A DNA stretch of 41,532 nt from Hyphomicrobiales bacterium (GTDB lineage: Bacteria > Pseudomonadota > Alphaproteobacteria > Rhizobiales > Methyloligellaceae): assembly GCA_021775575.1 (NCBI GenBank), contig JAJFHO010000056.1, forward strand, positions 1 to 41,532, given 5' to 3'. Made by a program: the position numbers and the translations under genes. The notes under the pieces are model-generated. The model saw only the letters and a program-made list of their open reading frames with translations, did no database searches and was not told where the DNA came from. This document shows, piece after piece, positions 1 to 41,532 of the stretch. How positions within the stretch are numbered: the first letter of the stretch is position 1; each line of letters opens with the position of its first letter.

Positions 1-1
1 A

Positions 2-592
2 TACCGTGTGGATAACACTGCGGAAAATCCGGTTTGGTTCAATGCTCCCGTTCCCTCATTCGGCCCCGAGGATGCCCGGCTGCTGATTGTCGGGCTGGCG
101 CCGGGCCTGAAAGGAGCCAACAGGACCGGCCGGCCCTTCACCGGCGACTATGCCGGCGATCTGCTCTATGCGACGCTCCGCAAATACGGCCTGACCCGCG
201 GCAGCTACGACGCCCGCGCCGATGACGGCCTGGAACTGAAGGACTGCATGATTACCAATGCGGTGCGCTGCGTCCCGCCCAAGAACAAACCCACAGGACC
301 GGAAATTTCAGCGTGCAGACCCTATCTCGCCGCGCGGGTCGCGGCGCTTCCGAAGTTGAAACTTCTGCTCGCGCTCGGCCGCATCGCTCATGACAGCACA
401 TTGGCCGCGCTGAACCTTCGCAAGGCGGCATACCGCTTCGGTCATGGCGCGGAGCACGCGCTCGACGACCAGGGGCTTGTGCTTTTCGACAGCTATCACT
501 GCTCGCGCTACAACACCAACACCAGGCGGCTGACCACCGAAATGTTCGAATCCGTTTTCGACAAGATTGCCCAGCGCCTGTCCGCCTTGTAG
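2..592 (+). CDS. Uracil-DNA glycosylase, family 5 (UDGb-like), 5' end outside window
   Basis: This protein excises uracil, and probably other deaminated bases, from DNA as the first step of base excision repair. The motif GLAPG lies near residue 30 of the visible part, followed by NRTGRPFTGD and the late motif HCSRYNTNT, in the order expected for family-5 UDGs. The reading frame is open to the window edge. A GTG at position 8 could be read as a start, but family members carry an N-terminal stretch with cysteines for an iron-sulfur cluster, which is missing here. The true start is therefore probably upstream of the window. The canonical HPS of the second motif reads HCS, a variant I believe is common in alphaproteobacterial homologues. 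Family assignment is confident; exact substrate range is inferred. Confidence 0.85.
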   Translation, partial: YRVDNTAENPVWFNAPVPSFGPEDARLLIVGLAPGLKGANRTGRPFTGDYAGDLLYATLRKYGLTRGSYDARADDGLELKDCMITNAVRCVPPKNKPTGPEISACRPYLAARVAALPKLKLLLALGRIAHDSTLAALNLRKAAYRFGHGAEHALDDQGLVLFDSYHCSRYNTNTRRLTTEMFESVFDKIAQRLSAL

Positions 593-674
593 CAACTTGT
601 CGCAAATCAAGTCGCGGCCATTGTGATAGGCTTACGATCATAGGCGTTCTGCCATCGATCCAGGAGCACATGGG

Positions 675-1070
675 ATGCTTGAGATTTCTCCACAAAAAGT
701 TGCGCATGTCATCGTTAAGGCACGCGAATTCGATGCAAAGGTCGATGCCTGGGAGGAAGAAGGCACATCCGACAGCGACAGCGACAGCATCCTTGAAGAT
801 TTTGCCGGCGACGCGACGCGAAGCGAGGCGGCTCAGTTCATTGGCGGACTCAATGACGACGAACAAGCCAACCTTGTCGCACTGGCCTGGGTCGGGCGCG
901 GTTCCTTCTCGGCTGAAGAATTTTCGGAAGCCGTTGAGACGGCGAAGTCGGAAAAGGTCAACAAGACGGAAGACTATCTGCTCGGCATTCCGCTGCTTGC
1001 CGACTATCTGGAAGACGGCCTCGACAAGATGGGCATCTCGGTCGAGGCCGCCGAGGAAGACATCCTCTGA
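675..1070 (+). CDS. DUF3775 domain-containing protein
   Basis: This is a 131-residue acidic cytoplasmic protein of the alphaproteobacterial DUF3775 family, whose function is not known. The start ATG is chosen because an AGGAG ribosome-binding site lies eight bases upstream, at 662-666; an earlier ATG at 670 is in another frame. A low-complexity acidic stretch (TSDSDSDSI, about residues 31-39) is followed by the conserved part with ALAWVGRG and the C-terminal LLGIPLLADYLEDGL, predicted helical. It contains no membrane segment or signal peptide. The gene sits 82 bases after the glycosylase on the same strand and is convergent with the peroxiredoxin gene. Family membership is recognised from sequence feel; function is not assigned. 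Confidence 0.8.
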   Translation: MLEISPQKVAHVIVKAREFDAKVDAWEEEGTSDSDSDSILEDFAGDATRSEAAQFIGGLNDDEQANLVALAWVGRGSFSAEEFSEAVETAKSEKVNKTEDYLLGIPLLADYLEDGLDKMGISVEAAEEDIL

Positions 1071-1108
1071 AAGACCATGCGCGGCAGCTGCGAATCCATG
1101 CCCTGGAC

Positions 1109-1684
1109 TCAGGCTGGATTCGCCCGCAGCCACGCCAGCACTTCCTCCGCATGCCCGTCCGGCGGAAAAACCGGATAGAAGACATGCTCGATCGCACCGT
1201 CGCGCAGCATCAGCGTGAAGCGCTTGTGCAGGACTACCTTCGTTGTATTGCCGGCAAGGAAAGTCGGAAGCTTGAGGGCCCGCGCTAATTCGAGCCGATC
1301 GTCGCTTAGCAGTGCGAAGGGCAGATGCAACCGTTCGACCGCGGCGCGCTGAAAGGCCGTGTCCTGCGTACTCAATCCGAACACCTCGGCACCGGCGGCC
1401 CGCAATTCCTCATGATGGTCGCGGAAGGCACAGGATTCCGGCGTGCAGCCGCGCGCGCCCGCAATAGCCTCCCAATTATCGTCGAGCGATGGCTCGCCGG
1501 GCACGCCCGTGCGAGGGAAGGCGTAGATTACCGTGCGGCCGGGCACCTGCGACAGCACCACTGCGCCGCCCATGGTCGATGCCAAAGCGATATCGGGCAG
1601 ACGGGCGCCCTTCAGATGAGCCGCTGCGCCGTCGTCTTCGGGAACCGGCAGATCTCCCGGCAACTCCAGCAGATTCTTGCTCAT
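1109..1684 (-). CDS. Peroxiredoxin (BCP/PrxQ-like)
   Basis: A 191-residue thiol peroxidase of the AhpC/TSA superfamily that should reduce hydrogen peroxide or organic peroxides in the cytoplasm. The active-site stretch GCTPESCAFRD holds the likely peroxidatic Cys80 and resolving Cys85, the five-residue spacing typical of BCP/PrxQ enzymes. The thioredoxin-fold signature FPRTG comes before it, and the C-terminal part (about residues 105-185) completes the fold. The gene starts three bases after the smpB stop codon, so it is probably the last gene of a dapA-smpB-prx transcript. The long insert between FPRTG and the active Cys (about 20 residues, with EPSLDDNWEAI) differs from classic BCP, so the subgroup is less certain than the superfamily. 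Confidence 0.85.
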   Translation of the reverse strand: MSKNLLELPGDLPVPEDDGAAAHLKGARLPDIALASTMGGAVVLSQVPGRTVIYAFPRTGVPGEPSLDDNWEAIAGARGCTPESCAFRDHHEELRAAGAEVFGLSTQDTAFQRAAVERLHLPFALLSDDRLELARALKLPTFLAGNTTKVVLHKRFTLMLRDGAIEHVFYPVFPPDGHAEEVLAWLRANPA

Positions 1685-1687
1685 CGT

Positions 1688-2158
1688 CTATCCCTTTTCC
1701 CGCATCAGGCGCGCCTTCTGACGGTCCCAGTCACGGCGCTTCTCCGTCTCGCGCTTGTCATGCAGCTTCTTGCCCTTGGCCAGGGCGATTTCCAGTTTTG
1801 CGATGCCCCGGTCATTGAAGTAGAGGCGCAGCGGCACAACCGTCATGCCCTCGCGCTGGATACCGACGATAAGCTTGTGCATCTCGCGCCGGTGCAGCAA
1901 GAGCTTCCGGGGACGGCGGGGACTATGGTTGGACCGGCTCGCCTGCGCATATTCGGGAATATGGGCGTTATACAGAAACAACTCCCCATTCTCGTCGGAC
2001 GCGTAGGACTCCGCGATATTCGCCTTACCCGAGCGCAGCGATTTTACTTCGGTGCCGACCAGCATCAGCCCGGCTTCGAAGGTTTCCTCGATATGGTAGT
2101 CGCGCCGGGCCTTCCTGTTTTCGGCGACCGCCTTTCGGCCATCGCCCTTTTTCGCCAT
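1688..2158 (-). CDS. smpB: SsrA-binding protein SmpB
   Basis: SmpB binds tmRNA and delivers it to stalled ribosomes for trans-translation. The 156-residue length and the motifs [31 protein letters not shown] and the C-terminal basic tail ([17 protein letters not shown]) are family hallmarks. Two ATGs lie in tandem at 2161 and 2158. The GGGAGG ribosome-binding site ends only two bases before the first and five before the second, so the second was chosen. The gene lies between dapA and the peroxiredoxin gene with short gaps, consistent with an operon; the dapA-smpB neighbourhood is common in alphaproteobacteria. No tmRNA gene is visible in the window. Confidence 0.96.
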
Positions 2159-2181
2159 CATGGCCTCCCGGACGCTGCGCT

Positions 2182-3063
2182 TTATCCGTTCAGCAGACCG
2201 GCGGACACCAGGGCGTCATCTACCGTCTTTTTCGCCGCATCGGATAAGGGGGCGAGCGGAAGCCTTGTCTCCGCGCCGCACAGCCCAAGACGTTCCGCGG
2301 CATATTTCACCGGTCCGGGATTGGCCTCCACGAACATGGCGTCATGCACCGGCATGAGCCGGTCCTGTATCTCCAGCGCGCGGGAAAAGTCGCCGGCAAG
2401 ACACGCAGTCTGGAATTCCGCGCAATGCGCGGGTGCGATATTGGAGGTGACCGAAATCGCCCCGACGCCGCCATGCGCCATGAAACCGAGCGCGGTGGCG
2501 TCTTCGCCAGTGAGCTGAATAAACTCCGGCCCCATCGCCGCGCGCTGCTGGCTCGCACGCGCCAGATCGGCGGTCGCATCTTTCACGCCAACGATGTTGG
2601 GCAGCTTGAACAGCCGCGCCATCGTCGCCACGGACATGTCGACCACGCTGCGTCCGGGAATATTGTAAATGATAATCGGCAAATCGACGGCGTCGTTGAT
2701 CGCCTTATAGTGCAGATAGAGGCCTTCCTGGGTCGGCTTGTTGTAATAGGGGGTCACAACCAGAACCCCGTCGGCGCCGGCCTGCTTGGCATGTCTGGTA
2801 AAATCGATCGCCTCAGCCGTGCTGTTGGATCCCGCACCCGCGATCACCGGCACACGCCCGTCCGCCGCCTTGATGCACAGCTCGACGACGTGCTTGTGCT
2901 CCTCATGGCTGAGCGTCGGCGACTCGCCCGTCGTTCCAACCGGAACAAGACCGTTCGTCCCCTGCTCTATCTGCCAGTCCACAAACTGCTGGAACGCTTC
3001 TTCGTCCACGCCACCATTCTTGAATGGCGTGACCAGCGCTGTGAAAGACCCTTTAAAACGCAT
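2182..3063 (-). CDS. dapA: 4-hydroxy-tetrahydrodipicolinate synthase
   Basis: This enzyme condenses pyruvate with aspartate semialdehyde in the first committed step of lysine and diaminopimelate synthesis, so it feeds peptidoglycan. With the ATG at 3063 the protein has 293 residues, and catalytic residues fall at the familiar positions: Thr44-Thr45 in [10 protein letters not shown], Tyr133 in IIYNIPGR, Arg138, and the Schiff-base Lys161 in [11 protein letters not shown] at 3072 would add three residues but has almost no spacing from GGGAG. The gene is first in the minus-strand dapA-smpB-prx group and divergent from the lytic transglycosylase gene. Confidence 0.96.
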
Positions 3064-3370
3064 GAACCTCAAGCTCCCGATAACCGTTGCGCGCGCCGGA
3101 CAGACCCGGCAAAATTTGGCTGCGCTCGACGAGCGCCGACAATAGTCGCTTGTCGCAAAAGCGGCAAGAAAACCGTTAGATTATAATTGCCGGCGTCATC
3201 ATTCCGCCGGAATGTCCGCTAGATTCTACTCATCCGAATGACAATGCGAATTGAACCTGGCCCACGGACGAACCATATTCAGGAATAAGGGCCGGATAAT
3301 CAGGTCCGTTCGCCATTCCGGCGGGGGATGGCGGGCAGCTTTCGCGGGCAAGACGGAAATCAAACAGCAG
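3064..3370. other. Divergent intergenic region between dapA and lytic transglycosylase
   Basis: About 300 bases separate the dapA start from the chosen transglycosylase start and must hold both promoters. The transglycosylase frame stays open through much of it (from 3251), but the translated residues have no protein-like character before the signal peptide. I see no RNA gene, no strong hairpin and no repeat here. Confidence 0.5.
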
Positions 3371-5587
3371 ATGCGTTCTGGACTCACAATATGTGTGACC
3401 TTGCTTGTCGCCGGTCTTCTGGCAAGCAGTCCGGCCAACGGCGCCGCGGCGGCCGCAAAGCGGGCCACCATACCCCTGCCCGACGTCAACCCGAAACGCG
3501 CGGGCAATGGCGAACCCGGCGCACAAGCGCAAGACCAGGCTGTCCCGGCGCCGAAAAAAAAGGCGTTCGACGCGGCCGCGGCCCTGAAGCCGATACTGGA
3601 ATTCAACCTGTCCAAACACGACCGCACCGCTCTTAAATCCGCGATCAGCGCGGTTTACAAACACCGCTACCCGGACGCGCGTGCGCAAATCAAACGGCTC
3701 AAGCACCCGGCGGCGAAAAAGCTCGCATATTGGTACTATTTCCGAAGCAGCGGCCTCGATGCAAAGGCCGCCGACATCGAGGCCTTCCGGGTTGCGAATC
3801 CCCAATGGCCCGGCCATCGGCGACTGCGCCGCAATGCCGAAAGAGCCTTGTTTCTGAACAGGTCGGATGCGCGAACGATACGGGCGTTTTTCGCCGACTC
3901 CAGACCTCAGACCGGGGCGGGCAACGCTGCGCTCGCCGCCATGCATCTTGCGGCGGGAGAAAAGGGAAAAGCGAAAGCGCTTATCGCCGAGGCCTGGCGC
4001 AATCATAATCTGAATGGAAAAATCGAGAAAGCCATCCTCGCAAAATTTGGCGGGATGCTTGATGCAGCCGACCACAAGGCCCGCGTCGACCGTCTGCTCT
4101 ATCAGGACCGCAAGAGCAAAGTCGCCGCGGCTCTGCGCACCGCAAGCCTGCTGCCCAAGGCCGAATTGAAGAAAATCAAAGCGCGCGTTGCCGTGGTTCA
4201 ACGCCAGAAAACAGCCGCTAAACTCCTGGCTGCAATTCCCGACGCCCACACCAAGGATGACATCGGTTTTTATTTTTCCCGTATTCAGTGGCTGCGCCGA
4301 CACGACAAGGAAGAGGAAGCCTGGACCCGTCTGCGCGATGCACCGAACGAGCCGGGTCAACTGCTGGACCTCGACGAATGGTGGGTCGAACGCCGCATTA
4401 ATTGCCGCGGCGCCCTGAATGCCGGGCATCCGGAAATCGCCTATGCAATTGCCCGCGACCATGGGCCGCTGAGCGGTAAATATTATGCCGAGGCTGAATT
4501 CCTGGCGGGCTGGATCGCTCTGCGTTTTCTTGGCAAAGCCGATGACGCGCGAAAACATTTCCTGGCGCTCAGGACATCGGCGCGCACGCCCAAACCGATC
4601 GCGCGCGGCGAATACTGGCTCGGCCGCGCCGCGCAAGCGGCGGGGCGAGAGGAAGACGCCACGGAGCATTTCACCAACGCGGCTACCCATCGCTTCACCT
4701 ATTATGGGCAGCTGGCGCGCCAGTCCCTGTCCAGGAGACCGGAATCGCTGCCTGTGGCAGCGCCGCCGCAACCAACCGCTGAAGAGATAAAAAGGTTTGC
4801 TTCGCGCGACGCGGTCAAAGCGATTGCCGTCATCCGGTCTGCCGGACTGATAAAACTGAGCCCGATCTTTTTTCACCAGTTGGCCCGGACCCTCAACTCG
4901 GCGGGTGAAGTGGTCCTGCTTGCCGAACTGGCGGTATCCATGGGCCAGCCGCATGCCAGCGTCCGGCTTGGCAAGATCGCCTTCAACCGGGGCCTGCCAA
5001 CGGCGGAATATGCTTTTCCCATTGGCCTTCTGCCCGATTACAAGAAACTGACCGGACCGGTGGAAGAGGCCTTCCTGCATGCGCTCTCGCGCCAGGAAAG
5101 CGAGTTCAATCCAAAGGCCAAAAGTCCTGTCGGAGCGCGCGGACTGATGCAACTGATGCCGCGAACCGCGCAGATGGTGGCCCGGCAGCACAAGGTCAAA
5201 TACCGCAGATCGAAGCTCACGCAGGATCCGGCCTACAACATGATGCTCGGCGTCGCACATCTGCGCGATCTGCTGGACAGCTATCAAGGCTCCTATATTC
5301 TTTCGCTCGTGGCCTATAATGCAGGAGGCGGGCGCGTGAAGGAGTGGATCGAGCAAGCCGGCGATCCTCGAGACCCGGGAATCGATCCGATCGACTGGGT
5401 GGAACGCGTTCCTTTCACCGAGACGCGTCATTATATCCAGAAGATTCTCACTACCGTGCAGATATTCCGGTCCCGGCTCGAGGGAGCTGAGAATGCGCTC
5501 CGGCTGATTGAGGATCTGAACCGCTATGAGCCACCCGCCGAGGCGGCGGCGGAAACGAGCCCGGCCAAGGCGACCGCGCAAAATTGA
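3371..5587 (+). CDS. Periplasmic soluble lytic murein transglycosylase (SLT family 1)
   Basis: The enzyme cleaves the MurNAc-GlcNAc bond of peptidoglycan, forming 1,6-anhydroMurNAc, during wall turnover in the periplasm. The ATG at 3371 is chosen because it begins a clear signal peptide (hydrophobic core CVTLLVAGLLASS, cleavage near ANGA); open frame upstream lacks coding character. The 738-residue protein has a long alpha-helical superhelix (about 80-560), as in Slt70, then the SLT domain. The catalytic Glu is residue 576 in SRQESEFNP, followed by GARGLMQLMP and VAYNAGGGRV. The C-terminal tail is Ala/Glu rich. It is a single-gene unit divergent from dapA. No lipobox is seen, so it should be soluble in the periplasm. 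Confidence 0.92.
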   Translation: MRSGLTICVTLLVAGLLASSPANGAAAAAKRATIPLPDVNPKRAGNGEPGAQAQDQAVPAPKKKAFDAAAALKPILEFNLSKHDRTALKSAISAVYKHRYPDARAQIKRLKHPAAKKLAYWYYFRSSGLDAKAADIEAFRVANPQWPGHRRLRRNAERALFLNRSDARTIRAFFADSRPQTGAGNAALAAMHLAAGEKGKAKALIAEAWRNHNLNGKIEKAILAKFGGMLDAADHKARVDRLLYQDRKSKVAAALRTASLLPKAELKKIKARVAVVQRQKTAAKLLAAIPDAHTKDDIGFYFSRIQWLRRHDKEEEAWTRLRDAPNEPGQLLDLDEWWVERRINCRGALNAGHPEIAYAIARDHGPLSGKYYAEAEFLAGWIALRFLGKADDARKHFLALRTSARTPKPIARGEYWLGRAAQAAGREEDATEHFTNAATHRFTYYGQLARQSLSRRPESLPVAAPPQPTAEEIKRFASRDAVKAIAVIRSAGLIKLSPIFFHQLARTLNSAGEVVLLAELAVSMGQPHASVRLGKIAFNRGLPTAEYAFPIGLLPDYKKLTGPVEEAFLHALSRQESEFNPKAKSPVGARGLMQLMPRTAQMVARQHKVKYRRSKLTQDPAYNMMLGVAHLRDLLDSYQGSYILSLVAYNAGGGRVKEWIEQAGDPRDPGIDPIDWVERVPFTETRHYIQKILTTVQIFRSRLEGAENALRLIEDLNRYEPPAEAAAETSPAKATAQN

Positions 5588-5771
5588 TCCGCTACCGCTT
5601 ATTCAACCTGCCGGCAGTTTGTGCCAGGAGCGGCAATCCCCGGATGTTGCCGCCTTACGCCGGTTTGCGCGCTTGAGTATTTCCGCCTGACTTGCCACTA
5701 TCCGCCGGCGCCGGCAGGCGCGCGCACTGATCATTCCGTCCCGCCTGTTTGGCCGCCACAATCGGAAACCC

Positions 5772-6674
5772 ATGAATCGAACCGACGAAATCCCGAACTG
5801 GAGTGAAGGCCACTATTCATCCCATGATGGTCTGCGCCTTTATGCCCGCCGCTATGCGGCTCCGAAAAGTGGTTTTCGCCCCGTCCTTTGTCTGCCTGGG
5901 CTCACACGAAACGCGAAGGACTTCCACCTTCTCGCCACCTATCTGAGCGAAACCGCCGGGCGCAAGCGCGATGTCTATTGCATCGACTATCGCGGCCGCG
6001 GTCAGTCGGACCATGACAGCAACTGGGGCAATTACACGCCCTATATAGAGCTGCTGGACACGCTGAATTTCATGACCATCGCGGGGCTCCATGAAGCCTG
6101 CGTGATCGGCACGTCGCGCGGCGGAATTATTGCCATGCTGATGGCGGTGATGCGGCCGACCGCGATCTCCGTCTGCATCCTGAACGATATCGGCCCGGTG
6201 ATCGAAACAGGCGGCCTGGCGCGCATAAAAGGATATGTCGGAAAGACACCCGTGCCCGCAAGCTGGGAAGAAGCCGGAGCAATCATCAAGAATATGAACG
6301 AGCAGTTTTTTCCCTATATCGAGGACGATGAATGGGAACAGATTGCCCGGCAGATGTTTGCCGACGCCGATGGACGGCCGCAGTCGGACTATGACCCGAA
6401 GCTTGCCAACGCAATGGAAAAAATCGACCTGACCAAAAAGATTCCTAAAATGTGGCCGCAATTCCAGGCCCTGGCGCATGCGCCCACTCTTGTGCTTCGC
6501 GGCGAGAATTCGGATCTGCTCGGCGAAGCGACTGTCGCGCAAATGGCAAAGTGTCATTCAGCCATGACAGCACATACCGTGCCCGATCAGGGCCACCCGC
6601 CCCTGCTGCGGGATCACCTCACTATGGAGTTGATCGGCAAATTTATCGCCTCAGCCGACGCTGATCGCGTTTGA
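5772..6674 (+). CDS. Alpha/beta hydrolase
   Basis: A 300-residue alpha/beta-hydrolase-fold enzyme with no signal peptide, hence cytoplasmic. The oxyanion-hole region LPGLTRN is near residue 41, followed by DYRGRGQSD near 72. The nucleophile elbow GTSRGG places the catalytic Ser at 115; the likely acid is the Asp in GENSDLL near 250, and the likely His lies in DQGHPPLL near 277. The cap region (about 135-225) is acidic and helical. The closest functional types would be esterases or C-C-bond hydrolases, but the substrate cannot be read from sequence or context. It follows the transglycosylase gene by 184 bases, where only a weak 6-bp hairpin (5631-5652) is visible. Confidence 0.85.
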   Translation: MNRTDEIPNWSEGHYSSHDGLRLYARRYAAPKSGFRPVLCLPGLTRNAKDFHLLATYLSETAGRKRDVYCIDYRGRGQSDHDSNWGNYTPYIELLDTLNFMTIAGLHEACVIGTSRGGIIAMLMAVMRPTAISVCILNDIGPVIETGGLARIKGYVGKTPVPASWEEAGAIIKNMNEQFFPYIEDDEWEQIARQMFADADGRPQSDYDPKLANAMEKIDLTKKIPKMWPQFQALAHAPTLVLRGENSDLLGEATVAQMAKCHSAMTAHTVPDQGHPPLLRDHLTMELIGKFIASADADRV

Positions 6675-6701
6675 CCCGTCGCTATATCCCACGCTCGCGT
6701 C

Positions 6702-6827
6702 TCACTTGCCTTTCGGCCCTGCCCGCTGCCGGCGATCGCGAAAACCGCGCATTCCGCACCCGGCCATGCAGCCGAGAAAATACGCCGCCGATAAAATGAG
6801 CACTGTTTGTAGTGCGAATGTCGCCAT
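6702..6827 (-). CDS. Small membrane protein (41 aa), hypothetical
   Basis: A 41-residue ORF starting at ATG 6827 with one hydrophobic segment (FALQTVLILSAAYFLGCMAGC) and then a basic tail rich in Arg and Lys (RGFRDRRQRAGPKGK). That pattern fits a single-pass inner-membrane microprotein with a cytoplasmic C-terminus. It lies 37 bases after another small membrane ORF and downstream of the BON-repeat protein on the same strand, so the three may form one transcript. The ribosome-binding site is weak (AGG seven bases upstream). Function is unknown. A longer upstream frame exists but its extra residues are not protein-like. Confidence 0.5.
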   Translation of the reverse strand: MATFALQTVLILSAAYFLGCMAGCGMRGFRDRRQRAGPKGK

Positions 6828-6864
6828 CAGCCTGTGTCCGACGCTCAAATTCCAATCGAGTGAA

Positions 6865-6960
6865 TCAACTGGCCGGTTTTCCTGTAAACCAGCCGACAAT
6901 AATGCCGATGACCAAAACCAGGACAATGTAGGGCAGCAGTTCAACAATCAGGAATTCCAC
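6865..6960 (-). CDS. Very small membrane protein (31 aa), hypothetical
   Basis: A 31-residue ORF starting at GTG 6960, preceded by a strong GGGGAGG site five bases upstream. The product is almost entirely one hydrophobic helix (IVELLPYIVLVLVIGIIVGW) ending in the short polar tail FTGKPAS. It sits between the BON-repeat gene (gap 196 bases) and the next small membrane ORF. The good ribosome-binding site and coherent topology argue that it is translated, although it is too short for routine gene finders. Function unknown. Confidence 0.5.
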   Translation of the reverse strand: MEFLIVELLPYIVLVLVIGIIVGWFTGKPAS

Positions 6961-7156
6961 GGAATACCTCCCCGGTAACGATCCGTATCCCGGAATACGC
7001 GCGGCGGCGTTTGGAGCCTATCCGGACTGTGATCATCAGCGCCTCAGATTGGCCGGAAAAAGTGAAAATATGTTCACCGTTGCCGCATCCACCTGTCTGC
7101 GGTTTTCGCCAGAGCTCTGTCAGCCTGCCGCCAGACCGGGGTCCTGAGCGCTGTGT

Positions 7157-8188
7157 TCAGCCCTTGCTGTTGCGGACTTCAATCTTTTCCACGGGCTTGT
7201 AGTGTTCGGGAAGCGTTTCGCGAATCAATTTGGAGAGTTCAGCGGCGGTAGCCGCATCGGCGGCGGTGCCTTCGATTGTCAGATCCTTTTCGCGCATTTT
7301 CACATTACCCTGTTCGAGGCGGGAAAGCAGGGCAATCGCCGCGAGCGCCGCATCGCCCCATCCTTTCGGCGGGCCCGAAGTCAACACCATTGCATCGTCG
7401 ATTTTGACACCGGTAAATTCCTCGCCGACCTTGTCGGTAAGAGTTTTGCGGAACAACTCGCTTGGCACGTGCCCGGAAAGCATGACCGTGCTCCCTGTGT
7501 ACTGGATCGCCAGGGAATAGAATTCCGTTCTTGGCGGTGCTATCTCCTGATGCGCCAACGTCAGGCCCGCGGGCAATGGTGATGTAAGCGCATTCGATAT
7601 CGCCGAATAAGAGGTTTGATCGATGGCCTGTCCGGCAACGTTCAGCGACATATCCGAGAGCAGCACAGATCCGTTTTCGAGATGACTTAACTGATTGAGC
7701 GCAAAGCTGATCGCTCCCAGCCAGTTTTGCTTGGGTGGAACACCAGATGCAAATTTCGTGCGGTCTTCGATTTGCAGATCCGGCATCGTCGCCTTGATAA
7801 TCCCCAGAATGGTCTGCTGGTCCGCCTTGGTGGGAACATGGCCCTTGATCCTGATTCGATCCTCTTTTCGGGAGGCCCGCCATGTGTAAGGGCTGATGCC
7901 AGGCAACAGTTCGGCGCGGTCTTGCATTGTCCCGACACCGCGGATCTGGCTTACCACTTTGCGGGCCGCGTTGCGTTCGTGGCGGTCGAAAGCGGTACCC
8001 GTCAACACGCCGTCACGCCCGTTGAATGTCACCTCGGCCCAGGAAAACCCATTCTGCTCGAGAGCTTGGGCCGAACGTTTGGTGAGATCCTGCTCAATCC
8101 GCGGCCCTTCCCCCGCAACAACGATAAGCGCGACGAACAGAACCGCAATCAAACCCAAAAGCCATTTGAATGGACTAAAATCCTTCAT
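7157..8188 (-). CDS. BON-repeat membrane-anchored protein (OmpA-family relative lacking the OmpA domain)
   Basis: A 343-residue protein with an N-terminal membrane anchor (about residues 9-25, LLGLIAVLFVALIVVAG) and a periplasmic part. A first BON-like unit (about 35-90) contains FSWAEVTFNGRDGVLTG. Two longer repeats follow, with matching cores SPYTWRASRKEDRIRIKGHVP and TEFYSLAIQYTGSTVMLSGHVP, and each later carries ALNQLSHLENGSV or ALLSRLEQGNVKM. In many alphaproteobacteria this architecture continues into a peptidoglycan-binding OmpA domain; here the protein stops at EKIEVRNSKG, and no OmpA remnant is seen downstream. A role at the envelope is inferred only. Two small membrane ORFs follow on the same strand. 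Confidence 0.72.
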   Translation of the reverse strand: MKDFSPFKWLLGLIAVLFVALIVVAGEGPRIEQDLTKRSAQALEQNGFSWAEVTFNGRDGVLTGTAFDRHERNAARKVVSQIRGVGTMQDRAELLPGISPYTWRASRKEDRIRIKGHVPTKADQQTILGIIKATMPDLQIEDRTKFASGVPPKQNWLGAISFALNQLSHLENGSVLLSDMSLNVAGQAIDQTSYSAISNALTSPLPAGLTLAHQEIAPPRTEFYSLAIQYTGSTVMLSGHVPSELFRKTLTDKVGEEFTGVKIDDAMVLTSGPPKGWGDAALAAIALLSRLEQGNVKMREKDLTIEGTAADAATAAELSKLIRETLPEHYKPVEKIEVRNSKG

Positions 8189-8672
8189 CCGGAATCCGCC
8201 TTAGGCCCAATGTAATGGTTGCCGACCGAATCGCACGAGGACAATGCGCCACCCATACGCCACAAGTCACACTGAAATTTACGCACAGCGCCAACAGCGC
8301 TTTACAACGAAACGCACACTGCGAAGAATACCAATCATACACAAGCGCGCCACCCTAATCCAAGCTTGCCAATCCGTTTACCGTAAACATTGAAAACAGC
8401 AGCCGTTAAGTGTGTTCTGAAGCGCATGCGTTTTTTGCGGCGGCGTATCCGAGCCGATGCGCAACCAGAACAGCCGCAATTTGCTAATTTGGCCGATTCC
8501 GACGTCTAATTGCAAACGCTCTACGATATCGATCTGCCAAGCTGGTTCAAAGCCAGAATCCACGCATTGGATCGTTGCGCCCGGACGGACGGCAATTTTT
8601 ATCGCTGTGCTTGGTTTTTTGCGTCTTTACCGGCTTCCCGGCTGATCCGCGCTTTGGCAGCCGCGCCCGAAA
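8189..8672. other. Intergenic region upstream of the BON protein
   Basis: This 484-base stretch lies between the histidine kinase stop and the BON-protein start, both on the minus strand. It should hold the BON gene promoter and the kinase 3' end. Short open frames on both strands have no protein-like composition or ribosome-binding site. I see no tRNA, repeat or convincing terminator. Confidence 0.4.
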
Positions 8673-9884
8673 TTACTCGGCCGCCAGCCCCTCATTTGCG
8701 TTGCCGCCCGCATCGATTTCCGGGAGTTCAAAGAAAAATGTCGACCCGGAACCGAGCTCGGACTCGATCTGGAGGCTTCCTCCATGCTGCTCGACGATCG
8801 ACTTGCAAATACTCAAGCCAAGTCCGGTGCCATGCTTTTCGCGGCCATCGTGGCTCCCGACTTGAACAAATTTCTGGAACACTTGATCCTGCTTTTCCTG
8901 CGCGATCCCCAAACCTCGGTCACGAACCGCAACCCGGATATGTGCTCCGCGCCGCTCCACAATGACATCCACGGCCTGACCCTCGGGCGAGAATTTGGCG
9001 GCGTTTGACAGAAGGTTGGTCAACACCTGCTCCAGCCTCGTTGCATCAGCGCGCACATGAGCTCGGCCGACTTTATCCTCCACACAAAAATGGACGCCAT
9101 ACTTTGCCGCATAGGGCTCATTCAGATCGACGGATTCGCGGGCCAATGCCACAACATCGACAGATCGAAATTCAAACTCCATTTTCCCGGACTCAGCCTT
9201 ACCCAGGTGAAGCAGATCGTTGACCATTGCAGACAGTTTTTGGGCGTTTCGGTGCGCGATATTGACGAGCGACGAGGTATTGCCGGGCGAACCGGCGCCG
9301 GCGCCGCTCTTCATCAAGCCAAGAGATCCCAGGATCGACGTCAGGGGTGTGCGCAACTCATGAACGATCATCGAGACAAAGTCGCCAACGGCGCTCCTGC
9401 GTTTATCATTCGCGGGCGCTTTGGCATCGTGCGCTTTTCTGTTCCGGCGCGCGGCAAAAAACTGAAATCGGTCTCGAAAGCCGTTCGTCCGCGAACAGGA
9501 TTGGAGTGTTGCTTTCCCGATTTCCGAAGAGTGTTGGCGATCATCAAGGCCATCGAGAGGATTGATCAGGAGACATTCCTCTTCCTTGTTGTCGGAAAGG
9601 AAGCGAACGCCACCAATATTCTTCTGCCGCCAAACAATTCGCGCAAGTATGGGTTTTTCGAAACCCTCCGGCAGGAGATAGATTATGTCAGGCAAATCCT
9701 CCATGCCGTTGGACACGATTTTGCAGCCGCTCGGAGACACATCCCGGATGACGCATTTGACATCATATTTGCTGTTCGTGTCGGAAGCGAAGGCGTGAAT
9801 AGCGACTGCTTTTCGGTGCTCCGCCCTCCTCTCCAATGGCTCAAACGGCGCATCGAGGGAGGCAACATCGCTGGACCGGTTCAA
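8673..9884 (-). CDS. PilZ domain-histidine kinase fusion
   Basis: A 403-residue soluble sensor kinase. The N-terminus is a PilZ domain with both c-di-GMP-binding motifs: Arg20-x3-Arg24 and DVSPSG (48-53). A linker (about 105-165) leads to a HisKA dimerisation domain with the phospho-acceptor His175 in MIVHELRTPLTS. The HATPase_c domain has an N-box (LLSNAAKF, near 291), G1 (DRGLGI, 322-327) and G2 (GTGLGL, 352-357). No receiver domain or membrane segment is present. The start is TTG at 9884, supported by GGGAG eight bases upstream; the first downstream ATG would destroy the PilZ domain. No response regulator gene is adjacent. Direct control of kinase activity by c-di-GMP is inferred from the domain pairing. 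Confidence 0.85.
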   Translation of the reverse strand: MNRSSDVASLDAPFEPLERRAEHRKAVAIHAFASDTNSKYDVKCVIRDVSPSGCKIVSNGMEDLPDIIYLLPEGFEKPILARIVWRQKNIGGVRFLSDNKEEECLLINPLDGLDDRQHSSEIGKATLQSCSRTNGFRDRFQFFAARRNRKAHDAKAPANDKRRSAVGDFVSMIVHELRTPLTSILGSLGLMKSGAGAGSPGNTSSLVNIAHRNAQKLSAMVNDLLHLGKAESGKMEFEFRSVDVVALARESVDLNEPYAAKYGVHFCVEDKVGRAHVRADATRLEQVLTNLLSNAAKFSPEGQAVDVIVERRGAHIRVAVRDRGLGIAQEKQDQVFQKFVQVGSHDGREKHGTGLGLSICKSIVEQHGGSLQIESELGSGSTFFFELPEIDAGGNANEGLAAE

Positions 9885-10373
9885 ATTTCATTCTCCCGGG
9901 AAAATGGTGTCAAACTGCCGTTTGTCACAACGGATTCGTCGGTTTCCACGTTAAATCACGTGACAAATCCCGCATGATTATCGGCACGCTTCGCTAATAC
10001 TCGATTAATGCCCCAAGGATGATCGCCGGGGCGGGCGCGAGCGGCAGGAAAACCAGGTGCCAATTTCAGTAAACCCGCTCACCCGGGTTGACGGTCTGAT
10101 GCCGGCCCGGGCGGCTTTTCGGGCACAGCGCATATACGTTCTCGAACCGCATAAATGCCGGCTTCTCGGTCCGCCGCCGTTCAATTGACCCCGGGTTACG
10201 AGTCAGACACTCTGAAACATGACGATTCGCCGCAATTCTCAAACTGGCCCATGGTTTTTGTCCATGTCCAACCGCTTACCATCGCCAAGACCCGCGCGGC
10301 TTGATGCACCGGCGTTTCACAACAACTGCGCGCACCAACGGCGAGACGGGCCGCCGATACGCGAAAGCGCAAT
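9885..10373. other. Divergent intergenic region, kinase / SPOR-like gene
   Basis: The 489 bases between the kinase start and the SPOR-like gene should contain two divergent promoters. A short imperfect inverted repeat (AACCCG/CGGGTT) near 10070-10090 is too weak to call. I found no ORF with a ribosome-binding site, no RNA gene and no dispersed repeat. Confidence 0.4.
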
Positions 10374-11156
10374 ATGAAAGCGATCTGGACCTTCAAGCGG
10401 CATGTTTTCGCCTGGATGGTCCTGTCCGTTTTCGCGGTCGCCTATCTGGCGTTTCTTTTCGCCTTTCACAGTGAAGACCGCGCCGCCAGCACTGCTTCGA
10501 GGGAAATATCGGGCGGAAGACCGCTTTCTCCCATCGCCAGCCTCGCCGAGAGGGAAACGCCGCGCCCGGCGCGAAATGCATCCCTGGAGGCATTGCGGAC
10601 CGAGGTCGCCGGACTTCGCCAGCAGATCGAGGCGTTGAAGCGGCGCAACCGGGAGCTGCACCAGCGCATTGAACTGGTCGAGAGTGCATTTGGACCCGCC
10701 ACATCGGCGCTTCCACCACAAACTCAAGAACCCCGTATAACCGGCAGTTTGCGCGAGAAAAAATTGCAATCTCCCGCTCTGCCAACCGTTACCGTCAGCT
10801 ACCTTCCGCTGCCCGAAGACGGCTTTGGCGATGAATTGATCAGCGCCTCGCCAATCCCGGTTGCCGGCGTCGAAGAGTCAACGCAAACGCTGTTTGGCGT
10901 CGAATTGGCAAGCGACAAGTCGGCCGACGCGTTGAAAAAACAGTGGGAGGCGTTGAGCGGCCGCCACAAAATACTGCTTGGGTCGCTGGAGCCAAGACGA
11001 CGCAATGGCGCGCTTGCCGGATCCCCGCCGACGGACGAGTTGACGCTGATCGCCGGTCCGTTCCCCAATGCCGCAGGCGCGGCGCTGCTTTGCACGCGGT
11101 TGCGCGCGGCAGGCACATCATGCAAGGAGACGGTCTTTGCCGGCGAGGCTCTTTAG
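10374..11156 (+). CDS. Membrane protein with coiled coil and C-terminal SPOR-like domain
   Basis: A 260-residue bitopic protein. Residues about 10-30 (VFAWMVLSVFAVAYLAFLFAF) form a membrane anchor after a short basic N-terminus. A coiled coil (about 68-102, with LRTEVAGLRQQIEALKRR) and a Pro/Ser-rich linker follow. The C-terminal piece LTLIAGPFPNAAGAALLCTRL resembles the end of alphaproteobacterial SPOR domains, which bind glycan strands lacking stem peptides at division sites. Only the last half of such a domain is recognisable, so the assignment is tentative. The ribosome-binding site is weak. No neighbour gives functional context. Confidence 0.6.
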   Translation: MKAIWTFKRHVFAWMVLSVFAVAYLAFLFAFHSEDRAASTASREISGGRPLSPIASLAERETPRPARNASLEALRTEVAGLRQQIEALKRRNRELHQRIELVESAFGPATSALPPQTQEPRITGSLREKKLQSPALPTVTVSYLPLPEDGFGDELISASPIPVAGVEESTQTLFGVELASDKSADALKKQWEALSGRHKILLGSLEPRRRNGALAGSPPTDELTLIAGPFPNAAGAALLCTRLRAAGTSCKETVFAGEAL

Positions 11157-11250
11157 CCCAGCCTCAGCTCCGGGCCACACCCGTCGGATTCCGGATCGAA
11201 TTCAGTAAGCAGCGTCGATAACGCGCCGACGGATCACCCGGCGGCGGCTT

Positions 11251-12594
11251 TTACGCCGGTTTGATGTCGGTGAACAATTCCCGGGCCGGTTTGCCAAGCC
11301 AGGCGGAGATTACATGCTGCGCATTTTCCGGCACGTCCTTTCGACCTTCAATCCAGTCTTCGATTTCCCCTTTCGGATGATCGAGGAAGGGCAGAAGATC
11401 GGCGGTTTTCTTATTGCCCGCTTCCTTCATCGCATCCTTTACGCGAATTGCCCATCTGCGGACACCGGTCGGATCGACAGGGCGCAAAAAATTTTCTCCG
11501 GCCTTGCGGATATTGGCAATCGCATTCTCCGAGAGCAGTCCGGAAATGATCGCAAGGAAGGAAATGAAAAACGGGCTCAGTGCCGCGCTTTGGGATGCCG
11601 ACGTGCGAGCTTCCGCGACCACGAGAACACCGGCTTTCGCCAGAATGTAGATGGCGAGTGCCGTAACCATGCCAAGGATGGGCCGGAACACGAAATAGGC
11701 CGTGGTTTGATCGTCCGTACCCGTTAAATAACTCTGGGTCAGATGGATCAACCCGCCGAGCGCACCCATCACGACAACAACGATAAGCGTCAGTATTTCG
11801 GGCTGGAGCGTGACGAGACCATAGAAGCTGGAGAATACCAGACCGCGAAGACCGTTGACCTCGCCGGCTATGTTTTGGACCAATACCTTCTGCTCTTCGC
11901 CAACATCGTCACCGTAAACCTTGTATATATAGTCCTCGACTTTCTTATTCGCTGTTGCCGAGGCTTCTTTAAGCTCATCTGTCTTAATTACCAGATCGCC
12001 TTTAATCTTCGTGACTCGCTGAATTTGCTCCCCAAATGCATCTGAATCTTTGTGAAAAGATTCCATATCCACGGAAAGTCGCTTGATCAAGGCACGCGCC
12101 TGATCGTCATCAATATGCCCCATAGCCTTGATCAGTGCTTTGGCTTTATCTGTTGGCGTTGTCCCCACCCTGAATACGATCCGAGGCGCATCCGCAAACC
12201 TGTCCAGCAGGACCTCCGCAGAGGCAAGATTGTTGGTCAAGCTTGTTTCGGCTACACGCAATAGAGACTGCCTCTCTTCCAACAATTTTTGCTGCACGCT
12301 GAGATCGGAGTTCAGGGTCGCGAGCGACGCCCTGATATTTCCTATCTCCACCTCCTGTTGGCCAAGCAGGTCGGCGGCGCTGCGTATCACCCATATCGAA
12401 ACGGGTTTCCCGGCTATGGAAATAGCTCTGGCGCGGTTTTGGATTTGATGTGCCGAAAGACTGGTTATGACCAGCCAGAGACAGAGAGCAAAAAAGACCA
12501 AAAGATAAATGCCGCCAAGGCCCAATCCGAGCGCCTTGGCGCTCTGTTCCACACGTCTTCGAGCGACCGAGGCGACTTGTGGTTGTTCACGCAT
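11251..12594 (-). CDS. Multi-pass membrane protein with periplasmic coiled coil, unknown function
   Basis: I do not recognise this 447-residue protein. The ATG at 12594 (N-terminus MREQPQVASVARRR) is chosen over an upstream in-frame codon at 12687 because the longer version starts with hydrophobic, non-conserved-looking residues. Features in order are: TM1 (about 24-46, GIYLLVFFALCLWLVITSL); a long helical, coiled-coil-prone region (about 75-255) presumably in the periplasm; three hydrophobic segments (ILTLIVVVVMGALGGLIHL; ILGMVTALAIYILAKAGVLV; FFISFLAIISGLLSENAI); and a cytoplasmic tail. The tail (DHPKGEIEDWIEGRKDVP) resembles a small helical domain. Its base composition is somewhat more AT-rich than that of its neighbours. 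Confidence 0.65.
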   Translation of the reverse strand: MREQPQVASVARRRVEQSAKALGLGLGGIYLLVFFALCLWLVITSLSAHQIQNRARAISIAGKPVSIWVIRSAADLLGQQEVEIGNIRASLATLNSDLSVQQKLLEERQSLLRVAETSLTNNLASAEVLLDRFADAPRIVFRVGTTPTDKAKALIKAMGHIDDDQARALIKRLSVDMESFHKDSDAFGEQIQRVTKIKGDLVIKTDELKEASATANKKVEDYIYKVYGDDVGEEQKVLVQNIAGEVNGLRGLVFSSFYGLVTLQPEILTLIVVVVMGALGGLIHLTQSYLTGTDDQTTAYFVFRPILGMVTALAIYILAKAGVLVVAEARTSASQSAALSPFFISFLAIISGLLSENAIANIRKAGENFLRPVDPTGVRRWAIRVKDAMKEAGNKKTADLLPFLDHPKGEIEDWIEGRKDVPENAQHVISAWLGKPARELFTDIKPA

Positions 12595-12771
12595 AAAAAG
12601 CAGATCCCACAACAAACAATTGCAACTATAAATAGGATAATCCCATCCAAGAAGGGAAATCAACGAAACAATATTTTGATAATGCACAAGTCAGCACGGC
12701 AACATTGACGCGGATTCGCGGCAAACCGCAGCTCAATAATTGAATCTGTTTAATAAAACAGCCGGCAAAAG

Positions 12772-13779
12772 CTATCCGCCAAGGAACAGGCGGCCTACTT
12801 CCGGATTCTTGAGCAGATCGTCGCCCTTGCCGGCAATCGCCACCACGCCCGACACCAGGACATAGCCGATATCGGCGAATTCCAGCCCCTTCTTGGCGTT
12901 TTGCTCGACCATGATAATGGTCTTGCCCTCGCCATGCTGCAGGTCGTGCAGAATTTCGAAAACCATGTCGATAAAGCGGGGCTCCAGACCGATCGACGGC
13001 TCATCGACGAGCAGCACTTCCGGCTCCATGACCAGCGCCCGCGATATCTCCAGCAGGCGCCGTTCGCCTCCCGACAATACTTTCGCCAGGTGCTTGCGCC
13101 GGGCGGCAAGGCGCGGATATTTATCAAATATCCGTTCGGCCGCTTCCTTGGCGCGTTCAGGCTGATCCTTCAGATACCCGCCCATCCAGAGATTTTCCTC
13201 AACCGTCATGCCCGGGAAAACCGACTTGTCCTGGAGGATGTATGCGATCCCGGCCTGCTTCAGCTTCTGGCTCGAGCTAAGTTTGGTGACGTCTCGCGCA
13301 TCGGCGCCGCTGCCAACGATGATCTGGCCGGAAAAAATATCGTTGAAGCCGAAGATCGCGTGAAGGATCGTCGACTTGCCGGCGCCATTCGGCCCGATCA
13401 GGCAGAGAGACTGTTTGCGTCCGACCCTGAGATTGAAATTGTGCAGGATCTCCATCTTGCCATAGCCGGCCTTCAGATCGTCGATCCGCACATAGGGGTC
13501 GCCGGGAACGAGCGCGTCCAGATCCGCGATTGAAACCTTTTCCGCAATCGCTTCAATCTGGCGCGTCACATCTTCGACGGAAATAACGGTGTCGACGCCG
13601 CCCGCGCCATAGCCGCTGACCTGTCTTTTTCTGGCGCCGCCGCCCGCCGGTTTCGCCGCCACCTTCTTTTTCTGCGCCGCAGTTGTGGGCTTTGCCTTGG
13701 ACTTGGCGTTTTTCGATGCCGAACGGCTCCGGCTCGTACGCTTCGACGCGGGTTTTTTTGTGGTCTGTCTTGCCGCCAT
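12772..13779 (-). CDS. livF: Branched-chain amino-acid-type ABC transporter ATP-binding protein LivF, with basic N-terminal extension
   Basis: This is the second ATPase of a HAAT-type importer. The ABC domain spans about residues 97-335, with Walker A GPNGAGKST (129-137), signature LSGGERRLLEIS and Walker B VLLVDEPS. The start ATG at 13779 overlaps the livG stop codon by one base (TGATG), implying translational coupling. The protein begins with about 95 extra residues: a Lys/Ala/Ser-rich stretch (1-52) and then a short helical part. Ordinary LivF proteins are about 235 residues, so this extension is unusual. It resembles histone-H1-like or AlgP-like low-complexity tails; its role is unknown. 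Last gene of the operon. Confidence 0.9.
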   Translation of the reverse strand: MAARQTTKKPASKRTSRSRSASKNAKSKAKPTTAAQKKKVAAKPAGGGARKRQVSGYGAGGVDTVISVEDVTRQIEAIAEKVSIADLDALVPGDPYVRIDDLKAGYGKMEILHNFNLRVGRKQSLCLIGPNGAGKSTILHAIFGFNDIFSGQIIVGSGADARDVTKLSSSQKLKQAGIAYILQDKSVFPGMTVEENLWMGGYLKDQPERAKEAAERIFDKYPRLAARRKHLAKVLSGGERRLLEISRALVMEPEVLLVDEPSIGLEPRFIDMVFEILHDLQHGEGKTIIMVEQNAKKGLEFADIGYVLVSGVVAIAGKGDDLLKNPEVGRLFLGG

Positions 13780-14525
13780 CAATGCGCCCCCAGATAAGCG
13801 TCGATCACATTCTGGTTCTTCTGTATTTCGCCCGCTGTGCCGGAGGCGAGCAATTCGCCATGCGCCAGACAATAGATCTTGTGCGCCATATTCATGATGA
13901 CGCGCATATTGTGCTCGATCACCAAAAGCGTGATGCCGAACTCTTCATTGGCGCGGCGAAGCCGGTCGATCAGCCCGTTGATCAGGGTCGGATTGATGCC
14001 CGCCGTCGGCTCGTCGAGCAACAGAACCGTCGGTTCATTCATCAGCGCCATGGCGAATTCAAGAAGCTTTTGCTGGCCGAACGAAAGGTCGCCGGCCATC
14101 AAATACCGCTTTTCGTAAAGCCCGACAAAATCGAGCAGCGACTCGCCTTTTTCGGTATCGGCGCGGGCCTGACGATCGAACATGTCCAGGAATTTGGCTT
14201 TACGATGGGGGATCGAAATCAGCATGTTCTGAACGCAGTTCATAGCCCCGTAGATGCGTGTCTGCTGAAATGTGCGCAGCAGACCCAGGCGCGCGATTTC
14301 CTGCACACGAAATTTGGATATTTCCTGGCCCTGGAAGCGGATAGAGCCGGAGTCGATTGGATGATAGCCCACGATCGAGTTGAATAATGTGGTCTTGCCC
14401 GAGCCATTCGGGCCGATCAAACCGGTTATGCCCCCCTCCTCGACGTCGAGTGAAACATCCCTGTTCGCCACGACGCCGCCAAAGGTCTTCGTGACATGTT
14501 CGATCTCGATGATCGCGTGTTTCAT
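13779..14525 (-). CDS. livG: Branched-chain amino-acid-type ABC transporter ATP-binding protein LivG
   Basis: First ATPase subunit of the HAAT importer, 248 residues. Walker A is GPNGSGKTT near 38, the signature region is LSFGQQKLLEFA and Walker B is VLLLDEPTAGINP, followed by the H-loop in LLVIEHNM. The LivG-typical extra segment between Walker A and signature, with RTFQQTRIYGAMNC, is present. The gene overlaps livM by four bases (ATGA) and livF by one base, so the three cytoplasmic and membrane genes are translated as a coupled unit. Confidence 0.94.
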   Translation of the reverse strand: MKHAIIEIEHVTKTFGGVVANRDVSLDVEEGGITGLIGPNGSGKTTLFNSIVGYHPIDSGSIRFQGQEISKFRVQEIARLGLLRTFQQTRIYGAMNCVQNMLISIPHRKAKFLDMFDRQARADTEKGESLLDFVGLYEKRYLMAGDLSFGQQKLLEFAMALMNEPTVLLLDEPTAGINPTLINGLIDRLRRANEEFGITLLVIEHNMRVIMNMAHKIYCLAHGELLASGTAGEIQKNQNVIDAYLGAH

Positions 14526-15625
14526 TCGGCTGCCTCCGCGGGCGTATCATCCTTCCGCTCCACGCGGATACCGAACCATTCGGGTTTCTTCCTCATCAGC
14601 CAGCCGACAACGCCTTCCTGGAAATAGACGACGATGATGACAATGAGCGCACCGAGCGCGACCCATTGCCAGCCGAGCAGATAGGTCCATGTAACCTCTT
14701 TTATGACATGGAAAATCACCGCTCCAACGATCGGACCCCAGATCGTTCCCTTGCCGCCGAGCAAAACCATCAGCACCATGAAAATGCCGAATGTAACGGT
14801 TGGAAACGCAACTTCGAGCGGCTCGATGAAGCCCGTCATGTTGCCGAAGATAGCGCCCGAAATACCGAGGAAGAAAGCCGCGATGGACCACGCAACCATC
14901 TTGTAGCGAAGGGTATGGATACCCATTCCTTCCGCCTTCTCCTCGTCGTCGCGAATGGCATTGAGAGCCAGTCCGAAGCGGGTCGAGTAAAGCCATTTGC
15001 AGAATATGAAGACAGAGATCGCGAGCAGGAAATTCTGGGCGTAGAAGAAGTATTTTCCGATATCGGGGTCGCCGGGGAAAGGCGGCATTGAGATGCCGCT
15101 GCCGCCGCCGACCCAATCCCACGCGCCGATCAGTTCACCCGCGGCAATCGCCACGCCGAGCGTTCCAATCGCAAAATAGGGACCGCGCAGTCCGAACACG
15201 ATGCGACCGAATATGATCGCGAAAAGCGACGAAAGCACTGCCGCGGCGGCTATTCCCGCCGCCAGACCGGTAAAATACTGCGCCTCGGTAAAGGCGTAGA
15301 AGCCCTGCCCCGCTGAATCGGTATATTCGCCGACCGGATGGTAGAGCCCTATCTGAACCACGGCCGATACATACATGCCCGCGCCGAAGAAGAAGATATT
15401 GCCGAGCGAATTGTAGCCCATCTGGCCGCCGAGAATATCCCAGGTCAGCGCGAATACGATCATCAGCCAAAGCACCGACAGCTGGATCGTATAGGCCGGC
15501 CAAATCAGCGGCGCGGCGATTCCCGCAACGAGGATGCCGCCGTGCAGCAGGAGGCTGCCCAGCGAAATGGAAATGCCGGACCCTTGTTCCGGGGCGCCGT
15601 CCTTGTCCGTCGTTGCGACCGCCAT
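14522..15625 (-). CDS. livM: Branched-chain amino-acid-type ABC transporter permease LivM
   Basis: Inner-membrane permease, 367 residues, with eight or more hydrophobic segments. Family landmarks are LGGQMGYNSLGNIFFFGAGMY early in the protein and the coupling-loop stretch IRDDEEKAEGMGIHTLRYK near residue 225. A further conserved part reads LLGGKGTIWGPIVGA. The start codon overlaps the livH stop by one base (TAATG) and its stop overlaps livG by four. The C-terminal tail (KPEWFGIRVERKDDTP) is polar and cytoplasmic. Confidence 0.92.
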   Translation of the reverse strand: MAVATTDKDGAPEQGSGISISLGSLLLHGGILVAGIAAPLIWPAYTIQLSVLWLMIVFALTWDILGGQMGYNSLGNIFFFGAGMYVSAVVQIGLYHPVGEYTDSAGQGFYAFTEAQYFTGLAAGIAAAAVLSSLFAIIFGRIVFGLRGPYFAIGTLGVAIAAGELIGAWDWVGGGSGISMPPFPGDPDIGKYFFYAQNFLLAISVFIFCKWLYSTRFGLALNAIRDDEEKAEGMGIHTLRYKMVAWSIAAFFLGISGAIFGNMTGFIEPLEVAFPTVTFGIFMVLMVLLGGKGTIWGPIVGAVIFHVIKEVTWTYLLGWQWVALGALIVIIVVYFQEGVVGWLMRKKPEWFGIRVERKDDTPAEAAE

Positions 15626-16533
15626 TACTGGACCACCTGCCTGTGCCGGGACTGTTGCATTTGCCGCACCACCAGAACCAGGACCAGCAGTCCGACGACG
15701 ATCGCCTGCTGGAATGTCGCGCCGAGAATAAATCCACCGAATTGCTCGAGCACGCCCATTCCCAGACCCGCGGCGATCACGCCGGGCAGGTTCCCGAATC
15801 CGGCGGCGGTGACAATTACGAAGGAGCGGATCGAAAATGTAATCCCGTAAAAGGGCTGGATGACCCAGATCATGGCGATCAGGGCCCCCGCCGCGCCGCA
15901 GATTGCGGCGTTCAGCGAAAAGGTGAAGCAGTAAACCTTGTCGGTGTCGATGCCGAGAACCTTGGCCGCGCGGGCATCCTGCGCCGTCGCGCGGATCGCC
16001 TGCCCCATCCGGCTGTTCTTCATGAAGGTAATGACGCCGGCCGCGAGGAGCGCCGCGCAGACAAAGGCAATCAGCTTGACCTGCGCGATAGAGACCATGC
16101 CGTCGAAGAAGAACCAGGACTCAAAACCGGCGTCGGCGGTTTGGGTGTCGGAGCTGAACAGCAGATTCAGCAATTGCGATATCACCAGTGCGATGCCGAA
16201 AGTCGCAAGCAGCGATGTAAACAGGTCCTTGTCGATCACACGATAGATAATGGTGCGGTAAATCAGCCAGCCGAAACACCACAGAATAAGGAAGGCGACA
16301 GGCACGCCGAACAGCGGATGTATTCCATGCTCTCCCAGATACCAGGCGATATAACCGCCCATAATGACGAAATCGCCCTGCGCCAGATTCTTGACATTCA
16401 TCACGCCCCAGACAAGGGCGAGGCCGTAAGCCGCCAGAGCAAAGACCGAGCCGATCAAAAGCCCTTCGATCAGCAATGCCAGATTGAATACCGGCGCTTC
16501 GATCAAGATATTGATGTTACTCAGAATTTGCAT
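15625..16533 (-). CDS. livH: Branched-chain amino-acid-type ABC transporter permease LivH
   Basis: Inner-membrane permease, 302 residues from ATG 16533; a GTG at 16548 would add five residues without a better ribosome-binding site. Recognisable parts are LIEGLLIGSVFALAAYGLAL, NLAQGDFVIMGGYIAW and the coupling segment IRATAQDARAAKVLGIDTDK. It pairs with LivM to form the translocation pore. It is preceded by a hairpin that separates it from the binding-protein gene, which probably lowers its expression relative to that gene. Confidence 0.92.
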   Translation of the reverse strand: MQILSNINILIEAPVFNLALLIEGLLIGSVFALAAYGLALVWGVMNVKNLAQGDFVIMGGYIAWYLGEHGIHPLFGVPVAFLILWCFGWLIYRTIIYRVIDKDLFTSLLATFGIALVISQLLNLLFSSDTQTADAGFESWFFFDGMVSIAQVKLIAFVCAALLAAGVITFMKNSRMGQAIRATAQDARAAKVLGIDTDKVYCFTFSLNAAICGAAGALIAMIWVIQPFYGITFSIRSFVIVTAAGFGNLPGVIAAGLGMGVLEQFGGFILGATFQQAIVVGLLVLVLVVRQMQQSRHRQVVQ

Positions 16534-16609
16534 CCGCACCCAGTGCACCAGGCATTGCGCCCGCCGCTTCCTGCCCCTTCCTAGACGTCCTCACCCCGCG
16601 AGAGGAAAA

Positions 16610-16636
16610 GGAGCCGGCGAATTTTTCGCCGGCTCC
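16610..16636 (-). terminator. Intercistronic hairpin between binding-protein gene and livH
   Basis: A perfect 12-bp inverted repeat (GGAGCCGGCGAA / TTCGCCGGCTCC) with a three-base loop. Read on the minus strand it is followed directly by TTTTCC, so it can act as a leaky terminator or mRNA-stabilising structure. Its place, right after the binding-protein stop (16658) and before livH, fits the usual arrangement in which the periplasmic binding protein is made in excess over the permease. Confidence 0.7.
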
Positions 16637-16657
16637 CGTGCCTGTCGGTATTGCAGC

Positions 16658-17893
16658 CTATTTGGCCATACGGGGCCAGGCAATCTTGTGCGATGCGTAT
16701 TTCGACGGCGCGACAACGACATATTTGCCGTCCTGAATCTGGCGAAGCACCATCGGCTTGGCGATGTTATTGCCAGCTTCATGGAACTTCACATGACCAT
16801 AAAAGGTCGGCATATCCGTCGCAGCGAGCGCGTCGCGGACCTTTTTGCGATCCAGGGAACCGGCACGGGTCAGCGCGTCGGAAAAGACATAGACCGCTGC
16901 AGTGGCCTGGGCCATCTGATACGGTATAGTCTTGTCCTTGTAGGCCGGCAGGGCAGCCTTGACTTCCTTATTGTAGTTCGCCGCGGACCCGAACAAGGGG
17001 TCCTTGTAGGTCAGCGTCTCGGCCCATTGCGTCGGGCACAGAAAGCCTTCCGCGGCAGCCGGGAACTTGCCCGTGACATTCGCGGCTTCACAATGCGTAA
17101 GCGCAATCATCGGCACGCTGATTTTCATCTCGCCAATTTGGCGGGCGGCAGTCGCGGCGCCCTTGGAGTGACCCGAGATCATAAGAAGATCGGGCTTCAG
17201 CGCTTTCACTTTCGTCAGCGTGGCGCTCATGTCGGAAAGATCGCGCGGCAGCTTGTCGTCAATGACGATCTTCATGGCGTATTTCTTGGCGTCCTCGACA
17301 ACACCGGCCCGGACGTCAAGCGAGAAGGGGTCGTTCTCGAACGCCATCGCGATCTTGATCGATGAGGGTTCCCGGCCCTGAGACTTGGCGATCTCGGCTG
17401 CCGCGGCGATCGCGGAAGCAAGATACTGCTCGGAGGTGGACAGCACCGCGAACATATATTTGTAGCCCTTGTTGAACAGGGACCGCGAAGCACCTACCGC
17501 TTCAACCATCGGGATCTTGTATTTCTCGGTAACCGGCGCGATCGCCTTTGTCAGTCCCGAGCTGTAGGGCCCGAGCATGAACTGGACTTTATCCTGATTG
17601 ATCAGGCGTTCGGCGAGCTGGGCGCCGCGGGCCGGCGTCGACTCATCGTCGTAATAAGTGACCTTCAGCTTGTAGCACTTGTCGCCGACCTTGACGCCTC
17701 CGGCATCGTTGATCTTCTTCATGGCGAACTCGTAGCCATTCTGCGCATGAATTCCGTTGGTGGAATATTTGCCGGTGAGCGAGATCGCCGAGCCGAGCAC
17801 AAGTTCCTCGCAAGCGGCATTGGCGTTGGACGATGCCGCGACCAGCGCCACCGAGGCGACTGTAGCCAGCGTCCATTTAGTGAAATGGCGCAT
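16658..17893 (-). CDS. Periplasmic branched-chain amino-acid-type substrate-binding protein
   Basis: A 411-residue periplasmic binding protein (type 1 fold, HAAT family) that captures the ligand for LivHMGF. A signal peptide with core VASVALVAASSNANA ends near residue 26; there is no lipobox. Family features include GSAISLTGKYSTNG, YYDDESTPARGAQLAERLI and MLGPYSSGLTKAIAPV. The ligand is not readable; homologues bind branched-chain amino acids, amides or aromatic compounds. A strong AGGAGGAAA ribosome-binding site precedes the ATG. The gene is first in the operon, and its promoter must lie in 17894-18148. Confidence 0.92.
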   Translation of the reverse strand: MRHFTKWTLATVASVALVAASSNANAACEELVLGSAISLTGKYSTNGIHAQNGYEFAMKKINDAGGVKVGDKCYKLKVTYYDDESTPARGAQLAERLINQDKVQFMLGPYSSGLTKAIAPVTEKYKIPMVEAVGASRSLFNKGYKYMFAVLSTSEQYLASAIAAAAEIAKSQGREPSSIKIAMAFENDPFSLDVRAGVVEDAKKYAMKIVIDDKLPRDLSDMSATLTKVKALKPDLLMISGHSKGAATAARQIGEMKISVPMIALTHCEAANVTGKFPAAAEGFLCPTQWAETLTYKDPLFGSAANYNKEVKAALPAYKDKTIPYQMAQATAAVYVFSDALTRAGSLDRKKVRDALAATDMPTFYGHVKFHEAGNNIAKPMVLRQIQDGKYVVVAPSKYASHKIAWPRMAK

Positions 17894-18148
17894 GTCGTTT
17901 CCTCCTAGGGTTACATTTCGGGTCGGGTTTTACCCGATGAGCTGTACTGCTCTATACATCCTGCCTCTGCTCCGCATTGGCGCGGAAAAAGGACCGCCGT
18001 CAATAAAGCAAAGGGGCGGCTCACGGGCAAACTAAATCCCCAGCAACGTTAGCGTCCTGAACCGTTAGCTCTTTCGTCTCCGGTGAACAGTTCGCGCAAT
18101 GCACGGTTGATGCACTTCACGGGCACACGCCTTCCTGCACGATCCGGA

Positions 18149-19117
18149 TCAAAGACGCTCCGCGTTAAAAGTATCGCATTTCTGGATGTCGCCAGAGTCG
18201 AATCCGCTCTTGAACCAGCGCACGCGTTGCTTTGACGAGCCGTGGGTGAAGGCGTCGGGAACGACGTAACCCTGCTGTTTCTTTTGGATATTGTCATCGC
18301 CAATAGCGCTGGCGGCGTTGAGAGCTTCCTCGATATCCCCGGGCTCGAGAATATCCTTGGTCCGGTTGGCATGTTTCGCCCAGACCCCGGCCATGCAATC
18401 TGCCTGGAGCTCCATGCGCACCTGGAGCGCGTTGGCGTCGCGCTTGCTCATCCGCGCCTTGGTCTTCTGAACCTTATCCGCAATCCCCAGCAAAGTCTGG
18501 ACATGGTGACCAACTTCATGGGCGATCACATAGGCTTGGGCAAAATCGCCCGGCGCACTGAATTTGGTTTTCAGTTCCCGGTAAAAGGAGAGGTCGACAT
18601 AAACCTTGCGATCGAGCGGGCAGTAGAAGGGGCCCATCTGCGCCAGCCCCGTACCGCAGGCCGAACGTGTCGAGCCGGAGAAAAGCACCAGTTTTGGCTC
18701 CTTGTAGCTGCGGCCATACTGGCTGAAGACCGAATTCCAGACATCCTCGGTATCGGCCAGGACGACCGAAACAAACCCTCTCAGATCGTCATTGCCGGTT
18801 GTTTTCGGCGCCTGCGCTTTTGGCGCCTTGCGCGTCGTAACCTGCCTGTCAGGATGCTGCGCCTTGGGCAGTTGCAAATCAGGCATCTGAACGCCGGTAT
18901 CGCCGCCCTGCATGATGACGCTCGGGTCGACGCCGAAGAAATACATCAGGCCGAGGATGACAAGTATCCCCATAATGCCGATGCCGCCGCCCTTGCGGCC
19001 ACCGGTGGGAATGCGCATGCCGCCTTGCCGCCTGCCGGGAAAAGGGAACCCGGCCCGGCTGCCCTCGTTGCGGCGGTCTTCAACATTCTCGCTTTTCCTG
19101 CGGCCACGCCAACGCAT
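18149..19117 (-). CDS. ypfJ: Neutral zinc metallopeptidase, YpfJ (KPN_02809) family
   Basis: A 322-residue membrane-anchored metalloprotease family member. A Gly/Arg-rich cytoplasmic N-terminus is followed by one membrane segment (about 46-62, GIMGILVILGLMYFFG), a linker with basic and proline-rich residues, and a periplasmic domain. The zinc site HEVGHH is near residue 196, and the conserved RMELQADCMAGVWA stretch supplies a further ligand candidate. Other family pieces are YGRSYKEPKLVLFS, GPFYCPLDRKVYVDLSF and the C-terminal HGSSKQRVRWFKSGF. Its substrate is unknown. It stands alone between the liv operon and matB. Confidence 0.9.
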   Translation of the reverse strand: MRWRGRRKSENVEDRRNEGSRAGFPFPGRRQGGMRIPTGGRKGGGIGIMGILVILGLMYFFGVDPSVIMQGGDTGVQMPDLQLPKAQHPDRQVTTRKAPKAQAPKTTGNDDLRGFVSVVLADTEDVWNSVFSQYGRSYKEPKLVLFSGSTRSACGTGLAQMGPFYCPLDRKVYVDLSFYRELKTKFSAPGDFAQAYVIAHEVGHHVQTLLGIADKVQKTKARMSKRDANALQVRMELQADCMAGVWAKHANRTKDILEPGDIEEALNAASAIGDDNIQKKQQGYVVPDAFTHGSSKQRVRWFKSGFDSGDIQKCDTFNAERL

Positions 19118-19263
19118 GTGTCCTACCTCATCTGATCAATTTGTTTCGCACCAATCTCCGGCGTTCGTTCAATGCCCGGACGACTGTCTGATTTCTGCAT
19201 GCCGGGGTAACGGGAGCAAGGTCAAATTGACTCTGGCGAGACGCCCGCGCCGCGTTGCCGGCA

Positions 19264-20790
19264 TTATGCCATATAGGTGTCTTTGTAGGACTCCCTAAGT
19301 TCTTTCTTTTGAATTTTGCCCATGGCATTGCGCGGCAGCATATCAACGAAGAAAACGCGTTTCGGCTGCTTGAATTTCGCCAGCTCGTTTGTGATCCGGT
19401 CCAGAATTGTCTGCTCGTCGACGCTCTCGCCCCGTTCTTGAGCGACGACCGCCGTGACCCCTTCCCCGAAATCGGGATGCGGCAAGCCAATAACAGCCGA
19501 CTCCGCGACGCCTGGCACGGCATCGATCGCCGCCTCGACCTCGGCCGGATAGACGTTGAACCCGCCGCTGATGATCAGGTCCTTGTCGCGTCCAACGATA
19601 CACAGATATCCCTGATCGTCGATCACCCCCAGATCGCCGGAAATGAAAAAGCCGTCATCGCGGAATTCCTCGGCCGTCTTGTCGGGCATCCGCCAGTAAC
19701 CCTTGAATATATTGGGACCGCGAATCTCGATCACGCCAACCTCGCCAACGGGAAGCTTCTTGCCCGATTCCAAATCGGCTATGCGAATTTCAATTCCCGG
19801 CAACGGGAAGCCGACAGTGCCCGCGCGGCGGGCGCCGTCATAGGGGTTCGACGTATTCATGCCCGTCTCGGTCATACCGTAGCGCTCGATGATCGCGTGC
19901 CCCGTGCGCTGTTCGAACTCGGTATGAACCTCGGGCGAAAGCGGCGCGGAGCCTGACGTGAAAACACGCATATGCGCCACCAGTTCCCGCGTCAGGCCGG
20001 GTGATCGAAGCAACCGGAAATAGAATGTCGGGACACCCATCATCGAGTTTGCTTGCGGCAGCAGAGCGATCACCTCCTCCGCGTCGAACCGGGGCAGGAA
20101 GATCATCGACGCACCGGCCATGAGGATCGTGTTGGTCGCCGTGAACAGTCCGTGCGTATGGAAGATCGGCAGAGCGTGCAGCAGCCTGTCTGCGGCGGTA
20201 AACCGCCAGGCCTCCACCAGCGCTTTCGCATTAGACGACAGATTGCGATGCGTCAGCATCGCGCCCTTCGAACGGCCGGTCGTCCCCGAGGTGTAGAGAA
20301 TCGCCGCCAGATCGTCGGCCGCGCGCTCGACGTCGTCGAACGCCGCGCCCGACGTCTCGACATGGCTGAGAAGCGAACCGGTGCCGTCGCCTCCGAGTGT
20401 TGCGACCCTGGGAACGGACGTCTCTTCCGCCACAAGCCGGAGCGCGTCGATATCCTTCGGGCGGCAAACCAAGAGCGCCGGCTCGGCGTCGCCGAGGAAA
20501 TAGGTGAGCTCCGCGGCCGTATAGGCGGTATTGAGAGGCAGGAACACGGCGCCGGCGCGAATAGCGCCAAGATAGAGCATCAACGCGTCCAGGCTCTTTT
20601 CGACCTGCACGGCAACGCGGTCCCCCGGACCGACGCCAAGACCGGCAAGCGCATTGGCGTACCGGGCCGAGGCGTCGAGCATGTCCTGATAGGAAAAAAC
20701 CGCGCCCGCGCCGGTCCTAATGAATTCAGTATTGCCGTCTTCCGGGAACCCCGCGCGCAGCAGGGTGAACAGGTTCTTATTCTTCGGCAT
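19264..20790 (-). CDS. matB: Malonyl-CoA synthetase (malonate-CoA ligase)
   Basis: An ANL-superfamily ligase, 508 residues, converting malonate, ATP and CoA to malonyl-CoA. The AMP-binding P-loop ILYTSGTTGRSKGAM lies near 165-179; the A5 motif is ERYGMTETGM, the A7 region contains FFISGDLG, and the C-terminal A10 region has the catalytic lysine in NAMGKIQKKELRE. The assignment to malonate rather than another acid rests on overall similarity (LPIFHTHGLF, ATNTILMAGASMIFLPRF) and on adjacency: its start overlaps the malonyl-CoA decarboxylase gene by 14 bases. Together they would turn malonate into acetyl-CoA. Confidence 0.92.
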   Translation of the reverse strand: MPKNKNLFTLLRAGFPEDGNTEFIRTGAGAVFSYQDMLDASARYANALAGLGVGPGDRVAVQVEKSLDALMLYLGAIRAGAVFLPLNTAYTAAELTYFLGDAEPALLVCRPKDIDALRLVAEETSVPRVATLGGDGTGSLLSHVETSGAAFDDVERAADDLAAILYTSGTTGRSKGAMLTHRNLSSNAKALVEAWRFTAADRLLHALPIFHTHGLFTATNTILMAGASMIFLPRFDAEEVIALLPQANSMMGVPTFYFRLLRSPGLTRELVAHMRVFTSGSAPLSPEVHTEFEQRTGHAIIERYGMTETGMNTSNPYDGARRAGTVGFPLPGIEIRIADLESGKKLPVGEVGVIEIRGPNIFKGYWRMPDKTAEEFRDDGFFISGDLGVIDDQGYLCIVGRDKDLIISGGFNVYPAEVEAAIDAVPGVAESAVIGLPHPDFGEGVTAVVAQERGESVDEQTILDRITNELAKFKQPKRVFFVDMLPRNAMGKIQKKELRESYKDTYMA

Positions 20791-22162
20791 GGGCCGGTTG
20801 CTGCCTTTCGGGCTCGTTTATTATTCCGGAGCGATCGGTCGCGCGGACCAATCCCTTCACATTTTTGGAGGCGGCGAGCACCCCGTCATTCACATACGCC
20901 TCGTGGTTCTTTTCAATGTCCTTCAGGTCGTAAAGATAGTTGACCATAATCCCGTGTGCTTGACGCAACCCCTTGGCGGATTTGTCACCCAGCCAGTTTA
21001 TCTTTTCGAGCCGCGCCCCGTTTCTCAGATGGAATCGAGCTACGGGATCAACCGGCATACCACGGCGGTTCCTCGCTTCCAGATAATAGGTCGCGGCAAG
21101 CGCCAGCAAAAGAGACTTTAGCTGATCCTGTGTTTCGCCATGAGCCGCCCAGCTCGGATCGTCAAGCATCTTGAGCGCCTCTTGCTCGCTTTCCGACAGT
21201 AGCCCCTCCCCGCCCTCGGCGAGCAACCGCACCAGCCATGCCGCGAAGCGCGGCGCCGGCGAGAGGGTGACAAAGGTCTTGAGGCCGGGCATTGCCTTGG
21301 CCAAATCCTCGGCCACCTGCTTGATCAGGAAATTTCCGAAAGAAATGCCGCGCAGGCCGCGCTGGCAATTCGAGATCGAATAAAATACCGCGGTTGTCGC
21401 CTCACCTTTTTCACTCGCCTTTTCGGGGTCGGCGGCCAGCAGCTCCTGGATAGAACCGGGGATGTCCTGCGTAAGCGCAACCTCGACGAAGATCAGCGGT
21501 TCGTCGACAAGCGACGGGTGGAAAAAGCCGAAGCAGCGACGGTCCCGCGGATCGAGCCTGCGGCGCAGATCGTCCCAGCCATGAATTTGGTGAACAGCCT
21601 CATAGGCGATGATCTTTTCGAGGATCGAGGCCGGCGTCGACCAGTCAATCGACCTCAACACCAGAAATCCCCGATTGAACCAGGAGGCGAGCAAATGCAG
21701 AAGATCGTTGTCGACCGGCTCCAGCTCCGGCGCCTCGGCCAGCAGATCGATAAGGTCCTTGCGCATGGCCACGATACGCGCTGTTGCGCCGGGTGCGAGA
21801 TTGAGACGGCGGAAAAAAATCTGGCGCGGCGACTCGACCGCGCGCGCCAGCGGAACCAGTTTTTCCGGCGACGGCTCGTCCAAATAGCCCCGGGCCGCGG
21901 CCGCGATCATTTCTTCATCCGGATTCAGTTCATCCAGCAGGAAACGGAAATAAACCTCCCGGCCCTCCGCATCCAGCATTTCATAGGCGTCGAGAATCTG
22001 CGATGCGATCGCAACGCCGGATGCTTCGCCCCGGCTTGACAGGAGCGCGCTGCATAGCGAGACGATTGAACCTTCAGCGGTGTGCCCGGAGGTTCGCTCC
22101 AGCAACAACCGGCCGCGTTCGCCAATCGTATTCAGCAGTTCCTGAAAGAAGGAAACATTCAC
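20777..22162 (-). CDS. matA: Malonyl-CoA decarboxylase
   Basis: Decarboxylates malonyl-CoA to acetyl-CoA. With the GTG start at 22162 the protein has 461 residues; AGGGG lies nine bases upstream, whereas the TTG at 22171 abuts that site. An N-terminal helical domain (about 1-160) precedes the GNAT-like catalytic domain, with GWDDLRRRLDPRDRRCFGFF, FHPSLVDEPLIFVEVAL and NCQRGLRGISFGNFLIKQV. The late conserved block has VARFHLRNGARLEKINWLGD and HGIMVNYLYDL. It is cotranscribed with matB. The usual GntR-type regulator matR and a malonate carrier are not found nearby, so the source of malonate is unclear. Confidence 0.94.
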   Translation of the reverse strand: MNVSFFQELLNTIGERGRLLLERTSGHTAEGSIVSLCSALLSSRGEASGVAIASQILDAYEMLDAEGREVYFRFLLDELNPDEEMIAAAARGYLDEPSPEKLVPLARAVESPRQIFFRRLNLAPGATARIVAMRKDLIDLLAEAPELEPVDNDLLHLLASWFNRGFLVLRSIDWSTPASILEKIIAYEAVHQIHGWDDLRRRLDPRDRRCFGFFHPSLVDEPLIFVEVALTQDIPGSIQELLAADPEKASEKGEATTAVFYSISNCQRGLRGISFGNFLIKQVAEDLAKAMPGLKTFVTLSPAPRFAAWLVRLLAEGGEGLLSESEQEALKMLDDPSWAAHGETQDQLKSLLLALAATYYLEARNRRGMPVDPVARFHLRNGARLEKINWLGDKSAKGLRQAHGIMVNYLYDLKDIEKNHEAYVNDGVLAASKNVKGLVRATDRSGIINEPERQQPAHAEE

Positions 22163-22407
22163 AAGTTTCAACCCCTAGTTGAGAGTGCCATGCGAACCTG
22201 TTGGCGAAAATACACGACAATTCTGGCCTCGCAAGCTCGAACTCGGCCATATGACGTTGAAACCAAGCCCGTTTCCCGGCTCATGTCGGCGCTCTCACAG
22301 CTTTGCCTGTCCGCTCTGCCCTCCATCGTCATGAGTCGGCGGCACAGATCCGGAAGACTTGGCGGTAATAGCCGCGCGACAGGCGCCAATAAACAGGCTG
22401 CGCGGAT

Positions 22408-22782
22408 TTACCCGTCTTCGTCGAAAACCCGGTTCGCGATCCGGAAACATTCGACTGCCGCGGGAATGCCGGCGTAAATCCCGATCTGGTGCATGATCGC
22501 ACGGATCTCGTCCTTGGTGACGCCGTTGCGCAAAGCGCCGCGCAAATGCAATTCCCATTCATGCATCCGGTTCAGCGACGCGATCATGGTAAGATTGAGC
22601 ATCGAACGGGTTTTGGTGTCGAGCGTTTCATCGCCCCACGCGAAACCCCAGCAATAGGCCGTAACGAATTCCTGGAAGGGTTTGTTGAAGTCGTTGGCCG
22701 CCTCAAGCGACTTTTCGACATATTCCGCGCCAAGTGTGGCCTTGCGTTTGGCCAGTCCCTTGTCAAAAAGCTCCTTGTCCAT
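22408..22782 (-). CDS. Carboxymuconolactone decarboxylase family protein (PcaC-like)
   Basis: A 124-residue all-helical protein of the CMD/AhpD superfamily. The ATG at 22782 is supported by GGAGGG seven bases upstream; upstream frame residues are not protein-like. The region FVTAYCWGFAWGDETL and the block LNLTMIASLNRMHEWELHLRG are typical of the PcaC side of the superfamily. The AhpD CXXC redox pair is absent, so a peroxidase role is unlikely. No other protocatechuate-pathway gene is in the window, so the real substrate may not be gamma-carboxymuconolactone. It lies 245 bases upstream of matA on the same strand. Confidence 0.85.
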   Translation of the reverse strand: MDKELFDKGLAKRKATLGAEYVEKSLEAANDFNKPFQEFVTAYCWGFAWGDETLDTKTRSMLNLTMIASLNRMHEWELHLRGALRNGVTKDEIRAIMHQIGIYAGIPAAVECFRIANRVFDEDG

Positions 22783-22968
22783 CCGTAATCCCTCCTGTTG
22801 CAAGACTTGGTCGGGGACACCGTTCCTGTGACAGATGCGCCGCGTCAATATTAAACCCGTGAATGCGGGATGAATGGCCGGTTCAACGGCGGTTCAATGC
22901 CGGAGAGCTAGAAGCGTGCCGGAAAATCCCGGCACATCGCGGCGCCGGGGCAATGGGTAGAGGCAGAG

Positions 22969-23100
22969 ATGACCGACTATTTGTTCAAGGCGCTGTTGAC
23001 GCTCGCCGTTTTCGTTCAGGTCGTATCCGGCGTTGGCATAATGGCGGTGCTGGTCCTGATCGTGCTGAACGGTGCAGGTATCGTGACGACGCCGGTGTGA
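22969..23100 (+). CDS. Small single-pass membrane protein (43 aa), hypothetical
   Basis: A 43-residue ORF starting ATG 22969 with AGAGG about six bases upstream. It encodes a short polar N-terminus, a long hydrophobic region (LLTLAVFVQVVSGVGIMAVL, continuing LVLIVL) and a short tail. It is divergent from the CMD-family gene. It is followed 61 bases later by a perfect hairpin. The topology and start context support translation, but conservation cannot be checked here, and no function is proposed. Confidence 0.45.
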   Translation: MTDYLFKALLTLAVFVQVVSGVGIMAVLVLIVLNGAGIVTTPV

Positions 23101-23740
23101 ACGCCGCCACGGACCGCGGCAACGGCATAATGCAGAGAATGCGAAGTGCAGAAATGAAGAAGGCGGAGCGCAATGCTCCGCCCTCCCCTAATCTCGTCAA
23201 CCGCCGCGCCCTGAAGCGCCCGTTCGGCGAGAAATTATTCCGGATTGGCAGGCCGGTCTTCAGGGAGACCCTTGAACCGAACCTGATCAACCCGAAACGG
23301 CAACCATGGGCGTTATCCCCAAACCCCTGAAGGCTCAGGGATTACCCACGGTCACGGGCCTCGAACTCCCGTCTTATTTAACGTCGCGTCCGATTACGAC
23401 GTGGTCCCGACGATGGCCTTATCATCAGTCCCGGGTTGGCGATGTCTCCGGGCCCACCACCGCCCTGCCGTTGGCTGTGATCCATTCCGCTTTCGCTTCC
23501 CGGATCCCCGCCTGGCTTGGCCGCGGGTCATCAAGTCATCACCTAAGTCGTTCTCGGCAAAGAACAACTGCGGACTTGCCGTGTCCTCGCCGTGCTGGCT
23601 GCCTCCCGCAGGAGACAGTTATGCGCGACTGGTATTGAGGTTAGTGCGATTCTCACGACGCGGAAGCCGCTTCGTATGGAAGCGTCCGGGTTTTCCCCGA
23701 TATCCACGCAATCGCTCGCCTGTGGAAAACTCCAGACAAT
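23101..23740. other. Gene-poor 640-base region
   Basis: No convincing gene. Several frames on the plus strand stay open from about 23306 to 23742, but the predicted residues (rich in Arg, Pro, Ser, Trp) look like shadows of structured, GC-rich DNA, and no ribosome-binding site fits. A perfect hairpin lies at 23162-23182. The region could encode an unrecognised RNA or be decayed sequence; I cannot identify it. Confidence 0.4.
23162..23182. terminator. Perfect 8-bp hairpin, possible terminator
   Basis: GGCGGAGC and GCTCCGCC form a perfect 8-bp stem with a five-base loop. On the minus strand the downstream side is T-rich (TTCTTCATTTC), so it could stop transcription entering from 23200-23740. 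On the plus strand, 61 bases after the small ORF, there is no T-run. Direction is therefore uncertain. Confidence 0.45.
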
Positions 23741-23772
23741 AAAAAACGCGCCGGTCGATTCGGACCGGCGCG
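23741..23772 (-). terminator. Intrinsic terminator of the cox operon
   Basis: A perfect 10-bp stem (CGCGCCGGTC / GACCGGCGCG, arms 23747-23756 and 23763-23772) with a six-base loop. On the minus strand it is followed immediately by six T residues (complement of 23741-23746). It begins about 30 bases after the stop codon of the last cox gene, so it closes the operon. Confidence 0.9.
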
Positions 23773-23803
23773 CATTAGTGACTTTGCGGCTGCGCAGTTG
23801 CCC

Positions 23804-24127
23804 TTACGCGCCGAACACGAAATAGGTCTCGCGCGCCCAATGGGTGTAGTCGGATTCAAGAACCATGAGTGCGACGAAAACCATCACCAGCACGGGCGGC
23901 AACAAGATCGCGTAGATCAGGGCCAGCCTTTCCCATTTCATATGCATGAATATCGCGACGATAAACCCCGCTTTCAGCATCATGAACAGGAGGATCAGCG
24001 ACCAGCGCAGCATGCCCTCCAAATGAAAATAGTCGACGAGATAGGAGAACAGGCTCAAAACGAACAGCAGTCCCCAGATCCAGAGGTAAACGCCGATCGG
24101 ATGTTGTTGACCTTCTGCAGTAGCCAT
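23804..24127 (-). CDS. Cytochrome c oxidase subunit IV family protein
   Basis: A 107-residue small oxidase subunit with three hydrophobic segments: IWGLLFVLSLFSYLVDYF, LRWSLILLFMMLKAGFIVAIF and LALIYAILLPPVLVMVFVAL. The HMKWER turn between the second and third helices is typical of the prokaryotic subunit IV (CyoD/CtaF-like) family. It carries no cofactor ligands itself and is thought to stabilise the complex. It is the last gene of the operon, ending about 30 bases before the terminator and starting nine bases after the upstream subunit III gene. Confidence 0.88.
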   Translation of the reverse strand: MATAEGQQHPIGVYLWIWGLLFVLSLFSYLVDYFHLEGMLRWSLILLFMMLKAGFIVAIFMHMKWERLALIYAILLPPVLVMVFVALMVLESDYTHWARETYFVFGA

Positions 24128-24136
24128 GTGCGCCCC

Positions 24137-24847
24137 TTACCAGAGATAGAAGAATGCGAAGATGAAGACCCAGACGAGGTCGACGAAATGCCAATAGAGG
24201 CCCATCGTCTCGACGATCTCGTAGTTGCCTTTCATCGTGGTGAAATAGCCGCGCCGGCCGGTATCGTAATCCCCTCGCCAGACCTTGCGCGCGACAATGA
24301 GCAGGAAAATCACGCCAATCGAAACGTGAAATCCGTGAAAACCGGTAATCATGAAGAAGGTGGAGCCGAACTGGGGAGCGCCCCACGGGTTGCCCCAGGG
24401 CCGCACGCCTTCCGAGATCAGCTTGGTCCATTCAAACGCCTGCATGCCGACGAACATGGCGCCGAACAAGGCCGTCGCCAGGATCAGATAGGTCGTCACC
24501 TTACGGTTTCTGCGGTAGCCGAAATTGACCGCCATCGCCATGGTGCCGCTCGATGAGATCAGGACAAAGGTCATGATCGCAATCAGGATCAACGGCACGT
24601 CCTGACCGCCGATATGCAATGCGAACACCTTGCTCGCATTCGGCCATGGCTCGAGTGTCGATGAGCGCACCGACATGTAGGACAGCAGGAAGCAACTGAA
24701 AATGAAAGTGTCCGACAGCAGGAAGAGCCACATCATGGCCTTCCCCCAGGGGACATTCTTGAACACCCTTTGATCGGAGGACCAGTCGCTTACAAAACCC
24801 TCCATGCCCGGGGCCAACGCCACCGATTTTGTTGCCGATTTCGCCAT
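24137..24847 (-). CDS. coxP: Heme-copper oxidase subunit III (second copy, CoxP-like)
   Basis: A 236-residue integral membrane subunit of the terminal oxidase, with seven predicted helices. The ATG at 24847 has GGGGAG upstream; the longer open frame adds residues that overlap the preceding gene. The family pieces ETMGLYWHFVDLVWVFIF at the C-terminus, GFHGFHVSIGVIFLL and the cytoplasmic start WSSDQRVFKNVPWGK are clear. It directly follows another subunit III gene. The tandem pair corresponds to coxO-coxP of the Bradyrhizobium coxMNOP operon, as I remember it. The gene symbol is by analogy of order. Confidence 0.88.
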   Translation of the reverse strand: MAKSATKSVALAPGMEGFVSDWSSDQRVFKNVPWGKAMMWLFLLSDTFIFSCFLLSYMSVRSSTLEPWPNASKVFALHIGGQDVPLILIAIMTFVLISSSGTMAMAVNFGYRRNRKVTTYLILATALFGAMFVGMQAFEWTKLISEGVRPWGNPWGAPQFGSTFFMITGFHGFHVSIGVIFLLIVARKVWRGDYDTGRRGYFTTMKGNYEIVETMGLYWHFVDLVWVFIFAFFYLW

Positions 24848-24860
24848 TAAGCTCCCCCGT

Positions 24861-25526
24861 TTATCTGAGCCCGCAGATGGCCAGAATAATCGATAGATTG
24901 TTGTTGCCGGCAAACAGCAGCCCGAACAGCACCAGCCACAGGACAAGCAGGAAATGCCAGTAGAAGGCGCACAGCTCGACACTGCCGCGGATTTGACCGG
25001 CCTCGCAGCCGCGCCACCAGACCTTTTGCGCCGTCCGGCCCCAGGCAATCAGACCGCCGACAATGTGAAGCGCATGCAGCCCGGTGATCAGAATAAAGAA
25101 GGCGATTGCCGGATTGGTGGTCTCGAAATAGCCCATCTGCACGAGCTGCCGCCACGCCAGAAGCTGCCCGGCGAGAAACACGACCGCGGTGATACCGCCC
25201 GACAGCATGCCGATCTTGACGTCGTCGATCTCGTCGCGCCGGCCGCCGATCACCGCCCATTGCATCGCGACGCTGCTCGATATCAGCGCGATGGTATTGA
25301 ACCAGAGCAGTTTCGATTCCGGCAGCGGGCGCCAGTCCTCATAGGTCATCCGCTCGCCATAGGAAACGATCAGCAGGAAGAACAACACCGAGCCGACGCC
25401 GAACAGCCATTTGATCGCTGCCCGTCCGGAGGACACCGCCGATAGCATCTTCTGTTCTTGACCGGCGCCTGGAATGCCTTCGGTGGCAATCCAGGGCTTG
25501 TCGGTCAATTCCCGCAACAGGTTCAT
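24861..25526 (-). CDS. coxO: Heme-copper oxidase subunit III (first copy, CoxO-like)
   Basis: A 221-residue subunit III paralogue. It is diverged from the next gene but shares the C-terminal signature (VELCAFYWHFLLVLWLVLFG) and FILITGLHALHIVGGLIAWG. The N-terminal 40 residues are soluble and lack helices. Its start overlaps the subunit I stop codon by four bases (ATGA), so translation is coupled. Two different subunit III proteins in one operon is the coxMNOP arrangement; whether both enter one complex is not known from sequence. Confidence 0.86.
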   Translation of the reverse strand: MNLLRELTDKPWIATEGIPGAGQEQKMLSAVSSGRAAIKWLFGVGSVLFFLLIVSYGERMTYEDWRPLPESKLLWFNTIALISSSVAMQWAVIGGRRDEIDDVKIGMLSGGITAVVFLAGQLLAWRQLVQMGYFETTNPAIAFFILITGLHALHIVGGLIAWGRTAQKVWWRGCEAGQIRGSVELCAFYWHFLLVLWLVLFGLLFAGNNNLSIILAICGLR

Positions 25527-27331
25527 TTCTTCGCTGCCCGCGAGCGCGAGGTCTTGGCCGCTGCCTTGCGCTTGGGAAACGCCTCGGACTGCGACATATT
25601 TTGCGGAATGAAGTCCTCCTTGGCGCCGGGCACGTTAAAGTCATAGGGCCAGCGGTATACAAGCGGCAGTTCCTTGCCAAAGTTGCCGTGCCCCGGAGGC
25701 GTCTCCGCCGTCTGCCATTCCAGCGAGCAGGCGCGCCACGGATTTGGACCGGCCTCCTTGCCCTTGGAGTAGCTGCGGTAAAGGTTGAAGAAGAACACCA
25801 GCTGCGCGAACCCGACGATGAAGGTTACGATCGAAATGAATGCGTTCAAATCGCCAACCGACTGGTCGAAAATCTGCGTGTCGCCCAGTTCGAAGTAGCG
25901 CCGCGGCACGCCGACAAAACCGAGATAGTGCATCGGGAAATAAATCAGATAGGCGCCAAGGAAGGTCACCCAGAAATGAAACTTGCCCAGCGTCTCGTCC
26001 AACAACCGGCCGGTAATCTTCGGATACCAGTGATAGATGGCGCCGAATATGACCAGGGCCGGCGCGACACCCATCACCATATGGAAATGGGCAACCACGA
26101 ACATGGTGTCGGATAGCGGCACATCGATAGCGACGTTACCGAGGAACAGCCCCGTGATGCCGCCATTGACGAAAGTGACGATGAAGCCGATCGCAAACAG
26201 CATCGGTGTGGTCAGATGGATATCGCCTCTCCACAGCGTCAGCGTCCAGTTGTAGACCTTCAGCGCGGTGGGCACGGCGATAATCAGCGTCGTGGTCGCG
26301 AAGAAGAAGCCGAAATAGGGGTTCATGCCCGACACATACATATGATGCGCCCACACGACGAAACTCAGCGCGCCGATTATGACAATCGCCCAGACCATCA
26401 TCCGGTAACCGAAAATATTGCGTCTGGCATGGACTGAAATCAGGTCGGAAACGATGCCGAAAGCCGGCAGCGCGACGATATAGACTTCGGGATGTCCGAA
26501 GAACCAGAACAAATGCTGGAACAGGATCGGACTACCACCGCCATAGCTGAGATGCTCGCCGAGTTCGACGATTGACGGCATGAAGAAGCTGGTGCCCAGA
26601 ATCCGGTCCAAAAGCATCATCACCGCACCGACAAACAGCGCCGGGAACGCCAGCAGCGCAAGAACCGTTGCGGTGAGAATCCCCCAGATGGTCAGCGGCA
26701 GACGCATCAGCGACAAGCCGCGGGTGCGCGCCTGGAACACCGTCACCACATAGTTTAGCCCGCCCATCGTGAAACCGACGATAAACAGTGCAAGCGAGAC
26801 CAGCATCAGGATAATGCCGCCATCGGACCCCGGCGTACCGGAGAGGATTGCCTGCGGCGGATAAAGCGTCCATCCCGCGCCCGTCGGACCGCCTGGCACG
26901 AAGAAGCTCGCGCACAGCACGACCACCGCGAGCAGATAGACCCAGTAGCTGATCATGTTGACGAAGGGGAACACCATGTCCCTTGCCCCGACCATGAGCG
27001 GAATCAGATAATTGCCGAAACCGCCGAGAAACAGGGCCGTCAGCAGGTAGATGACCATGATCATCCCGTGCACGGTGATGAACTGGTAATAATCATCGGG
27101 CTCGATGAAGGAAAAGGCTTCCGGGAAACCAAGCTGGAGACGCATCAGCCACGACAGAACGAGGCCCACCAGCCCGATCGCGATCGCGGTAATGGAATAC
27201 TGGATGGCGATGACCTTGGCGTCCTGGCAGAAGACATATTTCGTTATCCAGCTTTTGGCGTGATACAGGTCTTGCTCTTCGATCTCCGCTGGCGGGACAT
27301 ATCCGACATCGTCATGTGTTGCATCGGCCAT
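25523..27331 (-). CDS. coxN: Cytochrome c oxidase subunit I (CoxN-like)
   Basis: Catalytic subunit of an A-type heme-copper oxidase, 602 residues from ATG 27331. Twelve or more helices are visible. The cross-linked His-Tyr pair and glutamate of the D-channel lie in FFGHPEVYIVALPAFG; the CuB histidines are in VVWAHHMYVSGM; the heme ligands are in VAHFHMVMG; and the K-channel lysine is in PTALKVYNW. The D-channel entry region VGARDMVFPFVN is present. The N-terminal 30 residues and the Lys/Arg-rich tail (KRKAAAKTSRSRAAKK) are cytoplasmic. Second gene of the operon. Confidence 0.95.
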   Translation of the reverse strand: MADATHDDVGYVPPAEIEEQDLYHAKSWITKYVFCQDAKVIAIQYSITAIAIGLVGLVLSWLMRLQLGFPEAFSFIEPDDYYQFITVHGMIMVIYLLTALFLGGFGNYLIPLMVGARDMVFPFVNMISYWVYLLAVVVLCASFFVPGGPTGAGWTLYPPQAILSGTPGSDGGIILMLVSLALFIVGFTMGGLNYVVTVFQARTRGLSLMRLPLTIWGILTATVLALLAFPALFVGAVMMLLDRILGTSFFMPSIVELGEHLSYGGGSPILFQHLFWFFGHPEVYIVALPAFGIVSDLISVHARRNIFGYRMMVWAIVIIGALSFVVWAHHMYVSGMNPYFGFFFATTTLIIAVPTALKVYNWTLTLWRGDIHLTTPMLFAIGFIVTFVNGGITGLFLGNVAIDVPLSDTMFVVAHFHMVMGVAPALVIFGAIYHWYPKITGRLLDETLGKFHFWVTFLGAYLIYFPMHYLGFVGVPRRYFELGDTQIFDQSVGDLNAFISIVTFIVGFAQLVFFFNLYRSYSKGKEAGPNPWRACSLEWQTAETPPGHGNFGKELPLVYRWPYDFNVPGAKEDFIPQNMSQSEAFPKRKAAAKTSRSRAAKK

Positions 27332-27380
27332 TACATCACCCCCGTGAAAGCTGTCTGATCGAGATTTAGCGTCACGTGTC

Positions 27381-28256
27381 TCATTGTGCGGACACCTTCT
27401 TTTCCGACGTCGCCCGGTCCGTAGTGGAGGCCAGATCAATTGATTTTTGTTGCTGCGCCTTTGCCAGCGATTGACCGAATGTCGTCTGTTCGGCCAACCA
27501 GGCGCGGTAGTCGCTGTCATTGTCGACGACGACCATGCCGCGCATCGCATGATGACCGACACCGCACAGCTCGGCGCACAGCACCTCGTAATTGCCCACC
27601 TTTGTCGGCGTAAACCAGAAATAGGTGATCGTGCCGGGGACCATGTCCATCTTTGCCCGGAACTGCGGCACGTAAAAATCGTGCAGCACGTCTATCGCGC
27701 GAAGCAACACCTTCACCGGTCTGTCGATGGGAAGATGGAGATCGTCGCTCTCGATCAGCACATCATCCTTGCCCTTCGGGTCGTCGGCATTGATCCCGAA
27801 CGGGTTTTCAGGTGTGATTTTCCTCACATCCGACTTGCCCAGAACTCCGTCCTTGCCCGGCAGCCGGTAACTCCATTGCCACTGCTGGGCGACGACCTCG
27901 AACTCATCGGCGCCTTCGGGCACCGTAATAAATTGTTTCCAGGCGAACAGTCCGGGCGTCAGCATGATCACCACGCCAATCGTCGTGCCGATGGTCAGCC
28001 AGGTCTCGAGAGACTTGTTCTCCGGCTCATATTCGACGTCGGCCTTTACCCCTTCGCGGTGCCGGAATTTCCAGATGCAGTAGCCGGTAAAGAACAAGAT
28101 GGCGACGAAAACAGTGCCGGTGACCCAGAAGGTGATGATGATGGTCGTGTCTATGAAACCCCAGTTCGAGGCGATCGGCGTCCACCACCACGGGCTCATC
28201 AGGTGAAACGCCACCGAGCCTACGGCGACAAGGATGATAATCAGCGCAGTAATCAT
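27381..28256 (-). CDS. coxM: Cytochrome c oxidase subunit II (CoxM-like)
   Basis: Periplasmic electron-entry subunit, 291 residues from ATG 28256 (an in-frame GTG at 28274 is possible; a GAGGGA site lies between). Two helices (about 2-24 and 40-66) anchor a cupredoxin domain. The binuclear CuA ligands lie in CAELCGVGHHAM, and the electron-entry aromatic stretch is QQWQWSYRLPG. An insert around FGINADDPKGKDDV sits within the cupredoxin domain. There is no fused cytochrome c domain, so electrons should come from a separate cytochrome c. First gene of the operon; the upstream region has RegR-like sites. Confidence 0.93.
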   Translation of the reverse strand: MITALIIILVAVGSVAFHLMSPWWWTPIASNWGFIDTTIIITFWVTGTVFVAILFFTGYCIWKFRHREGVKADVEYEPENKSLETWLTIGTTIGVVIMLTPGLFAWKQFITVPEGADEFEVVAQQWQWSYRLPGKDGVLGKSDVRKITPENPFGINADDPKGKDDVLIESDDLHLPIDRPVKVLLRAIDVLHDFYVPQFRAKMDMVPGTITYFWFTPTKVGNYEVLCAELCGVGHHAMRGMVVVDNDSDYRAWLAEQTTFGQSLAKAQQQKSIDLASTTDRATSEKKVSAQ

Positions 28257-28330
28257 ATTTTCTTTTTCCCTCACCCAACCAAATTCACGCTGAACTTACT
28301 GGAACTGCCAGGGTAGGTCTAGATGTCGCA

Positions 28331-28345
28331 GCGACATAATGCCGC
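28331..28345 (+). promoter_or_regulatory. RegR/RegA-box-like site upstream of coxM
   Basis: GCGACATAATGCCGC matches the RegR-box consensus as I remember it (GNGRCRTTNNGNCGC) at all defined positions but one. It begins 75 bases upstream of the coxM start. RegR/RegA/PrrA are redox-responsive response regulators that control terminal oxidases in alphaproteobacteria, so control of cox fits; binding itself is inferred. Confidence 0.5.
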
Positions 28346-28630
28346 CATGCGCTCAAGCGCGATATGCCAGCCGCGCGCGTGCGGCAAAATCGCATGCCTC
28401 GCTGGTTTAACAGCGGCGCGCAGGACGGTGATGGCGATCGCGAAGCACGCTGGTTCACCGCTCCGGCAGAATCGCCGGAGGCTGGCACAAACGCAGATAA
28501 CCGGGGAAAATGACCCTGTTTGCACTGCCGGAGCAGCTTTTCGCGCTGCCGTGAGGGGCGTTGCGCCAGGCGCGCCGTTCCACCTGCTGAATTTGGCGAC
28601 AAAGTCCGATTCTCGCGATATACTATCGCA

Positions 28631-28645
28631 GCGACGTTAAGTCGC
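28631..28645 (+). promoter_or_regulatory. RegR/RegA-box-like site upstream of the DUF2189 gene
   Basis: GCGACGTTAAGTCGC matches every defined position of the remembered RegR-box consensus GNGRCRTTNNGNCGC and is itself a 5-bp hairpin. It sits 100 bases upstream of the DUF2189 start, on the other side of the cox control region. A larger inverted repeat (CTATCGC / GCGATAG, 28623-28657) encloses it. Confidence 0.55.
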
Positions 28646-28744
28646 AGTTGGCGATAGGCGGCCCGCCAGGGCCTTCAGCTTGCGAAGAGCGCCGGCCCGC
28701 GGCCGAACCGTCAGTATGCAGAAGCGACTCGGGAGAAAAGAGCT

Positions 28745-29539
28745 ATGGCGAATCAGAATTCGTTGGCGGCGGACAGCGCCGCGGAATTGCAGACGGCCAT
28801 CCATAATATCAACAGAAATGATCTCATGGACGCTCTGAGGAAGGGTATCGACGACTTCAAGGCCATGCCGACCCACGTATTCCTGCTCGTTGTCATCTAT
28901 CCCATCGTCGGCGCGATTCTGATCGACTTCACCTTCGGCTACGACATTTTGCCCCTCGTCTTTCCGCTTATCGCCGGCTTTACCCTGATCGGTCCGCTTG
29001 CCGCGGTCGGGCTGTACGAAATGAGCCGGCTTCGCCAGAAAGGCGGTGATCCCACGATACGAGACGCGTTCAATGTGGTGCGGTCGCCGGCGCTGCCATC
29101 GATTGCCGCCATCGGCCTGATGCAGCTGGCGATCTATGTCGTCTGGCTGGGCGCCGCCCTGACGATCTACAAGATGACTCTCGGCATATACGAAATCGGC
29201 TCTGTGGGCGAATTTGCAGAACGCGTCTTCACCACACCTGAGGGCTGGACGTTGATTATCGTCGGCAGTTTCGTCGGCTTTTTGTTTGCCGTCGCCGTGC
29301 TGATGATTTCCGTCGTGTCGTTCCCGATGCTGCTCGATCGCAACGTCAGCGCCCTGCATGCTGTCCAGACTTCGATCCGCGCCGTCACCGCCAATCCTCA
29401 AACGATGGCCGCATGGGGGTTTATCGTGGCCGCGGTATTGGCCGCGGGCATGCTTCCGCTATTCGTCGGTCTCGCCATCGCCATGCCGATCCTCGGCCAC
29501 GCGACCTGGCACCTGTATGGCAAGGTCGTTGGTGACTGA
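28745..29539 (+). CDS. DUF2189 integral membrane protein
   Basis: A 264-residue inner-membrane protein of family DUF2189, with about six hydrophobic segments, for example VFLLVVIYPIVGAILIDF, ALPSIAAIGLMQLAIYVVWL and the final block GMLPLFVGLAIAMPILGHA. A conserved amphipathic entry (LRKGIDDFKAMPTHVF) and the motif ATWHLYGKVV at the end are characteristic. The start is supported by GGGAG upstream. Function is not established. The divergent position opposite the cox operon, with matching palindromes in between, suggests a role tied to oxidase expression or assembly, which is inference. Confidence 0.85.
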   Translation: MANQNSLAADSAAELQTAIHNINRNDLMDALRKGIDDFKAMPTHVFLLVVIYPIVGAILIDFTFGYDILPLVFPLIAGFTLIGPLAAVGLYEMSRLRQKGGDPTIRDAFNVVRSPALPSIAAIGLMQLAIYVVWLGAALTIYKMTLGIYEIGSVGEFAERVFTTPEGWTLIIVGSFVGFLFAVAVLMISVVSFPMLLDRNVSALHAVQTSIRAVTANPQTMAAWGFIVAAVLAAGMLPLFVGLAIAMPILGHATWHLYGKVVGD

Positions 29540-29677
29540 CAGCGATTCATTGCGGTAAGCTGGAGAGTCATTATTTCAGCATAAATATTGTTGTGCATTG
29601 GGCTCCTTAGAGACCGGTTCGACTCCGTCAAACCCAACCCAGTCCGACAAGACAGCAAGCCAGCAGGGGGCAGTGAT

Positions 29678-30754
29678 ATGAGTTCAAGATCGACTGACGG
29701 GCACGGGCGGCTCTTTGAAAGCGTGGTGGACACCATCGGCAACACGCCTTGCATCCGCATGAACGCCCTGGCGCCGGATCACGTACGGATTTACGTGAAG
29801 GCGGAGTTCTTTAACCCGACAGCTTCGGTGAAAGACCGGCTGGCGATCAGCATCATCGAGGAAGCTGAGCGGCGCGGCGATCTCAAGCCCGGCCAGACGG
29901 TGGTTGAAGCGACGAGCGGCAACACCGGCATTGGCCTGGCGATGGTCTGCGCCGCGAAGGGCTATCCCCTTGTAGTGACCATGGCGGACAGTTTCTCCAT
30001 CGAGCGCCGCAGGCTGATGCGCTTTCTCGGGGCGAAAGTCGTGCTCACGCCGCGGGCGGAAAAAGGCTTCGGCATGTATCGCAAGGCCGTGGAACTGGCA
30101 GAGGCAAATGGCTGGTTTCTGGCCCGGCAGTTTGAAACCGATGACAATGCCAAAATTCATGAAAACACGACCGCGCGCGAAATTCTCGCCGATTTCGAGG
30201 GTGAAAGGCTGGATTACTGGGTCACCGGTTATGGCACCGGCGGCACGATCACGGGTGTGGCCCGCGTGCTCCGCAAGGAACGCCCCGACACGAAGATCAT
30301 CCTCAGCGAGCCCGCCAACGCACAGCTTGTCGGCAGCGGCGCAGAGCAGCAGCGCGGCAAAGACGGCGCGCCGGCGGCAAGCCACGCCGCCTTTGAACCA
30401 CACCCGATCCAGGGATGGACGCCGGATTTCATCCCCCTGGTGCTGCAGGAGACGATTGATAACGGTTATTATGACGAACTCATCCCCGTGCCGGGCCCGG
30501 TCGGTATCGAGTGGGCGAACAAGCTTGCCGCCAAGGAAGGCATTCTGACAGGAGTGTCGGGGGGCGCGACTTTTGCAATAGCGATGCAGATCGCCGAGAA
30601 AGCCGAGCCCGGTTCGGTCATTTTGTGCATGTTGCCCGATACCGGAGAACGCTATCTGTCATCGCCGCTTTTCGAAGCCATTGAAGAAGAGATGACGGAG
30701 GAGGAGATTGCGCTTTCGCTTTCGACTCCGGGATATCACATGCCCGCCTCCTAG
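29678..30754 (+). CDS. cysK: Cysteine synthase A (O-acetylserine sulfhydrylase)
   Basis: A PLP enzyme, 358 residues, making cysteine from O-acetylserine and sulfide. The start ATG at 29678 has GGGGG upstream. The PLP lysine is Lys52 in FNPTASVKDR; the substrate loop TSGNTG, the phosphate-binding stretch GTGGTITG and the later SGG (GVSGGATF) are present. Compared with E. coli CysK it carries an insert around SGAEQQRGKDGAPAASHAAF, before the conserved HPIQGW, and a longer acidic C-terminus (EEEMTEEEIALSLSTPGYH). This longer form occurs in proteobacteria. It is convergent with the Sel1/ankyrin gene. Confidence 0.92.
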   Translation: MSSRSTDGHGRLFESVVDTIGNTPCIRMNALAPDHVRIYVKAEFFNPTASVKDRLAISIIEEAERRGDLKPGQTVVEATSGNTGIGLAMVCAAKGYPLVVTMADSFSIERRRLMRFLGAKVVLTPRAEKGFGMYRKAVELAEANGWFLARQFETDDNAKIHENTTAREILADFEGERLDYWVTGYGTGGTITGVARVLRKERPDTKIILSEPANAQLVGSGAEQQRGKDGAPAASHAAFEPHPIQGWTPDFIPLVLQETIDNGYYDELIPVPGPVGIEWANKLAAKEGILTGVSGGATFAIAMQIAEKAEPGSVILCMLPDTGERYLSSPLFEAIEEEMTEEEIALSLSTPGYHMPAS

Positions 30755-30790
30755 GAGCGGCAAAACCGCGGACCGGGTCACGCCGTTCTG

Positions 30791-32323
30791 CTATTTCAGC
30801 AATTTCATCAGATGCGCGTGTCCGGCCGCCTGGGCGATCTCGATCGCCCTCTCGCGTTTGCTGTTCCTGCGCGCCGGGTCAGCCCCTTCTTCAAGCAGGA
30901 GTTTCACCGTGTCCTCGCGCCCGGCACGCGCCGCAAACATGAGAGCTGTGTAGCCGTAGCGGTTTTTCCGGCCGATATCGGCTCCGGCCTTGAGAAGTCG
31001 GCGAAGAAGATCAATGTTTCCCGACTTCGCGGCCAGCATCAGCGGCGTGTTGCCGCTCGCTGAAAGCGCATGAATGTCGGCGCCGGCATCAATCAAATGG
31101 TCCGCGCAGGCAAAATGCCCCCGTTCGACCGCCCTGAGCAAAGGCGCCGGTCCGCCGGCATCTATGGCGTCGGCGGACGCGCCATGCGCGAGAAGAACCG
31201 CCGCGGCGTCAACTTTGCCGCTATCCACCGCGAACCAGAGGGCGGTCCGTCCGCGCCCGTCGACCGCGTTGACCGGCGCATCTTTCGCGAGCAGCGCCAG
31301 CAAAATGCTCTTGTCTCCCCGCGGCGCCGCCTTCATCAGGATGGTCCGGCCATCTTCGGAGCGTCGGCTGATGTCGGCACCAGCCCGGACGAGATGCAGC
31401 GACGCCTTGGCGTGACCCGCTTCAATAGCTCGCTCAAGCGCCGAGCGGCCGCGGGCATCGACACTATTCAACCTGGCGCCGGCGCCGATAAGCTGGCTTA
31501 TGATCCCGGCATATCCCCCGGCGGCAGCGAACAAAATAGGCGATCGTTCAGCCCTTGAAGGATTTACCGCTGCTCCCGCCGCGATCAGCAAGGCGCTGAT
31601 CTCGCCGTGGCCCGCTTGCGCCGCGAGCGCCAATGCGCTGTAACCGTCGAGATCAACAGCATCGATGTCGGCGGTCTGCCTGACAAGCTCCTTAACCGCG
31701 TCGGTCTGACCGCGTGAAACCACATCCATGAGAGCCGACCGGCCATTGCGTGAAGCCTTTTGCGCCGTGCCGGGACTGATCTTGGGCCTCGGTTCCGACT
31801 TCCGGGCCGTTCGGCGATTGCTTGTTTCGCCCGGCTCGGGAGGCGCAGGCCTGGCTTGCGTCAGGCGCTGCGATTGCCGAGCCTGCGAAATCAATTGAGC
31901 GGCCTGCGCATGCCCTTGACCCGCCGCCTTGTCGAGCCATGTCAGCCCGGTGGTCATGTTCCGGGCCACTCCCGTGCCCGACAGATACATTTTCCCCACG
32001 CTATATTGTGCCTTTGCGTGGCCCGTTGCAGCGGCGGCACGCATCCAGTGAAAGGCTTTTTTCAGGTCTTTTGGGACGCCCTGACCGGCCCGGTAAAGCG
32101 CGGCGAGCCGGTATTGCGCCTCAGCTGACCCTTTGCCGGCGGCGCTTCGAAGCAGCGATACCGCCTCAGAATAGTCCCGGTGCCGAATTGCGGCGTCCAC
32201 CTGCGACAAGGTTCCCGCCTCATCTGAATTCCGCGCCAGGACCGGAGCCGGCCCGAGCAACAAAAGCACGGCGAGGAAGGACTTCAGCCGAGTTCTTTTC
32301 GGGCAGGATTTAGGCCGTTCCAT
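30791..32323 (-). CDS. Exported Sel1- and ankyrin-repeat protein
   Basis: A 510-residue repeat protein. From ATG 32323 it starts with a basic stretch and a signal-like hydrophobic core (LKSFLAVLLLLGPAPVLA), so export to the periplasm is likely. Two Sel1 repeats follow (AQYRLAALYRAGQGVPKDL and AQYSVGKMYLSGTGVARNM), then a polar linker, then about ten ankyrin repeats with signatures such as SGNTPLMLAAKSGN and YGYTALMFAARAGR. The start overlaps the flavoprotein stop by 14 bases, which puts it in the same transcript. Both repeat types bind proteins. I infer a scaffold or assembly role for the neighbouring electron-transfer proteins, without direct proof. Confidence 0.82.
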   Translation of the reverse strand: MERPKSCPKRTRLKSFLAVLLLLGPAPVLARNSDEAGTLSQVDAAIRHRDYSEAVSLLRSAAGKGSAEAQYRLAALYRAGQGVPKDLKKAFHWMRAAAATGHAKAQYSVGKMYLSGTGVARNMTTGLTWLDKAAGQGHAQAAQLISQARQSQRLTQARPAPPEPGETSNRRTARKSEPRPKISPGTAQKASRNGRSALMDVVSRGQTDAVKELVRQTADIDAVDLDGYSALALAAQAGHGEISALLIAAGAAVNPSRAERSPILFAAAGGYAGIISQLIGAGARLNSVDARGRSALERAIEAGHAKASLHLVRAGADISRRSEDGRTILMKAAPRGDKSILLALLAKDAPVNAVDGRGRTALWFAVDSGKVDAAAVLLAHGASADAIDAGGPAPLLRAVERGHFACADHLIDAGADIHALSASGNTPLMLAAKSGNIDLLRRLLKAGADIGRKNRYGYTALMFAARAGREDTVKLLLEEGADPARRNSKRERAIEIAQAAGHAHLMKLLK

Positions 32324-33608
32324 GCTTTGTCTCCACCTCGACGCCAATGGATTTGAGAAACCCTGTCGGCAGAATTCCGCCTGCGCAAACAATGACCGCG
32401 TCATTCTTGCCGACCATTGTTTTCCCAGCTTTCTCGATCTCTGCATCATGTTTGCCGATGCGTATGACGCTGGATTCGAACAAGACGTTCAGCCGGCGCG
32501 CACGCTGTGCCGCCTCGACCTTATTCCTGTTCTTGAGTTTGGCGCGAGAGAATGAGTCGTTTCTGTAAGACAGGGTGACGGTCGTGCCGGGTTCATCCGC
32601 AATGCTTGTCGCGGCTTCGAGTGCGCTGTCCCCTCCACCAACGACGAGAACATGACTTCCGCGATATTGCTCAGGGTCGATAAGCCGATAGACGACCTTC
32701 GCCTGCTCCTCGCCTGGCACTCCCAGCTTGCGGGGCGTGCCCCGCCTTCCGATCGTCAGAAGCACCGCGTTGGTGCTGTATTGCCCGCGCGTTGTTCGCA
32801 CCTCAAAGCCGTCACCGGACTTTGTTATGTCTTCCACGCGTTCTTCATAATTGATCGTCAATCCGGCCTCTCGCTCCGCTTCTTGCCAGAAGGAAAGCAG
32901 CTCTTCCTTGCTGGTTTCACGAAAGTTCATTTTGCCGATAATCGGCAATTTGGCGGGCCGCGTCATAACCAGCTTGCCGCGCGGGAACTGGGATACCGTG
33001 CCGCCAAGACAGTCCTGCTCGACGGTAACGAAGCGGAGCTTGTGATGCTTGGCCGCGAGGGTTGCCGCGAACCCGGCGGGGCCGGCGCCGACAATCACCA
33101 GATCGAGGCGGTCCTGGCTTGCGGAACTGTTGCTGCTTCGCACGGAGTCCACGGCCTGACAGCCTTGTTCAATCGCGTTGCCAATCAGCCCCATGCCACC
33201 GAGCTCGCCGGCGATATAAATGCCAGGCACATTGGTCTGGAAATCAGGTCCGACATGAGGAATATCCACGCCCCGTTTCTCGGTCCCGAATACCAGGGTA
33301 ATGGCCTCGGTGGGGCAGCTCGCCTTACACGCCCCATGGCCAATACACAGCGTTGGCTCGACGAGGACCGCCTTCTTGTTTATCAGCCTGAGAATCTTGC
33401 CTTCCGGGCACGCGGTTATACAGGCGGCACATCCCAGGCATTTAGCAGGGTCGATCACCGGATGCAGAGACGCAGGCTCCGTCAGGCCCGACTTGATTGC
33501 TTCGTCGCGGATCGCGACGCTGGTCCGTTCGTGTTTTTTCCGGAACAGGAAATACAATAGCCAAATCACCAGCAGTGGCGAGGCATATACAAAGATCATG
33601 GGTGTCAT
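32310..33608 (-). CDS. Membrane-anchored ferredoxin-flavoprotein, NAD(P)/FAD oxidoreductase
   Basis: A 432-residue protein. Residues about 4-22 form a membrane anchor. A bacterial-ferredoxin-like domain follows: cluster one has Cys57, Cys60, Cys63 and Cys67; cluster two has Cys88, Cys94 and Cys98, with His91 where the second cysteine is expected (CIGHGACKASCP). The segment TNVPGIYIAGELGGMGL (about 126-142), normally at the end of thioredoxin-reductase-like flavoproteins, comes before the FAD motif VIVGAGPAGFAA (171-182). The NAD(P) motif VLVVGGGDSALEAA follows near 318. The redox CXXC of thioredoxin reductases is absent. It probably passes electrons between a nicotinamide cofactor or quinone and the nearby cytochromes; direction is unknown. 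Confidence 0.85.
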   Translation of the reverse strand: MTPMIFVYASPLLVIWLLYFLFRKKHERTSVAIRDEAIKSGLTEPASLHPVIDPAKCLGCAACITACPEGKILRLINKKAVLVEPTLCIGHGACKASCPTEAITLVFGTEKRGVDIPHVGPDFQTNVPGIYIAGELGGMGLIGNAIEQGCQAVDSVRSSNSSASQDRLDLVIVGAGPAGFAATLAAKHHKLRFVTVEQDCLGGTVSQFPRGKLVMTRPAKLPIIGKMNFRETSKEELLSFWQEAEREAGLTINYEERVEDITKSGDGFEVRTTRGQYSTNAVLLTIGRRGTPRKLGVPGEEQAKVVYRLIDPEQYRGSHVLVVGGGDSALEAATSIADEPGTTVTLSYRNDSFSRAKLKNRNKVEAAQRARRLNVLFESSVIRIGKHDAEIEKAGKTMVGKNDAVIVCAGGILPTGFLKSIGVEVETKHGTA

Positions 33609-33630
33609 CAGCTATTCCTAAACAACGCCG

Positions 33631-34938
33631 TTAGGGTCGCGGCGCTGTCGCGGGAGACACGCCAAGCGACCTGGCTTGTTGCAGGATCTTCTGTTTGACG
33701 TCGGGACGTTCGCTAAATACGTCAATAGCCCTGCTGAGTGCGGCCCGTGCCTTTTCGGGTTCCTGCAGCACCATGCGCGAGCGGATCAGCCGGACCCAGC
33801 CCTCGGCATCGTCGGGAGTTTCCTCGAGCCGGCTGGCGAGACGCCGGACCATGCCGCGGATCATTTCACTCTGCGCTTCTGGAGAGAGTTTTTGCGCCGC
33901 GCGAATATCGTCGGAGCTGGGCCCTTCAACCGTCACCTTGGCCGGCGCTTCGGCGCTCCGGGCGACCGGCAACCGATCGCTCACATCCTCTCCAATCTCG
34001 TTGGAAAGCGTCAAAATTTGCGCCTTCAACGCCGCCGACCAGATTTGGATGTCCGGATAGTCCCGCAGAAGCGCAATCCAATCCTCAAGCGCTCCCTTTT
34101 TGTCATTGTCCTGCCTTTTCATCAGAGCTGTATGAAAACGGGCTATACGGTCGGACGGATCAAGCTCCAGAGCCCGCGAAAAGGCCGCCTTTGCTTTATC
34201 GGTCACCTCGCCGGCGGAGGATTTGACCAAGGCGGCGCCATATTCCGATTGCCAGGACGCATTGCCGGGGCGCAATGCGACAGCGCGGGCATAAGCGTCG
34301 GCAGCCTCGCGATATCTGTTTGTCCGGAAATATGACCAGCCCAGCATCCGCCAGTCATCGCCGTTGTCGGGGGCGCTCTCAAGCCGTCCGGCAAGGCGTT
34401 TGATCATGATGTCGACGCCCGGCAGGGAGGGCGGTTTGTCCGGTGCGGAGCTCATTGGCGAGGCCGGCTTCCCGGCCTTCCGCACATAAGCTTTCAGATC
34501 ACCGATGACGGTGTCCGTTTGACTGGCCTGGCGGGTGTCCGATCTCTCCTGCTGGCTGGAACTGGCCAGAACGTCCTGAGCGCGCGGCCTGGGAGAGAAT
34601 TGTCCGTCGATTGCCAGCAGCGTTGCGATACCCGCGGCCAGTATTCCCGCTATCACCAACGCACTGCGCGGCGACACCATGATTCTTTGCTCCAGGTCGC
34701 TCCGCGCCGTTTTGCCGGCAAGCTTCCGCAATATTCGCAGGCGAGCCCTCTCCGCCCGCACTTCGTCGATTTGACCTGACTGCTGCTTCTTCTCAATCTC
34801 CTTGAGTTTTTCGTTATGCGCTTCGACAAGGTCGGCGCGTCCTACCGTGTTCCGCCGCCGGCGATCGAGGAAGAGCGCTATCACAGTGGCGGAGATTGTT
34901 GCGGTGACGAAAATGGCAATTGAGACTGCAACACTCAT
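33631..34938 (-). CDS. CcmI/CycH-like TPR protein, cytochrome c maturation type
   Basis: A 435-residue protein with the CcmI layout: TM1 (about 3-24), a cytoplasmic basic helical loop with the typical KEIEKKQQSGQIDEVRAERARL stretch shortened here to an about 65-residue loop, TM2 (about 94-112, ALVIAGILAAGIATLLAID) and a periplasmic TPR region with repeats such as DWRMLGWSYFRTNRYREAAD and WQSEYGAALVKSSAG. CcmI proteins hold apocytochrome c C-termini for heme ligation. No other ccm genes are near; the neighbours are an 18-heme cytochrome and electron-transfer proteins. I infer a dedicated chaperone. ATG 34938 is chosen at the first membrane helix; the ribosome-binding site is weak. First gene of the minus-strand operon. 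Confidence 0.8.
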   Translation of the reverse strand: MSVAVSIAIFVTATISATVIALFLDRRRRNTVGRADLVEAHNEKLKEIEKKQQSGQIDEVRAERARLRILRKLAGKTARSDLEQRIMVSPRSALVIAGILAAGIATLLAIDGQFSPRPRAQDVLASSSQQERSDTRQASQTDTVIGDLKAYVRKAGKPASPMSSAPDKPPSLPGVDIMIKRLAGRLESAPDNGDDWRMLGWSYFRTNRYREAADAYARAVALRPGNASWQSEYGAALVKSSAGEVTDKAKAAFSRALELDPSDRIARFHTALMKRQDNDKKGALEDWIALLRDYPDIQIWSAALKAQILTLSNEIGEDVSDRLPVARSAEAPAKVTVEGPSSDDIRAAQKLSPEAQSEMIRGMVRRLASRLEETPDDAEGWVRLIRSRMVLQEPEKARAALSRAIDVFSERPDVKQKILQQARSLGVSPATAPRP

Positions 34939-34996
34939 TGCGGCAAACCCTTTCGGTGTACGAAAAGCGAGCCCCAGCCAACAAACCCCGAGTAAT

Positions 34997-35024
34997 GACA
35001 ACGACCGGTCCGACGATTTATTCC
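34997..35024 (-). promoter_or_regulatory. Predicted ECF-sigma promoter of the ccmI-like/flavoprotein/ankyrin operon
   Basis: On the minus strand GGAATAAA (35017-35024) and CGTTGTC (34997-35003) occur, with 16 bases between the GGAAT and CGTT cores. The same two blocks with the same spacing precede the ECF sigma gene at 37580. The element ends about 58 bases before the chosen ATG. It resembles ECF-type promoters with a GGAA core; recognition by the neighbouring sigma factor is inferred from the match. Confidence 0.65.
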
Positions 35025-35040
35025 GCCGCCGGAAAAATAT

Positions 35041-35098
35041 TTCATGCACCTTCATGAAGGCTCTTTTTTGTCACGAAAGTGCCCATTTTGGTCGACCA
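35041..35098. promoter_or_regulatory. Palindromes in the divergent control region
   Basis: Two small inverted repeats lie between the divergent genes: TTCATG-N6-CATGAA (35041-35058) and the perfect ten-base TGGTCGACCA (35089-35098). They lie 80-140 bases upstream of the b-type cytochrome gene and could be operator sites for its otherwise unidentified promoter. No known consensus is recognised. Confidence 0.3.
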
Positions 35099-35179
35099 GA
35101 TGGCGGCGCGGGGCGGATTTCCGGCTCTGGCGACACCGGGCGGTATCTGTTCCAGCAAAAAAAGGGCTCGGTGAGTGGA

Positions 35180-36154
35180 ATGACCGACATCGTTTCAAGT
35201 GACCTGCGCGCTCACGACCCGGTGGCGCGACGCGACGGCGGGCGGCGGGAGCCTCAGGCAAAGTCCCCTTCGGCAAGAAATCCGATGAGGAATATCGCCG
35301 ATTATTTGAATCGGCCGTCTCAATCCCTCGGCACCCTGGCATTTGGCGCCGTTGTCGCCGTTGTGCTGCTGATCGGTTGGCTGAACCGGCATGAGAAATA
35401 TCTGACACCGGAAGATGGCCTGGGCTATCAACTCGGAATTGCCGGCGCGGTCATGATGCTTCTTGTATTTCTCTATCCGCTTCGCAAGAAATTAAAGCTG
35501 CTGGGCAGATTGGGCCGCGTATCCCACTGGTTCAGGATGCACATGTTCCTGGGCATTTTGGGCCCGGTGCTGATCCTGTATCATTCCAATTTCGAACTCG
35601 GCTCCACCAACAGCAGCATTGCACTCATCGCTATGCTCACGGTCGCGTTGAGCGGTCTTGTCGGCCGCTTTTTCTACAAGCGTATTCACATGGGGCTTTA
35701 TGGGAAGAAAGCACGCGTAGCGGAAATCTTGGTAGACACCAAAGCGCTGAAGCGCGCGATAGGCGTTGATTTGAATGATTTCGAGCTTATCGCGGGCGAG
35801 CTGCAGAATTTTGAAAAGACGGTTCTCGCACCCTACCGGGGATTGTTGGAAAGCGCATTTTCCGTGCTGCTGTTTGGCCCTAGAGCTTACCATTCCCGCA
35901 AGTCGATATTGCGCCGCGCTCATGCGGCGCTGCGGTCCCAGGCCGGCGACATGGGATGGAGCCGCCGCGAGCAAAGGGCACGTTTGAGAACTGCAGAATT
36001 TCATCTGTTGGAGTATTTCGCCGCGGCGCGAAAAGCGAGCCAATTTGTCTTTTACGAACGGCTATTTTCACTCTGGCACGTGCTGCATCTGCCCATGTTC
36101 TTATTCCTGATTGTAGCCACGATCATCCACATTGTCGCAGTGCACCTGTATTAG
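35180..36154 (+). CDS. b-type-cytochrome-like membrane protein
   Basis: A 324-residue integral membrane protein resembling cytochrome b561 or ferric-reductase-type heme proteins. Start ATG 35180 is chosen because the upstream open frame overlaps the divergent promoter region. After a basic cytoplasmic N-terminus (about 55 residues) come TM1 (LGTLAFGAVVAVVLLIGWL), TM2 (GIAGAVMMLLVFLYPL), TM3 with FRMHMFLGILGPVLILYH, TM4 (SIALIAMLTVALSGLVGRFF), a long polar helical loop (about 190-285), and a last helix LHLPMFLFLIVATIIHIVAV. Histidines in TM3 and the last helix are candidate heme ligands. The 18-heme cytochrome gene starts 14 bases later, so it may be the quinone- or flavoprotein-facing partner of that cytochrome. 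Confidence 0.75.
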   Translation: MTDIVSSDLRAHDPVARRDGGRREPQAKSPSARNPMRNIADYLNRPSQSLGTLAFGAVVAVVLLIGWLNRHEKYLTPEDGLGYQLGIAGAVMMLLVFLYPLRKKLKLLGRLGRVSHWFRMHMFLGILGPVLILYHSNFELGSTNSSIALIAMLTVALSGLVGRFFYKRIHMGLYGKKARVAEILVDTKALKRAIGVDLNDFELIAGELQNFEKTVLAPYRGLLESAFSVLLFGPRAYHSRKSILRRAHAALRSQAGDMGWSRREQRARLRTAEFHLLEYFAAARKASQFVFYERLFSLWHVLHLPMFLFLIVATIIHIVAVHLY

Positions 36155-36167
36155 GAGGGGGGCGGCT

Positions 36168-37529
36168 GTGCACGGTTGGTCCCACTGGATAACCTTCCTT
36201 GCCGGCCTGATTGCGTTCTCCAGCACGGCGCACGCGCAGAATATATTCGAGCGCATGGTCATGCCCGGTCCGCTCATTGAAGGCCACGCCAAGATTGAGA
36301 AGGACTGCGGCAAATGCCATCAGCCGTTTTCCAAAGAAACACAGTCACGCCTGTGCCGCGACTGCCATGACAAGGTCGATGCCGACATGAAGCAAGGCGT
36401 GGGCTTTCACGGCTTGCGCAAGGATATCGCCAAGACAGAGTGCAAGCATTGCCATACGGACCATATTGGCCGGGACGCCGACACGGTTCAGCTCGATCCC
36501 GAAAACTTCGACCATCATTTCACTGACTTTCCACTGACCGGCGCACACAAAGCTGTTGCATGCGCCGCCTGTCACAAACCGAAAGCCAAATTTCGGGATT
36601 CACCGCGCGCCTGTGCCAAGTGCCACAAGGAGGATGAGCCGCACAAAGGCCGTCTCGGTGAGAAATGCGACTCCTGTCATAGCGTGGAAAATTGGCGCGA
36701 CACAAAACCATTCGATCACGACAAGACAAAATTTCCGCTTGTTGATACGCATAAAAAAGTTCGTTGCGAGCTGTGTCATACGGCCGAAATCTACAAGGAC
36801 TTGCCGACCGCCTGTGTCGCCTGCCACCGGTTGCAGGATGTCCACAACGGAACGCTTGGCGAAAAATGCGAGACCTGCCACTCATCGAAGGAGTGGAAGA
36901 TCCTGAAATTCGACCATGACAAGCAAACGAAGTTTCCTCTGCGCCACAAACATCGTGAGGCAAAATGCACCAGTTGCCACAAGAGCACCGTGCGCGCGGA
37001 GAAGCTGTCAACCAAATGCGTCTCCTGCCACCGCGAAGACGACGCGCATGACAGGCAGCTCGGCTCGAAGTGCGCCGACTGCCATAATGAAGCTGGCTGG
37101 CTCCAGACGAAGGCCTTTGATCACGAGATAACCCGCTTCCCCCTGATCGGCCAGCATACCGTTGTCCCGTGCGAGGAGTGCCACATAACACAGAAGTTCA
37201 AGGACGCGCCGCTGGCGTGCGAACGCTGCCATGAGGACAAGTTTCACACAGGCCGTCTGGGGCCGGTTTGCGCAAACTGTCATAACCCGAATGGCTGGGA
37301 TTTCTGGCAATTCGACCACAATAGCCGGACCCGCCATCCGCTAACCGGGGCGCATGAAGGCCTTGATTGCCATGCCTGCCACCAGGCGCCGGTAAGCGGT
37401 GCCATTCGCCTCGCCACCGACTGCTATTCCTGCCACCGGCGCGACGATACTCATGATGGTTCATTTGGTCGGCGTTGCGACCGATGTCATACAACGAAAT
37501 CGTTCTCCGGCGCGCTCATTCGCCGGTAG
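36168..37529 (+). CDS. Periplasmic 18-heme c-type cytochrome
   Basis: A 453-residue exported multiheme cytochrome. The GTG at 36168 is set by AGGAGGGG seven bases upstream (36153-36160) and opens a signal peptide (WITFLAGLIAFSSTAHA, cleavage after residue 23). Eighteen CXXCH heme-attachment motifs occur: three in a diverged N-terminal part (48-51, 63-66, 92-95 cysteines) and fifteen in five tandem modules from residue 114 to the end. Each module also has three further histidines that could serve as distal ligands. There is no membrane anchor beyond the signal, so it is periplasmic or exported further. It should store or conduct electrons over a long distance; partner candidates are the adjacent b-type protein and flavoprotein. 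It is not recognisable as a named cytochrome. Confidence 0.92.
   Translation: MHGWSHWITFLAGLIAFSSTAHAQNIFERMVMPGPLIEGHAKIEKDCGKCHQPFSKETQSRLCRDCHDKVDADMKQGVGFHGLRKDIAKTECKHCHTDHIGRDADTVQLDPENFDHHFTDFPLTGAHKAVACAACHKPKAKFRDSPRACAKCHKEDEPHKGRLGEKCDSCHSVENWRDTKPFDHDKTKFPLVDTHKKVRCELCHTAEIYKDLPTACVACHRLQDVHNGTLGEKCETCHSSKEWKILKFDHDKQTKFPLRHKHREAKCTSCHKSTVRAEKLSTKCVSCHREDDAHDRQLGSKCADCHNEAGWLQTKAFDHEITRFPLIGQHTVVPCEECHITQKFKDAPLACERCHEDKFHTGRLGPVCANCHNPNGWDFWQFDHNSRTRHPLTGAHEGLDCHACHQAPVSGAIRLATDCYSCHRRDDTHDGSFGRRCDRCHTTKSFSGALIRR
36507..37526 (+). repeat. Five tandem triheme modules in the 18-heme cytochrome
   Basis: Five in-frame repeats of 65-72 residues begin at residues 114, 182, 248, 317 and 382, i.e. 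near 36507, 36711, 36909, 37116 and 37311. Each has the order FDH, then PL-x2-xH, CXXCH, CXXCH, H-x3-(L/F)G, CXXCH. DNA identity between copies has largely decayed, so the duplication is old; the protein pattern is clear. Confidence 0.85.
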
Positions 37530-37579
37530 AACCTCATCGGTTTATGCATGGAAATGCACCTCAACAGGATCTTGCGAAG

Positions 37580-37607
37580 GGAATAAAACCGCTGGCCAGT
37601 CGTTGTC
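37580..37607 (+). promoter_or_regulatory. Predicted ECF-sigma promoter of the sigma/anti-sigma operon
   Basis: GGAATAAA (37580-37587) and CGTTGTC (37601-37607), with 16 bases between the GGAAT and CGTT cores, end 22 bases before the sigma-factor GTG. The same element lies upstream of the CcmI-like gene on the other strand. This suggests autoregulation, which is usual for ECF sigma factors. Confidence 0.65.
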
Positions 37608-37629
37608 TTGGAAAATCACGGGGACCCGA

Positions 37630-38151
37630 GTGACTGAGGAAATCCGCGAAAGGGTGATCGCCTTTATACCGCGACTGCGCAGGTTTGCGTTTTCGTTAAC
37701 CGGCGACTGGGACCGTATGGAAGAATTGGTTCAAGATACTTGCGAGCGCGCACTGACCCGGCATCAGCAGTGGAAGCCCGGTACGAGCCTGGAAAGCTGG
37801 ATGTGCAGGATTGCCCAGAACCTTTGGAAGGATGGGCTGAAAGCGAAAAAGCACCGTATGCAGGTCTCCGACGACAGTCTCCATTTCCTGACCGGTGTCG
37901 ACGGGCGAAACGAAATGGAGGAACGGCTGACATTGAAAGCGGTTATGGCGGCGATTTCCCGGCTGCCGGCCGATCAAAGGCTTGTCATTGCGCTCGTATG
38001 TATCGACGGGCGCTCTTATGCGGAAACCGCGGAGATATTGGACATTCCAGTTGGCACGGTCATGAGCCGGTTGGCGCGCGCGAGGCAAGCCCTTTACGCC
38101 GGCCTTTATGACAGTGAACGCGGTTCGCCATATGCAAAAGCGGAGGGGTAG
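37630..38151 (+). CDS. ECF-type RNA polymerase sigma factor
   Basis: A 173-residue sigma-70-family factor with only regions 2 and 4. Region 2 (about 12-75) contains RFAFSLTGDWDRMEELVQDT and TSLESWMCRIAQNLWKD. Region 4 (about 112-165) holds RLPADQRLVIALVCIDGRSY and the helix-turn-helix AEILDIPVGTVMSRLARARQ. The GTG at 37630 has CGGGGA upstream; longer in-frame starts overlap the cytochrome gene. The anti-sigma gene begins two bases after its stop. A matching promoter motif in front of itself and in front of the divergent operon defines a probable small regulon. The inducing signal is unknown; redox or oxidative stress is plausible from the target genes. Confidence 0.92.
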   Translation: MTEEIRERVIAFIPRLRRFAFSLTGDWDRMEELVQDTCERALTRHQQWKPGTSLESWMCRIAQNLWKDGLKAKKHRMQVSDDSLHFLTGVDGRNEMEERLTLKAVMAAISRLPADQRLVIALVCIDGRSYAETAEILDIPVGTVMSRLARARQALYAGLYDSERGSPYAKAEG

Positions 38152-38153
38152 GG

Positions 38154-38987
38154 TTGGACAAGGTCACAAATGAAATGCTGATGGCGTTCGTCGATGGTGA
38201 GCTTGATCCGGCCACGAGGAAAAAAATCAAAGCTGCTCTTCATTCGGATCCGGAGCTGCGCGCCAGGGCTGCCATTTTCGAGGCAACGCGGCAGCCCATC
38301 GCAGAGGTTTTTGATCCGATATTGAGCCACCCCCTTTCCCAGCTTCCGAAGGGTATGCGTACCGGGGCTGGGAAAGAGGGATCGGCTGCTCACGCTCCCC
38401 GAGACCTCCATTGGCGTCCCGAGGGGCTTTTCAGATGGTTTTCGGGCTTGTTTGAGTCGTCCAGGACTTTGTCGCTGGCGGTCGCGCTTTGCGCGGTGTT
38501 TCTGGGCGGTCTTGGAATAGGCCTGTTGATGAAAACGGGCCTGGTGCCGCATGACGCACGCGGCGCCGCTCTCGTCGCCTATCGTGATGACGGTCTTGTG
38601 GCAACCGGGAGCCTTGATCGCACACTTGAAACGATCGGGAGCGGATCGAGGCTCGCGAAGTCCGTTACCGGCGGGCAAGAGCTGGAAATCAGGCCGATCC
38701 TGACCTTCCGTAATCGCCAGGGCCAGTTTTGCCGGGAGTATGAAGTTCTTTATCCGGTCCCGAGCCGGTTTGCCGGTCTTGCATGCCGCACCGAGGACGG
38801 GGACTGGAACGTCCTTGTTCACTCACCGGTCACGGCTCAACCGGCCCCGGGCAATGATACCGCTGTTGCCTCCGGGGGAGGCCTGGAAACCATCGATGCC
38901 GTGGTCGGGCGCATCATCAAAGGCAACGCCCTCGACCCCGAACAAGAAACATCGCTCATGAACAAGGGATGGCGGGGACAGGACTAG
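38154..38987 (+). CDS. Membrane-bound anti-sigma factor
   Basis: A 277-residue bitopic protein paired with the ECF sigma factor. The start is TTG at 38154, supported by GGAGGGG five bases upstream within the end of the sigma gene. The N-terminal cytoplasmic domain has EMLMAFVDGELDPATRKKI, typical of alphaproteobacterial anti-sigma factors. It lacks the zinc-binding HXXXCXXC, so it should act without zinc. One membrane segment (about 104-124, LSLAVALCAVFLGGLGIGLL) leads to a periplasmic domain with two cysteines (QFCREYEVL and GLACRTEDGDW) that could form a disulfide and sense redox state; that is inference. Its last codons lie in the left inverted repeat of the downstream element. Confidence 0.85.
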   Translation: MDKVTNEMLMAFVDGELDPATRKKIKAALHSDPELRARAAIFEATRQPIAEVFDPILSHPLSQLPKGMRTGAGKEGSAAHAPRDLHWRPEGLFRWFSGLFESSRTLSLAVALCAVFLGGLGIGLLMKTGLVPHDARGAALVAYRDDGLVATGSLDRTLETIGSGSRLAKSVTGGQELEIRPILTFRNRQGQFCREYEVLYPVPSRFAGLACRTEDGDWNVLVHSPVTAQPAPGNDTAVASGGGLETIDAVVGRIIKGNALDPEQETSLMNKGWRGQD

Positions 38988-39106
38988 GTTGAGAACTCAT
39001 AAAAGCCGCCATAGCCGATCAAAGATCTGACTTCCGCTTTCTGAGGGCAAAGCGGACATAAACCGCAGTGACGCAGAATGTCTGCTTCTGACCCTGAGCG
39101 GACATT
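38979..39106 (+). repeat. Left arm of a diverged inverted repeat flanking a TPR gene
   Basis: This stretch matches, in inverted orientation and with nearly equal spacing, 39972-40097. Shared blocks in order are CAGGACTAGG, CTCATAAA, TCCGCTTT and AAAGCGGACATAAA, then an AAT-TC-GCT block and GCGGACAT. It contains two palindromes: 39033-39056 (TCCGCTTT/AAAGCGGA) and 39077-39106 (AATGTCTGCT/AGCGGACATT). The first block overlaps the anti-sigma stop codon. Confidence 0.7.
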
Positions 39107-39231
39107 GCGAGCAGGGAGCAGGTCAATCCAGGGGCGTCTACGAGCTGCTGCCGAGGGACAGGATAGCATCAATCAAATTTCGCATTGCGCGTCTAAATCT
39201 GGATTTAAAAACTACCGCTTTGTATGCACCG

Positions 39232-39888
39232 TCAGCGAGCAGCTCCAAGGCGCGCGAGGCCTGCCGATCCAGTTTTATCATCAGGATCTATTTCAACTGC
39301 CATCCGGAAATCGGCAATGGCTTTGTCGCGCTGATCCATCATTTCATGGGCAACTCCCCGATCGCTAAAGCCGACTGCATATTTCGGGTATAGTTCAATC
39401 GCCTTGTTGAAATCATATAAGGCTCGGCGGATCTCACCCTTCTCTCGGTAAGAAATGCCCCTTTTGCGGTGGGCTTCGGCGTGTACCCATGTTTGAACGA
39501 GATATTTGAAGCTGCGGGATTCGCGTGCCTTGGCAAAATCAACTATCGCGCGATTTAGCTCTCCTTTTTGTAGGTAGGCGGCACCACGTCTATCGTAGAA
39601 TTTTGCCAAATTCGGGCAGACCTCAATGACCTTGGCGTAGTCGACAATGGCAGCGTCAAAATTACGTTTCCTCCGATGAGCATCGCCTCTATGCAAGTAG
39701 GGCTTCGCGCAGTTCTCAACGCTCTCCGGCTGTCCTCTCTCGATAATTGATGTACAGGCCCGAACCACAACATCCGGCTCTCCAACCCCATCACAGTCCG
39801 CCCGCAACCCGCTGGTTATCGCATCAAGAATAAAGAACGCCATGAAGGCGAGCATAGCTAATGTCTTAGCTTGCGAAGGCCCAAGCAT
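39232..39888 (-). CDS. Exported TPR-repeat protein
   Basis: A 218-residue protein with a signal-like N-terminus (LAMLAFMAFFILDAITSG, residues about 10-28) and then tetratricopeptide repeats. One unit contains YLHRGDAHRRKRNFDAAIVD, the next FYDRRGAAYLQKGELNRAI, then AHRKRGISYREKGEIRRALY and GFSDRGVAHEMMDQRDKAIA. Cysteines at DCDGV, RACTS, ENCAK and EVCPN suggest disulfides in the periplasm. ATG 39888 is preferred over 39891 because GGGGGG lies five bases from it. Codon use is visibly more AT-rich than in its neighbours, and the gene is enclosed by inverted repeats, so it may have been acquired as a unit. Binding partner unknown. Confidence 0.8.
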   Translation of the reverse strand: MLGPSQAKTLAMLAFMAFFILDAITSGLRADCDGVGEPDVVVRACTSIIERGQPESVENCAKPYLHRGDAHRRKRNFDAAIVDYAKVIEVCPNLAKFYDRRGAAYLQKGELNRAIVDFAKARESRSFKYLVQTWVHAEAHRKRGISYREKGEIRRALYDFNKAIELYPKYAVGFSDRGVAHEMMDQRDKAIADFRMAVEIDPDDKTGSAGLARLGAAR

Positions 39889-39971
39889 CATATCCCCCCA
39901 AACTTGGCAGCGTGTTTAAACTCAGTCTAGCACATTCAGGGATGGTTCGAGCGCCCATACAACAGACAGCC

Positions 39972-40097
39972 ATGTCCGTTAATGGCACAAAGCGGATATT
40001 CCATGCTGTGTGGATTTATGTCCGCTTTCGGGAGTAAAGCGGACATTCCCGCAACGGCTCAGCCGATGCTCATTTATGAGGATACGGCCTAGTCCTG
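39972..40097 (-). repeat. Right arm of a diverged inverted repeat flanking a TPR gene
   Basis: The minus strand of this stretch matches the left arm at 38979-39106. It contains a perfect 11-bp palindrome, ATGTCCGCTTT / AAAGCGGACAT (40018-40028 and 40036-40046), with a seven-base loop. A weaker partner (GTCCG...AAAGCGGATATT) lies at 39973-40000. The outer end CCTAGTCCTG (40088-40097) is the complement of the left outer end. Confidence 0.7.
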
Positions 40098-40108
40098 CGC
40101 CGGGAACT

Positions 40109-41224
40109 CTATTGACGTCCTGTAGTTAGTGACAATGCGCGCCCCGGCGCGCTGCTCTTATCGCGGGATAATACCGGTTCCCACGAAAGCCCTGCGGTGC
40201 CATAAATGACGGGCGGGGCCGCATCCTTGTTTGGCGGTCGCGGCGCTGTCTGCGCAATTGAGGCCGGCTGCCGTTCATTGCCGCGACAGTCTGGCGGCGC
40301 CATTACCAGACCCCTCCCGTAAACGGGGTCCCTGCCCCGTGAGCCCAAATCCCGAACCGGCAGATATTTCATAAGTTGATCGCGGGTGCGCTCATTCACC
40401 CGGCTCTTGTAGATTGTCGCCAGCAGCGCGGTGACATGTGGCGCCGCGAAGGACGTGCCGGATTGATAGCCCTCCCTGTCGCCGGGAAGCGCCGTCCAGA
40501 TATTCACGCCTGGGGCCGCCACATCGATAAATAGACCGCGGTTCGCGCGTCTGTAGCTGTGCAGCTGGCTGTTTACCGCGGTGACCGCAATAACCTCCGG
40601 ATAGGCCGCGGGATAACGCGGCGGTGCGGCCGGCCCTTCGTTGCCGGTCGCCGCGACAAAAATCGCGTGCTTGCCGCTCATCCGCTGCAATGCGTCATGG
40701 ATGAGCCGGTCTTCAGGGCCGACAAAACTCATATTGACAAGCTGCACATCCCACGCCTCCAGCCAATCGAGGGCCTTGAGCAGCGTAAGCGTATCCGTGG
40801 CCGGCTGGCCGTTCGCATCGGCATAGAAAATATTCGCCGCAAAAAATTCCGCGGCCGGGGCAAGTCCGGGCGTACTGCTATTAAGCGAGCCGGCGAGTAT
40901 CGAAGCGACGGCTGTCCCGTGGTTATCTGCCGACGCCCGCTGTTCGGGCGGGATGAAATTTCCAACCCTTATGCTCTGGCCCTGGAATGTGCGATGCGCG
41001 AGATCGACATTGGTATCTATAATGCCGATGCGGACGCCGCCGCTGCAGGAGCTGAGTTCAGGGTTCCACCGTAGAACGGAACGGGCGAAACAATGGTCGG
41101 CCTCGCAGGCATGTTCAGCACTTCTGGCTCTGCGGCCGGAACGCGCACGGCTCCGGGGGGAAGGTTTCTTCCCGGACGTCGCGGGCTTTGCCGGCGCGCG
41201 GCGCTCTTTGGCCGCATGATACAC
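40109..41224 (-). CDS. Subtilisin-family (S8) serine peptidase, catalytic part
   Basis: The catalytic domain is complete. Counting from GTG 41224, Asp70 lies in GIIDTNVDLAH, His102 in DNHGTAVASILAG, the oxyanion Asn195 in ATGNEGPA and Ser258 in SGTSFAAPH. A Lys/Arg/Pro-rich linker (1-45) precedes it. The frame is open upstream beyond this GTG to a stop at 41429-41431 and encodes conserved-looking propeptide sequence, so the GTG is not the natural start (see next entry). Two cysteines near residues 40-60 could pair. Such proteases in alphaproteobacteria sometimes lie near ECF sigma/anti-sigma genes, but a functional link is not shown here. It should act outside the cytoplasm. Confidence 0.82.
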   Translation of the reverse strand: MYHAAKERRAPAKPATSGKKPSPRSRARSGRRARSAEHACEADHCFARSVLRWNPELSSCSGGVRIGIIDTNVDLAHRTFQGQSIRVGNFIPPEQRASADNHGTAVASILAGSLNSSTPGLAPAAEFFAANIFYADANGQPATDTLTLLKALDWLEAWDVQLVNMSFVGPEDRLIHDALQRMSGKHAIFVAATGNEGPAAPPRYPAAYPEVIAVTAVNSQLHSYRRANRGLFIDVAAPGVNIWTALPGDREGYQSGTSFAAPHVTALLATIYKSRVNERTRDQLMKYLPVRDLGSRGRDPVYGRGLVMAPPDCRGNERQPASIAQTAPRPPNKDAAPPVIYGTAGLSWEPVLSRDKSSAPGRALSLTTGRQ

Positions 41225-41532
41225 GCGGTATTTCTTATTGAGTTCGAAACTGCCGGCGGGGACTTCGCGTCTGAGGAGTTGACGCGCTTTGCGCGCGCCC
41301 AGGCCCGGAGGGGTTTTCAGCCGGACAACCCGTCCGCGAACGCCCGATATTGCCGTCGAGGAGATAATTTCGAAACCGAGCCTCTGCGCCGCGCGCTGTC
41401 CCCTGGCGCCTGGTTTACGGCAAGAACCTCATCGTCTCTGAAAGAGGTCTTCGCGTGGCCGTGGCGGTCTACGGTTCGTCTTGATCGTTTTTTCGCTGGC
41501 TTTGGCTGTTGTGCTTCCTGCTCGTCATTCTC
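41225..41532 (-). pseudogene. 5' part of the S8 peptidase, interrupted by an apparent frameshift and cut by the window edge
   Basis: In the frame of the catalytic part, 41225 to about 41399 encodes propeptide-like residues (RLGFEIISSTAISGVRGRVV and GLGARKARQLLRREVPAGSF). Beyond that the reading continues in another frame: from the window end, DDEVLAVNQAP leads up to the CCCC run at 41400-41403. Adding one base in that run would join the two into one continuous precursor. The start codon and any signal peptide lie outside the window. The shift could be a real mutation or a sequencing error in a homopolymer; the surrounding residues look selected, which favours a recent change or an error. Confidence 0.7.

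Follow-up and report, generated by a model that had tools for sequence, protein, structure and literature searches.

The window analyzed here is the complete 41,532-nucleotide contig from a Hyphomicrobiales bacterium, and the only multiheme open reading frame within it lies at positions 36168 to 37529 on the forward strand. The start codon is a GTG at 36168, and a strong ribosome binding site, AGGAGG (36153-36158), is located 9 nucleotides upstream of it. Because this site overlaps the stop codon of the preceding gene (35180-36154, forward strand), which encodes an inner-membrane protein (IMP), the two genes are probably translationally coupled. The 453-residue product has a signal-like N-terminus that ends in AHAQ and contains 18 CXXCH heme-binding motifs, which account for all of its cysteines. 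When the protein was shuffled 20,000 times, the mean number of CXXCH motifs was 0.27 and the maximum was 4. The coordinates, the start and the count of 18 motifs given by the sequence-only reading were thus found to be right on re-reading the sequence. After removal of the predicted signal peptide, the protein has 23.8 residues per heme. It matched Pfam PF14522 (Cytochrome_C7) over five stretches with 84 bits against a gathering score of 24.8, the only other Pfam matches were of the c3 type, and 34 full-length homologs were collected.

The IMP gene encodes a protein of 324 residues that is a probable di-heme-b electron carrier, with the motifs WFRMH-X13-H, SGLVG and WHVLH-X13-H. Three genes on the reverse strand precede it. 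The first (30791-32449) encodes a protein with Sel1 and ankyrin repeats (Pfam) and a signal-like N-terminus that is probably periplasmic. The second (32310-33608) encodes a flavoprotein with an N-terminal membrane segment, a 4Fe-4S dicluster region (Fer4_10) and a thioredoxin reductase-like FAD/NAD(P) domain (Pyr_redox_3) with GxGxxG motifs; no redox CXXC was seen in its sequence. The third (33631-35055) encodes a CcmI/CcmH-like TPR protein of cytochrome c maturation that matched TPR_CcmH_CycH, scored below the cut-off for cytochro_ccmI and was found in 13 of the homologous loci. At other loci of Alphaproteobacteria, genes for CcmF, CcmH and a CcmG-like thioredoxin lie in this place, and the arrangement suggests that the Ccm genes may be a dedicated heme-attachment set for this system. 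Directly after the cytochrome gene, on the forward strand, are an ECF sigma factor (37630-38151; Sigma70_r2, r4_2), which is a possible regulator, and an anti-sigma factor (38154-38987; weak zf-HC2 and anti-sigma matches); conservation of the pair is limited to a few loci of Alphaproteobacteria. A subtilase-family peptidase gene (40109-41224, reverse strand) adjoins the system in seven loci.

The cytochrome is built from triheme units in tandem. The sequence FDH occurs at residues 114, 182, 248, 317 and 382 and starts modules of 68, 66, 69, 65 and 72 residues, numbered here as modules 2 (36507-36710), 3 (36711-36908), 4 (36909-37115), 5 (37116-37310) and 6 (37311-37526), all on the forward strand. 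Five FDH-started repeats of 65-72 residues that hold 15 of the 18 CXXCH motifs are therefore present as had been claimed. The description of the protein as five triheme modules was incomplete, as the first three hemes belong to a sixth, divergent triheme unit at residues of about 40-113 (36285-36506, forward strand). Of its candidate distal histidines, H40 is at -7 relative to the first CXXCH, while H81 and H99 are at -11 and +7 relative to the third; these offsets are the same in all 35 homologs compared. The corresponding offsets in the FDH modules are -16/-17, -5 and -8.

The three extra histidines that the sequence-only reading had assigned to each FDH module were well conserved among 193 homologous modules: the first two were present in every one, and the third was at a fixed offset in 191. 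In the alignment of the 34 full-length homologs, all 18 CXXCH motifs are invariant, and exactly 18 histidines outside these motifs are also invariant, with no others (H40, 81, 99, 116, 127, 159, 184, 195, 226, 250, 262, 294, 319, 330, 360, 384, 396 and 429). The presence of one invariant spare histidine per heme strongly supports the predicted bis-His ligation of every heme. The same 18:18 invariance provides strong indirect evidence against a catalytic heme in the protein. Because reductases are numerous among multiheme cytochromes with CXXCH repeats, a catalytic reductase for a soluble substrate was considered; such a role is extremely improbable, however, since an invariant spare histidine for each heme would leave no open site and no reductase family reached its cut-off. 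The score for the DmsE-type decaheme family was 22.2 against a cut-off of 192.

Structure prediction, which the sequence-only reading had proposed as a check, was partly informative. The full-length AlphaFold model built from the 34 homologs was poor (pTM 0.33), but a single module, module 3, modelled alone from an 80-module alignment had a pLDDT of 93.8 and a pTM of 0.74, which indicates that a module in the FDH register can form a compact unit. Foldseek searches of the PDB returned no match for the full-length model or for the single-module model, which in the latter case says little about the fold, and a single-sequence search of the PDB with the 18-heme protein also gave no match. A profile of the module was more productive: the best match in the PDB was the Geobacter dodecaheme GSU1996 (3ov0; E 4e-11), followed by the sixteen-heme cytochrome HmcA and the nonaheme cytochrome, with matched stretches that were partial and shifted.

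These matches raise the question of whether the protein is a true member of the Geobacter-type c7 nanowire family (TIGR04257). The best PDB profile match to 3ov0 and the Cytochrome_C7 score above its cut-off are in agreement with such membership, as is a TIGR04257 score of 32.5 bits; the curated cut-off of that nanowire_3heme family is 40, however, and the order of ligands and hemes differs. It is H-H-C-C-H-C in the 193 modules compared here and H-H-C-H(or M)-C-C in aligned c7 sequences. The unit is also shorter in the 18-heme protein, and the gene neighbors are those of PCC3. Membership in the c7 nanowire family is quite unlikely on these grounds. The 18-heme protein would work like the GSU1996 wire while standing outside TIGR04257 by score and by ligand order.

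The spacing of the modules is nearly clocklike among the homologs, with 18 residues between the second and third CXXCH and 33 residues between the third and the first of the next module. Only the loop between the first and second CXXCH varies. Relatives with other copy numbers, which the sequence-only reading had suggested searching for, were found, and their heme count steps by whole modules: there are 18 hemes in the homologs from Alphaproteobacteria, 21 in those from Gammaproteobacteria, Nitrospira, Deltaproteobacteria and Myxococcales, and 27 in one from Nitrospinaceae. In terms of module history, the proposed tandem duplication stands insofar as the modules are repeated in tandem. A recent origin was ruled out, because the mean identity between modules at the same position in different species (0.52) is higher than that between modules of one protein (0.40); the grouping of modules by position across species indicates that the duplication is ancient. 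In the 21-heme form, the closest counterpart of both the fourth and the fifth module is most often module 4 of the 18-heme protein. Whole modules appear to have been gained or lost later, after the old duplication.

To place the cytochrome in a wider context, 84,980 species genomes were scanned for homologs, and 45 loci were obtained. A membrane protein accompanies the cytochrome in 41 of these loci; paired WX3HX13H motifs are found in 39 of the 41 IMP homologs and SGXXG is found in all of them. No Pfam family, including FRD, matched the IMP of the window. A hydropathy scan of this protein with a strict cut-off gave four helices, with a motif-bearing segment at about residues 117-136, which would be a fifth helix, falling below the cut-off. 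He et al. (PMC5566968, 2017) describe the IMP of PCC3 as a protein of about 300 residues with two WX3HX13H motifs, SGXXG and five transmembrane helices, and the periplasmic multiheme cytochrome (MHC) of PCC3 as having 22-39 residues per heme, a range that includes the value found here, and a median of 21 hemes. Tubeworm endosymbionts belong to the hosts in which PCC3 was first described there, and lineages related to them carry homologs of all parts in our 45-locus scan. The assignment to PCC3, whose founding proteins are Slit_0867-0870 of Sideroxydans, rests on the motifs, the gene set and these tubeworm-endosymbiont-related loci.

In many of the 45 loci, these genes are followed by a larger second MHC with 11-62 hemes and by an outer-membrane protein, and neither a second MHC nor a porin was found in the flanks examined at several Alphaproteobacterial loci. 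The contig of the window ends at 41532, with the IMP and the 18-heme MHC adjacent to each other on it, and the second MHC and a porin are on another contig of the same genome, C139 (10,298 bp). That contig ends inside the extracellular MHC (9246-10298), and the putative large beta-barrel porin (6946-9330) is a protein of 794 residues that matched porins of relatives at E 4e-193. Since the second MHC starts about 4 kb downstream of the first in a sister genome (G017), the two contig ends probably flank a single gap, an adjacency drawn from that sister genome. The available part of the extracellular MHC contains near-identical short repeats (FDHANVTGTCISCHNGQLATGKSPNH), and these were duplicated more recently than the periplasmic modules. 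A search of the genome with the MtrB family was silent, and the controls were equally silent. Among 61 related genomes, the MHC, the IMP and the flavoprotein occur together in the same three and in none of the others. A second copy of the IMP was seen on another contig of one genome (G040), which may hold two conduits.

The product of 36168-37529 is very probably the periplasmic MHC of a PCC3-type conduit, an assessment that includes the proposed six-unit fold and electron path. The sequence-only reading had named a known family already describing the protein as one of the results that would speak against it; PCC3, recognized by the IMP motifs and the gene set, is such a family. Moreover, the periplasmic MHC of PCC3 has already been proposed as a periplasm-spanning wire in the published work (PMC5566968, PMC10734462). 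The present analysis extends this picture by the sixth unit, the 18:18 invariance, the variation in length by whole modules, and the flavoprotein and Sel1/ankyrin partners.

From Alphaproteobacteria to Nitrospinaceae, these two partners are linked to the system at most loci. The gene for the flavoprotein adjoins the MHC gene in 36 of 45 loci, and the Sel1/ankyrin gene is present in 40 of 45; among 42 homologous loci counted, 32 have the latter next to the flavoprotein gene. Both genes are co-oriented with those of the IMP and the MHC in Deltaproteobacteria, in Nitrospinaceae and in the Hainich locus. FAD, thioredoxin-like and ankyrin proteins go unmentioned in the main text of PMC5566968. When plasmids were searched, a single full-length relative, a distant one, was obtained from an Emticicia plasmid, along with numerous short, partial matches. 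This Bacteroidota version, on Emticicia oligotrophica plasmid pEMTOL02 (3664-15462), has in a row the genes for CcsA, a small hypothetical protein, an NAD(P)-binding protein and two cytochromes, with one more protein gene in the same row; the annotated NAD(P)-binding protein thus lies between the small hypothetical protein and the cytochromes.

In the proposed mechanism, the 18-heme protein would be exported and would carry 18 covalent hemes in a row of six triheme units. With two histidine ligands on every heme, the protein would transfer electrons and have no free iron site. Electrons would then hop, for uptake or for release, between the di-heme-b IMP of the inner membrane, the 18 hemes, and the porin and extracellular MHC, along a heme order and path that are putative. 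The description of the protein as a molecular wire is supported in the sense of a wire-like electron carrier. It is also conceivable that the main task of the 18 hemes is to hold electrons in the periplasm, like a capacitor of the kind proposed for Geobacter GSU1996, and not to bridge the two membranes. GSU1996, the protein for which storage was proposed, is the best solved match of the module profile, and many hemes in one chain will store electrons in any case. We nevertheless regard storage as the main function as unlikely, as the linked inner-membrane carrier and, in many relatives, the porin and extracellular MHC fit a through-path better.

At the cytoplasmic end of the PCC3-type conduit, the flavoprotein would probably link the IMP to NAD(P)H or ferredoxin. 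The sequence RKKHER follows its N-terminal hydrophobic segment, and the positive-inside rule would accordingly place the redox domains in the cytoplasm. Gene linkage, co-occurrence and the analogy with flavin-fed FRD-type proteins point to the flavoprotein as the first link, and its occurrence in the same three genomes as the cytochrome suggests that electrons may enter or leave by way of NAD(P)H. He et al. proposed that PCC3 exchanges electrons with quinones (PMC5566968). As against this published quinone-coupled model of four parts, we tentatively put forward PCC3 as a six-part, NADPH-oxidase-like trans-envelope conduit with a membrane-anchored NAD(P)H/ferredoxin flavoprotein at its cytoplasmic end that would give electrons to, or accept them from, the di-heme-b IMP and the multiheme wire, a reading to which we give somewhat less than even weight. 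PCC3 was also proposed to serve in iron oxidation. In Sideroxydans ES-1, the PCC3 genes go down, not up, on Fe(II), and this was counted against the PCC3 reading. The genome also has a gene for the RuBisCO large chain (contig C169, 1578-2504; E 2e-139), which possibly points to autotrophy and is compatible with electron uptake for carbon fixation, without proving it. PCC3 is a widespread proposed conduit, and the locus bears on its point of entry into metabolism. The flavoprotein and Sel1/ankyrin protein, which travel with PCC3 across several phyla, offer a direct handle on whether the conduit couples with NAD(P)H or with quinones.

The 18-heme protein shares features with several known systems. 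Like HmcA (1z1n) and the nonaheme cytochrome (1duw), it is a class III-type multiheme chain with weak profile similarity to both, but the grouping of hemes is different, and the score for the HmcA equivalog was 23.1 against a cut-off of 400. It resembles the GSU1996 dodecaheme "nanowire" in its tandem triheme units on one periplasmic chain and in its profile similarity. In contrast to GSU1996, which has one His-Met heme per domain, the 18-heme protein has a spare invariant histidine for every heme, and the order of histidines and hemes in its modules is unlike that of GSU1996. To our knowledge, GSU1996 has no IMP or porin partner. In the FRD/NOX and MsrQ-Fre systems, a cytoplasmic flavin enzyme feeds a membrane protein with two b hemes and paired H-X13-H motifs; the present system differs in that the IMP is without an FRD match in Pfam and the acceptor would be a multiheme wire.

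The closest likeness is to PCC3 as described in the main texts of the published work. The shared features are a large periplasmic MHC with repeats, hemes in multiples of three and about 24 residues per heme, together with an IMP that has paired WX3HX13H and SGXXG motifs, an extracellular MHC and a many-stranded porin (PMC5566968). The 18 hemes found here differ from the published median of 21 and from the 21, 24 or 27 hemes in Gallionellaceae (PMC10734462). The flavoprotein, Sel1/ankyrin and Ccm genes are unlisted in these main texts (PMC5566968, PMC10734462), whereas at the present locus they are linked to the conduit.
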